Shown here one piece after another: positions 1 through 64,000 of a stretch of DNA of 64,000 bases. A model generated the notes under the pieces. It saw only the letters and a list, made by a program, of their open reading frames with translations. It was not told the origin of the DNA and searched no databases. The stretch covers positions 992,001 to 1,056,000 of the forward strand of contig NZ_CP091851.1 in assembly GCF_022059845.1 (NCBI RefSeq). Direction: 5' to 3'. Numbering within the stretch: the first letter of the stretch is position 1; each line of letters begins with the position of its first letter. The DNA comes from Terrirubrum flagellatum (GTDB taxonomy: Bacteria > Pseudomonadota > Alphaproteobacteria > Rhizobiales > Beijerinckiaceae). Position numbers and translations under genes: made by a program.

Positions 1-102
1 CGGATCGCCCGGCAGGATGCGCATCGCGACGAACACCAGCGTGAGAACGAGGAGGATCGTCGGGATCGCGTCCAGCAGCCGGACGCCGAAATAGCGCAGC
101 AC
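1..102 (-). CDS. Opp/Dpp-type ABC permease, N-terminal part (cut by window edge)
   Basis: Only the first 34 codons lie in the window. They read as the start of a DppB-type inner-membrane permease: a short cytoplasmic N-terminus (MLRYFGVRLLDAIPT), a first membrane helix rich in I, L and V, then the family signature RILPGDP that follows TM1 in DppB/GsiC proteins. The start is a GTG at 102, chosen because GGAGGT sits 6 nt upstream. It lies 21 nt behind the binding-protein gene on the same strand, so the two form one uptake system. Further permease and ATPase genes are expected beyond the edge. Confidence 0.8.
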   Translation of the reverse strand, partial: MLRYFGVRLLDAIPTILLVLTLVFVAMRILPGDP

Positions 103-123
103 GCGACAGACCTCCCTTTGCTC

Positions 124-1707
124 TCAGGCCGCCGTCGCCCTATGCAGCCGCCAGCGCGCGTAGCCGCTCTTCACGTCGTAACCGACATCGACTCTGGAAT
201 TGCGCGCGATCGTATAGGACAGCGTCGACAGGCCGATCGCGGGAAGATCGCGCTGCACCTGCAATTCGATGCTCTGGCAGATTTTCAGATATTCGTCATA
301 GGTCGTGGCGTTAAGCGCCTGCTTGAGTTGATCGTCGATGCCGGGCGTCACGACGCCATAGTGCGAATAGTTCTGTCCGCCTTTTCCGTCTTTCGTCGCG
401 TTCGCCTCGCTTGAGAGATAGTCGATATAGACGCGGGTTGGAATGGGCGGATAGCTCGACGAATTCATCGCCAGCGTGTTCAGGTCGTTGCGGTTCGCCG
501 CGTGAAACGCTGTGTGATCCATCATGTTAAGCTTCATGCGGAAGCCGGCCGGCCTGATCTGCTCCTGCAGGATCAGCATCGTTGAGGAATAGTCCTCGCG
601 CTGGCTGCAATTAGATTCAAAATCCAGACCGTTGGGGAAGCCCGCCTCCTTCAGCAGATCCTTCGCCTTGTTGATGTCGTGCTCGTAGCGCAGCTCCGGC
701 GGAAGCTGCTGTTTGGTGAAGCCCGCGGGGAAGCCCGGCGGATTGATCGTCGCCACGACGCCGCCCATCGGCGTCAGCGCGGTGGCGAGCGTCGTCTGGT
801 CCATCGCATGCGCGAGCGCGCGCCGCACGCGAATATCGTCGAACGGCTTGCGCGTGAGGTTGATCATCAGCGTGTTGAACGAGCCCGGCACCGTCATGTC
901 GAACTTCAGCGTCTTGTCGCGCTTCAGCATCGAGTCGACCCAGCCGGGCGCGCGCACCGCCTCGATCATGTCGGCGTTGCCGGAGAGAAGCGCGAGCGTG
1001 CGCGCTGTCGTATCAGAAATGTAGAGAATGGAGAGATTGGGCGTCTTCGCCTTCTCGCCCCAATAGGCGTCGAACGCCTTGACGTAGATGCCGGACTTCT
1101 GATCGAAGCGCGCAAGCTCATACGGGCCCGTGCCGACGGGATCCTGCGAGAATCCTTCGCCCTTCTCGATATCGGCCTTTTTGCTGACGATCGACGCGTT
1201 GTTATAAAAAACAGAGCTGCCGAGAAACAGCGGATCGGGCCCATTCAGTCTGATCACGACGCTATGGTCGCCGTCCTTCACGACCTCCTTCACATTGAAG
1301 AAGTTCGCGCGGTTCATGCCTTTGCGCGCGCGATCAAACGAGTGGACGACATCGTCCGACGTCATCTCGCCATAGCCCTTGTGGAACTTCACACCCTTGC
1401 GCAGCGCAAAAGTCCAGGTGCGCGCGCCGTCGCTCGATTTCCAGCTTTCAGCGAGCGTCGGCACAAAATCCTCTTCGCGCACGCCGAACATCCCGTCCTT
1501 GGGCCGCACGAGCTGCTCGAACATCTGTTCGGTGGCCCAATTGTCGGCGCCGAGAATCGTCTTATTGGGATCAGCTTCACGCGGACCAGCGGCTGCGAGC
1601 GCGATGCTGATCGTGTCGCGGTTGGCTGCGCGCGCGATGTTGACAGTGGAGGGGAGAGCTGCGCCTGCGGCCGCGGCGCCGAGAAATTTCCGCCTGTTCA
1701 TCGCCAT
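124..1707 (-). CDS. ABC transporter substrate-binding protein, family 5 (peptide/nickel/opine type)
   Basis: Periplasmic solute-binding protein of the SBP_bac_5 family, 527 aa, the usual length. Residues 1-27 form a twin-arginine signal (RRKFLG, an alanine-rich stretch, then ARA), so export folded by Tat is likely. The body has typical family 5 features: AESW and TWTFALRKGVKFHKG near residues 85-110, then SDDVV and GTGPYELARFD further on. The start ATG has GGAGGG 8 nt upstream. It lies between an acid-sugar-type enolase-superfamily gene and a DppB permease, so the ligand could be an organic or sugar acid derivative rather than a peptide. The ligand cannot be read from the sequence. Confidence 0.9.
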   Translation of the reverse strand: MAMNRRKFLGAAAAGAALPSTVNIARAANRDTISIALAAAGPREADPNKTILGADNWATEQMFEQLVRPKDGMFGVREEDFVPTLAESWKSSDGARTWTFALRKGVKFHKGYGEMTSDDVVHSFDRARKGMNRANFFNVKEVVKDGDHSVVIRLNGPDPLFLGSSVFYNNASIVSKKADIEKGEGFSQDPVGTGPYELARFDQKSGIYVKAFDAYWGEKAKTPNLSILYISDTTARTLALLSGNADMIEAVRAPGWVDSMLKRDKTLKFDMTVPGSFNTLMINLTRKPFDDIRVRRALAHAMDQTTLATALTPMGGVVATINPPGFPAGFTKQQLPPELRYEHDINKAKDLLKEAGFPNGLDFESNCSQREDYSSTMLILQEQIRPAGFRMKLNMMDHTAFHAANRNDLNTLAMNSSSYPPIPTRVYIDYLSSEANATKDGKGGQNYSHYGVVTPGIDDQLKQALNATTYDEYLKICQSIELQVQRDLPAIGLSTLSYTIARNSRVDVGYDVKSGYARWRLHRATAA

Positions 1708-1735
1708 CTCGCATTCCCTCCGATTTTCTTGTTTC

Positions 1736-2881
1736 TTATTCGGCTGAGGCTCGGCGTTTCGCCAACTCCTCGTCGATGACGTCGAGGCCTAGTCCCGGTC
1801 CCGATGGAATCTTGAATTTTCCACCCTCGGGCTTCGGCGGATTGCGGAAAGCCGCATGCATCCGCGTCGATGGATCGGCGAATTCAGCTGGCTTGGTGAG
1901 ATGCATGATGGCCGCGAGCACATGCAGATTCGCAGCATGCCCGATCGTCGGCTGCGTCTGATGCGGCACCAGTTCGACGCCATGGGCGTAGCAGATGGCG
2001 GCGCATTGCATCAGGCCGGTGACGCCGCCCATCTTCACGATGTCAGGCTGCACCATGCGCACGCCCGCATTGATCATGTCGACCAGCGCCTGGACCGTGT
2101 AGGTCTGCTCGGCTGCGGAGACGGTGATGTCGAGGCGCTGCGCCACCTCGCCCATGCCGCGCACGTCGTAATGCTGCACCGGCTCTTCGAACCAGATGAA
2201 GCCGAGTTCCTCAAGCGCGCGACCGACGCGCATGGCGCCGCCGACCGAGTAGTTGTTGTTGGCGTCGAAGGCGAGCGGATAGGACTCGCCGACAAGCTTC
2301 CGCACCGCTCTCGCCTTGGCGATGTCGCCGGGAATATCATGGTCGAGCTGAGAGCGATCGCCGTCCCAGCGGATCTTGATCGCGGCCGGCGTCTCCGTCT
2401 TCCAGCGCGCCTCCACAGTTTTCACGACTTCATCGACGGTGCGGTTCGCATTGCCGCCGATTGACGCATAGAACGGAACCTCCGTGCGCCAGCCGCCGCC
2501 GAGCAATTTGTAGATCGGAAGCCCTGCAATTTTTCCCTTGATGTCCCAGAGAGCAATGTCGATCGCCGCGAGCGCGCCGGTCAGGGCGCCTTCCGGCCCG
2601 AGCTTGATGCATTTGTGGAACATGCGATCATAGAGAACCGCATGGTCATATGCGTCGGCGCCGATGAGTCCGGGCGCGAGATCGCGTCTGATAATTCCGA
2701 GCGAGTGTTCGCCGCCCTGCATCGGCGACGCCTCGCCATAACCGACAACGCCATCTTCCGTCGTGATGCGGACGAACGCGCTGCGGCGTCCCGGCGGATC
2801 GCCTGGCTGCCAGGCGACCTGAAAGGCTTCGACGGATTTGATCCTGGCTACGGCAGTCACGGGCGCTCTCTCACTCAACAA
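1736..2881 (-). CDS. Mandelate racemase/muconate lactonizing-family enzyme (enolase superfamily)
   Basis: Cytosolic enzyme of about 381 aa that would abstract the alpha-proton of a carboxylate, as racemase, cycloisomerase or acid-sugar dehydratase. N-terminal capping domain to about residue 130, then the TIM barrel. Visible metal ligands are D206 (FDANNNYS), E232 (WFEEP) and E258 (SAAEQ). Acid/base candidates are K169-I-R171, D280 (QPDIVKMGG) and H307 (VPHQTQP), so it is probably active. The mandelate racemase/dehydratase type is favoured by the His on one face. The longest frame starts at TTG 2881; a GTG at 2860 (MTAVARIKSVEAFQV) fits the family N-terminus better, and neither has a strong ribosome site. 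An inverted-repeat operator and a promoter lie about 80-105 nt upstream. Confidence 0.88.
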   Translation of the reverse strand: MLSERAPVTAVARIKSVEAFQVAWQPGDPPGRRSAFVRITTEDGVVGYGEASPMQGGEHSLGIIRRDLAPGLIGADAYDHAVLYDRMFHKCIKLGPEGALTGALAAIDIALWDIKGKIAGLPIYKLLGGGWRTEVPFYASIGGNANRTVDEVVKTVEARWKTETPAAIKIRWDGDRSQLDHDIPGDIAKARAVRKLVGESYPLAFDANNNYSVGGAMRVGRALEELGFIWFEEPVQHYDVRGMGEVAQRLDITVSAAEQTYTVQALVDMINAGVRMVQPDIVKMGGVTGLMQCAAICYAHGVELVPHQTQPTIGHAANLHVLAAIMHLTKPAEFADPSTRMHAAFRNPPKPEGGKFKIPSGPGLGLDVIDEELAKRRASAE

Positions 2882-2972
2882 TCGAACTGGCGAGCGGAGA
2901 CGACTGGCGCTCCGGCGTTTCCTCGATCCGCGTTGTCGCGGAGTGTTCTGCTTGTCCCGAGCTTAGGCAGGT

Positions 2973-2988
2973 TTGCATCCGCATGCAA
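2973..2988. promoter_or_regulatory. LacI-type operator and promoter for the enolase/transport operon
   Basis: TTGCATCCGCATGCAA: perfect 6-bp arms around a 4-nt centre. The same arms and nearly the same centre occur at 6179-6198 beside the LacI gene. On the minus strand the right arm doubles as a -35 (TTGCAT, 2983-2988), followed after exactly 17 nt by a -10-like TAAGCT (2960-2965), so a bound repressor would cover the -35. It drives the unit that begins with the enolase-superfamily gene. Regulator assignment is inference from the shared site. Confidence 0.7.
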
Positions 2989-2991
2989 CGC

Positions 2992-3792
2992 TCAGGCGAG
3001 TGCTTGGGAACGGCGATAGCGCGCAGCGACGAGGCCATCGGCGGTGAGGATTTCATCGGTGACGAAATAGCGGCGGTTGTTTCGCTCATAGAGTTCCACC
3101 ACGACGCCTGATGTCGCGATCCGCTGTTCCGCGTGGACAGTCCTGAAATGCTGCGTCTCGATCGAGGCGAAGATGGGTGGAGTTGGCAGCGCAAAACTCT
3201 GGTTCACGTCGCCCATAGCGAGCCGCATCGGGCAGCCGGGATGGGCGAGCGAGCCGTTGGCATAGGCGTCATGCGTTTCCTGAAAGGCGGCGAGCGAGAT
3301 GGCCAGATCGGCCGAGGTGAGGATTGCGTTGCGACTGCCAATACAGGCGCCGACCTTCAAGCCCGTCTCGGCATCAATTTTGGGATCGGGGAGGGGCGGC
3401 GGCGCGCCTTCGATCACAGGTGGCTGTGCTGCGTCGCGCGGCTTCGCGATCCAGCCGACAGCAAGCTGTTCTCCAGCCGCGTTGGTCACCTGAGCGTCGG
3501 CGCGCAAGCCTGCGTCTGATGCGATCGCAACGCCCGCGGAGATCGTGAGGCGATCGCCGTCATAGGCCGGGCGGCGGAAGCGCATGCCCATAGCGCCGCG
3601 CGTCAGCCATTCCTCGCCCCATGCGTCGACGGCGAGGCGACTGACATGGCCATAGAGAAAGGCGCCCGGCACGAGCGCCGCGCGAAAGCCGAACTTGCGC
3701 GCAGTGTCGTCGTCATGCGTGGAGCCGACATAGCGCGGATCGTGATCGAGGCGGATGTCGATCTCGAATGATGCGGGAAATCCGGCGGGCAT
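2992..3792 (-). CDS. MaoC-like double hot-dog hydratase/dehydratase
   Basis: A 266-aa protein with two hot-dog repeats. The N-terminal half (about 10-120) carries STHDDDTARKFGFRAALVPGAFLYGHV, the hydratase-type turn and hot-dog helix, then FRRPAYDGDRLTI. The C-terminal half (about 155-266) is more diverged (SFALPTPPIFASIETQHFRT). Families of this type hydrate or dehydrate enoyl-CoA thioesters, for example itaconyl- or mesaconyl-CoA hydratases; the exact substrate is not readable. Its ATG directly abuts the stop of the upstream CoA-transferase (TAGATG), so it is translationally coupled. A CoA-transferase pair followed by a hydratase suggests activation and then hydration of an unsaturated acid. 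Confidence 0.78.
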   Translation of the reverse strand: MPAGFPASFEIDIRLDHDPRYVGSTHDDDTARKFGFRAALVPGAFLYGHVSRLAVDAWGEEWLTRGAMGMRFRRPAYDGDRLTISAGVAIASDAGLRADAQVTNAAGEQLAVGWIAKPRDAAQPPVIEGAPPPLPDPKIDAETGLKVGACIGSRNAILTSADLAISLAAFQETHDAYANGSLAHPGCPMRLAMGDVNQSFALPTPPIFASIETQHFRTVHAEQRIATSGVVVELYERNNRRYFVTDEILTADGLVAARYRRSQALA

Positions 3793-5055
3793 CTATGCGC
3801 CCGGCTTTGGCGCATCAGCGATCACGCCGGATGCGATCATTGCTGTGATTTCGTCGTCGCTGCGGCCAAGAATATCGCGCAGGATCGCGACATTGTCGGC
3901 GCCGAAAGCGGGGGCTGCGGCTCTTGCTCCTCCCGGCGTTTCGCTCAGGCGAACGGGAAGGCCGGGATAGGGATGGCGGCCGAGATCTGGCCGCTCAAGC
4001 TCATCGAAAAATCCGCGCGCCGCGAGATGCCGGCTTGCCGCCACATCCTTCGGCGTCTGCACCGGCGCGGCGGGAACGCCGGCGTCCTGCAGCGCGTCAG
4101 CGATCGCGTGCTTGTCGCGCGCGCGCGTCCATTCGCGAACAAGCTCGGAAATCTCGCGCTGATGTTTGAGGCGCGCACCGTGAGTTACAAATCGGGGATC
4201 ATGTGCGGCTTCAGGAGCATCGATGACGACGCAAAGCCGTCGCCACTGATCGTCATCGAAGACGCCGATCGCGACCCATTGATCGACGCCCTGCGCGGGA
4301 AAAGCGTCATGCGGGGCAGCGTCCGGGCGGTGATTGCCGCCGCGCGGAATATCGATTCCAGTTTCGCAGGAGAGCAGCAGATCAGCGCCGATGAATTGCA
4401 TCGCCGCCTCGACCTGGGGAATTTCGATGTGCTGGCCTTCGCCAGTGCGCTGGCGGTGCATCAGCGCGGTCATGATCGCCGCCGCCGCATTGAATCCGCC
4501 GATCGGATCGAGATAGGATGGTCCCGTCGTCTCCGGCGGGCCGTCGGGATAGCCGATCAGGCTTGCCATGCCGGCGGCCATTTCCATGGTCGGACCCAGC
4601 GCCGCATAGCCCGACATCGGCCCGTCGAGGCCAAACGCCGGAATTTCCGCGACGATGATGTCGGGTTTGATGCGCGCGAGACTCTCATAGTCCACGCCGA
4701 GCTTTTCGAGTGTGCCCGGCCGGAAATTGCAAGTCACGACGTCAGTGACCGCGAGCAGATCGCGCAGCGCGGCGCGCCCCTCTGTCGTCTTGAGATCAAG
4801 CACGAGCGAACGCTTGTTGACGTTCTGCGAGTTGAACAGGAACGTCCTGTCATAGTGACGTGCGCCCGGATCGCCATTGGCGAAATTCATCGGTTGCGGC
4901 GTCTCCTTGTTGATGCGCCAGGAGTTGGTGCGCGTCGGCGCCTCGACATGGATGACTTCAGCGCCTAGCCAGGCCAGCACGCGCCCGGCCATCGGCCCCG
5001 CCCAGGCCGTGCAAAGCTCCACCACACGAATTCCAGCGAGAGGGAGCGGGTTCAT
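3793..5055 (-). CDS. CaiB/BaiF (family III) CoA-transferase, catalytic subunit
   Basis: A 420-aa class III CoA-transferase that would move CoA between carboxylic acids. Family marks: LAGIRVVEL at the start, the AGPMAGRVLAWLGAEVIHVE block (19-38), NKRSLVLDLK (80-89), VTCNFRPG, and the catalytic-Asp motif SYLDPIGG with D183. It overlaps the upstream second CoA-transferase by 4 nt (ATGA) and abuts the downstream hydratase. The pair resembles two-subunit enzymes such as succinyl-CoA:benzylsuccinate CoA-transferase, where only one subunit keeps the Asp; here this is the intact one. Its substrate is unknown. Confidence 0.9.
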   Translation of the reverse strand: MNPLPLAGIRVVELCTAWAGPMAGRVLAWLGAEVIHVEAPTRTNSWRINKETPQPMNFANGDPGARHYDRTFLFNSQNVNKRSLVLDLKTTEGRAALRDLLAVTDVVTCNFRPGTLEKLGVDYESLARIKPDIIVAEIPAFGLDGPMSGYAALGPTMEMAAGMASLIGYPDGPPETTGPSYLDPIGGFNAAAAIMTALMHRQRTGEGQHIEIPQVEAAMQFIGADLLLSCETGIDIPRGGNHRPDAAPHDAFPAQGVDQWVAIGVFDDDQWRRLCVVIDAPEAAHDPRFVTHGARLKHQREISELVREWTRARDKHAIADALQDAGVPAAPVQTPKDVAASRHLAARGFFDELERPDLGRHPYPGLPVRLSETPGGARAAAPAFGADNVAILRDILGRSDDEITAMIASGVIADAPKPGA

Positions 5056-6161
5056 TCAGCGGCGCTCCGCATCATGCGCGTATCGTCGAGCGCGGGCGGC
5101 GGCGCAATTTCGCCGCGCGGCGTGCGGCTGAAGCGCCAGGCCGGACCGAGAATCCGCTCATCGCCGGCGCGCCGCCAATAGTCGCGAGCGATAAGATGCG
5201 GATGATCGCGCAATTCGGTGAGCCCAGGCGCCTTCGCGGCGATCACCTGCGCCTGCTGCAGCGCGTCGACAACTTCATCCGCCAAGCGATCGGCGACGAC
5301 CGACTGGATGATTTCGAAGAGCGCGCTCCAGTTCGCCTTGCGCGTCAGCGGATCGGCGAAACGCGGATCGCTGATGAGATGGGCGAGGCCGAGAGTTTCG
5401 CAGAGCGCGCGCCAGCGGAAATTATAGATCCAGATGCACACCCAACCGTCGCGGCAAAGCGCCTGGCCCGCCGTGATGCTGAGCTCGCTGCGCAGCCGGT
5501 CGTGACCGCTATAGAGAAACTGCATCACATAGGGAAACGCCATCGCGGCAGCGGTTTCCGCGCGATCGATGAGAACGTCCTGCCCGCGTCCAATCGTTGG
5601 CCTGACATAGAGCGCGGCAAGGGCGCCGATATAGGCTGCGAGTCCCGCCGCGAATGCCGAGCGTTCGCCATAGCCATAGAGCGGCTCGCGGCCATGCGCG
5701 CCGTTGTTGTGCATCATGCCGGACAGCGCCTGAATGACGATCTCCGGTCCGCGCCAATGACCCAGCGAAGTCTCCGGCGCGAAATCATCGATGCGGACGA
5801 CGACGGTCTGCGCGCCAATCGCCGCAAACTCTTTGCGCGCCGCGCCCGGCGGCAAAATGATGATGTCTGCGCGCGACATCAGCTCGTCGCGAAGGCGCTG
5901 CGCGCCTGTCTTCGCGAGGTCAATCGCAATACTGCGCTTGCCGGCGTTGAGATGCCGGAACATCAGCGATTCGCCCGGAGTGTCGACAGATAAGGGCGCG
6001 GCGCGGCGGATCGGCGAGCCCTCCGGCGGCTCGATCAGCGTGACGGTCGCGCCATGATCGGCCAGCAAGCGCCCGCAATATTGCCCGGCGATCGAGTCCG
6101 ACATATCGACCACATGCAGATGTCCAAGCGCAGCGGGCGATTGATGTCCGGAAGAAGCCAT
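5052..6161 (-). CDS. CaiB/BaiF-family CoA-transferase, probable non-catalytic partner subunit
   Basis: A 369-aa relative of the neighbouring CoA-transferase: HLHVVDMSDSIAGQYCGRLLADHGA near the start, then NAGKRSIAIDL (72-82). It is shorter than usual, and the region that should hold the catalytic Asp reads REPLYGYGERSAFAAG. By hand alignment E166 falls at the Asp position and the surrounding Y-x-D-x-x-G pattern is lost. The likely role is a structural or binding subunit of a heteromeric transferase with its 4-nt-overlapping partner. It is the first gene of its unit. The predicted -10 (TAGCTT on the minus strand) ends 6 nt before the ATG, so the mRNA may be leaderless. Confidence 0.82.
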   Translation of the reverse strand: MASSGHQSPAALGHLHVVDMSDSIAGQYCGRLLADHGATVTLIEPPEGSPIRRAAPLSVDTPGESLMFRHLNAGKRSIAIDLAKTGAQRLRDELMSRADIIILPPGAARKEFAAIGAQTVVVRIDDFAPETSLGHWRGPEIVIQALSGMMHNNGAHGREPLYGYGERSAFAAGLAAYIGALAALYVRPTIGRGQDVLIDRAETAAAMAFPYVMQFLYSGHDRLRSELSITAGQALCRDGWVCIWIYNFRWRALCETLGLAHLISDPRFADPLTRKANWSALFEIIQSVVADRLADEVVDALQQAQVIAAKAPGLTELRDHPHLIARDYWRRAGDERILGPAWRFSRTPRGEIAPPPALDDTRMMRSAAE

Positions 6162-6176
6162 GAGGCGAAGCTAGCG

Positions 6177-6200
6177 ATTCTTGCATCCGTATGCAAGAAT
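6177..6200. promoter_or_regulatory. LacI-type operator between CoA-transferase and lacI genes
   Basis: Perfect 10-bp inverted repeat: ATTCTTGCAT at 6177-6186, a 4-nt centre CCGT, and ATGCAAGAAT at 6191-6200. The core matches the site at 2973-2988. On the minus strand its TTGCAT (6191-6196) works as a -35, with TAGCTT (6168-6173) as the -10 after 17 nt, the same geometry as the other site. It sits in the 84-nt divergent gap beside a LacI gene, so autoregulation and control of both directions are likely. Confidence 0.75.
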
Positions 6201-6245
6201 GATGACGAGTTGGCCTAACACGCTGACTGATTGGGAGATTCAGGG

Positions 6246-7298
6246 TTGGACGCGAAACCAGCGGAGCGGGCGGGAGGCGGGGTTACGGCGCGCGAACTCG
6301 CGCGCATGATCGGGGTCAGCCAGTCCGCGGTGTCCCGGGCTTTCACCCCCGGGGCGAGCATTTCCGCCGACATGCGCCAGCGCATCCTCGCGTCTGCGGC
6401 GAAGCTCGGCTATCGCCCGAACGCGATCGCGAGCAGCCTGTCGAAACGCTCGAGCAAGCTGATCGGTGTGGTGCTGCCCGATCTGCGCAATCCCTTCTAT
6501 CCCGCTTTCCTCGAAAAACTTCTGCTGGCGCTGGAGCAAGCGGGCCATCAGGGGCTGGTGATCAATGGTCCGCCCGAAGGCGACATGGAGGACCAGCTCG
6601 CTGGCCTCACGCAGTACAATATCGAGACCGTGATCATCGCGTCTGCGCGCGTGTCGACGGCGACGGCGTTGAACTGGTCTCGAAATGGGCGATCGGCGCT
6701 GCTGTTCAATCGGCCGGTGGCGAATGTGCCAGTAGCAAGCGTCTGTTGCGACAATGCGGCCGGCGCGCGCGCTATCGCCGATCACTTTAACGCCTGCGGC
6801 TATCGCAAGGTGGCTTACGTCGCTGGCCCGCAGGACATGCCTGCGAACACAATCCGCCAGAACGCCTTCATTACGCGGGTCGCGGAGCTCGGCATGACGT
6901 TGAGCGCCTGCATCGTCGGCGGCTCCTACGGCTATGAGATCGGGCACCGCCACGGCGTCGAAGCCGCGCGTTCGGGCGCGGACGCGATCTTCTTCGCGAA
7001 CGACATCACCGCGCTTGGCGGCCTCGACGCCATTCGTGACATCGCTGGATTGCGCGTTCCCGAAGATATCGGCGTCGCTGGCTTCGATGACATCACCATG
7101 GCGAGTTGGCCCCGTCACCAGCTCACAACTCTTCGCCAGCCGCTCGACGAGATGATTGCGATCGCGGTCGAGATGCTCGTCAATCGAGAAGGCGCGCAGC
7201 CCTTGCCGCCAACGATGCGTCTTGTCGCCGGTGAATTGGTTGCGCGCAACACCACGAGGACATCCGCTGATGGCCGCTCCCGTTCCACAGCGACGTAA
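6246..7298 (+). CDS. LacI-family transcriptional regulator
   Basis: A 350-aa repressor. The HTH lies at about residues 13-34 (VTARELARMIGVSQSAVSRAF) with the hinge helix RPNAIASSLSKR, then a periplasmic-binding-like effector domain (LIGVVLPDLRNPFYPAF, DAIFFANDITALGGLDA, IGVAGFDDITMASW). The start chosen is TTG 6246, which has GGGAG 8 nt upstream; an in-frame TTG at 6231 lacks one. The effector may be an acid sugar, alditol or CoA-pathway substrate. It probably binds the inverted repeats at 6177-6200 and 2973-2988. Its 3' end overlaps the start of the alditol oxidase gene by 29 nt, linking the two. Confidence 0.92.
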   Translation: MDAKPAERAGGGVTARELARMIGVSQSAVSRAFTPGASISADMRQRILASAAKLGYRPNAIASSLSKRSSKLIGVVLPDLRNPFYPAFLEKLLLALEQAGHQGLVINGPPEGDMEDQLAGLTQYNIETVIIASARVSTATALNWSRNGRSALLFNRPVANVPVASVCCDNAAGARAIADHFNACGYRKVAYVAGPQDMPANTIRQNAFITRVAELGMTLSACIVGGSYGYEIGHRHGVEAARSGADAIFFANDITALGGLDAIRDIAGLRVPEDIGVAGFDDITMASWPRHQLTTLRQPLDEMIAIAVEMLVNREGAQPLPPTMRLVAGELVARNTTRTSADGRSRSTAT

Positions 7299-8538
7299 CT
7301 GGGCCGGCAATGTCAGCTACGGCTGGACGAGCTGGCATGAGCCCGAGACGCTCAACGAGGCGCGTCGGATCGTCGCCCGGGAATCTCGCATCAGGGCGCT
7401 TGGCGCAAGGCATTCGTTCGGCGACATCGCGAACACGGATGGCGCGCTTCTATCGACCGCCAGGCTCGATCGCGTGGTCAATCTTGATCGCGGGGCGAAG
7501 ACAGTCACTGTCGAAGGCGGCGCGCGTTACGGAGAACTCGCTGCTTTCCTGCATGGAGAAGGCTTCGCGCTGCCCAACCTCGCTTCCTTGCCGCATATTT
7601 CGGTCGCCGGCGCTATCGCGACCGCGACCCATGGCTCCGGCGATCAAAATCGCTGTCTCGCAGCCGCCGTTTCGGCGCTCGACTTGATCGGACCAGATGG
7701 AGACATCATCTCTCTGGAGCGAGGAGACGCTGATTTTTCAGGCGCCGTCATCGGGCTTGGCTGCACAGGGATCGTCGCCCGCCTGCAGCTCGATCTCGTG
7801 CCGACCTTCGAGATCGCGCAGAATGTCTACGAAGACGCGCCGCTGGAGTACGTCATCGAGAATTTCGACAGCATGATGTCAGCCGGCTACAGCGTCAGCC
7901 TTTTCACGGACTGGACAAGCGAGCGCGTCAATCAGATCTGGGTGAAGGCTTTGGTCGGCGATGCTCGACGCGGCGCGCCGGGAGACATGCTTGGCGAAGC
8001 GAAGCCCGCCACGCGCGACCTTCATCCGATTTCTTCAATTTCGGCTGCGCATTGCACGCCACAATGCGGCGTCGCCGGCCCCTGGCATGAAAGGCTGCCT
8101 CATTTCAGGTTCGGCTTCGCGCCGAGCAGCGGCGACGAGTTGCAAAGCGAATATCTCGTGCCGCGAATTCATGCAGCGGAAGCGCTGAGAGCGGTGAACG
8201 CCATGCGCGGCGACATCGCGCCTTTGCTTCAGATCAGCGAGATTCGCAGCGTCGCGGCCGACGATCTCTGGATGAGTCCCTTCTATAAACAGCCTTGCAT
8301 CGGGCTGCATTTCACCTGGAAGCCGGACTGGTCGCGCGTGTCGTCGCTGTTGCCTGATATCGAGGCGCAACTGGCTCCGTTCGGCGTCCGGCCTCATTGG
8401 GGAAAACTTGCGTCGATAGATCCGTCCGATGTCCGGGCGCTCTTTCCGCGATTTGACGATTTCGCGCGGCTTGCAGGCGCTCTCGACCCCGGCGGCAAAT
8501 TTCGCAATGATTTCACTCGCCGGCTACTGGCGGATTAG
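7270..8538 (+). CDS. Alditol (xylitol/sorbitol-type) oxidase, FAD-linked
   Basis: A 422-aa VAO-family flavoprotein close in size to Streptomyces AldO (418 aa). The FAD-domain marks are IRALGARHSFGD (H48 is the candidate for covalent histidyl-FAD), VEGGARYGEL, LPHISVAGAIATATHGSG (109-124) and GLGCTGIVARL. The C-terminal half is of the D-arabinono-1,4-lactone oxidase type (FRFGFAPSSGDELQSEY, LHFTWKPDW, RPHWGK near 397). The expected reaction is a polyol plus O2 giving an aldose plus H2O2, in the cytoplasm. The ATG at 7270 has GAGGA 9 nt upstream and lies inside the lacI 3' end, so both share an mRNA. An aldonolactone oxidase is the alternative. Confidence 0.85.
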   Translation: MAAPVPQRRNWAGNVSYGWTSWHEPETLNEARRIVARESRIRALGARHSFGDIANTDGALLSTARLDRVVNLDRGAKTVTVEGGARYGELAAFLHGEGFALPNLASLPHISVAGAIATATHGSGDQNRCLAAAVSALDLIGPDGDIISLERGDADFSGAVIGLGCTGIVARLQLDLVPTFEIAQNVYEDAPLEYVIENFDSMMSAGYSVSLFTDWTSERVNQIWVKALVGDARRGAPGDMLGEAKPATRDLHPISSISAAHCTPQCGVAGPWHERLPHFRFGFAPSSGDELQSEYLVPRIHAAEALRAVNAMRGDIAPLLQISEIRSVAADDLWMSPFYKQPCIGLHFTWKPDWSRVSSLLPDIEAQLAPFGVRPHWGKLASIDPSDVRALFPRFDDFARLAGALDPGGKFRNDFTRRLLAD

Positions 8539-8564
8539 ACAAACAAGTGCTGGCGCCGGCGGTG

Positions 8565-9293
8565 TCAGTGCCGCAGGATTTTTGACAGGAAAAGCGCGGC
8601 TCTTTCGCTTGCAGGGCTGTCAAAAAACCGATCGGCCGGAGCATCCTCCACGATCGCGCCGGCGTCCATGAACAGCACGCGATTGGCGACGCGCCGGGCG
8701 AAGCCCATTTCGTGAGTGACGACGATCATGGTCATGCCGTCCTTCGCCAGTTCGCTCATGACGTCGAGCACTTCATTGATCATCTCGGGATCGAGCGCCG
8801 AAGTCGGCTCGTCGAACAGCATGGCGATGGGATCAAGCGCGAGCGCCCGCGCGATGGCGACGCGCTGCTGTTGCCCGCCCGACAATGTCGCGGGATAGCG
8901 CTCGGCTTGCGCCCGCAACCCGACGCGATCGAGCAACTCCAGAGCCCGGGCGCGGGACGCGTCTGCGCTCCGTTTCAGGACATGGCGCTGCGCCAGCGCA
9001 ATATTCTCGATGACGTTCATGTGGGGGTAGAGTTCAAAGGACTGAAACACCATGCCGACGCGAGCGCGCAGTTTCGGCAGATTCGTCCCGGGGGCGCCGA
9101 CGGAAATCCCTTCGACGGTGATCTTTCCCTTCTTGAAAGGTTCGAGGCCATTGACGCATTTGATCAAGGTGCTCTTGCCTGAACCCGACGGTCCGCAAAC
9201 GACGACGACCTCTCCCTTGTCGACGTGGGTGGAGCAGGCGTTGAGCACCTGCGTCGCTCCATACCATTTGCTGACGTCTTCAAGCGTGATCAC
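8565..9293 (-). CDS. Polar amino acid ABC transporter ATP-binding protein
   Basis: A 242-aa ATPase of the GlnQ/HisP/GltL type. Walker A GPSGSGKST (33-41), Q-loop FQSFELYPHMNV, ABC signature LSGGQQQRVAIARAL, Walker B AMLFDEPTSALD, switch THEMGFARRVA. It peaks with GltL in length and motifs. The start is GTG 9293, overlapping the permease stop by 4 nt (GTGA), with AAGGA 9 nt upstream. It is the last gene of the leftward transport operon and powers the two permeases next to it. Convergent with the alditol oxidase, 26 nt away. Confidence 0.92.
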   Translation of the reverse strand: MITLEDVSKWYGATQVLNACSTHVDKGEVVVVCGPSGSGKSTLIKCVNGLEPFKKGKITVEGISVGAPGTNLPKLRARVGMVFQSFELYPHMNVIENIALAQRHVLKRSADASRARALELLDRVGLRAQAERYPATLSGGQQQRVAIARALALDPIAMLFDEPTSALDPEMINEVLDVMSELAKDGMTMIVVTHEMGFARRVANRVLFMDAGAIVEDAPADRFFDSPASERAALFLSKILRH

Positions 9294-9946
9294 GAGGCGA
9301 TCCTTCGCTGCAGGAGGCCGACGCCTTGCGAAGCGGTCCAGCAAATGACGAAAAAGACCACTGCGACAAGCGCGTACATTTCCGTCAGCCTGTTGTCGCG
9401 ACCGCCGATGAGGTCGGCGGCTGTGAGGAAGTCCCGCAGGCCGATCACATAGACAAGCGACGTGCTTTTGAAGATATTGATCGACTGCATCAGCATCACG
9501 GGCAGCATGGCGCGAAAGGCCTGTGGCAGAACGATCAGTCGCATGCATTGGGCGCGGGTGAGACCGCTGGCGAGCCCCGCCATCATCTGTCCGCTACGAA
9601 CGCTCTCGATGCCGGCGCGGATGATCTCGCAGAAGTACGCGGCCTCGAACAGGATGAAGCCGATCACCGCGGAATAGAAGCCGCCAACGGGATGGCCGAC
9701 CGCGATCGGGACCAGGAAATAGAACCAGAAGATCAGCAGGACGAGCGGCAGTGAGCGCAACAGATCGACATAAAAAGTCGCGAAGGCGCGCAGAATAAAG
9801 AGACGAGACCGACGCATGATGGCGAGAAGAATGCCGAGCGCGACGCCGCCGAGAATGCCGAACGCGGTCAGAAGCAGCGTGATCTGCATTCCCTCCCACA
9901 ACAGCGGGAGGGATTTAATGATGACGCCGAAGTCGAAAGCGCCCAT
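9290..9946 (-). CDS. Polar amino acid ABC transporter permease (GltK-like)
   Basis: A 218-aa inner-membrane permease of the HisM/GltK type. Hydrophobic helices begin with LLWEGMQITLLLTAFGILGG, and the EAA loop that docks the ATPase reads EIIRAGIESVRSGQMMAGLASGLTRAQCMRLIVLPQAFRAMLP (about 107-149). GGGAG lies 7 nt before the ATG. Only 1 nt separates it from the upstream permease, and it overlaps the ATPase by 4 nt. Confidence 0.92.
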   Translation of the reverse strand: MGAFDFGVIIKSLPLLWEGMQITLLLTAFGILGGVALGILLAIMRRSRLFILRAFATFYVDLLRSLPLVLLIFWFYFLVPIAVGHPVGGFYSAVIGFILFEAAYFCEIIRAGIESVRSGQMMAGLASGLTRAQCMRLIVLPQAFRAMLPVMLMQSINIFKSTSLVYVIGLRDFLTAADLIGGRDNRLTEMYALVAVVFFVICWTASQGVGLLQRRIAS

Positions 9947-9947
9947 C

Positions 9948-10670
9948 TCAGCGCTCCCGCGCGGCGAGCGTGCCGGGCAGTTGCGCCATCGTCTCCGCGC
10001 GGCGCATCAGGAAGCTGACCAGAAAGCTGATCGTGGCGTAGATGAGGCTCGCGGCGGTGAAGGCTTCGATCGACTGGTAAGTGTAGTCCGCAACCGCGCG
10101 CGTGCGCGCTGTCAGTTCGAGAACGCCAATGGTCAGCGCCAGAGACGAATTCTTGAAGACGTTGAGAAACTCATTCGTCAGAGCCGGCACCGTCAGCCTG
10201 TAGGCGAGCGGCAGCAGGATCAGTCGATAGAGCTGTGCGGTCGTCAGGCCGGTCGCGAGCCCCGCATTGGCGAGCCCTTTTCCGGCGCTCTGAATGCCGG
10301 CGCGAACCTGTTCGGCGACCCGGCAGGCGGTATAGAGCCCGAGGCTGATGATCGCCATCGTCAATTCAGGATGCGGCAGATCGCGCTTCAACCATCGGCC
10401 CATTTCGCGCGGCAGAACTTCCGGCAACACGAAATAGAACAGGAATATCTGGACCAGCAGCGGCACATTGCGAAAGACTTCGACATAAGTCGCGCCGACA
10501 GCGCGCGCGACCGGCGAAGGCAGCGTGCGCATCACGCCGATGACGGAGCCCAGCGCCAGACCAATGATCCAGGCGACAAGGGAGACAAGGATCGTCCACC
10601 CCAATCCGGAAAGAATCCAGCCGAAATAGGGATCGGCGAAAAGAACCGACCAGTTCCAGTTGTAGCGCAT
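9948..10670 (-). CDS. Polar amino acid ABC transporter permease (GltJ-like)
   Basis: A 240-aa permease that pairs with the downstream one. It begins MRYNWNWSVLF and keeps the FRNVPLLVQIFLFYFVLPE block typical of GltJ, then the EAA loop VAEQVRAGIQSAGKGLANAGLATGLTTAQLYRLILLPLAYR. With the adjacent binding protein of the glutamate/aspartate type it would form a GltIJKL importer. The gap to the binding-protein gene holds a stem-loop. Confidence 0.92.
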   Translation of the reverse strand: MRYNWNWSVLFADPYFGWILSGLGWTILVSLVAWIIGLALGSVIGVMRTLPSPVARAVGATYVEVFRNVPLLVQIFLFYFVLPEVLPREMGRWLKRDLPHPELTMAIISLGLYTACRVAEQVRAGIQSAGKGLANAGLATGLTTAQLYRLILLPLAYRLTVPALTNEFLNVFKNSSLALTIGVLELTARTRAVADYTYQSIEAFTAASLIYATISFLVSFLMRRAETMAQLPGTLAARER

Positions 10671-10692
10671 TCAGTTTTGCTCGGGCCGCGAA

Positions 10693-10710
10693 AGCCGCCC
10701 GATGGCGGCT
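10693..10710. terminator. Intercistronic stem-loop after the amino-acid binding-protein gene
   Basis: AGCCGCC (10693-10699), a 4-nt loop, and GGCGGCT (10704-10710). It lies between the binding-protein stop and the first permease start on the minus strand, with no long T-run. Such hairpins commonly stabilise the upstream SBP message or partly stop transcription, giving more binding protein than permease. Confidence 0.5.
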
Positions 10711-10735
10711 CTCATTGGCGGGGAGGGGCGCGCGA

Positions 10736-11608
10736 TCAGTCAGGGTAGTTCTGCATCGACATCAAGAGCTTCAGCTCCGGGCTGAGCGGCTGACCGATGG
10801 TCGACATCCATTTGCTGTAGATCTGCTCCCATTCGCCGCTGCGATAGAGATCGGCGAGAACACGATTGCCAAGCGAACGGAAGGCGGAATCATCGCGCCG
10901 GATGACGATGGCGTAGGGATCGAAAGAGAGCAGCCGACCCGCCACTGCATATTGATCTGGATTCTTGGATTTCGCGATCAAGCCATATTCGACGACTTCG
11001 TCGGTCATATGCGCGTCGGTTCGGTCGCTTTCGAGCGCGATCCAGGCCTGCGGCTGATCCTTGGTGGAGAGCACCTTGATGCCGAGATTGAGCTTTTGGT
11101 TCAGCTCATTCAACACCTTCTCATTGGTGGTGCCTTGGTTGGCGGAGACCACCTTCCCCTTGAGGTCCTCGATTTCCTTGATGCCGCTGTTCTTCTTCAC
11201 CAGCAGGCGATTGCCGGTGACGAACATGGTGTTGAGGAAATCAACCTGCTTCTGCCTGGAGAAGGTGTTGGTGGTCGTCGCGCAGACGAGGTCGACCGTG
11301 CCGTTTACGAGAAGCGGCGTGCGGGTCTGGCCGTTCACCGCCTGAAATTTGACAGCGAGATTGTCCATCTTCAGTTCGGCTTTCACTGCCACCGCGATCT
11401 TGTTGCAGATGTCGATCGAATAGCCTTTCGGTTTGCCGTCCGCGTCAAACGAAGCGAAAGGCGGTGAATCCTCGTTGTGGCCGATGACGATCGCTCCACT
11501 GTCCCTGATCTTTTTCAGCGTGCCATAAAGCTCCTGCGCGTTCGCGCTGGCGCCAACGAACGCGAAAGCGACGGCAAGCGCGCCGCCAAACAGATGCACC
11601 CTGCGCAT
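10736..11608 (-). CDS. Glutamate/aspartate-type amino acid ABC transporter binding protein (GltI-like)
   Basis: A 290-aa periplasmic binding protein of the SBP_bac_3 family. The Sec signal is MRRVHLFGGALAVAFAFVGASANA. Then come GTLKKIRDSGAIVIGHNEDSPPFASFD and GKPKGYSIDICNKIA, close to the GltI/DEBP pattern, and DLVCATTTNTFSRQKQVDFLNTMFV, DLKGKVVSANQGTTNEK, MTDEVVEYGLI. The ligand is most likely glutamate, aspartate or a related acidic amino acid. The ATG at 11608 was chosen because GGGGAGG is 5 nt upstream and the signal peptide starts there, not the longer frame. It follows an aminotransferase gene by 16 nt. Confidence 0.9.
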   Translation of the reverse strand: MRRVHLFGGALAVAFAFVGASANAQELYGTLKKIRDSGAIVIGHNEDSPPFASFDADGKPKGYSIDICNKIAVAVKAELKMDNLAVKFQAVNGQTRTPLLVNGTVDLVCATTTNTFSRQKQVDFLNTMFVTGNRLLVKKNSGIKEIEDLKGKVVSANQGTTNEKVLNELNQKLNLGIKVLSTKDQPQAWIALESDRTDAHMTDEVVEYGLIAKSKNPDQYAVAGRLLSFDPYAIVIRRDDSAFRSLGNRVLADLYRSGEWEQIYSKWMSTIGQPLSPELKLLMSMQNYPD

Positions 11609-11624
11609 TGAACCTCCCCTTGAT

Positions 11625-12827
11625 CTATAAAGTCTTGACCAGCCTGCGGCAGATATCCGCGAGTTTCGCGAAGTCGTCGATCTCGTTATAGGCGTGGGCG
11701 GATGCGCGCACCCAGACGCCGCTGGGATGAGCGTGCAAGGGCACATCGGTCATAAACTCGTCGAGCAGCCGGCCGCGCAGTTTCGTCGCATAATCCTTGG
11801 TGAGCGGCGTGTTTTCGATCGGCAGCCTCACCATCGTCATCGCGGTTTCATGCCCTGCATTCCCTACGACGCTTTTAAGCTCAGCCGCGAGTAGCGCGCC
11901 GCCTTCCTGCGCCAACGCGATATTGCGCTGTCGCAGGTCTGCGCCTCCGAGCTTTTCGTGAAAGGCGAGGGCGGTCCCAAGCGCAAGCTGTGGGGTCGCG
12001 TCGCGCGTGCCGGTCCAGTCGAACTCGGCGAGATAGCCGCCGCCATAGCCGTGCGAGATCGTCGTTGGATGCAATCCGACCTGCCGATCGCGCCTCGTCC
12101 AGAGGAACGCGCAACCTTTCGGCGCGGCAAGCCACTTGTGGCAATTGCCGACATAGTAGTCGGCATCGAGAGCTTTCAGATCGACGGTTGTTTGCCCTGG
12201 CCCGTGCGCTCCATCAACGAGCAGCGGGACGCCGGCTGCGCGGCATGAGCGCGCGATCTCGTCGATTGGAAGCAGCAACGCGCTCGGCGATGTGATGTGA
12301 TCTATAATGGCGATGCGGGTCTTTGCGCTCAAACCGGCGGCGAAGCGGCTCGCAAAGCCCGCGAAATTGGCATCGGGGAAGCCAAGTTCGGCGGTGACGA
12401 TGCGGGCGCCGGAGCGCCCGGCGATATAACGGACGGTGTTTGCGACAGCGCCGTAGATCTGCCCGTGCATCAGGATTTCGTCGCCCGGCTGCAGGGCGAG
12501 CGAGCGCAGCACCGCGTTGCAGGCCGTGGTCGCGTTATCAACGAAAGCGATGTCGTCGTCCTCTGCGTTAAGAAATGCGGCGAGAGCATTCGCGCTTGCG
12601 CGTAGCGCATCAGGCAGGATGCTGCGCATGAAGACGCTCGGCTGCGCCTCCATGCGCGCGCGCCAGGCGGCCTGCGCTGCGAGGACGACCTTCGGCGTCG
12701 CGCCGAAAGCACCGTGATTGATTGTCAGATATTTGTCGTCGAGCGCCCATTCGGAGCGCACGGCCTTGCCAAGCATGGGAGATGGGATCGCGCGCATCGC
12801 AGCTTTTTGCAGAAAGCGGTAAAACAC
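11625..12827 (-). CDS. Class V aminotransferase (isopenicillin-N epimerase/cysteine desulfurase fold)
   Basis: A PLP enzyme of about 400 aa. The PLP contacts are DNATTACNAVLRSL (98-111), VDGAHGPG with D205, and the Schiff-base lysine K231 in YYVGNCHKWLAAPKG. This set resembles the NifS-like epimerase group that acts on amino acids. The longest frame starts at GTG 12827; an ATG at 12797 is also possible and neither has a clear ribosome site. It lies directly upstream of the glutamate-type transporter and downstream of an Opp-type transporter, so it likely works on the imported amino compound. The exact reaction is not readable. Confidence 0.85.
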   Translation of the reverse strand: MFYRFLQKAAMRAIPSPMLGKAVRSEWALDDKYLTINHGAFGATPKVVLAAQAAWRARMEAQPSVFMRSILPDALRASANALAAFLNAEDDDIAFVDNATTACNAVLRSLALQPGDEILMHGQIYGAVANTVRYIAGRSGARIVTAELGFPDANFAGFASRFAAGLSAKTRIAIIDHITSPSALLLPIDEIARSCRAAGVPLLVDGAHGPGQTTVDLKALDADYYVGNCHKWLAAPKGCAFLWTRRDRQVGLHPTTISHGYGGGYLAEFDWTGTRDATPQLALGTALAFHEKLGGADLRQRNIALAQEGGALLAAELKSVVGNAGHETAMTMVRLPIENTPLTKDYATKLRGRLLDEFMTDVPLHAHPSGVWVRASAHAYNEIDDFAKLADICRRLVKTL

Positions 12828-12906
12828 TCAGAATATTAGCGGAAATGCCAGGATTGAACCATGCTTTCTCCGCAGCGCCTGAATAGTTGCCGAGAACTTG
12901 CCTGCG

Positions 12907-13827
12907 TCAAGTTCGACTGGCGCTGGGCTGGGTCGCGCCATCGTTCAAGCTTGCCGCGCGGTCGTCGGCCTGCGCCTTCGGGTCGGAGCCGCTCGCGCGC
13001 CTCGTCCTCAGCCGGGGATCAATGATTTCGTTGAGCGCATCGCCCACGAGGTTCGCCGCCAGCACGAACAGCGAGAGCGCAATTGCCGGGCCGATCACGA
13101 GATAAGGCGCGCGAGTGAGAAAGCCCTTGGCCTCATTGAGCATCTGCCCCCATTCCGGTGTCGGCGGCTGCACGCCCAAACCGAGATAGCTCAGGGACGA
13201 GGCGCCGATCACGAAGCCAGGCAATGCGATCGTCGCCTTCACGATGACGGGGGCGGCGATATTGTGCAGGACATGCTTGCGCAGGATGCGCGGCCAGCTC
13301 GCGCCAGAAGCGATGGCCGCCTCGATATAGCGCTCCTGTCGGACAGACAGCGCGGCGCTGCGCGCAATGCGAATGAAATTCGGCAGTTGCGACAGGCCGA
13401 GCGCGATGATCACGCCTTTTTCGGACGGGCCGACCACGACGACAATCACGATCGCGATCATGATCGTGGGAAAGATCAGCATCATGTCGGTTGCGCGCAT
13501 CACGATCGCATCGAGCCATCCGCCGCGATAGCCGACCGCCATTCCCACAGGCACGCCGATGCAGAGCGAGAATAGCAGCGCCGCAGTCGTGATCTGCAGC
13601 GTCACCTGCGTCGCAAGGATGACCCGCGAGAACGAGTCTCGGCCAAACTGGTCGGTCCCGAACCAATGCTCGGCGGAGGGCGGCAGCAATCCCTGCGCCA
13701 GATTCGTCTCGAATGGATCAAGCGGCGCGAGCTCGCGCGCAAAAATGGCGACGATATAGAAGGCGCAGAAAATCAGCGCGAATGGCGCCGCGATGCGATC
13801 GCGCGCAAAAGCCCACAGCGAACTCAC
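12907..13827 (-). CDS. Opp/Dpp-type ABC permease, DppC-like
   Basis: A 306-aa permease with the OppC N-terminal segment (FAPLDPFETNLAQGLLPPSAEHWFGTDQFGRDSFSRVI, about 34-70), five to six hydrophobic helices and the EAA loop YIEAAIASGASWPRILRKHVLHN. GTG start at 13827, 21 nt after the DppB-like gene. The C-terminal tail is polar (ASGSDPKAQADDRAASLND). No DppD or DppF ATPase follows, which is unusual for this transporter class. Confidence 0.9.
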   Translation of the reverse strand: MSSLWAFARDRIAAPFALIFCAFYIVAIFARELAPLDPFETNLAQGLLPPSAEHWFGTDQFGRDSFSRVILATQVTLQITTAALLFSLCIGVPVGMAVGYRGGWLDAIVMRATDMMLIFPTIMIAIVIVVVVGPSEKGVIIALGLSQLPNFIRIARSAALSVRQERYIEAAIASGASWPRILRKHVLHNIAAPVIVKATIALPGFVIGASSLSYLGLGVQPPTPEWGQMLNEAKGFLTRAPYLVIGPAIALSLFVLAANLVGDALNEIIDPRLRTRRASGSDPKAQADDRAASLNDGATQPSASRT

Positions 13828-13848
13828 GAGAGGGTCTCGTGAATCAGG

Positions 13849-14775
13849 TCAAGGCTGGGCATCGGCCAGTCTCGGATCGGCCCAGCGATAGAGCAGATCA
13901 ACAATCAGGTTGATGATCACGAACATCATCGCGAAGACGAAGATGCAGCCTTGCGTCAAGGGAAGATCGCGGGTCAGGATTGAATCCACCATCAGCCGGC
14001 CAAGGCCTGGCCAGTTGAAGATCGACTCAGTGACGGCGGCGCCGCCAAGCATGCCTCCGAGCCCCAATCCAAAGAAAGTGATGATCGGCAAGAGCGCGTT
14101 CGGAAGCGCGTGTCGGATGACAATCAGGAATTCCGGCACGCCTTTCGCCCGCGCCGTCACGATGAACTCGCGCCCAAGCGACTCGATCATGCAGGTTCTG
14201 ACCATCCTGGTGAAGCCGGCGGCCTGCGCGAATCCGAGAGTCAGCGCCGGCATCAAATAATGCCGCCATGTGGTCATGCCGCCGATCGGCAGCCAGCGGA
14301 GATAAACGCCGAAGAGATAGATCGCGACCACGCCTGTGACGAAAATCGGCGTGCAGATTCCGAGCAGCGAGACGATCGAGATGCTCTTGTCCAGCGGACT
14401 GTTCCAACGCACGGCTGAAATGCAGCCGAAGATGAGGCTCATCATCACCGCAAACAGCATCGCCCAACCAGCCAGCGCAATCGTATTCAGCAGCCGCGGC
14501 CCAACCACCGACAACACCGGCTGACGCGAGAAGTTCGACATCCCGAAATCGCCGATCAGAACCTTCTGCATGTAGGCGACATATTGCGCGCCAACCGGTT
14601 GATCCAAGCCGTAAGCAGAGCGGATGCTGGCGACGAGTTCCTCTGGCGCGCTGTCGCCTGCGATCAACCGCGCGGTGTCGCCCGGGATGAGGTGAAACAG
14701 CGCGAACAGGAACGTCAGGAGCAGCAGGCCGGCCGCGACCATGAAGACCAGCCGGCTGAAAATCATCTTCAGCAT
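13849..14775 (-). CDS. Opp/Dpp-type ABC permease, DppB-like
   Basis: A 308-aa inner-membrane permease. TM1 is followed by LFHLIPGDTARLIAGDSAPEE, the DppB mark; next come YGLDQPVGAQYVAYMQKVLIGDFGMS and the EAA loop REFIVTARAKGVPEFLIVIRHALPNALLPIITFFGL. It follows the binding-protein gene by 42 nt and pairs with the DppC-like permease downstream. Confidence 0.92.
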   Translation of the reverse strand: MLKMIFSRLVFMVAAGLLLLTFLFALFHLIPGDTARLIAGDSAPEELVASIRSAYGLDQPVGAQYVAYMQKVLIGDFGMSNFSRQPVLSVVGPRLLNTIALAGWAMLFAVMMSLIFGCISAVRWNSPLDKSISIVSLLGICTPIFVTGVVAIYLFGVYLRWLPIGGMTTWRHYLMPALTLGFAQAAGFTRMVRTCMIESLGREFIVTARAKGVPEFLIVIRHALPNALLPIITFFGLGLGGMLGGAAVTESIFNWPGLGRLMVDSILTRDLPLTQGCIFVFAMMFVIINLIVDLLYRWADPRLADAQP

Positions 14776-14817
14776 GGCTGGTCGCGATTGTTGCGATCCG
14801 TCACTGGCGAAGCGACC

Positions 14818-16455
14818 TCAGCGGCTGATCCCCTGCTTTTTCCTTTCGGCCTGATCGATCCAGGCGAAGCTGCCGTCATAGACATTGGCGGGATAATAGA
14901 CGCCGCCATGCACATAGGTGCGCGTTGCGTCCGTCAGGTTGACCGTCGGGAGATAGATCACCGGCGCGAGTTTCAGCAACGCGGCCATCCATTGTTTCAC
15001 GATCGCGGCGCGCTTGACGGGATCGCTTTCGACATGCGCTTCCTCCGCGAGACGATCGGTCTCCGGGTTCGAGAAGAACATGCGGTTGGCGCCGGCCGGC
15101 TTCCACGCCTTGGTGTGCGTCATATACATCATCGGCTCGTCGGGATCGGCAGTCGGCACCGTCCAGGAGAGAATGGCGAGATCATATTTCGCATCCTTCG
15201 GCCCGACAGAGAGAGCCGCGCTGAAAGTCGCGCTCTCAAGCACGGTCAACTCAACCTTGACGCCGATTTTCTCCAGGAAGGTCTTCACGAGTTGGGCGAT
15301 CTCGTAATCGCCGACGCCGGCCTTGCGGCCGTAAAGTTTAAGCGAAAGCTGCTTGCCCTGGGCGTCTTTCAGGCCGTCGCCCTTGTCTTCGTAGCCTGCC
15401 TCCTTCAGCAGCGCTTTCGCTTTCGCGATATCGAAGGGGAAGATCGTCGCCTGCCCCGGCTCGCGCATATCGGCGAAGCCGAACACGCCGGGCGAGAGCG
15501 TCGGCGCCTGCGAGAGCGTCGCGCCGATGCCGGCGAAGACGGACTGCACGATGCCCGCCTTGTCGACAGCGTAGTTGAGCGCCTGCCTGACCTTGGGATC
15601 GTCGAGCGGCTTCACCGTATTGTTGATGACGACATAGTGCTGCTGCAAGCTGGGCATGGTGCGCAGCGCGATGTTCTTGTCCTTCGCCACGCGCGGAATG
15701 TCGAAATTCGGCACGCCGGCGATGCGGTCGACCTCGCCGCTCTCAAGCATGGCGAGACGCGTCGTGATGTCAGGGACAAACAGGATGCGGATGCTGTCGA
15801 GATAGGGTTTGCCCTTCTGCCAGTATTTGTCGTTCTTCTTGAAGAGCGCGTACTCGCCTTTCGCATATTCGGTCTGGATGAACGGGCCGGTGCCGATGAT
15901 ATTGCTGCCGAGACCCTCTTCACCCTTCGCCTTGTAGGCGGCGGGGCTGAAGATGCACATGGTGCGATAGGCAAGATTGTTGATCAAAGCAGCGGACGGC
16001 GCCGCAAGCCGGAACGAGGCCTGATATTCGCTGTCCGCGACGACTTTCTGCAAGCCTTCCAGCAAGCTCACATACAGAAATTTCTTCGCGATCGCTTCGT
16101 CGAACACGAAAGCGACGGCTTCCGCATTGAACGGAGTGCCGTCATGAAACGTGACGCCTTGCCGAAGCTTGAAGGTGACTGTCTTCTTGTCCTCCGACGT
16201 CGTCCAGCTCTCGGCGAGCACGGGACGAATTTCGCTCTGCGGGGTGAGCTCGACCAGCGTCTCGCAGGAGTTGAGATAGACATCCATGCCGCCGGCGTCG
16301 GTGTTGCGGCCGGGAAACATGGTCTTGTCGAGCTGGCCGGTGAGCACGAGTTCGCCGCCATATTGCGGCTTCGCATCCTGCGAGAAAGCCGGGCCGATCA
16401 ATGCTGCGCCAATGATGGTCGTGATCGCGCCTAGGCGCGTCCAGTGCGTTGTCAT
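14818..16455 (-). CDS. ABC transporter substrate-binding protein, family 5
   Basis: A 545-aa periplasmic binding protein. Sec signal to about residue 26 (ALIGPAFSQD), then QYGGELVLTGQLDKTMFPG, LAESWTTSEDKKTVTFKLRQGVTFHDGTPFNAEAVAFVFD and GTGPFIQTEYAKGEYALFKK, all family 5 hallmarks. GGAGGAG sits 6 nt before the ATG. It is first of the SBP-DppB-DppC set and follows a D-2-hydroxyacid dehydrogenase by 55 nt. The ligand is unknown; opines, peptides or aminated acids would suit the neighbouring aminotransferase and dehydrogenase. Confidence 0.92.
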   Translation of the reverse strand: MTTHWTRLGAITTIIGAALIGPAFSQDAKPQYGGELVLTGQLDKTMFPGRNTDAGGMDVYLNSCETLVELTPQSEIRPVLAESWTTSEDKKTVTFKLRQGVTFHDGTPFNAEAVAFVFDEAIAKKFLYVSLLEGLQKVVADSEYQASFRLAAPSAALINNLAYRTMCIFSPAAYKAKGEEGLGSNIIGTGPFIQTEYAKGEYALFKKNDKYWQKGKPYLDSIRILFVPDITTRLAMLESGEVDRIAGVPNFDIPRVAKDKNIALRTMPSLQQHYVVINNTVKPLDDPKVRQALNYAVDKAGIVQSVFAGIGATLSQAPTLSPGVFGFADMREPGQATIFPFDIAKAKALLKEAGYEDKGDGLKDAQGKQLSLKLYGRKAGVGDYEIAQLVKTFLEKIGVKVELTVLESATFSAALSVGPKDAKYDLAILSWTVPTADPDEPMMYMTHTKAWKPAGANRMFFSNPETDRLAEEAHVESDPVKRAAIVKQWMAALLKLAPVIYLPTVNLTDATRTYVHGGVYYPANVYDGSFAWIDQAERKKQGISR

Positions 16456-16510
16456 GCCTGCTCTCCTCCGCTCCCGCCGTCGCGCGTTCGTCAGCCTCGC
16501 GTCGGCGCCC

Positions 16511-17569
16511 TCAATACATCCGCGACTTGTCGAGAATGTTGATCATCCGTTCCGGCCGCCCGCCGAGATAATGACCCATATTCTCGATGAAGATATCAAC
16601 GATCTTCCGATTCTCGCTCGGCGCCGTGCTGGCCGAGTGAGGCGAGATCAGCACATTGGGCGAAGACCACAAGGGCGAGCCCGGCGGCAGCGGTTCGATC
16701 TCTGCGACGTCAAGACCGGCAAGCGCAATATGTCCGCTGTCCAGCGCTGCGATCATCGCCTGCTCGTCGACAACCTGTCCGCGTGCGATATTGATGAACA
16801 CGACGCCAGGCTTCATCGCCGCGAACGCGGCGCGATCGATCATGTGCTCCGTCTTCGGCGTGTGCGGCGTGCAGAGAACGACATAGTCCGCGCGCGGAAG
16901 CGCAGCGCGCAGTTGATCCGGGCCGACGATTTCCGTCGTCGAGAGTTCGGCGCTTCGCTCCGGCGAGGGCCGGTTCACGACCGCGATCACCGACATCCCG
17001 AAAGCGCGCGCGATCGCGCCGACCTTGGCGCCTACCTTCCCGGCTCCGATGATTGCGACAGTCTTTCCCGTGAGCTCGCCGCAGCAATATCGCTCCCAGC
17101 GATGGGCGGCCTGCTCTCGTTGCAGCCGGGATAGGTCCTTGGCGTGGCCCAGCATCACGAGGAAGGCGAACTCCGCCAACGCATCAGCATGCACGCCGCG
17201 CGCCGTCGTCACAATGACGTCGCTTTCCGTGAGGCCCAACGAATGGACCTGCTGGCCGACGCCCGAACTTGTCGTCTGCACCCAGCGAACCTTCGGCGCG
17301 AGCGCGAGGCCGCGCTCGGCGGCGTCGCCTGTCGGAAAATCCCAAAGGATCGTGGCGCGCGCGAGCGCCTCTCGCCAGCGCCGATTCTGCGCCGGCGTGC
17401 GCGCGAAGTCGGCGCGGCCCTTGTGATCGCCGACATAGCGGGTCATCGGCAGGAGATCAGGCTCGAACACGATTTCGAGAGTCGACGGCGCGGCGTTTCG
17501 AATCTGCTCGACATGTTCGCTCTCGAGCGGAGAGGTGATGAAAAAGACGTGCTGAGCTGAAGAGGTCAC
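16511..17569 (-). CDS. D-2-hydroxyacid dehydrogenase (NAD-dependent)
   Basis: A 352-aa oxidoreductase of the D-isomer-specific group that interconverts 2-keto and D-2-hydroxy acids. Residues 100-130 hold SSGVG and ARGVHADALAEFAFLVML. The nucleotide fold is IIGAGKVGAKVG (173-184, GxGxxG). Catalytic residues are R263 (INIARGQVVDE), E292 (AEIEPLP) and H311 (ISPHSAS), all present. GTG 17569 is taken as the start because the protein then begins just before the first beta strand (QHVFFITSP). The longer frame into the LysR end has no family match. It heads the leftward transport/aminotransferase operon. Confidence 0.88.
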   Translation of the reverse strand: MTSSAQHVFFITSPLESEHVEQIRNAAPSTLEIVFEPDLLPMTRYVGDHKGRADFARTPAQNRRWREALARATILWDFPTGDAAERGLALAPKVRWVQTTSSGVGQQVHSLGLTESDVIVTTARGVHADALAEFAFLVMLGHAKDLSRLQREQAAHRWERYCCGELTGKTVAIIGAGKVGAKVGAIARAFGMSVIAVVNRPSPERSAELSTTEIVGPDQLRAALPRADYVVLCTPHTPKTEHMIDRAAFAAMKPGVVFINIARGQVVDEQAMIAALDSGHIALAGLDVAEIEPLPPGSPLWSSPNVLISPHSASTAPSENRKIVDIFIENMGHYLGGRPERMINILDKSRMY

Positions 17570-17694
17570 TGAAACATCATGGCGTCGCGCGGCCGCCAAG
17601 TCTTTGGCGGAAAAAAGAAACCACGCCTGAAAGCTGTGATAAAACGGTAACATGGAACTTCGGCGTGGCGCAAGCGACAGCTTGCGACCGCCGG

Positions 17695-18663
17695 TCAAGC
17701 GCGCCTGTTTCGGACGCGAGCCTCAGGCGTAAGGCGCGATCGCTTTTGCTGAGCGCCTTCGACGTGGCGGAGCTCCCGATTCCGGTCGCTGATGACCTGA
17801 ATGAGCGCGCGAAGCCGCGCTGGCATGTGCCGGCGCTGCGCGAAATAGAGGCTGACGCCAGGATAGGGCGGCGTCCACTCTTCAAGCACCGCGAGCAGCC
17901 GTCCCGCGGCGATGTGCGGCGCGGCGGAGAACTCACTGACATAGGCGAGGCCTGCGCCGCCGAGCGCCGCGTTCAACAGCAATTCGCTGTCATCGAGCGT
18001 CAAAGTCCCCGGCGCGTCGATCAGCAGACTCTCGCCATGCCGCTCGAACTCCCAGCGATAGAGCCGTCCGCTCGCCATGCGGTAACGCACGCAGGAATGC
18101 GCAAGCAAATCGCCGGGAACGATCGGTCGCGTCCGCCCTTCAAAATAAGCCGGACATCCCACGACAAGCGATCGCAGCGTCGGGAAAATGGGCGCGGCGA
18201 CCATGTCGGCCGGAACGGCTTCGGTGAGACGCACGCCGGCGTCGAAACCTTGAGCGACAATATCGATCAGCGCGTTGTCAGTGACGATGTCGATCTCGAC
18301 TGTCGGATGGCGCCGGCCATATTCCAGGATGATCGGCTCCATCAGCATGCGCGCTGCGCCTGGCGACATGTTGAGTCTCAGCGTTCCCGTGAGCTTGCCT
18401 GATTGCTCTCCCGCATTCGTCACGGCGGCTTCAATCGTCGCCAGCGCGGGCGCGACTTCCGATACGAACCGTTCGCCCGCCTTAGAGAGCGCGACGCTGC
18501 GCGTGGTGCGATTGAACAGCCGGACGGCGAGCCGTTCCTCCAGCGCCGAGATCGCCTGGCTCACCGAGGACGGGGACGCGCCAAGCTCGCGTGCAGCGGC
18601 CCGGAACCCGCCATGACGCGCCACGGCGGCGACGGCCTCCAATTCGCTCAGACTTGCCTTCAT
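17695..18663 (-). CDS. LysR-family transcriptional regulator
   Basis: A 322-aa regulator. The N-terminal winged HTH (LSELEAVAAVARHGGFRAAARELGASPSSVSQAISALEERLAVRLFNRTTRSVALSKAGERF, 5-66) is classical. The effector domain is of the CrgA/DmlR type (TGTLRLNMSPGAARMLM, DIVTDNALIDIVAQGFDAGVRL, FPTLRSLVVGCPAYF). It is divergent from the aldehyde dehydrogenase with a 92-nt gap, the usual LysR arrangement, so that gene is the likely target. The dehydrogenase downstream could also be read from its promoter. Confidence 0.92.
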   Translation of the reverse strand: MKASLSELEAVAAVARHGGFRAAARELGASPSSVSQAISALEERLAVRLFNRTTRSVALSKAGERFVSEVAPALATIEAAVTNAGEQSGKLTGTLRLNMSPGAARMLMEPIILEYGRRHPTVEIDIVTDNALIDIVAQGFDAGVRLTEAVPADMVAAPIFPTLRSLVVGCPAYFEGRTRPIVPGDLLAHSCVRYRMASGRLYRWEFERHGESLLIDAPGTLTLDDSELLLNAALGGAGLAYVSEFSAAPHIAAGRLLAVLEEWTPPYPGVSLYFAQRRHMPARLRALIQVISDRNRELRHVEGAQQKRSRLTPEARVRNRRA

Positions 18664-18685
18664 TGTTTAGAAAAACCGATCAGAA

Positions 18686-18712
18686 TGATCATCTTTGTGC
18701 ATCTTATCAGAT
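18686..18712. promoter_or_regulatory. Possible LysR binding region in the divergent gap
   Basis: In the gap between the LysR and aldehyde dehydrogenase genes lie a TGATCA palindrome (18686-18691) and ATCTTATCAGAT (18701-18712, 4-bp arms, 4-nt centre). Both are short dyads in the AT-richer part of the gap. They are candidates only; no consensus for this LysR is known from the sequence. Confidence 0.3.
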
Positions 18713-18755
18713 CAGTTGCGGGCGACTAGCTGTCTCCAGCGAACAGGAGACAGCT

Positions 18756-20171
18756 ATGCGCATCATCGATCAGATCTACATCGGGGGCGGCTTCGACCGG
18801 CCGCATGGAAGCGAGGAAGCGCCGCTCTTCAATCCGGCGACCGAACAGCAGATTGGCGTCGTCCGCCTCGGCGATGAGGAGGATGTCGAACGCGCCGTCG
18901 CTGCCGCTAAGCGCGCCTTTCCGGCTTTCTCCCGCACAAGCAAGGCGGAGCGGATCGACATGCTCCACCGGCTTAACGCCGCTGTGTCGCGGCGCGCCGA
19001 TGAGCTCGCGGACGCGATGCGCGAGGAATATGGCGCGCCGCAAGGCTTCGTGAAATTCGCTGCGCCTCGCGCCGGGTCGGTTTTTCTCGACATGGCGAAA
19101 ACGCTCGAGACCTATGAGTTTCGCCGTCGCATAGGGAGGGCCGAGGTCGAGATGCGGCCGGCGGGCGTCGCAGCCGCCATCACGCCGTGGAACAGCAATT
19201 ACGGCTTCATTTGCTCGAAACTGGCGACGGCCGTTGCCGCCGGCGCGACGATTGTGATCAAGCCGTCGGAGATGAGCGCCATCCAGACGCAGATTCTTAC
19301 GGAATGCCTGCATGACGCCAATCTTCCCGCCGGCGTGTTCAACATCGTCAATGGTTATGGTGGGGTTGTCGGAGCGGCGCTTACTTCCCATCGCGATATC
19401 GCGAAGATCACCTTCACCGGATCGACCGCGACGGGCCGCGCGATCCTGCAAGCCGCCTCCGGCGCGATGAAGCGGGTGACGCTCGAACTCGGCGGCAAGA
19501 GCCCCAACATCATTCTCGATGACGCCGACCTTGATGCGGCCATTCCGCAAGCGCTCGCCGCAGGCTTCATCAATAGCGGGCAGGCCTGCATCGCAGGAAC
19601 GCGCATTCTTGCTCCTGCGGATCGTCTCGACGAAATACAGGCGCGACTGGCGAAAGCGATCGGCGCATTCAAGGCTGGCGATCCGCACGATCCCGAAGTT
19701 CGCATCGGCCCGATGGTCAGCCGGAAGCAATGGGATCGCGTCCAGTCCTACATCCGCCTTGGCCAGGAAGAGGGCGCGAAGTTGCTGGCTGGCGGCGAGG
19801 GGCGGCCCGAGGGTGTCGATCGTGGCTGGTTTGTCCGCCCGACGTTGTTCTCGGATGTCTGCAACGACATGCGCATCGCGCGCGAAGAGATTTTCGGCCC
19901 GGTGCTTTGCATCATTCCCTACCGCGACGAGAAACATGCGATCGAGATCGCCAATGACACCGACTACGGCCTTCAGGCCTATGTGTTCTCGTCGGATCAC
20001 AAGAGGGCGAGGCGCGTCGCCGAGGAGCTGGAGGCGGGCCGCGTCGCAATCAACGGCGCTGCTCACGAACCGCTCGCGCCCTTTGGCGGCTTCAAGCAAT
20101 CGGGGATCGGCCGTGAATTCGGCGTCTTCGGCCTGGAGGCGTTTCTGGAGCCGCGCACCTTGCTGGTCTAA
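18756..20171 (+). CDS. NAD(P)-dependent aldehyde dehydrogenase
   Basis: A 471-aa aldehyde dehydrogenase oxidising an aldehyde to its acid. N146 (PWNSNYG), K169 (VIKPSE), E244 (LELGGKSPN) and the nucleophile C278 (NSGQACIAGTR) are all present, followed by EEIFGPVLCIIPY and PFGGFKQSGIGREFG. The ATG at 18756 has AGGAGA 5 nt upstream. Divergent from a LysR regulator that probably controls it. Its aldehyde is not identifiable. Confidence 0.93.
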   Translation: MRIIDQIYIGGGFDRPHGSEEAPLFNPATEQQIGVVRLGDEEDVERAVAAAKRAFPAFSRTSKAERIDMLHRLNAAVSRRADELADAMREEYGAPQGFVKFAAPRAGSVFLDMAKTLETYEFRRRIGRAEVEMRPAGVAAAITPWNSNYGFICSKLATAVAAGATIVIKPSEMSAIQTQILTECLHDANLPAGVFNIVNGYGGVVGAALTSHRDIAKITFTGSTATGRAILQAASGAMKRVTLELGGKSPNIILDDADLDAAIPQALAAGFINSGQACIAGTRILAPADRLDEIQARLAKAIGAFKAGDPHDPEVRIGPMVSRKQWDRVQSYIRLGQEEGAKLLAGGEGRPEGVDRGWFVRPTLFSDVCNDMRIAREEIFGPVLCIIPYRDEKHAIEIANDTDYGLQAYVFSSDHKRARRVAEELEAGRVAINGAAHEPLAPFGGFKQSGIGREFGVFGLEAFLEPRTLLV

Positions 20172-20200
20172 AAGCGCTTCGCGTTGGGTTGACGAGATCA

Positions 20201-20222
20201 CGCCTGCACCGCCCTGCAGGCG
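20201..20222. terminator. Hairpin between convergent genes
   Basis: CGCCTGCA (20201-20208), a 6-nt loop, TGCAGGCG (20215-20222): a perfect 8-bp stem in the 74-nt gap between the aldehyde dehydrogenase and the convergent hydantoinase B gene. There is no T-run on either side, so any terminator action would be of the weak or Rho-assisted kind. Confidence 0.45.
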
Positions 20223-20245
20223 CGATTGCAATTCGTGCGAACGGT

Positions 20246-21874
20246 TCAAATGTTTGTCGGCGCTGCTCTCCGCGTCACGAATCCTTCTTCAATGTCACGC
20301 CTGATTACGGCTGCGTCGCGCAGGCGCGGATCGCCATAGCCGCCGCCGCCTGCCTCGTAAGTGACAATCGTATCGCCAGGCGCAAGGATGTAGCGCCCCT
20401 TCGGATGGACCTCTACCCCGTTGATCTCGACGCGGCGTCGCGCGCCGGGTTGGCCGCCCAGCATCCCAAGCGGAGGAAATTCGGTTCGTCCCGCGAGGCA
20501 GGAGATCGTCATCGGAAATTCGGTGTCGTTGATCATCTCGATGCGCTGGCCGAGCCCACCTCTGAACTGGCCGGCGCCGCCGCTATCGGCCAGCAGCGTC
20601 TTCGATATGACACGCAGGCCTGTGATATCCTCCCACACCTCGACCGGCGTGCTGGTCATATTGGACGGCGAAGGAGTTGTCGCGGCGCCGTCGATTCCTT
20701 TCAGCGCGCCGAATCCTCCCGATGCGAAGAAGATGCTTGATACGCCTTCGCCGCGCCGGTTGCGTCCCTGCACATTGATGAGGTTGAGCATGCCGCTGTC
20801 GGCTTGCGCCTTCTCCGGCAGCGCGTCAGCGAGCGCCCCGAAGATCAGCGGCTGGATGAAATGGCCGATGATGTGCCGGCCGCCGGTTGCGCTTGGCGGG
20901 GCGGCGTTGAGCACGCAGCCTTCCGGCGCAGACATGGAAATCGGGCGCGCCGATCCCTCGTTATTCGGAATGGACGGTGTCATCAGGCACTTGATCGCGT
21001 GCAGAGCCATGGCGCGGCTGTAGCAGAGCGGCACGTTGATCGCAGCGCCGACGGACGGCGAGCATCCCGTGAGATCGATATGCGCCTGCCCCTCCCGGAT
21101 CGTCACCTCGCAGGCGAGCGTTAGCGCCTCCTGAACGCCCTCGATGTCGATGCGATTGGCGTAGACTCCTTCGGGAGTTTCGCGCAGCGCTTCGGACAGG
21201 CTTCTCTCTGACGAAAGCAGGATCGCATCCGCAAGCGGCGTGAGATCAGCAACGCCATATTCGTCCATCAGCTCGTTCACCATGCGCCCGCCGGCGGTCG
21301 TGCAGGCGACATTCGCCATGATGTCGCCCATGGTCTGCTGCGGGACGCGGACATTGGTCTCGATGATGGCGCGCAAGACCGGATCGATAACGCCCTCGCG
21401 AATGAATTTTGCAGGTGGAAGCCGGAGTCCTTCCTCATATATTTCGCGCGCCGTCGCGGAAAATCCGATGCCGCCAATGTCAGGCAGGTGCGTAATGCTC
21501 ATGACATAGCCGATGATGACGCCTTTCCTCCAGATTGGCTGCGCGACGTTGATGTCGAAGAGATGGCCCGTGCCAAGCCAGGGATCGTTGGTCATCAGCA
21601 CGTCGCCGGGCCGTAGCGTCGCCGCAGGATGCGCCGCGAGTAGATGCTGAAGCGTCATCTGCGCCGTGCCGGTGAAGGAGGGGACGCTGTAGCGTCCCTG
21701 CGCCAGCGCGCGCCCGGCGGCGTCGAAGATCACGCAGGAAAGGTCGTAGCTCTCTCGCACATTCGTCGAGAACGAGGCGCGCACCAGCGTGGAGACGATC
21801 TCGTCGGCGATCGAGATGAGGCGATCCCATTGAACGCCCAGCGCGATAGGATCGTAATCTGCCTTGCGCCGCAT
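20246..21874 (-). CDS. Hydantoinase/oxoprolinase subunit B
   Basis: A 542-aa HyuB-type subunit. It starts with WDRLISIADEIVSTLVRASFSTNVRESYDLSCVIFD and holds GDVLMTNDPWLGTGHLFDINVAQPIW and THLPDIGG, the family core, and ends with the glycine-rich TYEAGGGGYGDP. With subunit A it would open a hydantoin or 5-oxoproline-like ring at the cost of ATP. Acetone-carboxylase-like activity is less likely because the third subunit is absent. Its ATG abuts the stop of subunit A (TAGATG), with GAGG 6 nt upstream, so the two are coupled. Confidence 0.92.
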   Translation of the reverse strand: MRRKADYDPIALGVQWDRLISIADEIVSTLVRASFSTNVRESYDLSCVIFDAAGRALAQGRYSVPSFTGTAQMTLQHLLAAHPAATLRPGDVLMTNDPWLGTGHLFDINVAQPIWRKGVIIGYVMSITHLPDIGGIGFSATAREIYEEGLRLPPAKFIREGVIDPVLRAIIETNVRVPQQTMGDIMANVACTTAGGRMVNELMDEYGVADLTPLADAILLSSERSLSEALRETPEGVYANRIDIEGVQEALTLACEVTIREGQAHIDLTGCSPSVGAAINVPLCYSRAMALHAIKCLMTPSIPNNEGSARPISMSAPEGCVLNAAPPSATGGRHIIGHFIQPLIFGALADALPEKAQADSGMLNLINVQGRNRRGEGVSSIFFASGGFGALKGIDGAATTPSPSNMTSTPVEVWEDITGLRVISKTLLADSGGAGQFRGGLGQRIEMINDTEFPMTISCLAGRTEFPPLGMLGGQPGARRRVEINGVEVHPKGRYILAPGDTIVTYEAGGGGYGDPRLRDAAVIRRDIEEGFVTRRAAPTNI

Positions 21875-23950
21875 CTACAGCCTCACATCGATGACGAGAT
21901 TGAGATCGGCGTCGACGATGAGCCTGTCGCCGGCGTGGATGACGCAGGTCGATTCCCGCTCCTCGATCAGCGCAGGGCCTTCGATCGTGAATCCCGGCGG
22001 CATGGCGTAGCGGTCATAGACGGGCCATGGCGCGAAGTCCTGCAGGTCAGACGACCACGCAGGGCGAAGGCCCTTAAGGGCCTCGCGCGCGTCACGATCG
22101 ATCAGAAGTCGATGGGGGATTTCCGCTTCGGACGCGGGACCAGATATCTCGACTTTCCAGTTGACGATCTCGATAGCGCGGCCGGCGAAATCGAATCCGA
22201 ACACGCGCCGATGCTCGCTTTCAAAGACGGCGCGAAGTTTGGCCGCATCGAGTCGATCGGCGGCGATTTCGATCTCGTAACCCTGACCTTCATAGCGCAG
22301 ATCGAGGCGAGTTTCGATCCTCGTCTCGTCCACGGATGCGCCGGCGTCTTCAAGCATGCGCTTTGCGTCGGCGGCGAGTTGAGAGATGATCTGTTCAAGC
22401 TCGCCCTGCGCGTCACGCTCAAGCTGGAGCCGACGCGACCGCGCGACCTCAAACGCGATCGGGCTGCTGAGAAGCCCGAACGCGGACATGATTCCCGATC
22501 CGACAGGGCAGATCACCCGCGACATGTGAAGCTTGCGCGCGACCCGCGCGCCATGCAGCGGCCCCGATCCGCCGAAAACGATCATTGCGCAGCGCCGACA
22601 ATCGACGCCGCGTTCGGACGCATGCACGCGGAAGGCGCGCGCCACATCCTCGCTGATGATTTCGTGAATACCCCACGCGGCGCGCGCGATATCGATGCCG
22701 AGCGGCCCTGCGATTTTCTCCTGCAGCGCCGTTTCAGCGGCTGACTTTTCGAGCTGCATCTCTCCGCCGAGGAACGACGCCGCATCAAGATAACCGAGCG
22801 CGAGATTGGCGTCGGTCAGCGTCGGACGCCGGCCGCCGCGCCCATAGCAGGCAGGGCCGGGATCGGCCCCGGCGCTGCGCGGCCCCACGGCGATGAGGCC
22901 GCGCGCATCGATCGAAGCGATGCTGCCGCCTCCAGCGCCGATCTCGATCATGTCGAGCACGGGAATTTTGACCGGCAGTCCACTGCCGAGCTTGAATTCA
23001 TGCACGCGCGCGACTTCAAAATCATACCGCTTCAACGGCGCGCCGGAGCGCACAAGACAGCCCTTCGCCGTCGTCCCACCCATATCGAAGGAGAGCGCGT
23101 GGTCGGCGCCAAGGATGCGCGCATGTCTCGCGGACATCAGCGCGCCTGCGGCGGGCCCCGATTCGAGAAGCCGGATTGGAAATTGGCGCGCAAGCTCCGG
23201 CGTCAGAGATCCGCCGCTTGCGCCCATGATCAGGAGGCGGCCGGTAAAACCGAGCGCGCGAAGGCTCTTGTCAAGCGTTTCGAGATAGCGGTAAACCAGC
23301 GGCTGCACATAGGCGTTGAGACAGGCCGTGGTCCAGCGTGGATATTCGCGCGCGAACGGAAAAACTGACGCGGAGGTGGAAATCTTGAGATCGGGGAATC
23401 GATCCCGGATAAAGGCCGCAAGGGCATTTTCGTTCGCCGTATCGGCATAGGAGTGCAAGAGGCAGATGGCGACGGCCTCGACGCCGCGCGTCGCGATCGC
23501 ATCCGCGAGAAAGGCCTCGACGCCATCGAAGGAAAGCGGCGCCAGTTCCGAACCATCATGGCGTATGCGTTCATTGATTTCGAATCTGAGCGCGCGTGAG
23601 ACGACCGGTTCGGGAAATCGCAGCCTGAGATCGAACAGGTCGTAGCGGCGCTCCTGCCCCATATCGAGAAGATCGCGGAAGCCCCTGGTGACAAGCATCG
23701 CGATCGGCGCGCCCTTGCGCTCGATGATCGCATTCGTGACGAGCGTCGTACCGTGCGAGACGAGCAAAACGTCGCTCATGGCGAGGCCGGCGTCTCGCAG
23801 AATGTGCTGGCAGCCTTCGATCACGGCTTCTGAGGGGTCGGCCGGTGTCGTCAGTCTCTTGTGAGAGCGCGCCGTTTGGCTTTCGTCGTCGAACAGGGCG
23901 AAATCGGTGAATGTCCCGCCGATGTCGACGCCAATGCGATAGGAATTCAT
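21875..23950 (-). CDS. Hydantoinase/oxoprolinase subunit A
   Basis: A 691-aa ASKHA-fold ATPase subunit. The phosphate-1 loop is RIGVDIGGTFTDFALFD (5-21); further core motifs are LVSHGTTLVTNAIIERKGA, HALSFDMGGTTAKGCLV and IEIGAGGGSIASID. The C-terminal part (LRYEGQGYEIEI) is the HyuA C-terminal domain. The start ATG 23950 was chosen because the glycine loop always lies a few residues from the N-terminus; the long upstream extension has no family content. It lies 95 nt behind the CocE-type hydrolase on the same strand. Confidence 0.93.
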   Translation of the reverse strand: MNSYRIGVDIGGTFTDFALFDDESQTARSHKRLTTPADPSEAVIEGCQHILRDAGLAMSDVLLVSHGTTLVTNAIIERKGAPIAMLVTRGFRDLLDMGQERRYDLFDLRLRFPEPVVSRALRFEINERIRHDGSELAPLSFDGVEAFLADAIATRGVEAVAICLLHSYADTANENALAAFIRDRFPDLKISTSASVFPFAREYPRWTTACLNAYVQPLVYRYLETLDKSLRALGFTGRLLIMGASGGSLTPELARQFPIRLLESGPAAGALMSARHARILGADHALSFDMGGTTAKGCLVRSGAPLKRYDFEVARVHEFKLGSGLPVKIPVLDMIEIGAGGGSIASIDARGLIAVGPRSAGADPGPACYGRGGRRPTLTDANLALGYLDAASFLGGEMQLEKSAAETALQEKIAGPLGIDIARAAWGIHEIISEDVARAFRVHASERGVDCRRCAMIVFGGSGPLHGARVARKLHMSRVICPVGSGIMSAFGLLSSPIAFEVARSRRLQLERDAQGELEQIISQLAADAKRMLEDAGASVDETRIETRLDLRYEGQGYEIEIAADRLDAAKLRAVFESEHRRVFGFDFAGRAIEIVNWKVEISGPASEAEIPHRLLIDRDAREALKGLRPAWSSDLQDFAPWPVYDRYAMPPGFTIEGPALIEERESTCVIHAGDRLIVDADLNLVIDVRL

Positions 23951-24045
23951 CTCCGGCCTTTCCGGCGCTGCAGGAACTCGGGCGCGCGCAGATAATGTTG
24001 ACGCCGGCGCAGACTCAATCGCGCAGATCGCCGGCGAATTGCTGT

Positions 24046-25974
24046 TCAGCTTGCAACGATCGGCAGGACGATGCGGGACGGCCGTTCGGGACTGAGATGC
24101 ACCGTATTGACCGCGCGAACCGTGTGCGTGTGCCGGCCGAGCGGTTCGCCCGTGTTCGGATTGACGTCGAATTGGGGAAAGCTCGACGAGGCGATATCGA
24201 GCCTGATGCGATGGCCGGTAGCGAATAGGTTTGATATGGGCGGCAGCACGATCGTGATCTCGCAGGCTTCGCCGGGCGTCATGAACTCCTCGCGATCGAA
24301 ACCATTTCGAAACCGGGCGCGCAGCACCGAGTCCACGAGATTCATGTGAAAACCTTCGGGATAGTCGACGGTCGGCGGCGCGATATCGAGAAGCTTGGCG
24401 GTGAAGTCGGTGTCGAGCGCCGTCGACGACACCCACAACTTGACGCGTAATTGGCCCGTCACCTCGATCGGCGTCGTCAGCGGCTCGCTCTGGAACACAA
24501 GCACATCAGATCGCTCGGAGAGCAGGGGGTAAGGCGCGGTCGAACCATACATGTCCGGCCGCTCGCGCTGATGCATCGCGCCGTCGACGACGAACACTTT
24601 CATTCGCGCGCGTGGAATAATGTATTCCGGCGCCATGCCCGGCGGCAGCGGCGCCGATTCGAGGAACGGCGCCACACTGCCGCCAAGCGTCGGCACGGGC
24701 TTTTCCGGGTCGTGAGTCCAGCTCGCGCTGGCGTCATCGTCGGTCGGCGCGTCCGTCGAAAGCCGCCCGCCGGCGTGGAGATAGAAGGGCGTATCGAGGG
24801 CGCGCGCGAGCGGCCAGGTCTGCTCGGCGCGCCATCGTCCGCCGTGATCGACATGGCCGGAAGGCAGTTTCGCGCCCGTGCCCCCGCCCATCACGAACAT
24901 GCGCACCGGCGGGTCCTTCTCGATGCCCGTGTCCTGGTCTTTCAACCAGCGATCGAACCAGCGCAACCTCTCGCGGTTGTAGATGCGATAACCCCAGGCG
25001 GAGTCGGGTCCGAAATCCACCTCGCCGACATTGCGATGGCCGGTGCGCATCGCAGTGTGGTTCCACGGCCCGACGACGAGTCGTTGCGGCGTCTTGTTGC
25101 GAGCGGCGAGAGCCGCGAATTGCTGCGTCACCTCTTCCGTGAACAGGTCGTACCAGCCAGTGGAGAGCACGACGGGAATGTCCGGAAATTGATCCCAGCG
25201 CGATTTGTAATGCAGCGTCTCCTGCGCCCAGAACTCGTTGAAGACGCCATCGCAGGTGTAGCGGAACAGGATGCGCTCGAGATTAGGCGCGGCGGCGAGT
25301 GGCGTCTGGCCTGATTTGAACGGCATGCTCTTGAGGAACGCTCGCAGATTCATGCCGCCCCATTCGACGCGCGCCATCGCGGCCGCGTCGTCGCGGATTT
25401 CCGGCGCGTCGCTGGCATGGACGAACAGCGCGGGGATCATCTGCATCGCCATGGCGCCGCCGCGGCGCGCTTCCCAATCGAACGCGCTGGTCGGGCTTGA
25501 ATCGATCCAACAGGCTGCGAGATGCGGCGGGCGCGTCAGCGCCGCGACATTCTGCACCGATGCGCTGTGGGACGTGCCGACCATGCCGACGCGGCCATTG
25601 CTCCAGCGCTGCGCGGCGAGCCATTCGATCGTGTCGTAGCCGTCAACGCCTTCGAGCGGGTTGGCGCGGTGGTGATAATTGCCGACGTCTTCGGAATTTC
25701 CGCGCCCGCGCAGGTCCTGAACGGCGACGGCATAGCCATGGCGCGCGAAAAATTCACCGACAGGTTTCACCTGCATCACGGGGTTCGATTTGTCGTAGGA
25801 GGTCCGCGTCAGGATGACGGGGAAGGGGCCGGGCGCGGGCTCCCCGCTTGGGAGCGCCGGGCGATAGATATCGGTTGCGAGGCGAACGCCGTCCCGCATC
25901 GGGATCATCACGTCGTGCGAAACGATGATGGGAACTGACGCCGCGTCGCCGGAGTGTGTGTTTCGCTCGCTCAT
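24046..25974 (-). CDS. CocE/NonD-family acyl hydrolase (X-Pro dipeptidyl-peptidase-like)
   Basis: A 642-aa alpha/beta hydrolase. DVMIPMRDGVRLATDIYRP leads into the core. The triad is S135 (MVGTSHSAS), D276 (TGWYDLFTE) and H306 (GPWNHTAMR). From about residue 430 the jelly-roll C-terminal domain of CocE/PepX follows (VFQSEPLTTPIEVTGQLRVKLWVSS). Members hydrolyse esters or amides, for example cocaine esterase and glutaryl acylase. The ATG at 25974 has AAGG 9 nt upstream. It heads the leftward unit with the hydantoinase subunits, so it may prepare or finish their substrate. Confidence 0.9.
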   Translation of the reverse strand: MSERNTHSGDAASVPIIVSHDVMIPMRDGVRLATDIYRPALPSGEPAPGPFPVILTRTSYDKSNPVMQVKPVGEFFARHGYAVAVQDLRGRGNSEDVGNYHHRANPLEGVDGYDTIEWLAAQRWSNGRVGMVGTSHSASVQNVAALTRPPHLAACWIDSSPTSAFDWEARRGGAMAMQMIPALFVHASDAPEIRDDAAAMARVEWGGMNLRAFLKSMPFKSGQTPLAAAPNLERILFRYTCDGVFNEFWAQETLHYKSRWDQFPDIPVVLSTGWYDLFTEEVTQQFAALAARNKTPQRLVVGPWNHTAMRTGHRNVGEVDFGPDSAWGYRIYNRERLRWFDRWLKDQDTGIEKDPPVRMFVMGGGTGAKLPSGHVDHGGRWRAEQTWPLARALDTPFYLHAGGRLSTDAPTDDDASASWTHDPEKPVPTLGGSVAPFLESAPLPPGMAPEYIIPRARMKVFVVDGAMHQRERPDMYGSTAPYPLLSERSDVLVFQSEPLTTPIEVTGQLRVKLWVSSTALDTDFTAKLLDIAPPTVDYPEGFHMNLVDSVLRARFRNGFDREEFMTPGEACEITIVLPPISNLFATGHRIRLDIASSSFPQFDVNPNTGEPLGRHTHTVRAVNTVHLSPERPSRIVLPIVAS

Positions 25975-26028
25975 GATCGCCGGCCTTCTGTCGCGCCATC
26001 CTAGATCATGTCGTGAGCGCCTCGACGG

Positions 26029-26052
26029 ACGCAAATCGCCAGTAATTTGCGT
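26029..26052. promoter_or_regulatory. Inverted repeat, candidate operator for the MarR-like regulator
   Basis: ACGCAAAT (26029-26036) and ATTTGCGT (26045-26052) form perfect 8-bp arms with an 8-nt spacer. It lies in the 173-nt divergent gap between the hydrolase and the MarR-like gene. Dyads of this size are typical MarR targets; the pairing with the adjacent gene is inferred from position. Confidence 0.5.
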
Positions 26053-26147
26053 GACGCGGTCGCGTTTGCCGCAGAGCACAAGTTGCGCCTGCGGCGTTGC
26101 GCGCGGCGGCGGATTGGCGGATCGTGGCCCGGTCTTGGACAGGCGCG

Positions 26148-26708
26148 ATGAAAGCCAACAGAACCGACGAGTTGGGCGCGGGGGAAGCGGTCCCGCAATC
26201 TCCGGCCAGCAGGCGGCTGAGCGGATTTGAATATCAGCTCATGACGCTGATGTTCGGGTTCCAGCGCTGGGTGGAGAACTGCATGGCGGCGGCCGACGTC
26301 CACGGTCTTGGCGCTCTCGACATCCTCGTTCTTCACGCGGTCAATCATCGCGCCCGGGGCCGACGGCTGACCGATATCTGCATGGTGCTGAATATCGACG
26401 ACGGCTATCTCATCTCCTACGCCCTCAAGAAGCTGTTGGCGGCGGGCCTTATCATCGCCGAGCGCAAAGGGCGCGAACGTCATTTCAGCACGACGGAGGA
26501 GGGTGATCGCGCCTGCTTCGCCTATCGCGGGGCGCGTGAGGCTTTTCTCGTGCAGCCATTTTTTATTGGCGAGACAGGACAAGGAGAGCTGGACGCCGTC
26601 GCCGCATTTCTGTCGCAGATGACGTCGACCTACGATCAGGCCGGCCGCAACGCGACGGTCGCAACGCTTGATCGGCCGAAAGCGCCGCCGTTGCGGACGA
26701 AGAAATGA
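26148..26708 (+). CDS. MarR-type winged-helix transcriptional regulator
   Basis: A 186-aa protein. The dimerisation helices are FEYQLMTLMFGFQRWVENCMAAADV. The winged HTH runs LGALDILVLHAVNHRARGRRLTDICMVLNIDDGYLISYALKKLLAAGLIIAERKGRERHFSTTEEG (about 54-120). It resembles the predicted regulators of COG5631, which are longer than standard MarR. ATG 26148 is taken as the start; an in-frame TTG at 26097 would add 17 residues with no visible domain. It overlaps the lyase gene by 4 nt (ATGA) and diverges from the hydrolase/hydantoinase operon, which it may control. Confidence 0.82.
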   Translation: MKANRTDELGAGEAVPQSPASRRLSGFEYQLMTLMFGFQRWVENCMAAADVHGLGALDILVLHAVNHRARGRRLTDICMVLNIDDGYLISYALKKLLAAGLIIAERKGRERHFSTTEEGDRACFAYRGAREAFLVQPFFIGETGQGELDAVAAFLSQMTSTYDQAGRNATVATLDRPKAPPLRTKK

Positions 26709-27751
26709 CGGCGCCGCGGATGGCTGTCATCGATCTCCGCAGCGACTTGCTCGCGCCGCCCGACAACGCTCTTGTCTCGGAGATTCTTGCAGCGTTGCGC
26801 GAGCCGGCCGAGTTCGAGCTGCGCGGCGATCCCCGGCAGGCGCGCGTGGAAGAGCGCATCGCGCGGCTCCTCGGGACCGAGGATGCGCTTCTGTTTCCGA
26901 CTTGCACCATGGCGAACCAGTGCGCGCTGGCGCTGCTGACGCGGCCCGGCGACGCCGTGTTGACGCAACTCGACGCGCATGTCCTGGTTTCAGAGGCCGG
27001 AGGCGCGGCGGCGATCGCAGGCGTGCAGATCATGGCTGCTGCGGGCGATCCTGCTGCTCTCGATGTCGAGGCGTGGCGCGATGCGCTGTCCGCGGCTCGC
27101 AGCGTTCAGGCGCCGCGCGTTGGCGCGATCGTTATCGAGAATACCCACAACCGATCCGGTGGGCGCATCGTCGCGCACAGCGCTGTCCAATCAATCATTA
27201 ACACGGCGCGCGAGCGAGGCGTGAAAGTCCATCTCGATGGCGCCAGGCTTTTCAATGCGAGCGTCGCGTCGGGCGTCGAGGCTTCGGAATTGGCGCGTGG
27301 CTTCGACACGATCGCGCTCAGCCTCAACAAGGGGCTCGGCGGATTGTTCGGCGCGGCGCTTGCGGGTTCTCATGCTGTTATCGCCGAGGCGCTTGCGCTC
27401 CGCCAACGGCTTGGCGGCGGCATGCGACGCATGGGCGTTTTTGCGGCGGCCGTCGAGTCATGTCTCGACAACATTCCGCGCCTTGCCGAGGATCATCGCC
27501 GCGCGCGATTTCTGGCGGAGGGGATATCGGCTCGCAGCGATATTGCGTGCCTTGAGAAGGTTGAAACGAATATTGTCATGATCAAAGCGCCGCCGCCGTG
27601 GCGGTCCGCGGAAGCATTACGCGACGCGCTTGCAGCGAAAGGCGTGCTGACGCTTGCGATGCCGGGTGGCCGCCTGCGCATGACGATTCATCGCGGCATT
27701 GACGACGCCGCGATTCACCGCGCGACGGAGGTATTCGCGAGCTTGCTCTGA
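26705..27751 (+). CDS. Threonine aldolase-like PLP lyase
   Basis: A 348-aa fold-type I PLP enzyme of the beta-eliminating lyase/L-allo-threonine aldolase family. It has IDLRSDLLAPP at the start, FPTCTMANQCAL (64-75), ENTHNRSGGR (145-154), VHLDGARLFNA with D178, and the PLP lysine K209 in SLNKGLGG. The reaction would cleave a beta-hydroxy amino acid into glycine and an aldehyde. It shares an mRNA with the MarR-like regulator and ends 9 nt from the convergent enolase-superfamily gene. Confidence 0.88.
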   Translation: MTAPRMAVIDLRSDLLAPPDNALVSEILAALREPAEFELRGDPRQARVEERIARLLGTEDALLFPTCTMANQCALALLTRPGDAVLTQLDAHVLVSEAGGAAAIAGVQIMAAAGDPAALDVEAWRDALSAARSVQAPRVGAIVIENTHNRSGGRIVAHSAVQSIINTARERGVKVHLDGARLFNASVASGVEASELARGFDTIALSLNKGLGGLFGAALAGSHAVIAEALALRQRLGGGMRRMGVFAAAVESCLDNIPRLAEDHRRARFLAEGISARSDIACLEKVETNIVMIKAPPPWRSAEALRDALAAKGVLTLAMPGGRLRMTIHRGIDDAAIHRATEVFASLL

Positions 27752-27760
27752 ATGAGCCCA

Positions 27761-28939
27761 CTACTGGAACAGCGGCGCGACGTCAGGCGCGTAGCGGGCG
27801 AGCTTGTCGCGGTCGATCGTGACGCCAAGGCCTGGGCGATCGGGAATCGACAGCCAGCCATCGGCGTCGAGCGCAAAGGGCTCAGCCAGAATGCCGTCGA
27901 CATAGGGGCTGCCGCCGATAAATTCGACGAGATCGGCGTCCGGGAAGGCGGAAGCCATCTGCAGATCGGCCGCGACGCCGAGCGCCGTATTCCAGCCATG
28001 GCCGATATATTTCACGCCGAAATCATACGCCATCCAGGCGATGCGACGCTGTTCGGAAATGCCGCCGACCTTGGTGACGTCAGGCTGCACGATGTCGATG
28101 GCGCCGCGCGTGAGCCAGGGAATGAAGGCCTGACGACGGGTGAGCACTTCGCAGCCGGCGATCGGCACCGGAGAACATCGTCGCAGCTCCCAATAATCGT
28201 CGATCGCGTCCGGCCTCACCGGCTCCTCGAACCAGCCGACGTTGAAATCCTTCAGCATCTCGGCGGTGCGCTTGGCCCATTTGAAGCCGTGCGGCCAGAG
28301 CGCGTCGCTGGCGCCCGCATCGACAAAGAGTTTCGAAGAGTCGCCCGCGGCCTCGCGCGCTGCGCGCACGATCGCTTCGTCGAGCTTCACGTCGAGCGCG
28401 CGTCCGAACGGACCCCAGCCGATCTTGAATGCGGTGAAGCCCTGCGCGCGATATTGCGCGACAAGATCAAACATCGCCTTTGGCTCCTCCATGAGGAGGG
28501 AACAGTAAGGCTGCACGCGCGAGCGCAGCCCGCCGCCGAGCAGGCGGCCGACGCTCATACCCGTCGCTTGGCCAAGAATGTCCCAGAGCGCGATGTCGAT
28601 GCCGCTGATCGTGTGCGTGAGCGTACCGCCGCGGCCCATCCAGAAACTGTTCTGATGAAGCTTCTCGCTGACGCGCTCCGGCGTCAACGCGTCCTCATTG
28701 CGATAAAGCGGCTCCAGCACCTTGAGCGCGGCTTGCACGAGGCGGCCGTCCGTGAACACGCTGCCATAGCCAGTCAAACCCTGATCGGTGTGAACAGCGA
28801 TGATCGCGTGAATTGAATCCTCGGGCCTGATCTCCGCCGACCAGCCGCCTTTCGGGCTCTCGCCGAAGAGGGGCGCAGCTTCGATCCGCGTGATGCGGAA
28901 CGGCGGCAGCCCCGCCTTGCCTGGTGACGGCATGAACAT
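27761..28939 (-). CDS. Mandelate racemase-family protein, acid-sugar dehydratase-like (enolase superfamily)
   Basis: A 392-aa barrel enzyme. Metal ligands D207 (LFVDAGASD), E238 (WFEEP) and E264 (AGCEVLT); general acid/base candidates K172 (AFKIGWGPFG), D287 (QPDVTKVGG) and H314 (GHGWNTA). The K-I-G form, rather than K-x-K, together with H314 fits the mandelate racemase/dehydratase subgroup. It follows the GntR gene by 6 nt, so the two share one mRNA and the enzyme is likely under that regulator. Confidence 0.9.
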   Translation of the reverse strand: MFMPSPGKAGLPPFRITRIEAAPLFGESPKGGWSAEIRPEDSIHAIIAVHTDQGLTGYGSVFTDGRLVQAALKVLEPLYRNEDALTPERVSEKLHQNSFWMGRGGTLTHTISGIDIALWDILGQATGMSVGRLLGGGLRSRVQPYCSLLMEEPKAMFDLVAQYRAQGFTAFKIGWGPFGRALDVKLDEAIVRAAREAAGDSSKLFVDAGASDALWPHGFKWAKRTAEMLKDFNVGWFEEPVRPDAIDDYWELRRCSPVPIAGCEVLTRRQAFIPWLTRGAIDIVQPDVTKVGGISEQRRIAWMAYDFGVKYIGHGWNTALGVAADLQMASAFPDADLVEFIGGSPYVDGILAEPFALDADGWLSIPDRPGLGVTIDRDKLARYAPDVAPLFQ

Positions 28940-28945
28940 CTCCGA

Positions 28946-29698
28946 CTATTTGCCGTCGCGCTCGGCGCGGCGCTTCTGAATGATGGCCTCGTAATCCACT
29001 GCGTGATTCATCACGGTGATATGTTCGTCGAGCGTCTTGCGGATCGCCGCGCTGCGCCCGGTTTCGATGACCGCCAGAAGCTCTCGATGTTCGTCGACAA
29101 TCGCCGGCATCGGTTTGCCGAGCGTGGCGAGACCGAAAATAATGGTGAATTGCCGCGCCAGCGTCTCCCACAGTTCGATGGTGACGCTGTTTCCGCCGAG
29201 TCGGCACAGTGCGCGATGAAAGTCTGTGTCGGCGGCGGCGAGACCGTAAGCGTCGCCGCGCGCAGCCATCAGGTCCATCTCGCGCACGGCGGCGCGCAGC
29301 GGGTCGAGGTGGGAGCCTTTGTTGCGTTTGCCGCGCACGGCGCGCTCTGTCGCGCTTGCCTCCAGCGCCACACGCGCTTCGATCAGTTCATCGACGCGCT
29401 CATTCGTGACCGGTCGCAGTCTGATGCCGCGATAAGGCTCGTTGATCACGATGCCCTGGCTTTCAAGCAGGCGCAGCGCTTCCCGAACCGGCACGCGGCT
29501 GACGCCCAATTTGCGCGCGAGATCGGCTTCGACGATGCGATCGCCCGGCAGAATGGCTCCGGCGGCGGCGGCCGGCACAATCGCATCGATAACGAGATCG
29601 ACGAGTGTTTGCGGCTGAAGCGGGCGGAGTTCGCCGCCATTGTCTGCGGGCGCGTATCCCGTATTCGTCTTACGCCGTCTGATCGACATCATCTCCAT
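28946..29698 (-). CDS. GntR-family (FCD-type) transcriptional regulator
   Basis: A 250-aa regulator. The winged HTH (AGAILPGDRIVEADLARKLGVSRVPVREALRLLESQGIVINEPYRGIRLRPV) is followed by an FCD ligand-binding domain (ELIEARVALEASATERAV, AADTDFHRALCRLGGN, EHRELLAVIETGRSAAIRKTLDEHI) with the metal-binding His residues of that fold. Start options are ATGs at 29698, 29692 and 29689. It is divergent from the deacylase/transport operon with an 81-nt gap that contains a GTATAC-centred site, so it probably controls both directions. Confidence 0.92.
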   Translation of the reverse strand: MEMMSIRRRKTNTGYAPADNGGELRPLQPQTLVDLVIDAIVPAAAAGAILPGDRIVEADLARKLGVSRVPVREALRLLESQGIVINEPYRGIRLRPVTNERVDELIEARVALEASATERAVRGKRNKGSHLDPLRAAVREMDLMAARGDAYGLAAADTDFHRALCRLGGNSVTIELWETLARQFTIIFGLATLGKPMPAIVDEHRELLAVIETGRSAAIRKTLDEHITVMNHAVDYEAIIQKRRAERDGK

Positions 29699-29720
29699 GC
29701 GATCCGCTGCGGCAGCTCCC

Positions 29721-29750
29721 TTGACTCGGCTGCAGATTGTATACGATGCT
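29721..29750 (+). promoter_or_regulatory. Promoter with GntR-type operator ahead of the deacylase/Opp operon
   Basis: ATTGTATACGAT (29736-29747) is a near-palindrome around GTATAC, matching the T-GTATAC-A pattern of FCD-type GntR sites. It overlaps a likely promoter: -35 TTGACT (29721-29726) and, after 18 nt, GATGCT (29745-29750). Repression by the adjacent GntR protein is inferred. Confidence 0.55.
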
Positions 29751-29779
29751 ACATCCGGTGAGGCAAGGGAGGCCGGGGA

Positions 29780-30820
29780 TTGAGCGCCGAGGTCAAGAGC
29801 CGCGTCCGTTGCGAGATCGATTTCGACAGGAATGGGCGTCAAGCCGCCTACCTGCATGCGCCTTTGTCGCGCAACGATTCAGGCTGGGGCGTCGTTCAGA
29901 TTCCGATCTACGTCGTGAAGAACGGCAAGGGCCCAACAGTGCTTCTCACCGGCGGCGTGCATGGCAACGAATATGAGGGACCGATTGCCGTCTCGCGGCT
30001 CGCCATGTCGCTCAAGCCTGAGGAGGTGAATGGCCGCGTGATCATGATGCCGGCGGTGAACGTGCCGGCGGTGTTGGCCAACACGCGTCTGACTCCGGTC
30101 GATCAGCGCGACATCAATCGCTGTTTCCCCGGCGATCCGCGCGGCAGCTTCTCGCAGATGCTCGCGCATTTCCTCGACAGCGTGGTGCTGCCGCATGTCG
30201 ATGTCTCGGTCGATCTTCACACCGCGGGGCATTCCGCGGATTCAGCGCTGTCGACGAACATGCATTACATCGACGATGCCGCCATTCGCGAAAAGACGAT
30301 GGCGACCGCCGCGGCCTTCGGCGCGCCGTTCAATGCTGTCTTCTGGGGCGTGGACGAAGGCGCGACATTCACTTCGGCGGTCGAGAAGCGCGGCATCGTG
30401 TCGATAGGCACCGAACTCGGCGGCTGGGGCCGCGTGAATATCGAGGGCGTGCGCATCGCGGATCGCGGCGTGCGCAACGTCCTGAAGCATTGGGGTGTGA
30501 TCGAGGGTCGCCCCGATACGGCTCAGCGCGACGGGTCGCCTTCCACGCGGCACATGATGGTCAGCGATCCCGCGGCTTATTCTTTTCTGCCGCGGACAGG
30601 GTTGTTCGAGCCGCGCAATCTTGTCGGCGATACGGTGAAGGCGGGCGATCTCGCGGGCCTCCTCCACTTTGTCGAGGACATCGACGCTCCGCCGATCGAA
30701 ATCCGCTATCGCGCGAGCGGCGTGCTCTGGATGGGCGCCGGCCCCGGGCGGGCGCAGCGCGGCGACTGCGTCGCAGTCGTCATGCGGGATTATGACGAGG
30801 CGCTCGCGGCCGCGGCGTAA
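29780..30820 (+). CDS. Succinylglutamate desuccinylase/aspartoacylase-family deacylase (M14-like)
   Basis: A 346-aa zinc hydrolase that would remove an N-acyl group from an amino acid derivative. Zinc ligands H61 and E64 (GGVHGNEYEG) and H147 (DLHTAGH), with the catalytic Glu E212 (GTELGGWG). DoeB, the N-acetyl-diaminobutyrate deacetylase, is one characterised relative. TTG start at 29780 with GGGAGG 7 nt upstream. It is the first gene of a rightward operon with an Opp-type transporter, an M81 protein and an enolase-superfamily enzyme. Confidence 0.87.
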   Translation: MSAEVKSRVRCEIDFDRNGRQAAYLHAPLSRNDSGWGVVQIPIYVVKNGKGPTVLLTGGVHGNEYEGPIAVSRLAMSLKPEEVNGRVIMMPAVNVPAVLANTRLTPVDQRDINRCFPGDPRGSFSQMLAHFLDSVVLPHVDVSVDLHTAGHSADSALSTNMHYIDDAAIREKTMATAAAFGAPFNAVFWGVDEGATFTSAVEKRGIVSIGTELGGWGRVNIEGVRIADRGVRNVLKHWGVIEGRPDTAQRDGSPSTRHMMVSDPAAYSFLPRTGLFEPRNLVGDTVKAGDLAGLLHFVEDIDAPPIEIRYRASGVLWMGAGPGRAQRGDCVAVVMRDYDEALAAAA

Positions 30821-30850
30821 GCAGCGTTCGCAGCAGGAGGAGGGTGCATC

Positions 30851-32401
30851 ATGATCACACGCAGGCATTTCGGTTCTGTCGCTGCAGGTGCGATCGCCGC
30901 CGCGCAGGCTGGCGACGCTTTTGCGCAGGCTCCGCGCAAGGGCGGCGACGCAATCCTCGCCATCGCGCAGGCGCCGCCGTCGCTCGATGCGCATATCACG
31001 TCGGCGCAGGCGTCGCGCAATGTGACGTTGCATATGTACGAGACGCTTTTTGCGCGCGACGAGAACGCTACTCCCGTTCCGGAGCTGGCGGAAGGCGTCA
31101 ATATCAGCGCTGACGGGCGGACCTACACATTTCCCATTCGCAAGAACGTCAAGTTCCACAATGGCAAGGAGCTCGACGCGAAAGATGTCGCCGCTTCGAT
31201 TGACCGCTACCGCAAGGTCGGGGCGTCGCCGGCATTGGTCAGCGCGATCGACAAGATTGACGCCAGCGGCGCAAGCGAACTCACGATCCGGCTGAAGCAG
31301 CCGCAATCGACATTCCTTGATAATATTTCATCACCGCGCGCGCCGATCGCGATCTATCCCGCGAGCGAAGCCGCAAAAGAGGCGGGCAAGATCGAATATA
31401 TCGGCACCGGCCCGTATAAATTCGTCGAGTACAAGCCCGACAGCCATGTGAAGATCACGCGCTATGACGGCTATGCCTTCAACCCCAAGGGCAAGCAGGA
31501 GCGCGATGGCTTCGCCGGCAAGAAGGAAGCCTTCATCGATACGGTGACGTTCCGTTTCATGCCGGAGATGGGCGCGCGCGTCTCCGCCATGGAGGCCGGC
31601 GAAATCCATCACAACGAGACTGTTGATGGCCCGACCGCCAAGCGTCTTGCCTCCGACAAGCGCTTCACGATCTACAAGGTGCTGCCTTTCGCCGTGCAGG
31701 CGATCAAGTTCAATCAGGCGAAGGCGCCGGGCAGCGACGTTAATTTCCGCCTTGCCGTACAGGCGGCGCTCGATATGGAGGAGATTATGGGGATCTCCTA
31801 CGCCGACATCTATCAGCTCGATGCGAGCTGGCTCTATCCCGGCCACGCCTTCTACAGCAAGGCTGGTGCCGAGAAATACAACAAGGCTGACCTGAAACTC
31901 GGCAAGGAGCTGCTGGCGAAATCAGGCTACAAGGGCGAGAAGCTGACCTTCATCACCGACGCGTTCCGTCCCAATGTCGACGTCGCGACCGTCTTCCAGC
32001 AGCGTCTGAAGGACATCGGCGTCAATGTTGAAGTGGCGGTCAATGACTGGCCGACAGTTTCTAAGGTCGGCTTTACGCCGACAGGCTGGGACTTCTGGAC
32101 GCATGGCATTGGCATCGAACCCTATGAAGGGCCGGGATCGGTGATGGCGATATGGGTGAATGGCCTGTCACAAGGCGGCGCGAAGGATCCCAAGATCGAC
32201 GATCTGGCGCAGAAGTTCGCCGCCGAGCCGGACGAGGCGAAGCGCAGGGCGCTGTTCGCCGAATTCCAGCAATACATGTACGACGCCGCGGTTTGCATGA
32301 AGGCGGGGAATTTCGGCCAGTTCCAGGTTGCGACGGCGAAGCTGAAAAATTTCACGCCCTATCGCATTCCGCGCATGTGGGGCGCATGGCTGGAGGCGTG
32401 A
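30851..32401 (+). CDS. ABC transporter substrate-binding protein, family 5
   Basis: A 516-aa binding protein. The signal is MITRRHFGSVAAGAIAAAQAGDAFA, with RRHF giving a possible Tat type. Family 5 core: LAEGVNISADGRTYTFPIRKNVKFHNGKELDAKDVAASIDRY and GTGPYKFVEYKPDSHVKITRY. AGGAGGAGG precedes the ATG. It follows the deacylase by 30 nt and leads the DppB/DppC pair. An N-acylated or amidated compound is the likely ligand, given the flanking hydrolases. Confidence 0.92.
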   Translation: MITRRHFGSVAAGAIAAAQAGDAFAQAPRKGGDAILAIAQAPPSLDAHITSAQASRNVTLHMYETLFARDENATPVPELAEGVNISADGRTYTFPIRKNVKFHNGKELDAKDVAASIDRYRKVGASPALVSAIDKIDASGASELTIRLKQPQSTFLDNISSPRAPIAIYPASEAAKEAGKIEYIGTGPYKFVEYKPDSHVKITRYDGYAFNPKGKQERDGFAGKKEAFIDTVTFRFMPEMGARVSAMEAGEIHHNETVDGPTAKRLASDKRFTIYKVLPFAVQAIKFNQAKAPGSDVNFRLAVQAALDMEEIMGISYADIYQLDASWLYPGHAFYSKAGAEKYNKADLKLGKELLAKSGYKGEKLTFITDAFRPNVDVATVFQQRLKDIGVNVEVAVNDWPTVSKVGFTPTGWDFWTHGIGIEPYEGPGSVMAIWVNGLSQGGAKDPKIDDLAQKFAAEPDEAKRRALFAEFQQYMYDAAVCMKAGNFGQFQVATAKLKNFTPYRIPRMWGAWLEA

Positions 32402-32407
32402 CGCCGC

Positions 32408-32425
32408 GCCGGTCGGAGAACCGGC
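32408..32425. terminator. Intercistronic stem-loop after the binding-protein gene
   Basis: GCCGGT (32408-32413), a 6-nt loop and ACCGGC (32420-32425), 6 nt after the binding-protein stop and ahead of the DppB gene. There is no T-run. It fits a message-stabilising or partly terminating element that favours SBP over permease. Confidence 0.5.
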
Positions 32426-32498
32426 CTGCGGGCAACCTGACGATGAGACTGCGCCCGTGCGCAGCTTCATTGCGCATGATTTCGTAACTGGACAAGAC

Positions 32499-33443
32499 AT
32501 GGGACGATACCTGGCGCGTCGGCTCGCCGGAGCGGCCATCGTGCTGTTCCTGGTGTCGCTGATGACGTTTGCGATGATATGGCTGGTGCCGGGAGATCCG
32601 GCTTCGGCTTTTCTCGATGCAAGCGCGACGCCCGAGCAGGTGGCGCGCCTCCGCACGGCATTGGGTCTCGACAAGTCTCTGCCGCTCCAGATGCTTGACT
32701 GGTATGGCCGCGTTCTGCGCGGCGATCTCGGCCAGTCGATCCTTCTCAATCGATCGGTCGCCGCAGCGCTGATGGAGCGCCTGCCGGTGACTCTGTCCCT
32801 GGCCGGATTTGCGCTCGTCTTTGCAGTTTTTTTTGGCGTTGCGGCGGGAACTGTCGCAGCGGTGAACCATAATCGCTGGCCCGATCAAGTCGTGATGACA
32901 GCTGCGTTGTTCGGTCTCTCGACACCGGATTTCTGGCTCGGGCTCGTGCTCGTTCTTGTCTTCGCGGTCGAACTCGGCTGGTTGCCGAGCGGTGGCTTCG
33001 TCGCGCTGATGGACAACCCTCTGGGCTGGTTGCGTTCGATCACGCTGCCAGCGCTGACCCTCGGGCTGGTTCAAGTCGGCTTCATCGCCCGCATGGCGCG
33101 CGCCTCCATGCTCGAAGCGCTCAGCCAGGATTTCGTGCGAACCGCGCGCGCAAAAGGTCTGTCTCGCTTCACCGTTGTTGTCAGGCACAGCTTGCCCAAC
33201 GCGCTCATCCCGATTCTCACCGTGATTGGCATCGTCGCCGGCGCGCTGCTTGGCGGCGCCGTGATCATCGAGCAGGTTTTTTCCGTTCCAGGCGTCGGGC
33301 GGCTGATCATCGGCGCGATCGCGGCGCGCGATTTCCCGGTCATGCAGGGCGGGCTGCTTTTTCTTGCGGTGCTCTACCTCTTTGTGAATCTCGTTGTCGA
33401 CATTCTCTATGCGGTGGTCGATCCGCGCGTGAGGCTCGTATGA
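32499..33443 (+). CDS. Opp/Dpp-type ABC permease, DppB-like
   Basis: A 314-aa permease starting MGRYLARRLAGAAIVLFLVSLMTFAMIWLVPGDPASAFLD, the DppB pattern. Its EAA loop is QDFVRTARAKGLSRFTVVVRHSLPNALIPILTVIG. ATG 32499 was taken because it begins at the canonical RYLARRL segment; a GTG at 32457 in frame would add 14 unusual residues. It overlaps the DppC gene by 4 nt. Confidence 0.9.
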   Translation: MGRYLARRLAGAAIVLFLVSLMTFAMIWLVPGDPASAFLDASATPEQVARLRTALGLDKSLPLQMLDWYGRVLRGDLGQSILLNRSVAAALMERLPVTLSLAGFALVFAVFFGVAAGTVAAVNHNRWPDQVVMTAALFGLSTPDFWLGLVLVLVFAVELGWLPSGGFVALMDNPLGWLRSITLPALTLGLVQVGFIARMARASMLEALSQDFVRTARAKGLSRFTVVVRHSLPNALIPILTVIGIVAGALLGGAVIIEQVFSVPGVGRLIIGAIAARDFPVMQGGLLFLAVLYLFVNLVVDILYAVVDPRVRLV

Positions 33444-34312
33444 GCGTCTGCGTCATGAATGACTTGCATGTCGGCCGGAGTCCGGCGCGCGAGGCGCTGG
33501 GACGACTTCTGCGACACCGTTCTTTCGTGATCGGCGCGACGTTGATGCTGGTGATGGTCGTCAACGCTTTAGGCGCGGACTGGCTCGCTCCGTTCGACCC
33601 GCTACGCAACAATTTCCGCGCGCGCCTGCATCCGCCGGATACTGTGAACTGGTTCGGAGCAGATCACTTCGGCCGCGACATCCTGAGCCGCGTGATGTTC
33701 GGCGCGCGCACCTCGATCGCGATCGGCGCCATGGTTGTCGTTTTGACGGGGGTCTGCGGCGTCGCGATTGGCGCCACGGCGGGATATTTCTGGCGTTTCG
33801 ATCAGCCATTGATGCGGTTGATGGATGCTCTCATGGCGTTTCCATCCATCGTGCTTGCGATGGTCGTCAGTGCGGTGCTGGGAGCGTCAATCACCAACGT
33901 CGTCATCGCGCTGTCGATCGCTACAACGCCGCACACCGCGCGTATCGTTCGCGCCTCGGTGCTCCTGGGGAAAGAGTTGAATTATGTTGAGGCGATCCGG
34001 GGGCTCGGGGCGAGCGAGTTCCGCATTCTGTTTCGGCATGTGCTGATGAATTCGCTGGGGCCTCTGATTGTTCGACTGACCTATGTCTTCGCGATCGCCA
34101 TCCTGTCGGAGGCGGCATTGTCGTTCGTCGGCGCGGGACCGCCGCCGCCGGCGCCGACTTTCGGATCGATTATCGCGCAAGGACGGGATTTCATGCGCGA
34201 GGCGCCCTGGATCACGGTCTTTCCCGGGCTTGCGATCATGTTCTGTGTGCTGGGGCTTAACCTCATGGGCGACGGCCTGCGCGACGTCCTCGATCCCAGA
34301 ATGAAGATATGA
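33440..34312 (+). CDS. Opp/Dpp-type ABC permease, DppC-like
   Basis: A 290-aa permease with WLAPFDPLRNNFRARLHPPDTVNWFGADHFGRDILSRVMFGARTS (about 44-88) and the EAA loop NYVEAIRGLGASEFRILFRHVLMNS. It starts within the DppB stop (ATGA). As in the other Opp set in this window, no ATPase gene follows; the next gene is an M81 protein 40 nt on. Confidence 0.92.
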   Translation: MSVCVMNDLHVGRSPAREALGRLLRHRSFVIGATLMLVMVVNALGADWLAPFDPLRNNFRARLHPPDTVNWFGADHFGRDILSRVMFGARTSIAIGAMVVVLTGVCGVAIGATAGYFWRFDQPLMRLMDALMAFPSIVLAMVVSAVLGASITNVVIALSIATTPHTARIVRASVLLGKELNYVEAIRGLGASEFRILFRHVLMNSLGPLIVRLTYVFAIAILSEAALSFVGAGPPPPAPTFGSIIAQGRDFMREAPWITVFPGLAIMFCVLGLNLMGDGLRDVLDPRMKI

Positions 34313-34351
34313 GCGCCGCCAACCAATTTATTTTCGTTTCAGGAGCTGATC

Positions 34352-35836
34352 ATGAAGCGCATTCTTATCGTCGAGTGCATGCAAGAGATTTCCTCCTTCA
34401 ATCCAATGCCATCGGGATATGAGAATTTTCATATCCGGCGCGGTGAGGAGGTCTACGAACAGCGGGGCAAGAACCTGTCGATCGGCGGGGCGCTTGCGGT
34501 TTTCGAGGCTCGCCGGGATATCGAGGTCATTCCGGCGATCTCTGCTCGCTCGGGCAGCGCAGGCCTTCTCTCGGCGGAAGGCTGGCGCAAACTGTCCGGG
34601 CGGATCATGGCGGAGGTGAAAGCCAGGATCGACAGTGTCGACGCGGTCTATTTCTCGCTGCACGGCGCCATGGGCGCGGATGGAGAGCTTGATCCCGAAG
34701 GCTTCCTGCTCAAGGAGACGCGCGCGCTTGCCGGGAACAAGCCGATCGTGATCTCGCTTGATCTGCATGGCATCCTGACCGACCGCATGCTGAAGCAGAT
34801 CGATGGGCTCGCGATCTACTGGACGTATCCCCATGTCGATTTCTTCGACACCGGTAGGCGCGCGGCGGAACTGCTGCTGCGCATCATGGACAGGCTGGTG
34901 AAGCCGAAAATCGCGCGTGTGGTCATTCCGTCATTGGTTCGGGGCGACGAGCTGATCACAAAAATCGGATGCTACGGCGATCTCTTACGTGAATGCACGC
35001 GGCTTGAAGCCGAGGGCGTCGCCATGGCTGCAGGCATCATGATCGGCAATCCGTTCACCGACGTGCCCGAGCTTTGCTCGCAGGTTCTCGTTATGACGGA
35101 CGGTGACGACGAGGTTGCGAAACGCGAAGCAATTCGCCTTGCGGAGGAGTTCTGGCCGCTTCGATTCCGGATGCAGGGCAAGCTCATCTCGCTTGATCGG
35201 GCGATTGCGCAGGCGAAGTCAATCGAAGGCCCCGTGATTTTCACCGACGCGGCCGATGCGACGTCATCGGGCGCATCGGGAGACAGCAACGCCATTATCG
35301 ATGCGTTGAGGAGGGCCAGCTATGGTAAGCGCGTGCTGGCGCCGATCGTAGATGCGGCTGCGGCGGAGGCCGCGGTGAAGGCGGGCGTCGGCGGCGAGAT
35401 CGAGGTGACACTCGGCGGCTCTGTTGATCCCCGGCGCTATACGCCAATGAAAGTCAGGGCGCGCGTGAAGTTATTGTCAGACGGCTCGGCGCGACTCGAA
35501 ACCATGAAGGCGCCGCTTGAGGCTGGCCCGACAGCGGTGCTGACCTTCGATAATTTCACGGTTCTGGTAATGAGCCGGTCAGTCAGCCTGTTCGATCGGG
35601 CGATGTATTTCGCGAATGGGCTTAATCCCAGGGATTTTGATTTGATCGTGGTGAAATCGCCTCACACAGAGCACCACATGTTCGACTCCTGGTCCGAGAA
35701 GAATTTCAATATCGATGCACCCGGCGCGACATCCGCCAACCTGAAAAGTCTCGGCCATACCATTTGCGCCAGGCCGATGTATCCGCTTGACGAGAACGTG
35801 ACGTTTGCGCCTCGCGCTGCGATCTACGGACGCTGA
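34352..35836 (+). CDS. M81-family (MlrC-type) metallopeptidase
   Basis: A 494-aa protein of the M81 family, whose founder MlrC cleaves linearised microcystin; other members probably act on other amide bonds. It has FNPMPSGYENF near the N-terminus, SLHGAMGADGELDPEG (101-116), VISLDLHGILTDRM (132-145), the probable metal site of the DUF1485 domain, then VIFTDAADATSSGASGDSNAIIDAL (274-298) and the MlrC C-terminal domain. AGGAG is 7 nt ahead of the ATG. Placed between the transporter and an enolase-superfamily protein in one operon, it likely hydrolyses the imported compound. Confidence 0.88.
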   Translation: MKRILIVECMQEISSFNPMPSGYENFHIRRGEEVYEQRGKNLSIGGALAVFEARRDIEVIPAISARSGSAGLLSAEGWRKLSGRIMAEVKARIDSVDAVYFSLHGAMGADGELDPEGFLLKETRALAGNKPIVISLDLHGILTDRMLKQIDGLAIYWTYPHVDFFDTGRRAAELLLRIMDRLVKPKIARVVIPSLVRGDELITKIGCYGDLLRECTRLEAEGVAMAAGIMIGNPFTDVPELCSQVLVMTDGDDEVAKREAIRLAEEFWPLRFRMQGKLISLDRAIAQAKSIEGPVIFTDAADATSSGASGDSNAIIDALRRASYGKRVLAPIVDAAAAEAAVKAGVGGEIEVTLGGSVDPRRYTPMKVRARVKLLSDGSARLETMKAPLEAGPTAVLTFDNFTVLVMSRSVSLFDRAMYFANGLNPRDFDLIVVKSPHTEHHMFDSWSEKNFNIDAPGATSANLKSLGHTICARPMYPLDENVTFAPRAAIYGR

Positions 35837-35847
35837 GGACCGCAGCT

Positions 35848-37023
35848 ATGAAGATCGACGCCGTCGACTTTTTCTATCTGTCCATGCCCGAAGTGACCGA
35901 CGAAGCCGATGGCAGCCAGGACGGGTTGCTCGTGCGCGTGCAAGCGGGCGAGCACACAGGCTGGGGCGAATGCGAGGCCGCGCCGTTGCCTTCGATCGCC
36001 GCCTTCGTCTGCCCGAAATCCCATGGCGTCTGTCGGCCCGTCGCCGACTCCGTGCTTGGACGACCGCTGCGCGATGTCGCGGACATCCAGCGCATTTCGG
36101 CTGACGTCGCCTATAACTCAATGGACCTGCTTCAGGCGCCGCACACTTTCTCCGGCGTCGAAATGGCGTTGCGGGATGCGCTCGGCAAGGCGCGCGGAGA
36201 GCCCGTGTGGCGGATGCTCGGATATCGCAAGAGCTATCCGAAAACGCCTTACGCATCCGTACTCTTTGGCGATACGCCCGATGAGACCTTGAGCCGTGCA
36301 AGAGACGCCCGCCAGCGCAATTTTCGAGCGGCGAAATTTGGCTGGGGGCCAATCGGGCGCGGCTCGGCGGCCGATGACGCCGATCATTTTGTGGCGGCGC
36401 GCGAGGGATTGGGCGTGGACGGGATTCTGCTCGTCGATACCGGGCAGATCTTCATCGATGATGTCGAGCGCGCGGCCGAACGTCTGCCGGCTCTTGAGCA
36501 AGCCAATGTGACCTGGTTCGAGGAGCCGTTCGCCGCAAGCGCGCTCGAAAGCTATGGCGCTCTGGCGAAGCGAAGTCGCAAGGTGAAGCTTGCGGGAGGG
36601 GAGGGCGCTCACAACGCCTATATGGCGAAGCATCTCATCGATATCGGAGGCGTCGGCTTTATCCAGATAGATTGCGGCCGCATCGGCGGCATCGGGCCGT
36701 CGAAAGAGATTGCGGATTACGCAGTCGCCAAAGGCGTGACCTTCGTCAATCACACCTTTACGTCGCATCTCGCGCTCTCGGCCTCGATGCAGGCCTTCGC
36801 CGGGCTTGAAGATCACAAGATCTGCGAATTTCCGGCGATGCCCAAATCGCTTGCTATCGACATGACGGCGAATCATCTCCAACCGGATTCCAATGGCGAG
36901 ATCGCGGCGCCGGATACGCCGGGCCTCGGAATCGATATCCATAAGGAGAACGTGCGAAGCTATCTCGTTGACGTCGATATTCACGTGAACGGGCGCCAGC
37001 TTTTCACGACCGCCAAAATCTAG
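35848..37023 (+). CDS. Mandelate racemase-family protein (enolase superfamily), third copy
   Basis: A 391-aa barrel protein. Metal ligands D197 (LLVDTGQ), E225 (WFEEP) and E252 (AGGEGAH); base candidates K163 (AAKFGWGP), D275 (IQIDCGRIGGIG) and H302/H307 (NHTFTSH). The acid K-F-G form resembles the copy at 27761-28939, but the loops and the C-terminal end (VDVDIHVNGRQLFTTAKI) differ. It is the last gene of the deacylase/Opp/M81 operon, 11 nt after the M81 gene, so it may epimerise or dehydrate the released acid. Confidence 0.87.
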   Translation: MKIDAVDFFYLSMPEVTDEADGSQDGLLVRVQAGEHTGWGECEAAPLPSIAAFVCPKSHGVCRPVADSVLGRPLRDVADIQRISADVAYNSMDLLQAPHTFSGVEMALRDALGKARGEPVWRMLGYRKSYPKTPYASVLFGDTPDETLSRARDARQRNFRAAKFGWGPIGRGSAADDADHFVAAREGLGVDGILLVDTGQIFIDDVERAAERLPALEQANVTWFEEPFAASALESYGALAKRSRKVKLAGGEGAHNAYMAKHLIDIGGVGFIQIDCGRIGGIGPSKEIADYAVAKGVTFVNHTFTSHLALSASMQAFAGLEDHKICEFPAMPKSLAIDMTANHLQPDSNGEIAAPDTPGLGIDIHKENVRSYLVDVDIHVNGRQLFTTAKI

Positions 37024-37060
37024 TGGGGTCAAGAGTTCGTTTTGAGACTCGGCGACGCGC

Positions 37061-38797
37061 TTAGGCTCGGCGATCCGTGGCGCGTGCGATGACGAGTTGC
37101 AGCGGCGCGACCACGACAAGCAGGACCGCGACGAGAAGCATCGAGAGCGCTGCGGCGGCCGGCAGGTCGGGAATGTCCCACATCGTCCAGGCGAGCGACG
37201 CGACCACCATATTCGAAGCGGTCATCAGCATAAGCGGAATCGTGAGATCGCGCGCGCTGTGCGCCACGACCCAGAGGAAGCCGTTGAGAATCTGCGGCCA
37301 GACCAGCGGAACAATGATGCGCCGGAACACCGCAAACAGAGACGCGCCGCTCACCAGCGCGGCGTCGGTCAGTTCCTTGTGAATCTGGACGAGCGCGCTG
37401 CTCATCGTGCGCGTTCCGAAGGCGATGTAGATCGTGATGTGTCCGATGATCAAAAGGGCGAGCGCGCCATAGAGCGGTGTGCGCAGATACATCAGCAGGA
37501 TCGCCATCGCCATGACAATCGGCGGTACGGCAGCGGGAAGGAATGATAATGTTTCCAATGCGCGCGACAGGGCTCCGCGAGCCCGGACAGATATCCAGGC
37601 GATCAAACTCGACAGTAGCATGACAATGGTTGCGCTCACTGTCACGAGCGGGACGGTGTTGAGAATTGCGCCGCTTGCGGAAGGCAGCGCGAGCACGCGT
37701 CGATAGGTCGACAGCGTTAGCTGCGAGAGACCATCGATACTGGGCAGCCGGTAGAAAGGCAGGAAGCTTGTCCAGAGAAGAATGAGGACAGGCGAAATCA
37801 TCACGAGCAAGAGCAACAGTGATCCGGTCGATGCGAAGAGTCGCCAACGGCCGAGCGCGATGCGCCTCGTCCGGAAGGCGCGTCCGCTGACGACGCGATA
37901 TTTCTCGCCCGCGCCAACGATCCGGAAATAGAGCCACATCAGCAGCGCGGCGGCGACGAGGAGCAATGTTCCGAACGCGGCGGCGAGGCCGTAATTCGGA
38001 ACGCCGGTGTCGGGCGACGACAAGAGGAAGATGCGCGTGCTGAGAACCGGAATCCGCGCGGTGAGGCCAACGATGACCGGGAGATCGAACGCTTGGACGA
38101 CGGCGACCAGCATGAAAACGCCAATCGAGAGAATGCCCGGGGTGAGGAGCGGGAGAGTTATTCGCCGGGCGATCTGAACGGAAGTTGCGCCGTGAACCTT
38201 GCCAGCCTGCTCGAGCTGCGGGTCCATGTTCTGCAAGAGGCCACTGATCATGACATGCGCGGTCGGCGCGACGCTAAGCGCGGTGATGAAGATCAGCGCC
38301 CACATGGAATAGATTGTGAAGGGCGCGGACGCGCCGAAAGCCCAGCGGGCGAACGCGTTCAGCGCGCCATTGCCGGGATTGATCAGCAAAATCCAGCCGA
38401 AACCGATGATGACGGGGGGCACCGCCATCCAGGTGAACAGAGCTGTCCGGATCAGCGCGCGGCCCGGCATATCGGTCCGCTCCGTTAGCCACGCCAGCGC
38501 GGTCGCGATGGCGACGCCGAGTCCCATGCTGCCGGCGGCATAGATCAGCGTATTGGCGAGAAGTCCTGGCGTCGTTGGATCAAGAATGATCGCGCGAAAA
38601 TTGGCTGTTGTGATTGACCAGCTCTCGAAAGGCAGCGTGTTGGGCGGCGCAAAGCCGGCGCGAATAAGGATCGCGAGCGGACCGACAAGGAGCGCTGCGA
38701 GGATCGCCAGAAGGCCGAGCTGGATAAGGCGCTCTTGCGTGATGGCCGGCGCGCTGGCTGTTCGCCGCTTGCTTTCTCCAGACGCGATGGATGTCAT
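37061..38797 (-). CDS. Fused double-domain ABC permease (FbpB/AfuB type)
   Basis: A 578-aa permease with two BPD_transp_1 domains in one chain, the form seen in ferric-ion and related importers. The first domain holds ARRITLPLLTPGILSIGVFMLVAV (about 210-233) and the second SLFAVFRRIIVPLVWPQILNGFLWVV (about 486-511), both EAA-loop regions. About twelve hydrophobic helices are visible. It is the last gene of the leftward ligase/SBP/ATPase/permease unit, 11 nt from the ATPase. Confidence 0.9.
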   Translation of the reverse strand: MTSIASGESKRRTASAPAITQERLIQLGLLAILAALLVGPLAILIRAGFAPPNTLPFESWSITTANFRAIILDPTTPGLLANTLIYAAGSMGLGVAIATALAWLTERTDMPGRALIRTALFTWMAVPPVIIGFGWILLINPGNGALNAFARWAFGASAPFTIYSMWALIFITALSVAPTAHVMISGLLQNMDPQLEQAGKVHGATSVQIARRITLPLLTPGILSIGVFMLVAVVQAFDLPVIVGLTARIPVLSTRIFLLSSPDTGVPNYGLAAAFGTLLLVAAALLMWLYFRIVGAGEKYRVVSGRAFRTRRIALGRWRLFASTGSLLLLLVMISPVLILLWTSFLPFYRLPSIDGLSQLTLSTYRRVLALPSASGAILNTVPLVTVSATIVMLLSSLIAWISVRARGALSRALETLSFLPAAVPPIVMAMAILLMYLRTPLYGALALLIIGHITIYIAFGTRTMSSALVQIHKELTDAALVSGASLFAVFRRIIVPLVWPQILNGFLWVVAHSARDLTIPLMLMTASNMVVASLAWTMWDIPDLPAAAALSMLLVAVLLVVVAPLQLVIARATDRRA

Positions 38798-38808
38798 AGC
38801 TTTTCGGA

Positions 38809-39924
38809 CTAAGCGTCCGCTGCGACGATGCAGCAGCGATCCGGTGGAATCTCGATGGTCACGGCGTCGCCAGCCGCAAATGCGTCATAGGCGTTGAGAT
38901 CGACCTTGAGCAGATGTCCGCCGATGCGAACATCCGCTTCGTCCATGTCGCCGAGAAAGGCGCGGCTCGCGAGCACGCCGGCGAATCTGTTGGCGCCTGC
39001 CGCGGCCGCGTCTTGCGTTACCTTCACCGCCTGCGGCCGCACAACAAGGCTGCCTGTGTCACCGATCGCGACCAGACTCTCGACCGTCGAGGCGAATTCG
39101 CCGATCTCGGTCACGAAGCGCAACGCCTTTCTCCCTTCGATCTCCACGGCGCCTGTGACGCGGCCTGGCAGCATGTTGCTGCGGCCCATGAAGTCGGCAA
39201 CGAAAGCGGTGCGCGGCTGCAGATAGATCTGTTGCGGCGCACCGGCCTGCACGATTTCACCGCTGCGCATCAACGCGATCTTGTCGGCGATCGCCAGCGC
39301 TTCGATCTGATCATGCGTCACGAAAATCGTGGTGATTCCAAGCGCCGTCACAAGCCGTCGCAATTCCGTTCGCATCGTGACACGGAGTCGCGCGTCGAGA
39401 TTGCTGAGCGGCTCATCGAGAAGAAGAAGATCGGGCTCATGCACGATCGCGCGCGCCAGCGCGACGCGTTGCTGTTGTCCACCGCTGAGATGCGGCGCTG
39501 GCCGATCGGCGAGAGCTGCGAGTTCGACTTTTGCGAGCGCGTCGAGCACCCGCCGCCTTACTTCGGCGCGCTCCACCCTGCGGCCGCCATGCTGGAGCGG
39601 AAAGGCGACGTTATCGAAGACACTCATGTGCGGCCAGATCGCGTAGGATTGAAAAACCATTCCAAGCCTGCGGCGGTTGGTCGGGATTTCGATGCCAGCT
39701 TCTCCATCGAAAATGGCGGCGCCTGCGATGGCGACGCGTCCTGAGTTCGGCGTCTCCAGTCCGGCGATGGATTGCAGCAGCGTCGTCTTTCCGCAGCCGC
39801 TTGGCCCGAGCAGCGCAAAGACCTCGCCTTTGGCGACCTCGACGGAGACGCCGCGCAATGCGCGCACGGGATCGACCCCGCTGCGTTGCGGATAGATCTT
39901 GGTCAGGCTGTCAACAGCAAGCAT
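38809..39924 (-). CDS. ABC transporter ATP-binding protein (FbpC/PotA type)
   Basis: A 371-aa ATPase. Walker A GPSGCGKTT (39-47), ABC signature LSGGQQQRVALARAIV, Walker B LLLLDEPLSNLD, switch THDQIEA. After about residue 240 comes a TOBE regulatory domain (GRSNMLPGRVTG, SLVVRPQAVKV). It energises the fused permease next to it; the binding protein lies 18 nt upstream. Confidence 0.92.
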   Translation of the reverse strand: MLAVDSLTKIYPQRSGVDPVRALRGVSVEVAKGEVFALLGPSGCGKTTLLQSIAGLETPNSGRVAIAGAAIFDGEAGIEIPTNRRRLGMVFQSYAIWPHMSVFDNVAFPLQHGGRRVERAEVRRRVLDALAKVELAALADRPAPHLSGGQQQRVALARAIVHEPDLLLLDEPLSNLDARLRVTMRTELRRLVTALGITTIFVTHDQIEALAIADKIALMRSGEIVQAGAPQQIYLQPRTAFVADFMGRSNMLPGRVTGAVEIEGRKALRFVTEIGEFASTVESLVAIGDTGSLVVRPQAVKVTQDAAAAGANRFAGVLASRAFLGDMDEADVRIGGHLLKVDLNAYDAFAAGDAVTIEIPPDRCCIVAADA

Positions 39925-39942
39925 AGACGTGGCTGCGAAAGC

Positions 39943-41016
39943 TCAGTTGGCGCCGGTGAGCAGCTTCGTCAGCGCGTCGCGAAGTTTCTGCTGGTTTGCG
40001 ACCTCGGCGAGCGATGGCGGCGCCGCGATCCTGGCGGAGGTCTTGACCTGCGCTTCGCGGATCAGCTTCGCCACATCGGAATCGGTGTCGGCGACCCGTG
40101 GCATCGCCTCGAATTTCGCGGCGATCATGACGCCTTCGGTGGCGAGCCAGGCCATGAACAGCCGCGCCGCATTCGGATGAGGCGCGTTCTCCGGCACATA
40201 GATCAGGCCCTCATAGATCATGATGTAGTCCGAGAAGAACTTGAACTTGACCGGCTGTCCTTGCTGGATGGCGCGTTGCGCGCCGTGGAAGGTGATGATG
40301 CCGATCGGCGCCTGGCCGACCGAGAGCGCCTGCATCACGACCGGACTGCCGCGTTGCAGGATTGGCCTGTTGTCGATCAGCTTGCGCGCGTAGTCGAGCA
40401 TCGCATCCTGGCCGATGATGTAGGCGATGGTCGGCAACGGATTGAGGAAGAACGCGTTGAGCGCAAGTTTGCCTTTCCATTTCGGATCGAGAAGTCCGGC
40501 GGTCGTGTTCGGTACGTCCTCGTCGCGCACGAGCTGCGAATTCCAGCCCACGCCATAGACGGCGTCGAGAAGGTCGAATGCATAGCCCCTGAGGTCAGGC
40601 ATCACCGCGTTCACGGTCGCGCCGATCTGCGGCAGCTCCTTGCCGAAAACTTTCTCCCAGGGATAGGGCTTCAGCAGATCGCGTGCGCGCAGTGTGTCCG
40701 CATCCTCGGCGCTGCCGAGCCCGATGAGATCGACAGAGCCCTGGCCGCCGCTGGCTTCCGCAATCACGCGCACATTGGTTTGCGGCGCGCCGGCCGGAGT
40801 CCAGTCGATCTGCAGCGAAAGATTGAAACGCTTGTTGAAAGCGTCGATCAGCGCCTTGTGCGCTTCAGGCGAACTTGGATTGGTGACGCGCACGACAAGC
40901 GCGCCCTCCTTGCGCGCTCCGTCCAGAACAGACTGGAACGTCGGCTCCTGCGCGATAGCGCCGGCCATAGAAAGCGCGAGAAACGCCATTCCCATCGTGA
41001 GACCCAAGCGCATCAT
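39943..41016 (-). CDS. Fbp/Afu-type ABC transporter substrate-binding protein (SBP_bac_8/11-like)
   Basis: A 357-aa periplasmic protein with a Sec signal (MGMAFLALSMAGAIAQ). The mature part reads FQSVLDGARKEGALVVRV and VYGVGWNSQLVRDEDVPNTTAGLLDPKWKGKLALN, the pattern of the iron-type class. The typical Tyr pair that binds ferric ion in FbpA is not evident near the C-terminal lobe, and the adjacent acyl-CoA ligase argues for an organic acid ligand. ATGs at 41016 and 41013 compete; AAGGA sits 4 or 7 nt before them. Confidence 0.85.
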   Translation of the reverse strand: MMRLGLTMGMAFLALSMAGAIAQEPTFQSVLDGARKEGALVVRVTNPSSPEAHKALIDAFNKRFNLSLQIDWTPAGAPQTNVRVIAEASGGQGSVDLIGLGSAEDADTLRARDLLKPYPWEKVFGKELPQIGATVNAVMPDLRGYAFDLLDAVYGVGWNSQLVRDEDVPNTTAGLLDPKWKGKLALNAFFLNPLPTIAYIIGQDAMLDYARKLIDNRPILQRGSPVVMQALSVGQAPIGIITFHGAQRAIQQGQPVKFKFFSDYIMIYEGLIYVPENAPHPNAARLFMAWLATEGVMIAAKFEAMPRVADTDSDVAKLIREAQVKTSARIAAPPSLAEVANQQKLRDALTKLLTGAN

Positions 41017-41072
41017 CCCGTCCTTCCATTTGTCGCTCGTTCGAGCGCTGATTTGTCAGGCGACAGCCTGAT

Positions 41073-42488
41073 CTATTTTTGTCGCAAGTCGAGGAGCCGG
41101 CGCACCTTGTCACGGCCGAGTCGCGTGTGCTCGGCAAGCACGCCGGGATCGACAATCTCCACATCCACCTTCACGCCGAGATCCTTGAACAGCGCGCGCC
41201 GCATATCTGCGGCCAGGCTTTCCGAATCGATGTCAGTCGACCGGCGCTCGATGCGAACCGTCATCTCCTCGCGCCGCGCCAATTCTTCGCCGACATGATA
41301 GGCCACGCAGATGAAGTCGCCGGTTGTGCGTTCATCGCGCGTGATCGCGTTCTGGCAGGCGAGCGGATACACGTTGTTGCCGCGCAGCTTCACCATTTCG
41401 TCGGCGCGGCCGAGGAAGGTGGAAAGCTTGCGCGTGCAGAGCCCGCAGGCGCATTCGGAATAATCCGACAGCTCCATGAGATCGCGCATATCGTAGCGGA
41501 TTAGCGGCGGCGTCGAGCGATGCAGGCTGGTCGCGACCAGATTACCCTTTTGGCCGTATGGCAGGGGCGCGCCGGTATCTGTGTCCACCATCTCGCAATA
41601 GATCGTGTCCTCGCTGAGATGCTTGCCGTTGCGCTCCTTGCATTCGAACGCGACGAGGCCGATCTCGTGGGTGCCGTAATTGTCATAAACCGGGCAGCCC
41701 CAGGCGTCTTCAAGCTTGCGGCGGAAATGGCCTTCGATATCAGGTCCGAGATAGGAGTGCAGAAAACGCGTCTTCAATTGGTGAAGATTGAAATTCATTC
41801 CCTTCGCGACTTCCGCCAATCGGCCGAGGTATTCTCCACGCGCAAACCACCAATTCACGCCCCATTCCCTGGCGTATTCAAGTTTGCGTTCGCTCGGGGT
41901 CACGATGCCCGTCCCCGTCGTCACAGGCACGGCGCCGAGCCAGTGATAGAGCGCGGTGAATGCGTTCCAGGCGGAGTTGGCGAGCGAGTTGGTATAAGTG
42001 ATCTGGACGATATCGCCGGGCCGCCCGCCCTGCGCGTAAAATGCGCGCGCGCCCTGCACGCCCTGAACTTCCCACGCGACGGGATCGAAGAGAGTCGGAC
42101 GCGGCATCCCTGTTGTGCCGCCGCTCGTCTGAATCTTCAGCGGCGTCTTGCCGAACTCTTCGCGCGTGAAAGTGTAGTGGTCGCCGAAGGGCGGCGCGGC
42201 GAGAAGCGCGCCTTTGAGATCATCGCTGTTGAAGGTCGGAATGCGTGTGATGTGTTCGAGCTTGGTTACGTCACCGGGCTCGAGTCCCGCGGCGGTCCAG
42301 CGTTTGCGATAGAAAGGCGCCTGCCACGCGTCCTTCATGCGTTCGAGAAAGCGGTGCTCCTGGAGAGCGTTCAGCGCGTCCTTGCTGAGACGGCCGACGG
42401 TCTTCTCGAAGTGGGGTGGCGGCGGATAGTCGGCGATGAAGCGGTCCCAGTCGATCGACTTGCAATAATAGGGAATGTTGACCGACAT
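41073..42488 (-). CDS. Phenylacetate-CoA ligase-like AMP-forming acyl-CoA ligase
   Basis: A 471-aa adenylating enzyme related to PaaK. AMP-binding loop QTSGGTTGMPRPTLFD (about 113-128), DNYGTHEIGLVAFEC near 290, LIRYDMRDL near 345, then CACGLCTRKLSTFLGRADEMVKLRGNNVYP (about 358-387), with the paired cysteines and glycine turn of PaaK proteins. It activates a carboxylic acid, probably aromatic, with ATP to form the CoA thioester. ATG 42488 is chosen; the longer frame has no family content. It heads the leftward unit with the Fbp-type transporter, suggesting uptake plus activation of one acid. Confidence 0.88.
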   Translation of the reverse strand: MSVNIPYYCKSIDWDRFIADYPPPPHFEKTVGRLSKDALNALQEHRFLERMKDAWQAPFYRKRWTAAGLEPGDVTKLEHITRIPTFNSDDLKGALLAAPPFGDHYTFTREEFGKTPLKIQTSGGTTGMPRPTLFDPVAWEVQGVQGARAFYAQGGRPGDIVQITYTNSLANSAWNAFTALYHWLGAVPVTTGTGIVTPSERKLEYAREWGVNWWFARGEYLGRLAEVAKGMNFNLHQLKTRFLHSYLGPDIEGHFRRKLEDAWGCPVYDNYGTHEIGLVAFECKERNGKHLSEDTIYCEMVDTDTGAPLPYGQKGNLVATSLHRSTPPLIRYDMRDLMELSDYSECACGLCTRKLSTFLGRADEMVKLRGNNVYPLACQNAITRDERTTGDFICVAYHVGEELARREEMTVRIERRSTDIDSESLAADMRRALFKDLGVKVDVEIVDPGVLAEHTRLGRDKVRRLLDLRQK

Positions 42489-42811
42489 CAGCTCCGACAG
42501 TCCTCTTGCATTCCTTTTGCGCTGCGGCGAGCTTGCGGACGCAACCACCCGATGCGGCAAGCGCATGTGAGGGGCCAATGCAGAGTGGCGTCGCAGAGGG
42601 GCGCCAGGTCATCGTCTGAACAGACTAGCCGCGGTTTCAATCGATGCGGTGAGCATTGGCCGACGAGCTTGTGAACCGCGGCTGATGCAAAGTATTTTCG
42701 AGTGCGCGCAGCGTGCAATCATTATCCGGAATCGATGGCGAATCGGGGAAGATGCGTTCGGAGGATCGAAAATCGGTGAAGAGATGGCGCTCACGCGTAA
42801 TTTTTTCGAGC
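42489..42811. other. Gene-free stretch between the ligase and the broken gene
   Basis: This 323-nt region is upstream of the leftward ligase operon and downstream of the interrupted gene. It must hold the ligase promoter, but no clear -35/-10 pair was recognised. It contains the inverted repeat listed at 42627-42683. Short open frames here show no family content. Confidence 0.4.
42627..42683. repeat. Inverted repeat with 37-nt spacer
   Basis: AGCCGCGGTT at 42627-42636 and its exact reverse complement AACCGCGGCT at 42674-42683, each containing a CCGCGG palindrome. It lies about 140-195 nt upstream of the acyl-CoA ligase start, a position that suits paired regulator sites with looping. Function is unknown. 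Confidence 0.35.
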
Positions 42812-44089
42812 TCAAACCTGCGGTTCGGCGACGGCTCTTTCGCCAAGCCAAACCGCCATTTCGAGGATCGTGAGCAACGTCTCTCCTCGTTCGGACCATG
42901 CGCCGAGCTGCCGAAGCCTGCCAAGAAGCGCCTTCGCTAAAGCAAGCGGCGTCCGTCGCTGCTCGAGCGTGGGCAACGGCTCCCGCGACCAGAAACGCTT
43001 TCCATCGTCCCAGTAGCCGATACGGTCGAGAAACCGGACGCCGAAATACATCGCCTCGAAGGGATCATCGTCCCCGAAGCCATCTCCTTCGACACTTTCA
43101 GTGAGGCACCAGCGAAGCATATCGAGCATCGCCGCCCGCGCCTGCTTCTTCAGATCTTGCGACATGTAGGGCCAGCCGCGGAAGAATATCTGCACCACGT
43201 CGTAGTTGTGGTGGTTGCTGAATGACGTGCTCTCGTCGGGGCGCCAGCCATTGGGATAGATCTTGTCACGGATGCGGAGGGTCGTTTCCGCTAATCGATT
43301 CCAGTTTTCGACGTTGCCAGCCCGGTAGTTGACGTGATGGAAGGTGAACGAGAGATCCTGAACGATGAAGAGCTTGCCGCCCATGCGATACCATGGTCCC
43401 CAGTAACCCGTGCGCGGATGCTGGGTCTGCCGCATAAAGTCGGCATAAGCGTTTTCGAGCTGTTCGCCGATCGGGAACTCCAATCGCGGATCCTCGATGA
43501 GGGAGCGCAGATTCTCCTTGTAGATGAGCTGCGAAAGAGCGCTCTGGACCGCAGCGAGTTCGTCGCGGTTGTTGACGCCAGTTGTGGCGATATCCGAAAT
43601 CTGAAGCCGCCAGAGATAGTCCCGAAGCGCACCGGGATCAGCCAGCGGCTTCAGAAAACTCAGCTTCTTCGCCGTCGGGAGATTGAATTGCTTTGACTGG
43701 AGTTCATCGACTGTCGGCTGAAGCTTGCGATAGAACTCCGTCGCGCCGGGCCCCCAGGCGCCGTCCGCCTGCTGAGCGAGCGTCGATTGACTGCCGGACG
43801 TCAGCTCCTCCTGGAGGTCCTGAAGGCGTCGGTCAAATCGATCCCATTCCGTGCGATAGTTGAGAAGTCATTTCGCTTCGTTGCGCATCTGATCGGCGAT
43901 GTCGACCTTCTTGCCGGCTTTCTGCAGTTTATCGACCTGCTTGCTCAAATCCCGGAATTTCGCCTTTCGAGGATCGCGCTTCTCGGCGTAATGGACGTCG
44001 AATATCGCAAACTCATGGTCGATGAGCGCGGCGATGTCGGCGCGGGCGATGTCATCGACCATTTCGGCAGGGTGGCGTTCGTCGGTCAA
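42812..44089 (-). pseudogene. Unknown protein gene broken by an in-frame TGA at codon 74
   Basis: One reading frame runs from TTG 44089 (GAGGAG 6 nt upstream) to a TGA at 42812, but codon 74 (43870-43868) is TGA. The part before it ends DIADQMRNEAK and the part after it continues LLNYRTEWDRFDRRL with the same character, so a Trp codon (TGG) changed to TGA is the simplest reading. After the stop there is no ATG, GTG or TTG for about 128 codons until TTG 43483, so the C-terminal part is not readily expressed alone. The full product would be 425 aa: an N-terminal charged helical part, then an aromatic-rich part (RTGYWGPWYRMGG, DLSFTFHHVNYR, FSNHHNYDVVQIFFRGWPYM). No family was recognised; the texture suggests an alpha/alpha-barrel-like enzyme. 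GC is lower than in the neighbours. Confidence 0.65.
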
Positions 44090-44530
44090 GGAAATCTCCT
44101 CGTGATCCGTCAATAGCCGCCGTGATCGATTTGAAACGCAACCGTCAGCCCCGGCGTGCGCCACCTGATCCCATTAGCTATCTCAAAAATAGCTTCGGCG
44201 GGAAATTCTCATTTAGTATTGGAAGAAAGATCATATGGTCGACTGCTGATTGCGGCAATGGCCGGACGCGATCATGCCGACAATTCTCGTGATGGCGGAG
44301 ATCGCGTGAGAATTAAAGAGCGCAGATTCCTCAATGACCGATCAGAAGTCTCGCGGGTGCTGTGCTTTCCAGAAAACAGCTTTGAGCCGCGGCGGTGAAG
44401 TCGCCTGGCTTTCCTGTTTTCTCGCGCGCATGAGCGTTGTATCCGCCGCCGGGCCGCCGGGCGCCTGATCCGATTGAGGCGCGAAGAGCGCATGATATGT
44501 TGACTACAGACACGAAGAAGATCGGATGAC
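44090..44530. other. Lower-GC stretch without a supported gene
   Basis: This 441-nt stretch lies between the divergent broken gene and the luciferase-like gene. One 60-nt line (44161-44220) is only 40 percent GC, far below the window norm. It contains AGCTAT (44176-44181) and ATAGCT (44189-44194), a 6-bp dyad with a 7-nt spacer, about 87 nt upstream of the broken gene. A small rightward frame (44156-44398) shows no family content and is not called. Confidence 0.45.
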
Positions 44531-45550
44531 ATGAAAAAGATCGGATTCCTTTCGTTCGGCCATTGGGGCGCGTCCAGCCATTCGCAGACGCGAACAGCAT
44601 CGGACGCGCTTCTGCAGTCCATCGATCTGGCCGTCGCGGCGGAGGAGCTGGGCGCAGACGGCGCCTATTTTCGCGTGCATCATTTCGCCCGACAGCTCGG
44701 GTCGCCATTCCCTTTGCTGGCGGCGGTCGGGGCGAAGACCAGCCGCATCGAGATCGGCACCGCAGTCATCGATATGCGCTATGAGAATCCGCCCTATATG
44801 GCGGAGGACGCTGGCGCGGCTGATTTGATTTCCCGCGGGCGGCTCCAGCTTGGCGTCAGCCGCGGCTCGCCGGAGCAGGTGATCGATGGCTGGCGCTATT
44901 TTGGCTATGCGCCGCAGGACGGCCAGACCGACGCCGATATGGCGAGACGCCATGTGGAAGTGTTTCTCGATGTGCTGAACGGCAAGGGATTCGCACAGCC
45001 GAATCCGCGGCCGATGTTCCCCAATCCGCCCGGGCTGTTGCGGTTGGAGCCTTTTTCGGAGGGCCTGCGAGAGCGGATCTGGTGGGGCGCCGCGACGAAT
45101 GCGACTGCGGAATGGGCGGCGCAGCTCGGCATGAATTTGCAGAGTTCGACGCTCAAATTCGACGAAGGCGGCCTGCCTTTTCACGTCCAGCAGGCGGATC
45201 AGATCAGGGCATTCCGTAAGGCCTGGAAAGAAGCCGGCCATGCGCGCGAGCCGCGCGTGTCAGTCAGCCGCAGCATCTTCGCCCTGATGGATGATCGCGA
45301 CCGGGCCTATTTCGGCGCGAATGATGGCGAGGACCACTTCGGCTATATCGAAGCTCACAAGCGCGCGGTGTTCGGCAGATCATATGCCGCGGAGCCGGAC
45401 ATTCTTGTCGCGGAGCTGTCGAAGGACGAGGCGATTGCAGAAGCCGACACGATCCTCCTGACCGTCCCGAACCAGCTCGGCGTCGATTATAACGCGCATG
45501 TGCTGGAGGCGATTTTGACTCATGTCGCGCCGGCTCTCGGCTGGCGATGA
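44531..45550 (+). CDS. Luciferase-like (LLM class) flavin-dependent oxidoreductase
   Basis: A 339-aa bacterial-luciferase-family monooxygenase. TIM-barrel marks: GFLSFGHWG at the N-terminus, SIDLAVAAEELGADGAYFRVHHFARQ (30-55), IEIGTAVIDMRYENPPYMAEDAGAADLISRGRLQLGVSRGSPEQV (73-117) and LTVPNQLGVDYNAHVLEAI near the end. It would use reduced FMN and O2 to oxygenate a substrate that cannot be named. The start ATG has a weak upstream GGATG only. It stands alone, divergent from the broken gene, with no flavin reductase visible in the window. Confidence 0.9.
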   Translation: MKKIGFLSFGHWGASSHSQTRTASDALLQSIDLAVAAEELGADGAYFRVHHFARQLGSPFPLLAAVGAKTSRIEIGTAVIDMRYENPPYMAEDAGAADLISRGRLQLGVSRGSPEQVIDGWRYFGYAPQDGQTDADMARRHVEVFLDVLNGKGFAQPNPRPMFPNPPGLLRLEPFSEGLRERIWWGAATNATAEWAAQLGMNLQSSTLKFDEGGLPFHVQQADQIRAFRKAWKEAGHAREPRVSVSRSIFALMDDRDRAYFGANDGEDHFGYIEAHKRAVFGRSYAAEPDILVAELSKDEAIAEADTILLTVPNQLGVDYNAHVLEAILTHVAPALGWR

Positions 45551-45858
45551 TCGCAAGACGTCCGAGCGCCAAGGATGTGGCGCACCTCTGAATGCGGGCG
45601 AGACGCGAGCGTTGGCGTGCGCTTGCGCACTTCGCCGGCGATCATGATGTGACTGATTGCCGGCGAGGTTTCCCGGAATACGTCGCCATGGATCGCGTAG
45701 CCAGCCGCCGCGAACAGCTCCCCTTCGCCGAGACGCGCGCGAGGCGTCACCTCATCCTCGTTATTGCGGTTCTGCTCGTGGAGATCGGCGTAAAGGCGAC
45801 CCCGGTGGGCATGGCGCAGGCCGACGAAGCCACATACTTTGCTTCTCTCGCCCAACAT
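45520..45858 (-). pseudogene. Probable remnant of a Gfo/Idh/MocA-type oxidoreductase
   Basis: On the minus strand, from ATG 45858, the frame reads CGFVGLRHAHRGRLYADL followed later by LFAAAGYAIHGDVFRE and HIMIAGEVRKR. This resembles the first beta-alpha-beta unit of Gfo/Idh/MocA dehydrogenases (FVGLRHxHxxxLY, then GxPxxGD). After about 85 codons the similarity stops and the frame runs into the neighbouring gene. The middle (HEQNRNNEDEVTPRARLGEGE) looks scrambled, as after frameshifts. It is read as a truncated fragment, with chance similarity the alternative. The surrounding 45551-45909 region has no other gene. Confidence 0.35.
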
Positions 45859-45909
45859 TGATCTAACTGCTTGTTGAATCGCTGCTTTAGGCAAGGCTGA
45901 GGACCAGGA

Positions 45910-48900
45910 TTGGAAGCGTTCGCGATACTTGGCCTTGCGGTTCTGGGCTTTATGATCGCCGTCCCCTGGGCGGCGTTTTCGGCTGTCAGTCGGGCCAATC
46001 GGGCGCTTGCACTGATCGCAAAGCAACAGGTTGAGATCGCGCAACTCCGATCCGCTTTGTTCGCTGCTCGCGAGGCCGGCGCCCAACCGGATATTGTGGA
46101 GACGGCTGACGAATCCGTCGTCGCACAATCGTTGGCGCACGACGTCGAGCGATCAGTGGACGCCAGCGCGATCAGCGAGCCCGAGCCACAGGCGGCGCTG
46201 GCTGTTTCGCCTGAAGCAGTCGTTGAGCCTGTGTCGCTTAATGTTCTTCAGACGCAAGCGCTTGAGCCTGAGCCAGCGCCGGCGATTCCGGAAATGACGA
46301 GGGAGGTCGAAGCCGAGCTCTCGTCTCCGGCGATGCCTGCGCCCGGATCTGCGCCGATTGCGCGACGCAGCGATTTTGAAGAAGCCTTCGGCTCACGCTG
46401 GGCGGTGTGGGTCGGCGGCGTCGCGCTCGCGCTGGGCGGGCTCTTCCTGATCCGTTATTCGATCGAGGCCGGATTCTTCGGCCCGGGCGTTCGGCTGCTC
46501 ATGGGAGTCGCATTTTCGGTCGCGGCTGCAGCTGCGAGCGAATATCTCAGGCGAACTGATCGGATTCTTAATCTCGGCGCTGTTTCGAACGCGATCGGCC
46601 GATCCGGCGCGAACATTCCAGGCGTGCTCGCCGGCGTCAGCGTGCTTAGTGGTTTCGGCGTCGTGTTCGCCGCACATGCGATTTACGGCTTCATCGGTCC
46701 CGGCGTCGCTTTCGCGTTGATGGGCCTGATCGGACTCGCCGCGCTTGCCGCCTCGCTGCTTCACGGCCAACTCCTCGGCGTATTTGGCCTCCTTGGATCC
46801 TACGCGACGCCTGCTCTTGTCGCGAGTACGGCGCCGGATTTCTCCTCGCTGTCGCTGTTCCTCAGCTTCGTCACGATGGTCGCTTTTCTCCTGCATGGGC
46901 AGCGACCAAGCCGGCTGGTCACGCTCGGCGCGGTCGCCGGTCATGGCGTCTGGACGCTGTTGATCGCGCTGTTCGCGCGCAGCGTCGTCTGGCCGTCTTT
47001 CCTGCTCGTTGTGGGAGCTGTGCTGGGGCTGGCTCTGCTGAAGGAATGGCCGGCGTTCAGAGGACGTGCGGTGCGGACCGTCTGGCTGGTCGCAGGCTTC
47101 GATGCGATCGGGCTCGCCGCCATCGCGGTTCCTCTGATCCTGTCCGGGGTCCTGTGGGTCTCGGATGGCGGCCCCGCATCCATACATGCGGCGATCCTGA
47201 CGACGGTGCTGATCGCCATCATCGCAGCGGTCCGGCGTCGGGATCTTGCTCCGCTGGCTCCCCTTGCCGCGGCCGCGGCCGCCGGAATGATTTTGCTCTG
47301 GCCGAGCAGGGAAGCCGCGTTCGGTCTTTCGCCCGATATTTTCTTTCGTCTCGTAAGGCTGAGTTTCGAGGGCGACGCCGGCGCCGGAATCGGGTGGACC
47401 GCCGCGGTGATGGCAATCATTGTCGGCGGCCTGCCGTTCGGCGCGTTGTTGTTGCGCAAGGGCTCGGGGGCGGGGGGATTTGTCGTCCGCGGATGCCTTG
47501 GCTTCGCCTCGGCGCTCGGTCCGATCTGTCTGATGCTCGCTGCGGCTTTGCGCAGCAACGGCTTCGAGCGTTCGACGGGCTTCGCCGCTCTGTCGCTGCT
47601 GCTGACGATCGCGTTGTTTGCTGCCTCGGAGGCGTTGCTGCCAGTCGAGCGGCGAAACACGCGTGCGCGCACCAATCCCCTTGCGCTGATCGGCTCGGCC
47701 GCTTACGCCGCCGGCGGTTCGATCGCGCTTGGCCTCGCTGTAGCGTTCGTGCTGCGCGAAACCTGGCTTGTGGTCGGGCTCGCTGTCGGCGCCGCAGGTG
47801 TTGCTATCGTCGCCAGCCTGCGCCCGATCCCGCTTCTGCGCAGCATGTCGGCTGCGCTGGCGACAGCCGCATTCGCCCGTTTGCTCTGGCAACCGATCCT
47901 CACCGACATGGGCGCCTGGCCGATCATCAACTGGATCATCCCGGCCTATGCCGCGCCGGCTCTCTGTTTCGCCGTTGGCGCCATGGTTCTGCGTGGAAGA
48001 GAGGATCGCCCGCGAAGCGTTCATGAGGCTCTGGCGTCGTTCTTCGCGGCAGCCTTCGTAATGCTCGAAATCCGGCAGATCTTCGTGGGACCCGATCTCC
48101 GACCCGACGCCTTGCAGCTCGCCGAGCATTATTCCGGCGATCCGCGCAACAGACTCTTTGAAGAGATCGCCGCCTACATCGTCGCGATCGGGTTCATTGG
48201 CGCCGGATTGCAGATAATCGCTCGTCGCCTCGGCGGACGGATCTTTGCGCCTGCCGCCGATGTCGCAGCGGTTGCTTTGCTGCTTGTCAGCCTTGGTGGT
48301 TTTTGCGCTCTTCTCAATCCGCTCTTTGACGGCACGCAAGTGCTTGGTCCGCCGATTTTCAACCGGCTTCTGCTCTACGTCGTGGTTGGCGGCGTTCTCG
48401 GCGCGCTCGGTTTCCTGCTGGATCGCCGCGTTGCGCGCTCGCGCATCGGCGAATGCCTCAGCGCCTGCGCGATCGTGCTCGTTTCGCTTGGCGCTGTGCT
48501 GATCGTTCGTCAGGCATTCGCCGGCCCGCAACTCGCGCCGCAATCGATCGAGACAGTCGGCTTCGCCGAGGCCGTCATGGTGACGCTCGTGCTGCTTGCG
48601 CTCACGGCCGCAGCGCGCGTCTGGCGCGAGGCGGCGGAAAATCGCGTGGCGAGCTTCGCCTTGCGCGCGCTTGCGCTTCTGGCGATCGGATGGGCCGTTC
48701 TCATGCTCGGCCTCGTGCGCAATCCGATGATCGATCTGAGCGGCGTCTCTGGCCCGGTAATCTTCAACCGCATTCTCTGGGGTTATGGCGCGGCCGTTCT
48801 CGGCTTCGCCGGGCTGGCGCTATGGGTGCGCGGCGCGCAGCCGGAGATCGGCCCATCTCTGGCGAGAACCGCGAAGGGTGGGGCGCTCCTTGGCGCCTTC

Positions 48901-49653
48901 CTGCTGCTGCGTCACGGCTTCCACGGGCCGGCGCTGGCTTCGGACGTTCCGATCACGCTGGCGGAAGCCGGCTGCTATGCGTCAATCGGGTTTGTTGCGG
49001 CGATCGCCGTCATGATCACACGCTCGGTTCGGTTGGCCGGATGGTCAACCACCGCGAGCGCGCGAACCGCGGCCGTCTGTTCTTGCTCGATATTCGCGCT
49101 GTTCTCGGGTATGGTCGCGAGCCCTTGGGCGACAGGCGTTCCGCTCGCCGGGCCCATGATCTTCGACAACGCTCTCGTTGGCTACCTTGCGCCGTCCTTC
49201 CTCGCTTTCGTCGCAGCGGCCTGGGCGCGCGAATATATCGCTGCGCCATCGGCGCAGCGCGTGTTCGGAGCAACGGCGATCGTCGGCGCTTTGATCTATA
49301 TTCTGATCGAGGTCAGGCGCTGGTTCGTGGGCCCGAATCTGTTGGTCGACGCCGAAAGCGCTGCCGAGCTTTATCTCTATACCGTGGCGATCCTGCTCTA
49401 TGGTGTGACCCAACTCGCGCTCGGTTTTCGCCTGCAATCCAGGGATTTGCGGCTGGCTTCGCTCGCCGTCGTCACGATCGCTATCTGCAAGGCGTTCCTC
49501 GTCGACATGTCCGGCCTGGAAGGCCTGTTGCGGGCGCTGTCCTTCATCGGCCTTGGCGCATGTCTCGTCGGCATCGGGCTCGCCTATCAGCGCCTGCTGC
49601 GGCGAGAGATCGCGCAACAGGACCAAAGGGGCGACGCGCCGGTCTCGACATAG
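45910..49653 (+). CDS. Giant DUF2339 integral membrane protein
   Basis: A 1247-aa protein: one N-terminal membrane anchor (residues 4-27), a short coiled segment (RANRALALIAKQQVEIAQLRSALFAAREAG), an acidic A/P/E-rich linker (about 55-150), then a DUF2339 body beginning FEEAFGSRWAVWVGGVALALGGLFLIRYSIEAGFFGPGVR. About thirty hydrophobic helices follow, often separated by the repeated pattern VRxxFxGPxL (for example IRQIFVGPDLRPD, VRQAFAGPQLAPQ, VRRWFVGPNLLVD), which suggests internal duplication of a unit. Function of the family is unknown. TTG start at 45910 with GAGG 8 nt upstream. A long antisense frame over it was rejected. Confidence 0.87.
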   Translation: MEAFAILGLAVLGFMIAVPWAAFSAVSRANRALALIAKQQVEIAQLRSALFAAREAGAQPDIVETADESVVAQSLAHDVERSVDASAISEPEPQAALAVSPEAVVEPVSLNVLQTQALEPEPAPAIPEMTREVEAELSSPAMPAPGSAPIARRSDFEEAFGSRWAVWVGGVALALGGLFLIRYSIEAGFFGPGVRLLMGVAFSVAAAAASEYLRRTDRILNLGAVSNAIGRSGANIPGVLAGVSVLSGFGVVFAAHAIYGFIGPGVAFALMGLIGLAALAASLLHGQLLGVFGLLGSYATPALVASTAPDFSSLSLFLSFVTMVAFLLHGQRPSRLVTLGAVAGHGVWTLLIALFARSVVWPSFLLVVGAVLGLALLKEWPAFRGRAVRTVWLVAGFDAIGLAAIAVPLILSGVLWVSDGGPASIHAAILTTVLIAIIAAVRRRDLAPLAPLAAAAAAGMILLWPSREAAFGLSPDIFFRLVRLSFEGDAGAGIGWTAAVMAIIVGGLPFGALLLRKGSGAGGFVVRGCLGFASALGPICLMLAAALRSNGFERSTGFAALSLLLTIALFAASEALLPVERRNTRARTNPLALIGSAAYAAGGSIALGLAVAFVLRETWLVVGLAVGAAGVAIVASLRPIPLLRSMSAALATAAFARLLWQPILTDMGAWPIINWIIPAYAAPALCFAVGAMVLRGREDRPRSVHEALASFFAAAFVMLEIRQIFVGPDLRPDALQLAEHYSGDPRNRLFEEIAAYIVAIGFIGAGLQIIARRLGGRIFAPAADVAAVALLLVSLGGFCALLNPLFDGTQVLGPPIFNRLLLYVVVGGVLGALGFLLDRRVARSRIGECLSACAIVLVSLGAVLIVRQAFAGPQLAPQSIETVGFAEAVMVTLVLLALTAAARVWREAAENRVASFALRALALLAIGWAVLMLGLVRNPMIDLSGVSGPVIFNRILWGYGAAVLGFAGLALWVRGAQPEIGPSLARTAKGGALLGAFLLLRHGFHGPALASDVPITLAEAGCYASIGFVAAIAVMITRSVRLAGWSTTASARTAAVCSCSIFALFSGMVASPWATGVPLAGPMIFDNALVGYLAPSFLAFVAAAWAREYIAAPSAQRVFGATAIVGALIYILIEVRRWFVGPNLLVDAESAAELYLYTVAILLYGVTQLALGFRLQSRDLRLASLAVVTIAICKAFLVDMSGLEGLLRALSFIGLGACLVGIGLAYQRLLRREIAQQDQRGDAPVST

Positions 49654-49679
49654 CGAGCAGCCTCTTCCGCGTTGCTGAG

Positions 49680-49692
49680 AAGGCAAAGCCTT
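49680..49692. terminator. Weak hairpin between convergent genes
   Basis: AAGGC (49680-49684), loop AAA, GCCTT (49688-49692) in the 90-nt gap between the DUF2339 gene and the convergent epimerase gene, followed on the plus strand by AAAGTTGTTT. The stem is short, so this is only a weak terminator candidate. Confidence 0.3.
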
Positions 49693-49743
49693 AAAGTTGT
49701 TTGCGACCACCAGGCGCGTTCCGAGCCGCGTCAGGCGCCGTCA

Positions 49744-50415
49744 TCATCTTGCATGAGCGGCGAAGCGGCGCGTGATCTCGCGCGGATTCGTGATCGCGGT
49801 TCCGACGACGACCGCATGTGCGCCTGCGGCGAACGCTGCATCGAGTTGATCCGGTCTTTCGAAGCGACCCTCAGCGACGACAGGAACGGAGATCGCGTCA
49901 GCCAGATCCCGGATCAGCGCGATGTCGGGTCCGGCAACCCTGCGCTCTTCCGTTTCGGCGGTGTAGCCGGACAACGTCGTCGCGATGTAAGCCGCGCCCA
50001 ACTCGGCGGCGCGCTTTCCTTCGGCGAGAGTGGCGACATCCGCGAAAATGGGCTTTCCAAGCTCTTCGCAGATTTTCTGAAACAGCTCTTCGAGAGGTTC
50101 TCCAAAGCGCGGCCGCGCGGTCGCGTCAATCGCGATGATATCGGCGCCTGCGGTGGAGACCATCGAAGCGCTCGCGAAATCGGGTGTAATATAAACCGGA
50201 AAGCCTTCGTTCCAGCGCTTCAAAATCCCGATGATCGGCAAATCGCTAATCGCGCGAATGGCCGAGATGTCGGCGACGCCGTTGGCGCGAAGCGCTCTTG
50301 CGCCGCCTTGTTCGGCCGCCTTCGCCATGGCGGCCATATAGGTCGGACCATGGAGAGGATTGTCCGCACGCGCCTGACAGGAGACGATGAGAGATCGCGC
50401 AGGCAGGGCTCTCAT
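49744..50415 (-). CDS. nanE: N-acylmannosamine-6-phosphate 2-epimerase (NanE family)
   Basis: A 223-aa TIM-barrel epimerase. The family pattern is clear: SLIVSCQARADNPLHGP (8-24), GGARALRANGVADISAIR, LPIIGILKRWNEGFPVYITP (59-78), ADIIAIDATARPR, FADVATLAEGKRAAELGAAYIATTLSGYT and VPVVAEGRF. It would interconvert ManNAc-6-P and GlcNAc-6-P, or a related acyl-amino sugar phosphate. It overlaps the permease gene by 4 nt (ATGA) as the last gene of an SBP/permease/permease operon. No NanA lyase or NanK kinase is in the window, so the true substrate may not be sialic acid. Confidence 0.88.
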   Translation of the reverse strand: MRALPARSLIVSCQARADNPLHGPTYMAAMAKAAEQGGARALRANGVADISAIRAISDLPIIGILKRWNEGFPVYITPDFASASMVSTAGADIIAIDATARPRFGEPLEELFQKICEELGKPIFADVATLAEGKRAAELGAAYIATTLSGYTAETEERRVAGPDIALIRDLADAISVPVVAEGRFERPDQLDAAFAAGAHAVVVGTAITNPREITRRFAAHAR

Positions 50416-51269
50416 TTGACGGCTCCCGCTGTCATGCCGCTGACGAAGCGGCGCGACATTGCGAGATAGACAATCGATAGCGGCAGCGCAGCGATCGTAA
50501 GCCCTGCAAAGAGAACGCCCCAGTCAGTGGCGTATTCGCCCATGAAGACAGTCAACCCTTGCGGAAGCGTCTTGCGGCTGTCCGTCTGAATGAAGACAAG
50601 AGGGAAGAAGAAATCATTCCAGATCGGCACCGCATTCTGTATGGCGCCGATCACCATGGGCGGTGTCGACAGCGGCAGCATGATCGAGAGCATGATGCGG
50701 GGTTCCGACGCGCCGTCGATGCGCGCCGATTCTTCAAGCTCTTTCGGCAAGGTGCGAAGGAAGCTGGTCATAATGAAGATCGTCGATGGCAGGCCCATCG
50801 CAGTATAGATCATGACGAGCCCGAGGCGACTGTCGAGCAGGCTGAAATCGCGCAGTTGCAGAAAAAGCGGAATCACCGCGAGCTTCAGAGGAAGCATGAG
50901 CCCCGCCAGGAAGAACATCAGGATCGCCGAATTTCCGGGGAAATCGTAGCGTGCAAGCGCATAGGCGCCCATGACGCCGAGCAGCAGAATGAGCGCCACG
51001 GCGCCGCCTGTGACCAAGAGCGAGTTACCGAGATAAATGGCAAGATTCGTTTCCGACCAGATGCGCGAAAAATTCTCGACATTGGAAAAATCAGGCAAGG
51101 AAAAAGGGGAGTCGAAAATCTCCATGGTTGTCTTGAAGGCGGAGAAGACCATGAGAATGATGGGATAAAGCATCAGGATGGAGTTCGCTACGAGCAGCGC
51201 GGCCGCGATCGCGCCGATACTGCTCGATCGCGGGAAAAGCGGCGCCGAGTTCGCAGCCTCCGACGTCAA
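50412..51269 (-). CDS. Carbohydrate ABC transporter permease (MalG/UgpE type)
   Basis: A 285-aa permease. It begins SSIGAIAAALLVANSILMLYPIILMVFSAFKTTMEIF and has the EAA loop PKELEESARIDGASEPRIMLSIMLPLSTPP (about 174-203). TTG start at 51269 within the stop of the other permease (TTGA), with GGGAG 8 nt upstream. Pairs with the MalF-type permease; no ATPase is in this operon. Confidence 0.92.
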   Translation of the reverse strand: MTSEAANSAPLFPRSSSIGAIAAALLVANSILMLYPIILMVFSAFKTTMEIFDSPFSLPDFSNVENFSRIWSETNLAIYLGNSLLVTGGAVALILLLGVMGAYALARYDFPGNSAILMFFLAGLMLPLKLAVIPLFLQLRDFSLLDSRLGLVMIYTAMGLPSTIFIMTSFLRTLPKELEESARIDGASEPRIMLSIMLPLSTPPMVIGAIQNAVPIWNDFFFPLVFIQTDSRKTLPQGLTVFMGEYATDWGVLFAGLTIAALPLSIVYLAMSRRFVSGMTAGAVK

Positions 51270-52198
51270 AGCGCGATCTCCCGTTTGCGCAATTGCAGCG
51301 TGATGAACGTCGCGACCCCGGCAATGAAGATGAACATCAACGCGGCAAGCGCATTGCCCCTGCCGAAATCCTGAACGCCGGCGCTCTGGTTTCCGAAGGC
51401 GGTGCGATAGAAATAGAGCCCGAGAACGTCGGTCGAGCCATAGGGAGAGCCGTCGATACCCGCCATGATGTAGGGCAGCTCAAACCAGTTGAACGCGCCA
51501 ATGAAAAGAAGCGTGAAGGTCACGGTCGTCGAGGGCGCGACGAGCGGCCAGACGATGTTTCTGATGGTGCGCCAGACGCCGCAACCGTCCAGCTTCGCCG
51601 CGTCGAGAATGTCCCGCGGAATACGCTGCATGCCGGCGAGATAGACCAGCGTCGGAAACCCCACCCAATGCCATGCGTTGGCGAGGACGAGCGCTGAGAG
51701 CGCTGTACCCTCTTGACCGAGCCACGGTCTTTGAAGGGCGCCGAGCCCGATCCATGCGAGCCCCTGATTTACGAGGCCGAAATTCGGATCGAGGAATAGC
51801 TTCCACATGAAGCCGACGAGCGCCGTCGAAAGAATGACCGGCAAGAAGACGGCGGTGCGATGGAGCCGATATCCGAACGGTTCAATATAGATCAGCCAGG
51901 CGAGAAAGAAGCCGGCGGTATTCTGGACCACCAGGAGCGCGGCGAATACAAAGATGTTGTGGCGAAACGCGCGCCAGGTGATCGGGCCGAAGTGATCGCC
52001 GAACAGCACGTCAGCAAAATTCTGCAGCCCTACGAATTCGCCGCGCGCAAGGCCGTGCCACCGGAAGAACGCAGCGCTCAGCGCGGACAGGAGCGGCCAC
52101 GCCACGAAGACCGCCATGACCGCGATCGGCGGCAGCAGGAGAAAGGAAATCCAGCCGGCGTGGTCACCTGTCCAGCGGCGACGGGCTTTTATGATCAC
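51266..52198 (-). CDS. Carbohydrate ABC transporter permease (MalF/UgpA type)
   Basis: A 310-aa permease: WISFLLLPPIAVMAVFVAWPLLSALSAAFFRW as first helix, GLQNFADVLFGDHF, and the EAA loop PRDILDAAKLDGCGVWRTIRNIVWPLVAPS (about 203-232). GTG start at 52198, without a clear ribosome site. It follows the binding-protein gene by 48 nt. Confidence 0.9.
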   Translation of the reverse strand: MIIKARRRWTGDHAGWISFLLLPPIAVMAVFVAWPLLSALSAAFFRWHGLARGEFVGLQNFADVLFGDHFGPITWRAFRHNIFVFAALLVVQNTAGFFLAWLIYIEPFGYRLHRTAVFLPVILSTALVGFMWKLFLDPNFGLVNQGLAWIGLGALQRPWLGQEGTALSALVLANAWHWVGFPTLVYLAGMQRIPRDILDAAKLDGCGVWRTIRNIVWPLVAPSTTVTFTLLFIGAFNWFELPYIMAGIDGSPYGSTDVLGLYFYRTAFGNQSAGVQDFGRGNALAALMFIFIAGVATFITLQLRKREIAL

Positions 52199-52246
52199 GT
52201 TTTTGGTCTGACTCGATTTGATGAATCGCGGCTGCTGAGGCCGGGA

Positions 52247-53515
52247 TTATTTCTTGAATGGCGGGAAATAGGCGGCGATGCCTTTCGTCACTTCGGCTCC
52301 GATTTCGGCCGGCGTCGCCTTGCCAGCAAGCATCTTCTGCACGCCGGCCTGGAGCAAAACAGATCCGGACGGCTCCTGATAACGGAAATGAACAAGCATC
52401 AGATAGGACATCGACTTCTTGTTGAGCGTTGCGACCTCCTGGAGGAGAGGCGATTCAAACGCCACACCGTTGATGGGCGAGATGTTCTGAAGAGCATTCG
52501 CGAACATCGTTCCAAACTCGGCGGACGACATGAAGTTGACAAGTTTCAGGGCCGCCTGCTGCTTCGCGGATTTCGCGTTCACGGCAAAGCCGCCGTCGTA
52601 GTAGAGCGCGACGAGCCGTTCGTCGTTGGCGGTCGCCGCAGGCGATGGAAAGACGCCGAGCTTCAGCTTCGGATTGAGCTTGAGGAACGTCGCGAGTTCG
52701 AACGAACCGCCCGCAAACATTGCCGCGCGGCCCGAGGCGAAAAGCTGCTGGGAAGCGGCGTAATCGACGCCGCTGAAATTGGGCGCGAAATAGTCCTTCA
52801 CGCCGTCGAGCCGCGCCAGCGCGGAGACGAAACGCGGGTCGGTGAAATCAGCCTTGCCGGAGAGCACATCGGCCTCGAACTGCTTGCCGATCAGCGACGA
52901 CAGCAGCGCGCTTACAATGGTCTCATTTTGCCATGCGGTCGCCACGCCGTTCCCAAGTGGCGTCACTCCCTTCGCTTTTAACGCCTTGCACAGTTCGATG
53001 AACTCGTCCCACGTCGCAGGCGGCTTGACGCCGTTCTTCTCGAAGGTTTCGGCATTATAGATGACGAGCATTGTCTGCGACGCGAAGGGAACCGCATAGA
53101 CTTTGCCATCCGAGCGCATCGTCTCTGCAGCCAGCGCGGAGTCGGCGAAATTGGCGAGACCCGGCATGTTGGTTTTGTCGAGCGGTAAGAGATAACCTGG
53201 CTTGGCGACGGATTCGAGATTGCCGTAAGCGCGGACCTGGACGACGTCGGGGCCTGTTCCTGCGGCAAGAGCTGTCGACAGCACGGTGGCGTAGGTCGTC
53301 GGCTCGAACGCCTCGAACTTCACGGTGATATCCGGATTCTTCTTGTGGAAGGCGTCGAGGATCTTGGCATAGGCCGCCCGATCCTCCTGGCGCCAGCTCC
53401 ACAGTGAAATCTCCTCCGCTTTCGCCGATACAGAAAGACCTGCTCCGAGGAGCATGCATGCAGCAATTACCGGCCAGTGAGCCATGCGGACAAAGGCACG
53501 CGATAGGGAGTTCAT
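52247..53515 (-). CDS. Carbohydrate ABC transporter binding protein (SBP family 1)
   Basis: A 422-aa periplasmic sugar-binding protein. Signal peptide to about residue 34 (VIAACMLLGAGLSVSAKAEE), then ISLWSWRQEDRAAYAKILDAFHKKNPDITVKFEAF, GTGPDVVQVRAYG, PFASQTMLVIYNAETFEKNGVKPPATWDEFIELC, the family 1 layout. ATG 53515 has GGAGGAG 6 nt upstream. First gene of the NanE operon. The ligand is inferred to be an amino sugar or a derivative from the NanE neighbour. Confidence 0.9.
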   Translation of the reverse strand: MNSLSRAFVRMAHWPVIAACMLLGAGLSVSAKAEEISLWSWRQEDRAAYAKILDAFHKKNPDITVKFEAFEPTTYATVLSTALAAGTGPDVVQVRAYGNLESVAKPGYLLPLDKTNMPGLANFADSALAAETMRSDGKVYAVPFASQTMLVIYNAETFEKNGVKPPATWDEFIELCKALKAKGVTPLGNGVATAWQNETIVSALLSSLIGKQFEADVLSGKADFTDPRFVSALARLDGVKDYFAPNFSGVDYAASQQLFASGRAAMFAGGSFELATFLKLNPKLKLGVFPSPAATANDERLVALYYDGGFAVNAKSAKQQAALKLVNFMSSAEFGTMFANALQNISPINGVAFESPLLQEVATLNKKSMSYLMLVHFRYQEPSGSVLLQAGVQKMLAGKATPAEIGAEVTKGIAAYFPPFKK

Positions 53516-53571
53516 GAGGCGCTCCTCCGTCTGAACATGTTTTGGCTCCGCGCCGATGCGGACCGAGCTTG

Positions 53572-53702
53572 TCGGCGGCGTTTGGCCAGCCGCATCCGCC
53601 AAAGCTATGACAATCCTGCGCCGGCGCGCAATGCAGGGGGAAACAACCTTTTTAGCCCACCGCTGCGACGCAAAGCGCGGAGCCGTTCGGCGGCGTTTGG
53701 CC
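53572..53702. repeat. 16-bp direct repeat around the upstream region of the NanE operon
   Basis: TCGGCGGCGTTTGGCC occurs at 53572-53587 and again at 53687-53702, the second copy ending at the stop codon of the neighbouring esterase gene. The first copy overlaps a TTTGGC/GCCAAA dyad (53581-53586 and 53598-53603). Possible regulator sites or a small duplication. Confidence 0.35.
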
Positions 53703-54626
53703 TCAGCCCAGATTGCGCGTGAGGAAGTCGAGTACGGCCTTCCGCATCGCCGGCGTTTCCTGATGTCCGGTCTCCGCGTCGATCAAGATTTCAAGCGCGC
53801 TCTCGGCGCCGGCGCGTCGATAGCTCGCCCGCGCATCCTCGATCGCGGTTCGCGCCGCGTCCTCTGGCGTCAGCGGATCGCGCAGTCCGATACAGGCGAG
53901 CTGCGGTCGCGGCGCGGCAAGGCCGGCGATGCGACCCGTGCTGATATGATCGAGAAGATTCGGGACGGTCATATAGATGCCGTGCCGATCGTGGCCGCCA
54001 CCGCTCACCAGCATTGCGAGATCGGCGAAGCAGCAGAGATGCGCGATCGCCTTGATCCTCGTGTCGAGTGCGCCGAGCCAGAAGGCGTGGGTTGCGCCCA
54101 TCGATATTCCCATGGCGCCGATCCGCTCGCCATCGACCTCCTTCATGCTTGCGAGCAGATCAATGGCTGCGATCAGCTCTGTCAACATGACGCCGAAGAG
54201 CGTCTGACCCCGCCACAAATGGCGCTTCGCCAGCTCTGACTCCGTGTTATGCGTTCTCTCGCCGAAGCAGGGCATGTCGATGCACAGTACGACGAAGCCG
54301 CGATCAGCCAGCGCCTGCGCATAGGGCGGGGTGAGGAGGGCCGGCCGACCCGCGATCAGCTCCGACGCGCCGATTTCATATTTGCCGCCATGGGCGTGAC
54401 AATAAAGCAGGGCGGGGAAGCCGCGCCATTCGCCCTCGGGTCCCGTGAGGATCGCCCGGACGTGCTCGCCATTGCGTTTGATAAGGTCGAGCCTTTCAGC
54501 GCGCGCCCCCGGCAGGCGCAGCTCAAGCGCTTGGCGCTCTGCGATCTCGAACCGCTCTCGCGGAAAATCCCCCAGCAGACGCCAAAGCGTACGGCGCGTG
54601 GCGATTTCGATGTCGTTCGCGCGCAT
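53703..54626 (-). CDS. Alpha/beta hydrolase (dienelactone hydrolase/esterase-like)
   Basis: A 307-aa hydrolase. Oxyanion region LLYCHAHGGKYEIG (73-86), nucleophile S175 in GISMGA, D250 (IGLRDPLTPED) and H288 (TGHQETP) complete the triad. The large IDMPCFGER segment (117-124) matches acetyl-xylan-esterase and dienelactone hydrolase relatives. ATG 54626 is chosen over GTG 54638 because AGGA lies about 5-6 nt before it. It follows the LacI gene by 8 nt in one unit, so it may de-acylate the sugars taken up by the flanking transporters. Confidence 0.82.
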   Translation of the reverse strand: MRANDIEIATRRTLWRLLGDFPRERFEIAERQALELRLPGARAERLDLIKRNGEHVRAILTGPEGEWRGFPALLYCHAHGGKYEIGASELIAGRPALLTPPYAQALADRGFVVLCIDMPCFGERTHNTESELAKRHLWRGQTLFGVMLTELIAAIDLLASMKEVDGERIGAMGISMGATHAFWLGALDTRIKAIAHLCCFADLAMLVSGGGHDRHGIYMTVPNLLDHISTGRIAGLAAPRPQLACIGLRDPLTPEDAARTAIEDARASYRRAGAESALEILIDAETGHQETPAMRKAVLDFLTRNLG

Positions 54627-54634
54627 GCCGTTCC

Positions 54635-55660
54635 TCACTTCGCGAGATCAGGAGACCGCACGACGAGCTGATGCTGCAACAGCCGGTCCGAGGCATTCTC
54701 GTCGGACCATATCGCCTGAAGCTGATCGACGACCGCCGCGCCGTAGTCCTGATAGGGAATATGGACCGACGACAGCCAGGGCGCGATCCAGTCATTGAGC
54801 GAGTTATCGTCGACGCCGACGATGAGGCAATCGTCGGGCACGCGCACGCCACTCTCGCGCGCGAAGCGATAGGCGCCATAGGCCATGAGATCGCTGACGC
54901 AGAAGAGCCCGCGCGGGCGGCCGGTCTCCGCTGAAAGCTTCTTCATCGCCTCATAGCCCGCGAAGAGGTGCTGGAGGTGATCGGAGTCCGCCTTTGGAAT
55001 CTCATTGCGCGGCAGCCCCCTTGCAAGCAGTCGTTCGATGAAACCCTCGACGCGATCGGCGACCGCGGAAGAGGAGAGCGACGCATGGATGACAGCCGGC
55101 GCACGCACGCCCGAGTCGAGCAAGAAATCCGCTGCGAGCGCGCCTGCGGCGCGATTGTCGATGCCGACAAAAGGAACAGGACGTTTGACCGATGTTTGTC
55201 GGCGGCCGACCAGAACGATCGGCTCAGCGCGTTCGAGAAATTTCGTCAGCGTCGGGCTGCGCACGGCGGAGACGATGACATAGCCCTCGACGGATTGCGC
55301 GCGCATCGCGTGCAGATATTCGTCCTGCAAGGCGGCCTGATCGTGCGTATCGCACAGGATCATCACATATCCAGCTTCTCGCAGCGCGACTTCGGTCGAG
55401 GTCGCGATCGCGCCCATCGCAGGATTGTCGAGATTGGGCGCCAGCATCGCGACGATGCGGCTCTGCCGGCTGCGCAGCGAGCGGCCGATATTGTTGGGAC
55501 GATAATTGCGCGCCTCGAGAAGCGCCTGGATCTTCTCGACGGTCTTCGGGTTGGCGCGATTGAGCTGCCCGTTGGCGACGCGGGAGACCGTCGCGATCGA
55601 GACGCCGGCCTCGCTCGCGATCGTCGACAAGGTCGCCTGCGCGTCGCGCGTTTTGCGCAT
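54635..55660 (-). CDS. LacI-family repressor, AglR-like
   Basis: A 341-aa regulator. HTH ATLSTIASEAGVSIATVSRVANGQ (9-32), hinge RPNNIGRSLRSRQ, effector domain IVAMLAPNLDNPAMGAIATSTEVALREAGYVMILCD and VVGVDDNSLNDWIAPWLSSVHIPY-like end. Start ATG 55660 has GAGGAG ending 3-4 nt upstream; ATGs at 55675 and 55690 are less well placed. Divergent from the alpha-glucoside-type operon; the 18-bp palindrome at 55730-55747 is its probable operator. Confidence 0.92.
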   Translation of the reverse strand: MRKTRDAQATLSTIASEAGVSIATVSRVANGQLNRANPKTVEKIQALLEARNYRPNNIGRSLRSRQSRIVAMLAPNLDNPAMGAIATSTEVALREAGYVMILCDTHDQAALQDEYLHAMRAQSVEGYVIVSAVRSPTLTKFLERAEPIVLVGRRQTSVKRPVPFVGIDNRAAGALAADFLLDSGVRAPAVIHASLSSSAVADRVEGFIERLLARGLPRNEIPKADSDHLQHLFAGYEAMKKLSAETGRPRGLFCVSDLMAYGAYRFARESGVRVPDDCLIVGVDDNSLNDWIAPWLSSVHIPYQDYGAAVVDQLQAIWSDENASDRLLQHQLVVRSPDLAK

Positions 55661-55720
55661 GCCTCTCCTCATGGCACCGGCCTTCGCCACAGCCGGCCGC
55701 CTCTGTCAATTTTCGCCAGC

Positions 55721-55750
55721 TTGACATGTTTGGCAAACGTTTGCCAAGAT
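55721..55750 (+). promoter_or_regulatory. Promoter with an 18-bp palindromic LacI operator
   Basis: TTGGCAAACGTTTGCCAA (55730-55747) is a perfect palindrome with the central CG usual for LacI-type sites. It fills the space between a consensus -35 TTGACA (55721-55726) and a -10-like CAAGAT (55745-55750, 18-nt spacer). Bound repressor would block the promoter of the sugar operon starting at 55844. Confidence 0.8.
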
Positions 55751-55843
55751 AGGTGCAGAAGTTGACCGCAGGCGCGGACCAAGCGCCCGCAGGTCGGACC
55801 GCGCATTGAGGCTCCTTTGCCGAGCCGTTGGGAGGAGGACGTA

Positions 55844-57121
55844 ATGAAGACATCACTCGTGAAGACGAGCCTGTTCGCGCTTGCGCTGGCCGCATCGTTT
55901 GGAGCGTCGGCGTCAGCGCAGACCGTCAATCTCCGCTATCTCTGTTATGCCGACGGCAATGAGTGCGACGTCTCGCGCGATCTGCTCGATCGCTTCGAGA
56001 AAGCCAATCCGAACATCAAGGTGACGGTCGACAAGGTCGGTTTCGCCGTCATCCGCGAGCAGCTCGAGACGCGTTTGCAGGGCGGCGAGGCGCCTGACAT
56101 GGCGCGCGTCACCAATCTCGGCGGCCTCAACAAATATTATCTCGATCTCAGGCCCTACATCAACGCGGCGTACTGGGAAAATAATTTCGCGACGACCTTG
56201 CCATGGATGCGCGTCGGCAAGGATGACAAGGGCATCTATGGCTGGATGACGCAGCTCACCGTCACCGGGCCCTTCGTCAACAAGACGATGTTTGATCAGA
56301 CCGGCGTGAAGATGCCGGGCGCCGGCGCGACCTGGGACGATTGGGCGAAGGCGACCGCGGAAGTGCAGAAGAAGGGCAAGGTCTATGCCGGCATGGTCAT
56401 GGACCGCACGGGCCATCGCTTCGCCGGCGTCGCGATCTCCTATGGCGCGAAATATTTCGACGCCAACGGCAATCCGAGCGCTGTTGTCGATGACGGCTTC
56501 AAGGCCGTCTCCGAGCGCATGGTGCAGTGGCACAAGGACGGGCTGATGCCGCAGGATCTGTGGCCGGGCGCGTCCGGCGCGAAATGGAAGAACGCCGGCG
56601 ACATGTTCATCAATGGCGATGTCGTCATGCAGATCGCCGGCTCCTGGATGATCCAGAAATTCCAGTCCGACATCGGCGACAAGTTCGAGTGGATCGTGCC
56701 GCCGCAGCCTTGCGGTCCCGCCGGGTGCTCGGCGATGCCGGGCGGCGCGGCGATGGTGGGATTCAAGGCGACGAAGCATCCGGCCGAAGTCGCGAAAGTG
56801 ATGGAGTTCATGGTCTCCGAGTCCGTGCTCAAGGAGTATTACGAGCGCACCGTTCAGATTCCCGCGCATAAGGGGCTCGCGGAGAAGGGCCTCAACTACG
56901 GCAAGGATGTCGGACCGGAAACGCAGGCGGCACTGAAGCAGTTCACCGCGGATTTCGCGAAGATCTCGCCGGTCGCCCATCAGCTTCAGAGCTATCAACG
57001 CAACGTTGCGATCTTCAACGCCACGGTGAACTATGTCGCGCAGGCCATCACCGGCACGCTCACGCTGCCGCAGGCCTATGCGAAGGTTCAGGAAGAAATC
57101 GACAACGCGGTGAAGAAGTAA
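55844..57121 (+). CDS. Sugar ABC transporter binding protein, alpha-glucoside type (AglE-like)
   Basis: A 425-aa periplasmic binding protein of SBP family 1. Sec signal MKTSLVKTSLFALALAASFGASASAQ; then VNLRYLCYADGNECDVSRDLLDRFEKANPNIKVTVDKV, GGEAPDMARVTNLGG, and TGVKMPGAGATWDDWAKATAEVQKKGK. The ATG at 55844 has GGAGGAGG upstream. First gene of a rightward SBP-permease-permease-ATPase-GH31 operon under the palindromic operator. Confidence 0.9.
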   Translation: MKTSLVKTSLFALALAASFGASASAQTVNLRYLCYADGNECDVSRDLLDRFEKANPNIKVTVDKVGFAVIREQLETRLQGGEAPDMARVTNLGGLNKYYLDLRPYINAAYWENNFATTLPWMRVGKDDKGIYGWMTQLTVTGPFVNKTMFDQTGVKMPGAGATWDDWAKATAEVQKKGKVYAGMVMDRTGHRFAGVAISYGAKYFDANGNPSAVVDDGFKAVSERMVQWHKDGLMPQDLWPGASGAKWKNAGDMFINGDVVMQIAGSWMIQKFQSDIGDKFEWIVPPQPCGPAGCSAMPGGAAMVGFKATKHPAEVAKVMEFMVSESVLKEYYERTVQIPAHKGLAEKGLNYGKDVGPETQAALKQFTADFAKISPVAHQLQSYQRNVAIFNATVNYVAQAITGTLTLPQAYAKVQEEIDNAVKK

Positions 57122-57136
57122 TCCGCGGCCTCTGAC

Positions 57137-58354
57137 GTGAGCAGCGTCGCCGGATCTTCAACGCGCTCCCGCGCCCTCTCCGTCGGCCATGCTGCGGGGT
57201 GGGCCTGGGGCAAGCTCGGCGATATGCTCGACGGGCCGTTTCGCGCGCTCCAGCGCCATATCGGCGCGCACAGGATGGCCTATGTCTTCCTGCTGCCCAA
57301 CATCCTTGTCTTCGGCCTATTCTCCTTCTGGCCGATGCTGCTCAATTTCTACATCGCCTTCACCGGCGGCCAGTCGGTGATCCTGAGCGATCGGCCATTC
57401 GTCGGGCTCGATAATTTCCGAGAATTGCTGAACTGCCCGAGCTATCTCGATCCCAAGACCTGTCCGGTCGCCGGCTTCTCCTTCTGGACAGGCGTCTGGA
57501 ACACCTTGTTCTTCGCCGTGGTGCAGGTGCCCGTCATGATCGTGACGGCTCTCATCACGGCGCTCATTCTCAATCGCGAGATCAGGGCGAGGGGATTCTG
57601 GCGCGCCATCTATTTCTATCCTGTGATGCTGTCGCCGGTCGTGATCGCGGTCACCTGGGATTGGGTGCTGAAGCGCCGCGGCATTCTCAATGCGCTGCTT
57701 GAAAATGTGGTGGATGGCTGGAACGCATTCGCCGGGACGACTCTGTTTCCGTTTTTTCTTTTCACAGTGCTTGCGATCGCGCTTTCGCAGTTGCTCGCCC
57801 GTTTCAGCAGGCCGCTCGCCATTGGCGCAGCCCTTGCGATCGCGCCGTTGGTCGCTTGGCTTGTTCCTCATGAAGTGTGGTCGCTACCGACGTATCGTCC
57901 CGTGAACTGGCTGATCGACGCTCGCTCGGGATGGCCGACATTCTGGGTGATCTTCGTCTACACATGGGGTCATCTCGGCTTCTACATGCTCATCCTGCTC
58001 GCGGGATTGCAGGCGATTCCGAAGGATCTCTACGAGGCCGCCGAGATGGACGGCACGTCGCGGTCGCGTCAGTTCTGGCGCATCACGTTGCCGCTGCTGG
58101 CGCCGACCATGATCGTGGTGCTGGTGCTCTCGCTGATCCGCGCCTTCCAGGTTTTCGATGAAGTCTACGTGCTCACAGGCGGCGGGCCGGGGCAGGCGAC
58201 CAAAATGATCGTGCAGCACATCTATGAGAGCGCCTTCATCGGTGACGCCAAGCGTTACGGTATCGCAGCGGCGTCCTCCGTGCTCGTCGCGGGCGTGCTG
58301 CTGATCCTGACGCTGGCTCAGCTAGCTGCAACCCGGAAGAGGGCTGGCGGATGA
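57137..58354 (+). CDS. Sugar ABC transporter permease with an internal insertion (AglF-like)
   Basis: A 405-aa permease, about 80-100 aa longer than standard MalF/UgpA-type sugar permeases of this subclass. Core helices begin at MAYVFLLPNILVFGLFSFWPMLLNF (47-71). Between the WDWVLKRRGILN block (174-185) and WLIDARSGWP (258-267) lies an insertion with two extra hydrophobic stretches (about 203-220 and 226-244). The EAA loop is PKDLYEAAEMDGTSRSRQFWRITLPLL. GTG start, 15 nt after the binding-protein gene; overlaps the next permease by 4 nt. Confidence 0.9.
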   Translation: MSSVAGSSTRSRALSVGHAAGWAWGKLGDMLDGPFRALQRHIGAHRMAYVFLLPNILVFGLFSFWPMLLNFYIAFTGGQSVILSDRPFVGLDNFRELLNCPSYLDPKTCPVAGFSFWTGVWNTLFFAVVQVPVMIVTALITALILNREIRARGFWRAIYFYPVMLSPVVIAVTWDWVLKRRGILNALLENVVDGWNAFAGTTLFPFFLFTVLAIALSQLLARFSRPLAIGAALAIAPLVAWLVPHEVWSLPTYRPVNWLIDARSGWPTFWVIFVYTWGHLGFYMLILLAGLQAIPKDLYEAAEMDGTSRSRQFWRITLPLLAPTMIVVLVLSLIRAFQVFDEVYVLTGGGPGQATKMIVQHIYESAFIGDAKRYGIAAASSVLVAGVLLILTLAQLAATRKRAGG

Positions 58355-59430
58355 TCACGTCTGTCGACGTCTCCGGCTTCCTCATGCGCACGCGCGGCCG
58401 CGGCCGGCTGCATTGGAGCGACTGGTTCGTCTACGCCTATCTCGCGATCGGCGTGCTCGTCGTCGCCTTGCCGATCCTGTGGATGTTCATGTCCTCGATC
58501 AAATCGCCCGGTGCGCTCGTCGAGAATGATCCAAGGCTTCTGCCTTACGAACAACTCACGACGCCGTCACCGGACGGCCAGCGAAGACTTGGCGTTTTTG
58601 TGTGGACCAAGCCGGACGGCGCCAAGGCCGATGTTGCTTTCGTCGGGCCGCGTGGGGTCAATGCGCGCGTCTTTGATCTCGCGAAGCCCGCCGAGATTTT
58701 CGAAGTTCCGCGCATGTCGCTTGCCCGCAAGGATGCGGTCAAACCGCGCTGGGAGAACTACACCGATCCGACAATTGGCTCGGCGCAATCGCGCACTTTC
58801 AATTTCCTGCGCTATTTCTGGAATTCGACCTTCGTCACTGTCGTCGCGACATTGCTGACGCTCGTGGTCAATGCGATGGCGGCGTTCGCCCTCTCGAAAT
58901 ACAAATTCAGGGGGCGCGACGCGATGGTGATCGTCATCGTCTCGACCCTCCTGATCCCGCCGACGGTCATTCTCGTGCCCTTATTCATCACAGTCAGTTC
59001 GCTTGGCATGCTCAACACGCTGTGGGGCGTCATCATTCCGGCGATCGCGACGCCGACAGGCGTATTCCTGCTGCGTCAATATATGTTGACGATCCCCGAC
59101 GAGCTTCTGGAGGCGGCGCGCATGGACGCCGCGTCGGAATGGAAGATCTTCTGGCGCATCATGCTGCCGCTGACGATGCCGGCGCTGTCGGTGCTGGCGA
59201 TCCTTTCCGTTATCTGGCGCTGGAACGACTTCATGTGGCCGCTCATCGTCCTCACGCAATCAGAAGTCTTCACGCTGCAGCTTGGCCTCTCAACCTTTAA
59301 GGGGGAGCTCAACGACAATATGCATTATCTGCTCGCCATGACGGTTCTCACGCTTCTTCCGGTGACGCTCGTGTTCGCGTTCCTGCAGAAACATATCACT
59401 ACCGGCATCGCCAATACGGGACTGAAGTGA
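58351..59430 (+). CDS. Sugar ABC transporter permease with a long periplasmic loop (AglG-like)
   Basis: A 359-aa permease of the MalG type. After TM1 (WFVYAYLAIGVLVVALPILWMFMSSIKSPG, 25-54) an insertion of about 75-80 residues (60-135) with beta-rich text (RRLGVFVWTKPD, ADVAFVGPRGVNARVFDL) precedes the usual RWENYTD segment, so it should form a periplasmic loop domain. EAA loop: PDELLEAARMDAASEWKIFWRIMLPLTMPA. AglG proteins of rhizobia are also long. Starts in the stop of the other permease (ATGA). Confidence 0.9.
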   Translation: MITSVDVSGFLMRTRGRGRLHWSDWFVYAYLAIGVLVVALPILWMFMSSIKSPGALVENDPRLLPYEQLTTPSPDGQRRLGVFVWTKPDGAKADVAFVGPRGVNARVFDLAKPAEIFEVPRMSLARKDAVKPRWENYTDPTIGSAQSRTFNFLRYFWNSTFVTVVATLLTLVVNAMAAFALSKYKFRGRDAMVIVIVSTLLIPPTVILVPLFITVSSLGMLNTLWGVIIPAIATPTGVFLLRQYMLTIPDELLEAARMDAASEWKIFWRIMLPLTMPALSVLAILSVIWRWNDFMWPLIVLTQSEVFTLQLGLSTFKGELNDNMHYLLAMTVLTLLPVTLVFAFLQKHITTGIANTGLK

Positions 59431-60527
59431 TGGCGACGCTCGAACTCAAGCAGGTCATCAAGAATTTCGGCCCGACCAAGGTCATTCACGGGATCGACCT
59501 GTCGATCGATCATGGCGAATTCATCGTGTTCGTCGGCCCGTCCGGCTGCGGTAAGTCGACATTGCTGCGGATGATCGCGGGGCTTGAACAGACGTCGAGC
59601 GGCTCGATCGTCATCGATAACGCGGTCGTGAATGACGTGCCGGCGGCCGAGCGCGGGCTCGCCATGGTGTTTCAGAGCTACGCGCTCTATCCCCACATGA
59701 ATGTTCGGCAGAATCTCTCATTTGGTCTTGAGAATTTGAAAACGCCGCGAGCCGAGATCGATCGCCGCGTGGCGGAGGCGGCGCGCATGTTGCGCATGGA
59801 GCAGCTTCTTGAGCGGCGGCCGGGCCAGCTTTCCGGCGGCCAGCGTCAGCGCGTGGCGATTGGTCGCGCGGTGGTGCGCGAGCCCAAGATATTCCTGTTT
59901 GATGAGCCGCTTTCGAATCTCGATGCGGAGCTGCGCGTGCAGATGCGCGTCGAGATCGGCAATCTTCACGATCGGCTCGGCAACACCATGATCTATGTCA
60001 CCCATGATCAGGTCGAGGCCATGACGATGGCTGACCGGATCGCGGTGCTGAACAATGGCCGGCTGGAGCAGTTCGGCAAGCCGCTCGATCTCTACAACCG
60101 GCCCGCCAATCTCTTCGTCGCCGGATTCATCGGCTCTCCGCGGATGAATTTCCTCAATGGCACGGTCAAGACGATTGAAGCGGATGGCGTGACTGTCGCG
60201 CTGGATTCGGGCGGCGCGGTGAAGACGCCTTGTGCGGCTGATGGGATTGGTGAAGGCGCGCCGGTGAAGCTGGGCGTCAGACCGGAGCATATCGCCCTTG
60301 CCGACAGCGAGGCTCGCGATGCGACATTGTCGATCGCGATCACGGAGCAGCTTGGCGGCGAAAGCTATCTCCACGGCGCTTTGCCGTCAGGCGAAAATCT
60401 TTCGGTCCGCTTGCCAGGGCAGACGCGGGTCGCGCGCGGCGAAGCTGTCGGGCTTCAGCTCGGCGAGCCTCAACTGCGCCATCTCTTCAATGCGGAAACC
60501 GGCAAGGTTCTCCGTCCTCTCTCCTGA
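59430..60527 (+). CDS. Sugar ABC transporter ATP-binding protein (UgpC/MsmX/AglK type)
   Basis: A 365-aa ATPase. Walker A VGPSGCGKST (36-45), Q-loop FQSYALYPHMNV, signature LSGGQRQRVAIGRAVV, Walker B LFDEPLSNLDAE, switch THDQVEAMTMADRIAVL, then a TOBE domain with GVRPEHIAL. Start ATG 59430 overlaps the permease stop by 1 nt. This multi-sugar ATPase type often serves several importers, so it may also drive the ATPase-less NanE operon transporter. Confidence 0.93.
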   Translation: MATLELKQVIKNFGPTKVIHGIDLSIDHGEFIVFVGPSGCGKSTLLRMIAGLEQTSSGSIVIDNAVVNDVPAAERGLAMVFQSYALYPHMNVRQNLSFGLENLKTPRAEIDRRVAEAARMLRMEQLLERRPGQLSGGQRQRVAIGRAVVREPKIFLFDEPLSNLDAELRVQMRVEIGNLHDRLGNTMIYVTHDQVEAMTMADRIAVLNNGRLEQFGKPLDLYNRPANLFVAGFIGSPRMNFLNGTVKTIEADGVTVALDSGGAVKTPCAADGIGEGAPVKLGVRPEHIALADSEARDATLSIAITEQLGGESYLHGALPSGENLSVRLPGQTRVARGEAVGLQLGEPQLRHLFNAETGKVLRPLS

Positions 60528-60536
60528 GTTTTCCTC

Positions 60537-62897
60537 ATGCAGATTTTTCAGTCGATCGGCGCGATCGCGTCCCGTGCTCATGGCTTCGATGCGTCGCTGG
60601 AGCGTGGATGGCGCCTGCGTGTGCGCGTGATGTCGAACGAATTGCTGCGCATCGTCGTCGAGCCGGACAAGGGTCTCCCGCTTGACCGCACATGGATGAT
60701 CGCGCCGGAGGGCGACACGCCGTGGGAAGGGCGCAACAGAGATGACGCCGCGGGATTTTCGCCGCCGCACGCCGCGCTCGAAAAGAGCGGTGAGGCCCAT
60801 ATCCTGACCGCGGGCCAGTTTCGCCTCACGCTGATGGGCGCGCCTTTGCGCATCGCGATCGAACAGCGCGTCGGCGACGAGTGGCGCCCGTGGATCAGCG
60901 ATCGCGACACCGGCGGTTTTGCGCTGACGGATCGCGGTGAACGCATCCGGCATTTCCAGAAACGGCCATTCGAGGACAGGCATTTCGGACTTGGTGATAA
61001 GACAGGTCCGATGGATCGCACTGGCCGCCGCTTCCGCATGCTGCAGCTCGACGCGCTGGGCTATGACGCGGCGATAGGCGATCCGCTCTACAAACATACG
61101 CCTTACATGGCCGTGCAGTCCGGCGGCGTGGTGGGCGGACTGTTTTATGACAGCCTTGCGCCGATGACGTTCGATCTCGGATGCGAGCGTTCGAATTATC
61201 ACGGCATCTACCGATATGTAGAAATCGAGGAAAAAGGCCTCGATCTCTGGCTGATCGCGGGCCCCGATCTCGCGAGTGTGACGCGCCGCTTCGCCATGCT
61301 GACTGGTCGGCAGGCGCTGTTGCCGCGCTGGAGCTTCGGCTTTGCGTTCACGACGATGCATCACGCTGATGACGTGAATGGACAGGAGGTCATCAAGGCT
61401 TTCGCCGAACGTTGTCGCACGGAAGAGATTGCGATCAGCGCGATCCATTTCGGTTCAGGCTATTCGAGTCGCGGCAAGCGGCGTTATGTCTTCACCTGGA
61501 ACAAGTCGAAATTCCCCGACGCGAAAGCGCTGTTCGCGCGACTGACGGAATTGGGCTTTCCCACCGTCGCCAATCTCAAGCCTGTGCTGATAGACGATCA
61601 TCCCGATTACACCTCGATCAAGACGGCGGGCGGTTTCGTCAAGGACGAGGCCGGCGAACCGGTGCTTGAGCAGTTCTGGGATGGAATGGGCTCTTATCTC
61701 GACTTCACCAATCCAGAGACGGGGCGCTGGTGGCAATCGCGCCTCACAAGTCAGGTTCTCGATGTCGGTTTCACCGCCGGCTGGAACGACAACAACGAAT
61801 ATGAAATCGGCCGCGATGGCGCGCTGGCGACCGGCTTCGGAACGCCTGTCACAGCGACGGCGACGCGCCCGCTCCATGCGCTGCTGATGACACGCGCGAC
61901 TTACGAGGCCACACAGGCTCGCGACGCGAATGTCAGGCCGTTCACCGTCACGCGCGCCGGGCCGGTCGGTTTGCAGCGCTACTGCGAGACCTGGAGCGGC
62001 GACAACGAAACCTCTTGGCATACGCTGAAGTGGAACCTGCGCAACGGCCTCTCGATGGCTTTGTCGGGACAGTCGAAGGTCGGTCACGATGTCGGTGGTT
62101 TCACCGGACCGCGTCCAAGGCCTGAGCTTCTCTGCAGATGGGTCGAGATGATGGCGTTGCATCCGCGCGCGATCATGAATTCCTGGAAACCGGATGTCGC
62201 GCCTGACTGGAGTGCGGCGACGGTGCCGTGGCTCTATCCGGATGTGCTCCCTCAGATCCGCGAGGCGCTGAATCTGCGCACGACATTCCTGCCGCTAATG
62301 TACTCGCTGGCCTATCAGGCGCATCAGGACGGCTCGCCGATCATCCGGCCGCTCTTCTACGAATTCCCGGATGATCCGAGAGCCTATGAAGAGCATGATT
62401 CCATGATGCTCGGGCCCGACGTGCTGTTCTCGCCGGTTGTCGAGGAAGGCGCACGCACGAAGACGACTTATTTGCCGAAAGGGCCGGCCGGCTGGATCGA
62501 ATTCCATACCGGCGTGCTTCATCCCGCGGGATCGGAAGTCAGCGTCGGCGCCGAGCTCGGCAAGCCGCCGATCTTCATTCGCGTCGGCGCAGCGTTGGCG
62601 CTCGCGAGCGCGACGCCCTTCGTGAAGCCTCATGATGCGCCTGCAAGGCTGCTTTATCTCGCGACGGCCGGAGAGAGCGGAACGGGCGAGGGGCGGCACT
62701 TCGAGGACGACGGCTTGAGCTGGGGCCTTCGCAACGGCCAGTTCCTTGATCTTCGCGTTGCTCTGAGCTGGACCGGACGCATCGTCTCCGCGCGGCTCAG
62801 CAGAGCCGGCGGTCAATGGCCGATTCCGACCGCGGGCGATTGGCGCGTCGTGACGCCGGGCAATTCGGGAGGCGTCGATCTGAAAATCGACGGATAG
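60537..62897 (+). CDS. Glycoside hydrolase family 31 (alpha-glucosidase-like)
   Basis: A 786-aa GH31 enzyme with no signal peptide, so it acts in the cytoplasm on the imported sugar. Order: N-terminal beta domain (to about 260) with GLGDKTGPMDRTGRRFRM, the barrel starting PRWSFGFAFTTMHHAD, nucleophile D418 in GFTAGWNDNNEYEI, acid/base D489 in ETWSGDNETSWHTLKWN, and GHDVGGFTGPRP (516-527), then C-terminal beta domains. Substrate could be an alpha-glucoside, isomaltose-type sugar or, as in GH31 sulfoquinovosidases beside similar transporters, sulfoquinovosides. Last gene of the operon, 9 nt after the ATPase. Confidence 0.9.
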   Translation: MQIFQSIGAIASRAHGFDASLERGWRLRVRVMSNELLRIVVEPDKGLPLDRTWMIAPEGDTPWEGRNRDDAAGFSPPHAALEKSGEAHILTAGQFRLTLMGAPLRIAIEQRVGDEWRPWISDRDTGGFALTDRGERIRHFQKRPFEDRHFGLGDKTGPMDRTGRRFRMLQLDALGYDAAIGDPLYKHTPYMAVQSGGVVGGLFYDSLAPMTFDLGCERSNYHGIYRYVEIEEKGLDLWLIAGPDLASVTRRFAMLTGRQALLPRWSFGFAFTTMHHADDVNGQEVIKAFAERCRTEEIAISAIHFGSGYSSRGKRRYVFTWNKSKFPDAKALFARLTELGFPTVANLKPVLIDDHPDYTSIKTAGGFVKDEAGEPVLEQFWDGMGSYLDFTNPETGRWWQSRLTSQVLDVGFTAGWNDNNEYEIGRDGALATGFGTPVTATATRPLHALLMTRATYEATQARDANVRPFTVTRAGPVGLQRYCETWSGDNETSWHTLKWNLRNGLSMALSGQSKVGHDVGGFTGPRPRPELLCRWVEMMALHPRAIMNSWKPDVAPDWSAATVPWLYPDVLPQIREALNLRTTFLPLMYSLAYQAHQDGSPIIRPLFYEFPDDPRAYEEHDSMMLGPDVLFSPVVEEGARTKTTYLPKGPAGWIEFHTGVLHPAGSEVSVGAELGKPPIFIRVGAALALASATPFVKPHDAPARLLYLATAGESGTGEGRHFEDDGLSWGLRNGQFLDLRVALSWTGRIVSARLSRAGGQWPIPTAGDWRVVTPGNSGGVDLKIDG

Positions 62898-63084
62898 GGT
62901 GCATGAGGGCGTCGGCCGTCGGGACGCGCCGCCGATCCACCGAACCCGCGCGATAATGGCGGCGGTCATGCGCGGATGACACGTCACGTCGTCGCAAAAA
63001 TCAGGGACGGCAGACTGTTCCCGCACGCGAATTATGCTCTGATCACGCCCGCCGCCGAGCGCGGAAAGGGGAGGATCACCGACG

Positions 63085-64000
63085 ATGCATGGCCGCCGCC
63101 CGACAATATTCTCCCGCCACGGCATGGTCGCCGCGGCCCATCCGCTCGCGGCTCAGGCAGGCGCGCGGCTCCTGATTCAGGGCGGCAACGCATTCGACGC
63201 CATCGCAGCGACGGCCGCAGCGCTGAATGTCGTCGAGCCCTTCATGTCGAGTCTCTCCGGCATGGGTTCGGCGACTTTATGGGTCGCCGCGGAAAGCCGC
63301 GTCCGCGTGCTGGATTTCGTGCCGCCGATCCAGAAGAGCTTCCCCGCCGCGCGATTTTCCAAGCGCGCCGATCTCGAACGCGGACCGCATGCGGTCGCGA
63401 TGCCTGGCAATCTTGCGGGATGGTGCGAACTGGCGTCGCACTATGGCCGCAAGCCGCTCAGCGAAATCCTCGCGCCGGCGATCGCTCTTGCGCGCGACGG
63501 CTTTGGCCTTTCCGAATTTGGCGTGGAAGAGTTCAACGGACAGGCGCCGCTGTTGAAGGCGTGGCCCGATCTCTATCCCGCTTTTGCCGCCAACTATCTG
63601 CCGGAGGGCGCGCCGGTGAAACTCGGTCAGGTTCTACGCCAGCCCGACCTCGCGCGCACGCTCAGCGAGATCGCGGTGAAGGGGCCCGATCATCTCTATC
63701 GCGGCGAGCTCGGCGAACGGATCGTAGCGCGTCTCAATGCGCTTGGCGGCACGATGACGATGGCCGATCTCGCAGCGGTGAAGCCGCGCTGGCGCGAGCC
63801 ACTCGTCGCCGATTATCGCGGCCTCGACATTCATGTGCCGCCTCCGACCTGCGAGGCGTTCCAGTTTCTGCTCAGTCTCAAGATCATCGAAGGCTTCGAT
63901 ATCGCGAAGTTGCCGAAGGATGGAGCCGAGCATCTCGATCTTGTCTGTCGCGCGATCCGGCTCGCGGCCGGCGTGAGAATCGCGAACAACAATCCATCGC
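63085..64000 (+). CDS. Gamma-glutamyltransferase/acylase family protein, N-terminal part (cut by window edge)
   Basis: The first 305 codons of a GGT-fold (Ntn hydrolase) protein: GMVAAAHPLAAQAGARLLIQGGNAFDAIAATAAALNVVEPFMSSLSGMG (13-61), PGNLAGWCELASHYGRKPLSEILAPAIALARDGF, VLRQPDLARTLSEIAVKGPDHLYRGELGERI, and PPPTCEAFQFLLSL. The autoprocessing Thr and the small subunit lie beyond the edge. No signal peptide is seen, so a cytoplasmic enzyme is likely, in contrast to secreted GGT. ATG 63085 has GGGGAGG 10 nt upstream. It starts 187 nt after the GH31 gene and is probably a separate unit. Confidence 0.88.
   Translation, partial: MHGRRPTIFSRHGMVAAAHPLAAQAGARLLIQGGNAFDAIAATAAALNVVEPFMSSLSGMGSATLWVAAESRVRVLDFVPPIQKSFPAARFSKRADLERGPHAVAMPGNLAGWCELASHYGRKPLSEILAPAIALARDGFGLSEFGVEEFNGQAPLLKAWPDLYPAFAANYLPEGAPVKLGQVLRQPDLARTLSEIAVKGPDHLYRGELGERIVARLNALGGTMTMADLAAVKPRWREPLVADYRGLDIHVPPPTCEAFQFLLSLKIIEGFDIAKLPKDGAEHLDLVCRAIRLAAGVRIANNNPS

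Follow-up and report, generated by a model that had tools for sequence, protein, structure and literature searches.

The locus raises the question of whether two copies of one palindrome beside a lacI gene define a regulon, and what the genes under its control might do. The window, i.e. the whole stretch of 64,000 nucleotides of Terrirubrum flagellatum that was analysed, contains the following sites and regulator gene:

2973–2988, no strand: predicted operator of the enolase/Opp unit, TTGCATCCGCATGCAA, an exact TTGCAT-N4-ATGCAA
6177–6200, no strand: predicted operator in the gap that separates the divergent CoA-transferase and lacI genes, ATTCTTGCAT-CCGT-ATGCAAGAAT, with arms of 10
6246–7298, plus strand: LacI-family regulator, TTG start at 6246 after GGGAG (longest open reading frame from 6231)

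Our main reading, to which we assign a probability of roughly 85%, is that the local LacI protein would repress two units through the two palindromic operators. The initial annotation had placed these units on both sides of the lacI gene; that is wrong, as both lie left of lacI and are read leftward. Unit 1, leftward from 6161, would encode a family III CoA-transferase of two subunits as well as a MaoC-type double hot-dog enzyme. Unit 2, leftward from about 2881 and past the window start, would encode a mandelate-racemase-type member of the enolase superfamily together with a complete Opp importer. The genes in the window are:

5052–6161, minus strand: family III CoA-transferase subunit A, 369 aa, Glu at the position of the catalytic Asp
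3793–5055, minus strand: family III CoA-transferase subunit B, 420 aa, Glu at the position of the catalytic Asp
2992–3792, minus strand: double hot-dog enzyme with a MaoC / mesaconyl-CoA-hydratase-like fold, 266 aa (AlphaFold2 and Foldseek)
1736–2881, minus strand: enolase-superfamily enzyme, mandelate-racemase type, probable GTG start at 2860
124–1707, minus strand: Opp-type solute-binding protein, importer gene of unit 2

Both CoA-transferase subunits matched PF02515 (CoA_transf_3), with 367.8 and 196.4 bits. The catalytic residue of family III CoA-transferases is an Asp (Asp169 in formyl-CoA transferase), and at the aligned position both subunits carry an invariant Glu instead. This does not imply that the enzyme is inactive, because Glu is also found at this position in 9fn0 chain B and in 10uh. 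In three relatives (Bosea, Neorhizobium galegae, and Rhizobium LC145) the two subunits are fused in one open reading frame, which argues that they act as one enzyme. The pair resembles benzylsuccinate CoA-transferase (PDB 9fn0), which likewise consists of two different family III subunits and whose chain B, with the same Glu, was the best solved match of subunit B. It differs from this enzyme in the fusions of the relatives, in the lack of toluene-pathway neighbours, and in subunit A, for which several family III enzymes were similarly good matches.

The 266-aa protein had no match in Pfam or NCBIfam. Its AlphaFold2 model, computed with nine sequences, had a pLDDT of 91.2, and the best folds retrieved by Foldseek were 4e3e, a MaoC-domain dehydratase, and 8hgn, the mesaconyl-CoA hydratase MeaC. 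The model has the double hot-dog fold of MaoC / R-specific enoyl-CoA hydratases, and the earlier designation as a hot-dog hydratase is thus borne out at the level of the predicted fold. In an alignment that was read by eye, H26 and D28 were invariant and a Tyr replaced the Asp at the usual −5 position. The similarity to the mesaconyl-CoA hydratases (4e3e and 8hgn) lies in the common fold, with an identity of only 15–16% and a TM score of only about 0.65; of the usual Asp/His motif, the window enzyme appears to keep the His (H26) and to carry the Tyr at the Asp position. Mesaconyl-CoA hydratases are paired with family III CoA-transferases (PMC5592240), and the same pairing is found in the cassette.

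The enolase-type enzyme contains PF13378 and PF02746 (the MR_MLE N and C domains) and belongs to the mandelate racemase subgroup. The residues D206, E232, E258, D280, and H307 were invariant in 8 orthologues, and we take them to be the three acidic metal ligands and the His-Asp dyad. The enzyme is clearly of the same subfamily as PDB 3n4e/4dwd (E=5e-158 over 365 residues), for which a literature search revealed no published function. For L-talarate/galactarate dehydratase, the score of 173.3 bits is below the curated NCBIfam cut-off of 500. The importer extends beyond the window, and two Opp permeases and two ATPases are encoded left of its start (L025 8296–12102).

The composition of the regulon suggests a reasonable, though unproven, order of steps, which we infer: a hydroxy- or sugar-type acid would be imported, the enolase-type enzyme would dehydrate or epimerise it, and CoA transfer followed by hydration or dehydration of the acyl-CoA would complete the sequence. 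The genes that adjoin the clusters of relatives (MFS/TetR, histidinol-dehydrogenase-like, zinc alcohol dehydrogenase, and D-2-hydroxyacid dehydrogenase) are not common enough to name the substrate. The window also contains a gene for a D-2-hydroxyacid dehydrogenase (16511–17698); its equivalence to the gene near lacI in Paracoccus and Silicimonas was rejected because the identity is only 33–35%. No literature on this combination of genes was found.

One more gene was a candidate for membership in the regulon:

7270–8538, plus strand: FAD enzyme resembling AldO/xylitol oxidase, with an overlap of 29 nt with the end of lacI (7270 versus 7298)

The encoded protein is homologous over its full length to alditol/xylitol oxidase AldO (2vfr, E=8.8e-126; 8ot8, E=6.9e-137), and because of the overlap its gene is probably co-transcribed with lacI. 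This invites an alternative in which LacI and the operators are real and the oxidase belongs to the same pathway, which would lead from an alditol to an aldonate, then to dehydration by the enolase-type enzyme and to CoA chemistry. Co-transcription would bring the oxidase under the same predicted operator, and an aldonate would fit a dehydratase of the mandelate-racemase type. However, the enolase-type enzyme stayed below the cut-off of every NCBIfam model for a sugar-acid dehydratase, and alditols are, to our knowledge, not a typical cargo of Opp importers. Furthermore, an AldO homologue was present in none of the neighbourhoods of relatives examined; only in the window genome is it linked to the LacI cluster. 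The oxidase was therefore rejected as a conserved member of the cluster and is most reasonably seen as a local addition; we regard a single pathway from alditols to CoA thioesters as unlikely. The small regulon of the initial annotation is thus supported, at the level of fold or family, for the CoA-transferase pair, the hot-dog enzyme, the enolase-superfamily enzyme, and the Opp importer, but not for the alditol oxidase, which had been included as a probable member.

Repression by LacI, the reading that we prefer, depends on the two palindromes. As reported initially, TTGCAT-N4-ATGCAA occurs exactly at 2973–2988 and, with longer arms, at 6177–6200, where the core occupies 6181–6196 (TTGCATCCGTATGCAA). 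A pattern scan of the whole genome of 6,384,545 bases found TTGCATNCGNATGCAA in two places only, which are the two operators of the cluster, and the reversed pattern, which served as control, occurred 0 times in the same genome. The search for additional sites that had been proposed at the outset thus yielded no further exact copy; when one mismatch to TTGCAT-N4-ATGCAA was allowed, a single extra site appeared outside the cluster, at C3:217190. A degenerate scan of the window with up to 2 mismatches gave 4 matches versus 2.32 expected, which is no excess over chance, and the case therefore rests on the two exact sites and on their conservation.

The form of the sites is typical for the regulator next to them. 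Operators of the LacI family are canonically even palindromes of 16–22 bp with a central CG (PMC4052901), and TTGCATNCGNATGCAA, with 16 bp and a CG centre, has this form at both sites. In the LacI family, a G of the operator is tied to Arg AA-20, and the hinge residues Ala51/Leu54 are linked to the central CG (PMC2978694); the window motif has a G at the position linked to Arg AA-20, and a hinge with Ala51/Leu54 fits the CG centre. The regulator itself contains PF00356 at 21–64 (29.0 bits, cut-off 27) and PF13377, has the N-terminal helix-turn-helix, the hinge, and the periplasmic-binding-like domain of the family, and matched CcpA, PurR, and LacI in the PDB over the full length.

Phylogenetic footprinting of both gaps, which had also been suggested initially, was performed with orthologous clusters from rhizobial and Bosea plasmids and from Rhizobium LC145, Falsiroseomonas, Silicimonas, and Paracoccus. 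The family of the window genome contains only distant LacI orthologues, and therefore the footprint had to be drawn from plasmids and other orders. Two strains of N. galegae as well as Rhizobium LC145 carry the 16-bp operator in both orthologous gaps. So does Paracoccus aerius, once exactly and once with 1 mismatch. Four rhizobial plasmids, of R. johnstonii, R. leguminosarum, Sinorhizobium B11, and Rhizobium WYJ-E13, have clusters of lacI, enolase, and Opp genes only, and carry the operator in the lacI-enolase gap. In the alignments of the gaps, hardly any columns were conserved besides those of the operator and of the −10 TA, and the surrounding sequence has diverged. Record- or genome-wide scans of the relatives with the operator revealed exact sites in the cluster only. 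Two exact sites elsewhere, at unrelated places, belong to genomes of a clade with a different operator (G780 and G083, see below). Other genera thus keep the repeat in the orthologous gaps. Two observations count against the model: Silicimonas has kept the genes but has the site only with 2 mismatches, and the N4 operator was not found in the hot-dog/enolase gap of Bosea and Falsiroseomonas.

A palindrome by itself does not identify the protein that reads it, and a different regulator, e.g. of the GntR or TetR type, might bind here while the adjacent LacI acts elsewhere. The distribution of the motif makes this improbable: it follows the presence of this LacI and was absent from the orthologous enolase clusters that lack it (L019, L020, and L030–L039), one of which lies beside a GntR gene. 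In addition, no other regulator is common to the clusters, and the 16-bp CG-centred form is that of the LacI family. That the two copies are a functionless chance repeat has a negligible probability, because, although the degenerate matches in the window do not exceed chance, the exact motif is unique to the cluster in the genome, with a control of 0, and its conservation across genera in matching gaps contradicts this idea.

How LacI could act at these sites is suggested by the promoter elements that overlap with them:

2983–2988, minus strand: −35-like TTGCAT of the enolase unit, geometry conserved in relatives
2960–2965, minus strand: −10-like TAAGCT of the enolase unit, exactly 17 nt after TTGCAT
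6191–6196, minus strand: −35-like TTGCAT of the CoA-transferase unit, geometry conserved in relatives
6168–6173, minus strand: −10-like TAGCTT of the CoA-transferase unit, exactly 17 nt after TTGCAT

The reading of the leftward TTGCAT as a −35, with TAAGCT or TAGCTT exactly 17 nt further on, thus agrees with the sequence at both sites. In 8 of 10 independent promoters, TANNNT starts 16 or 17 nt after TTGCAT; at other offsets the mean was 0.07 and the maximum 1, and 0 of 20,000 shuffles reached eight. The retention of this geometry supports the −35 assignment. Against the model, AATGCT or GATGCT takes the place of TANNNT in the promoters that N. galegae and the Sinorhizobium type have in the enolase gap, and TTGCAT, TAAGCT, and TAGCTT each agree with the E. 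coli hexamers in just 3 of 6 positions. In unit 1, only 6 nt separate the end of the −10 from the ATG and no Shine-Dalgarno sequence lies in between, so the mRNA of unit 1 may be leaderless.

In each operator, the palindrome lies over the predicted −35 element and the greater part of the spacer, which is the usual location for steric repression. We infer that the LacI protein (6246–7298) binds TTGCATNCGNATGCAA at both operators and that it represses rather than activates: the bound repressor would occlude the −35 and the spacer and thereby exclude RNA polymerase. The operator at 6177–6200 also faces lacI, and autoregulation of lacI is thus probable. Most characterised members of the LacI family respond to sugars; the likely inducer of this LacI would be the imported compound or its product.

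The operator does not have the same geometry in all relatives. Bosea NBC_00550, Falsiroseomonas, and the genome G083 have a putative 17-bp operator, TTGCATCA-N-TGATGCAA, just upstream of lacI, with five bases between the half-sites and without a central CG. It occurs exactly once each in Bosea NBC_00550 and Falsiroseomonas, the copy in G083 has one mismatch, and it was not found in the other genomes tested. The LacI proteins of these genomes form one clade (100/100) that is nested in the group (support of the fork 92/92). Their recognition helix, GVSQSAVSRAF, is identical, whereas the hinge reads YSPxP versus Y-PNAIAS-L, with one residue missing in NBC_00550. A changed hinge together with the loss of the central CG agrees with the known link between Ala51/Leu54 and the central CG (PMC2978694). 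Odd-length operators are found for 4% of LacI regulators, and the members of one orthologous group usually keep the same spacing (PMC4052901). The genomes of the 17-bp clade also carry a degenerate N4-like site, TTGMAW-N4-WTTCAK, in front of the CoA-transferase gene, where it overlaps a 17-nt-spaced promoter. A tentative interpretation, somewhat short of even odds and with a variant that rests on three sequences only, is that the operator geometry changed once, with the spacing re-set via the hinge alone, and that the cassette encodes a catabolic pathway not described before, centred on a two-subunit CoA-transferase that is of the Glu type and often fused.

The local LacI-family regulons that were previously derived from comparative genomics (PMC4052901) share with this locus the even 16-bp palindrome with a CG centre, the operator close upstream of the start, the divergent regulator gene with probable autoregulation, and a catabolic operon with an ABC importer. 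The difference lies in the targets, which are CoA-thioester enzymes and an Opp importer in the cassette; the main text of PMC4052901 contains no enolase, mandelate racemase, CoA-transferase, or TTGCAT. The cassette was probably moved horizontally and is patchy in distribution, because hot-dog homologues with more than 36% identity occur in just two others of the roughly 400 genomes from the same family as the window, and close gene sets were found on plasmids and in other orders. Hot-dog homologues were not found in phages.

Taken together, the putative regulon is an ordinary LacI arrangement that is well supported by the sequence evidence, and the pathway under its control is an uncharacterised cassette. 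A set of genes thereby becomes a defined putative regulon with a predicted operator and an inducer to seek. The variant in spacing offers a natural comparison for how the hinges of LacI-family proteins set the operator geometry, and the regulon offers a way to find the function of an enolase subfamily whose structure is solved and for which no published activity was found.

In the window, at 6161-6173, the end of the -10-like TAGCTT is 6 nt ahead of the CoA-transferase ATG, and no Shine-Dalgarno sequence is present between the two. Because of this short distance and the missing motif, the CoA-transferase mRNA may be leaderless.

In Rhizobium LC145 (L026), the gap between the lacI and CoA-transferase genes contains two predicted LacI operators, at 5619 and 5643, one of which has a single mismatch. 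Their spacing of 24 bp within one gap suggests that LacI dimers would bind there in pairs. The intergenic regions that hold the operators also show, repeatedly, a second and imperfect site resembling TTGCATNNGCATTCAT:

L016, 8599, TTGCATNNGCATTCAT-type second site
L024, 8591, TTGCATNNGCATTCAT-type second site
L125, CoA-transferase promoter, TTGCATNNGCATTCAT-type second site

On Aminobacter aminovorans pAA02 (L023, 8673), a related LacI with the recognition helix altered to STSMISR adjoins another enolase gene, and the palindrome is the variant TTGCAACCGCTTGCAA.

About 6 kb from the cassette, at 12907-17698, the window encodes another importer of the Opp type, and after it come genes for a D-2-hydroxyacid dehydrogenase and a LysR regulator. 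None of these is an orthologue of a gene in the clusters of the relatives.

On Agrobacterium pTiCFBP4996, a 64% identical enolase (L020, 9004-10161) is found at a locus without LacI and operator, and its neighbours are a GntR regulator and two dehydrogenases. This is one enzyme subfamily in a pathway context different from that of the cassette.
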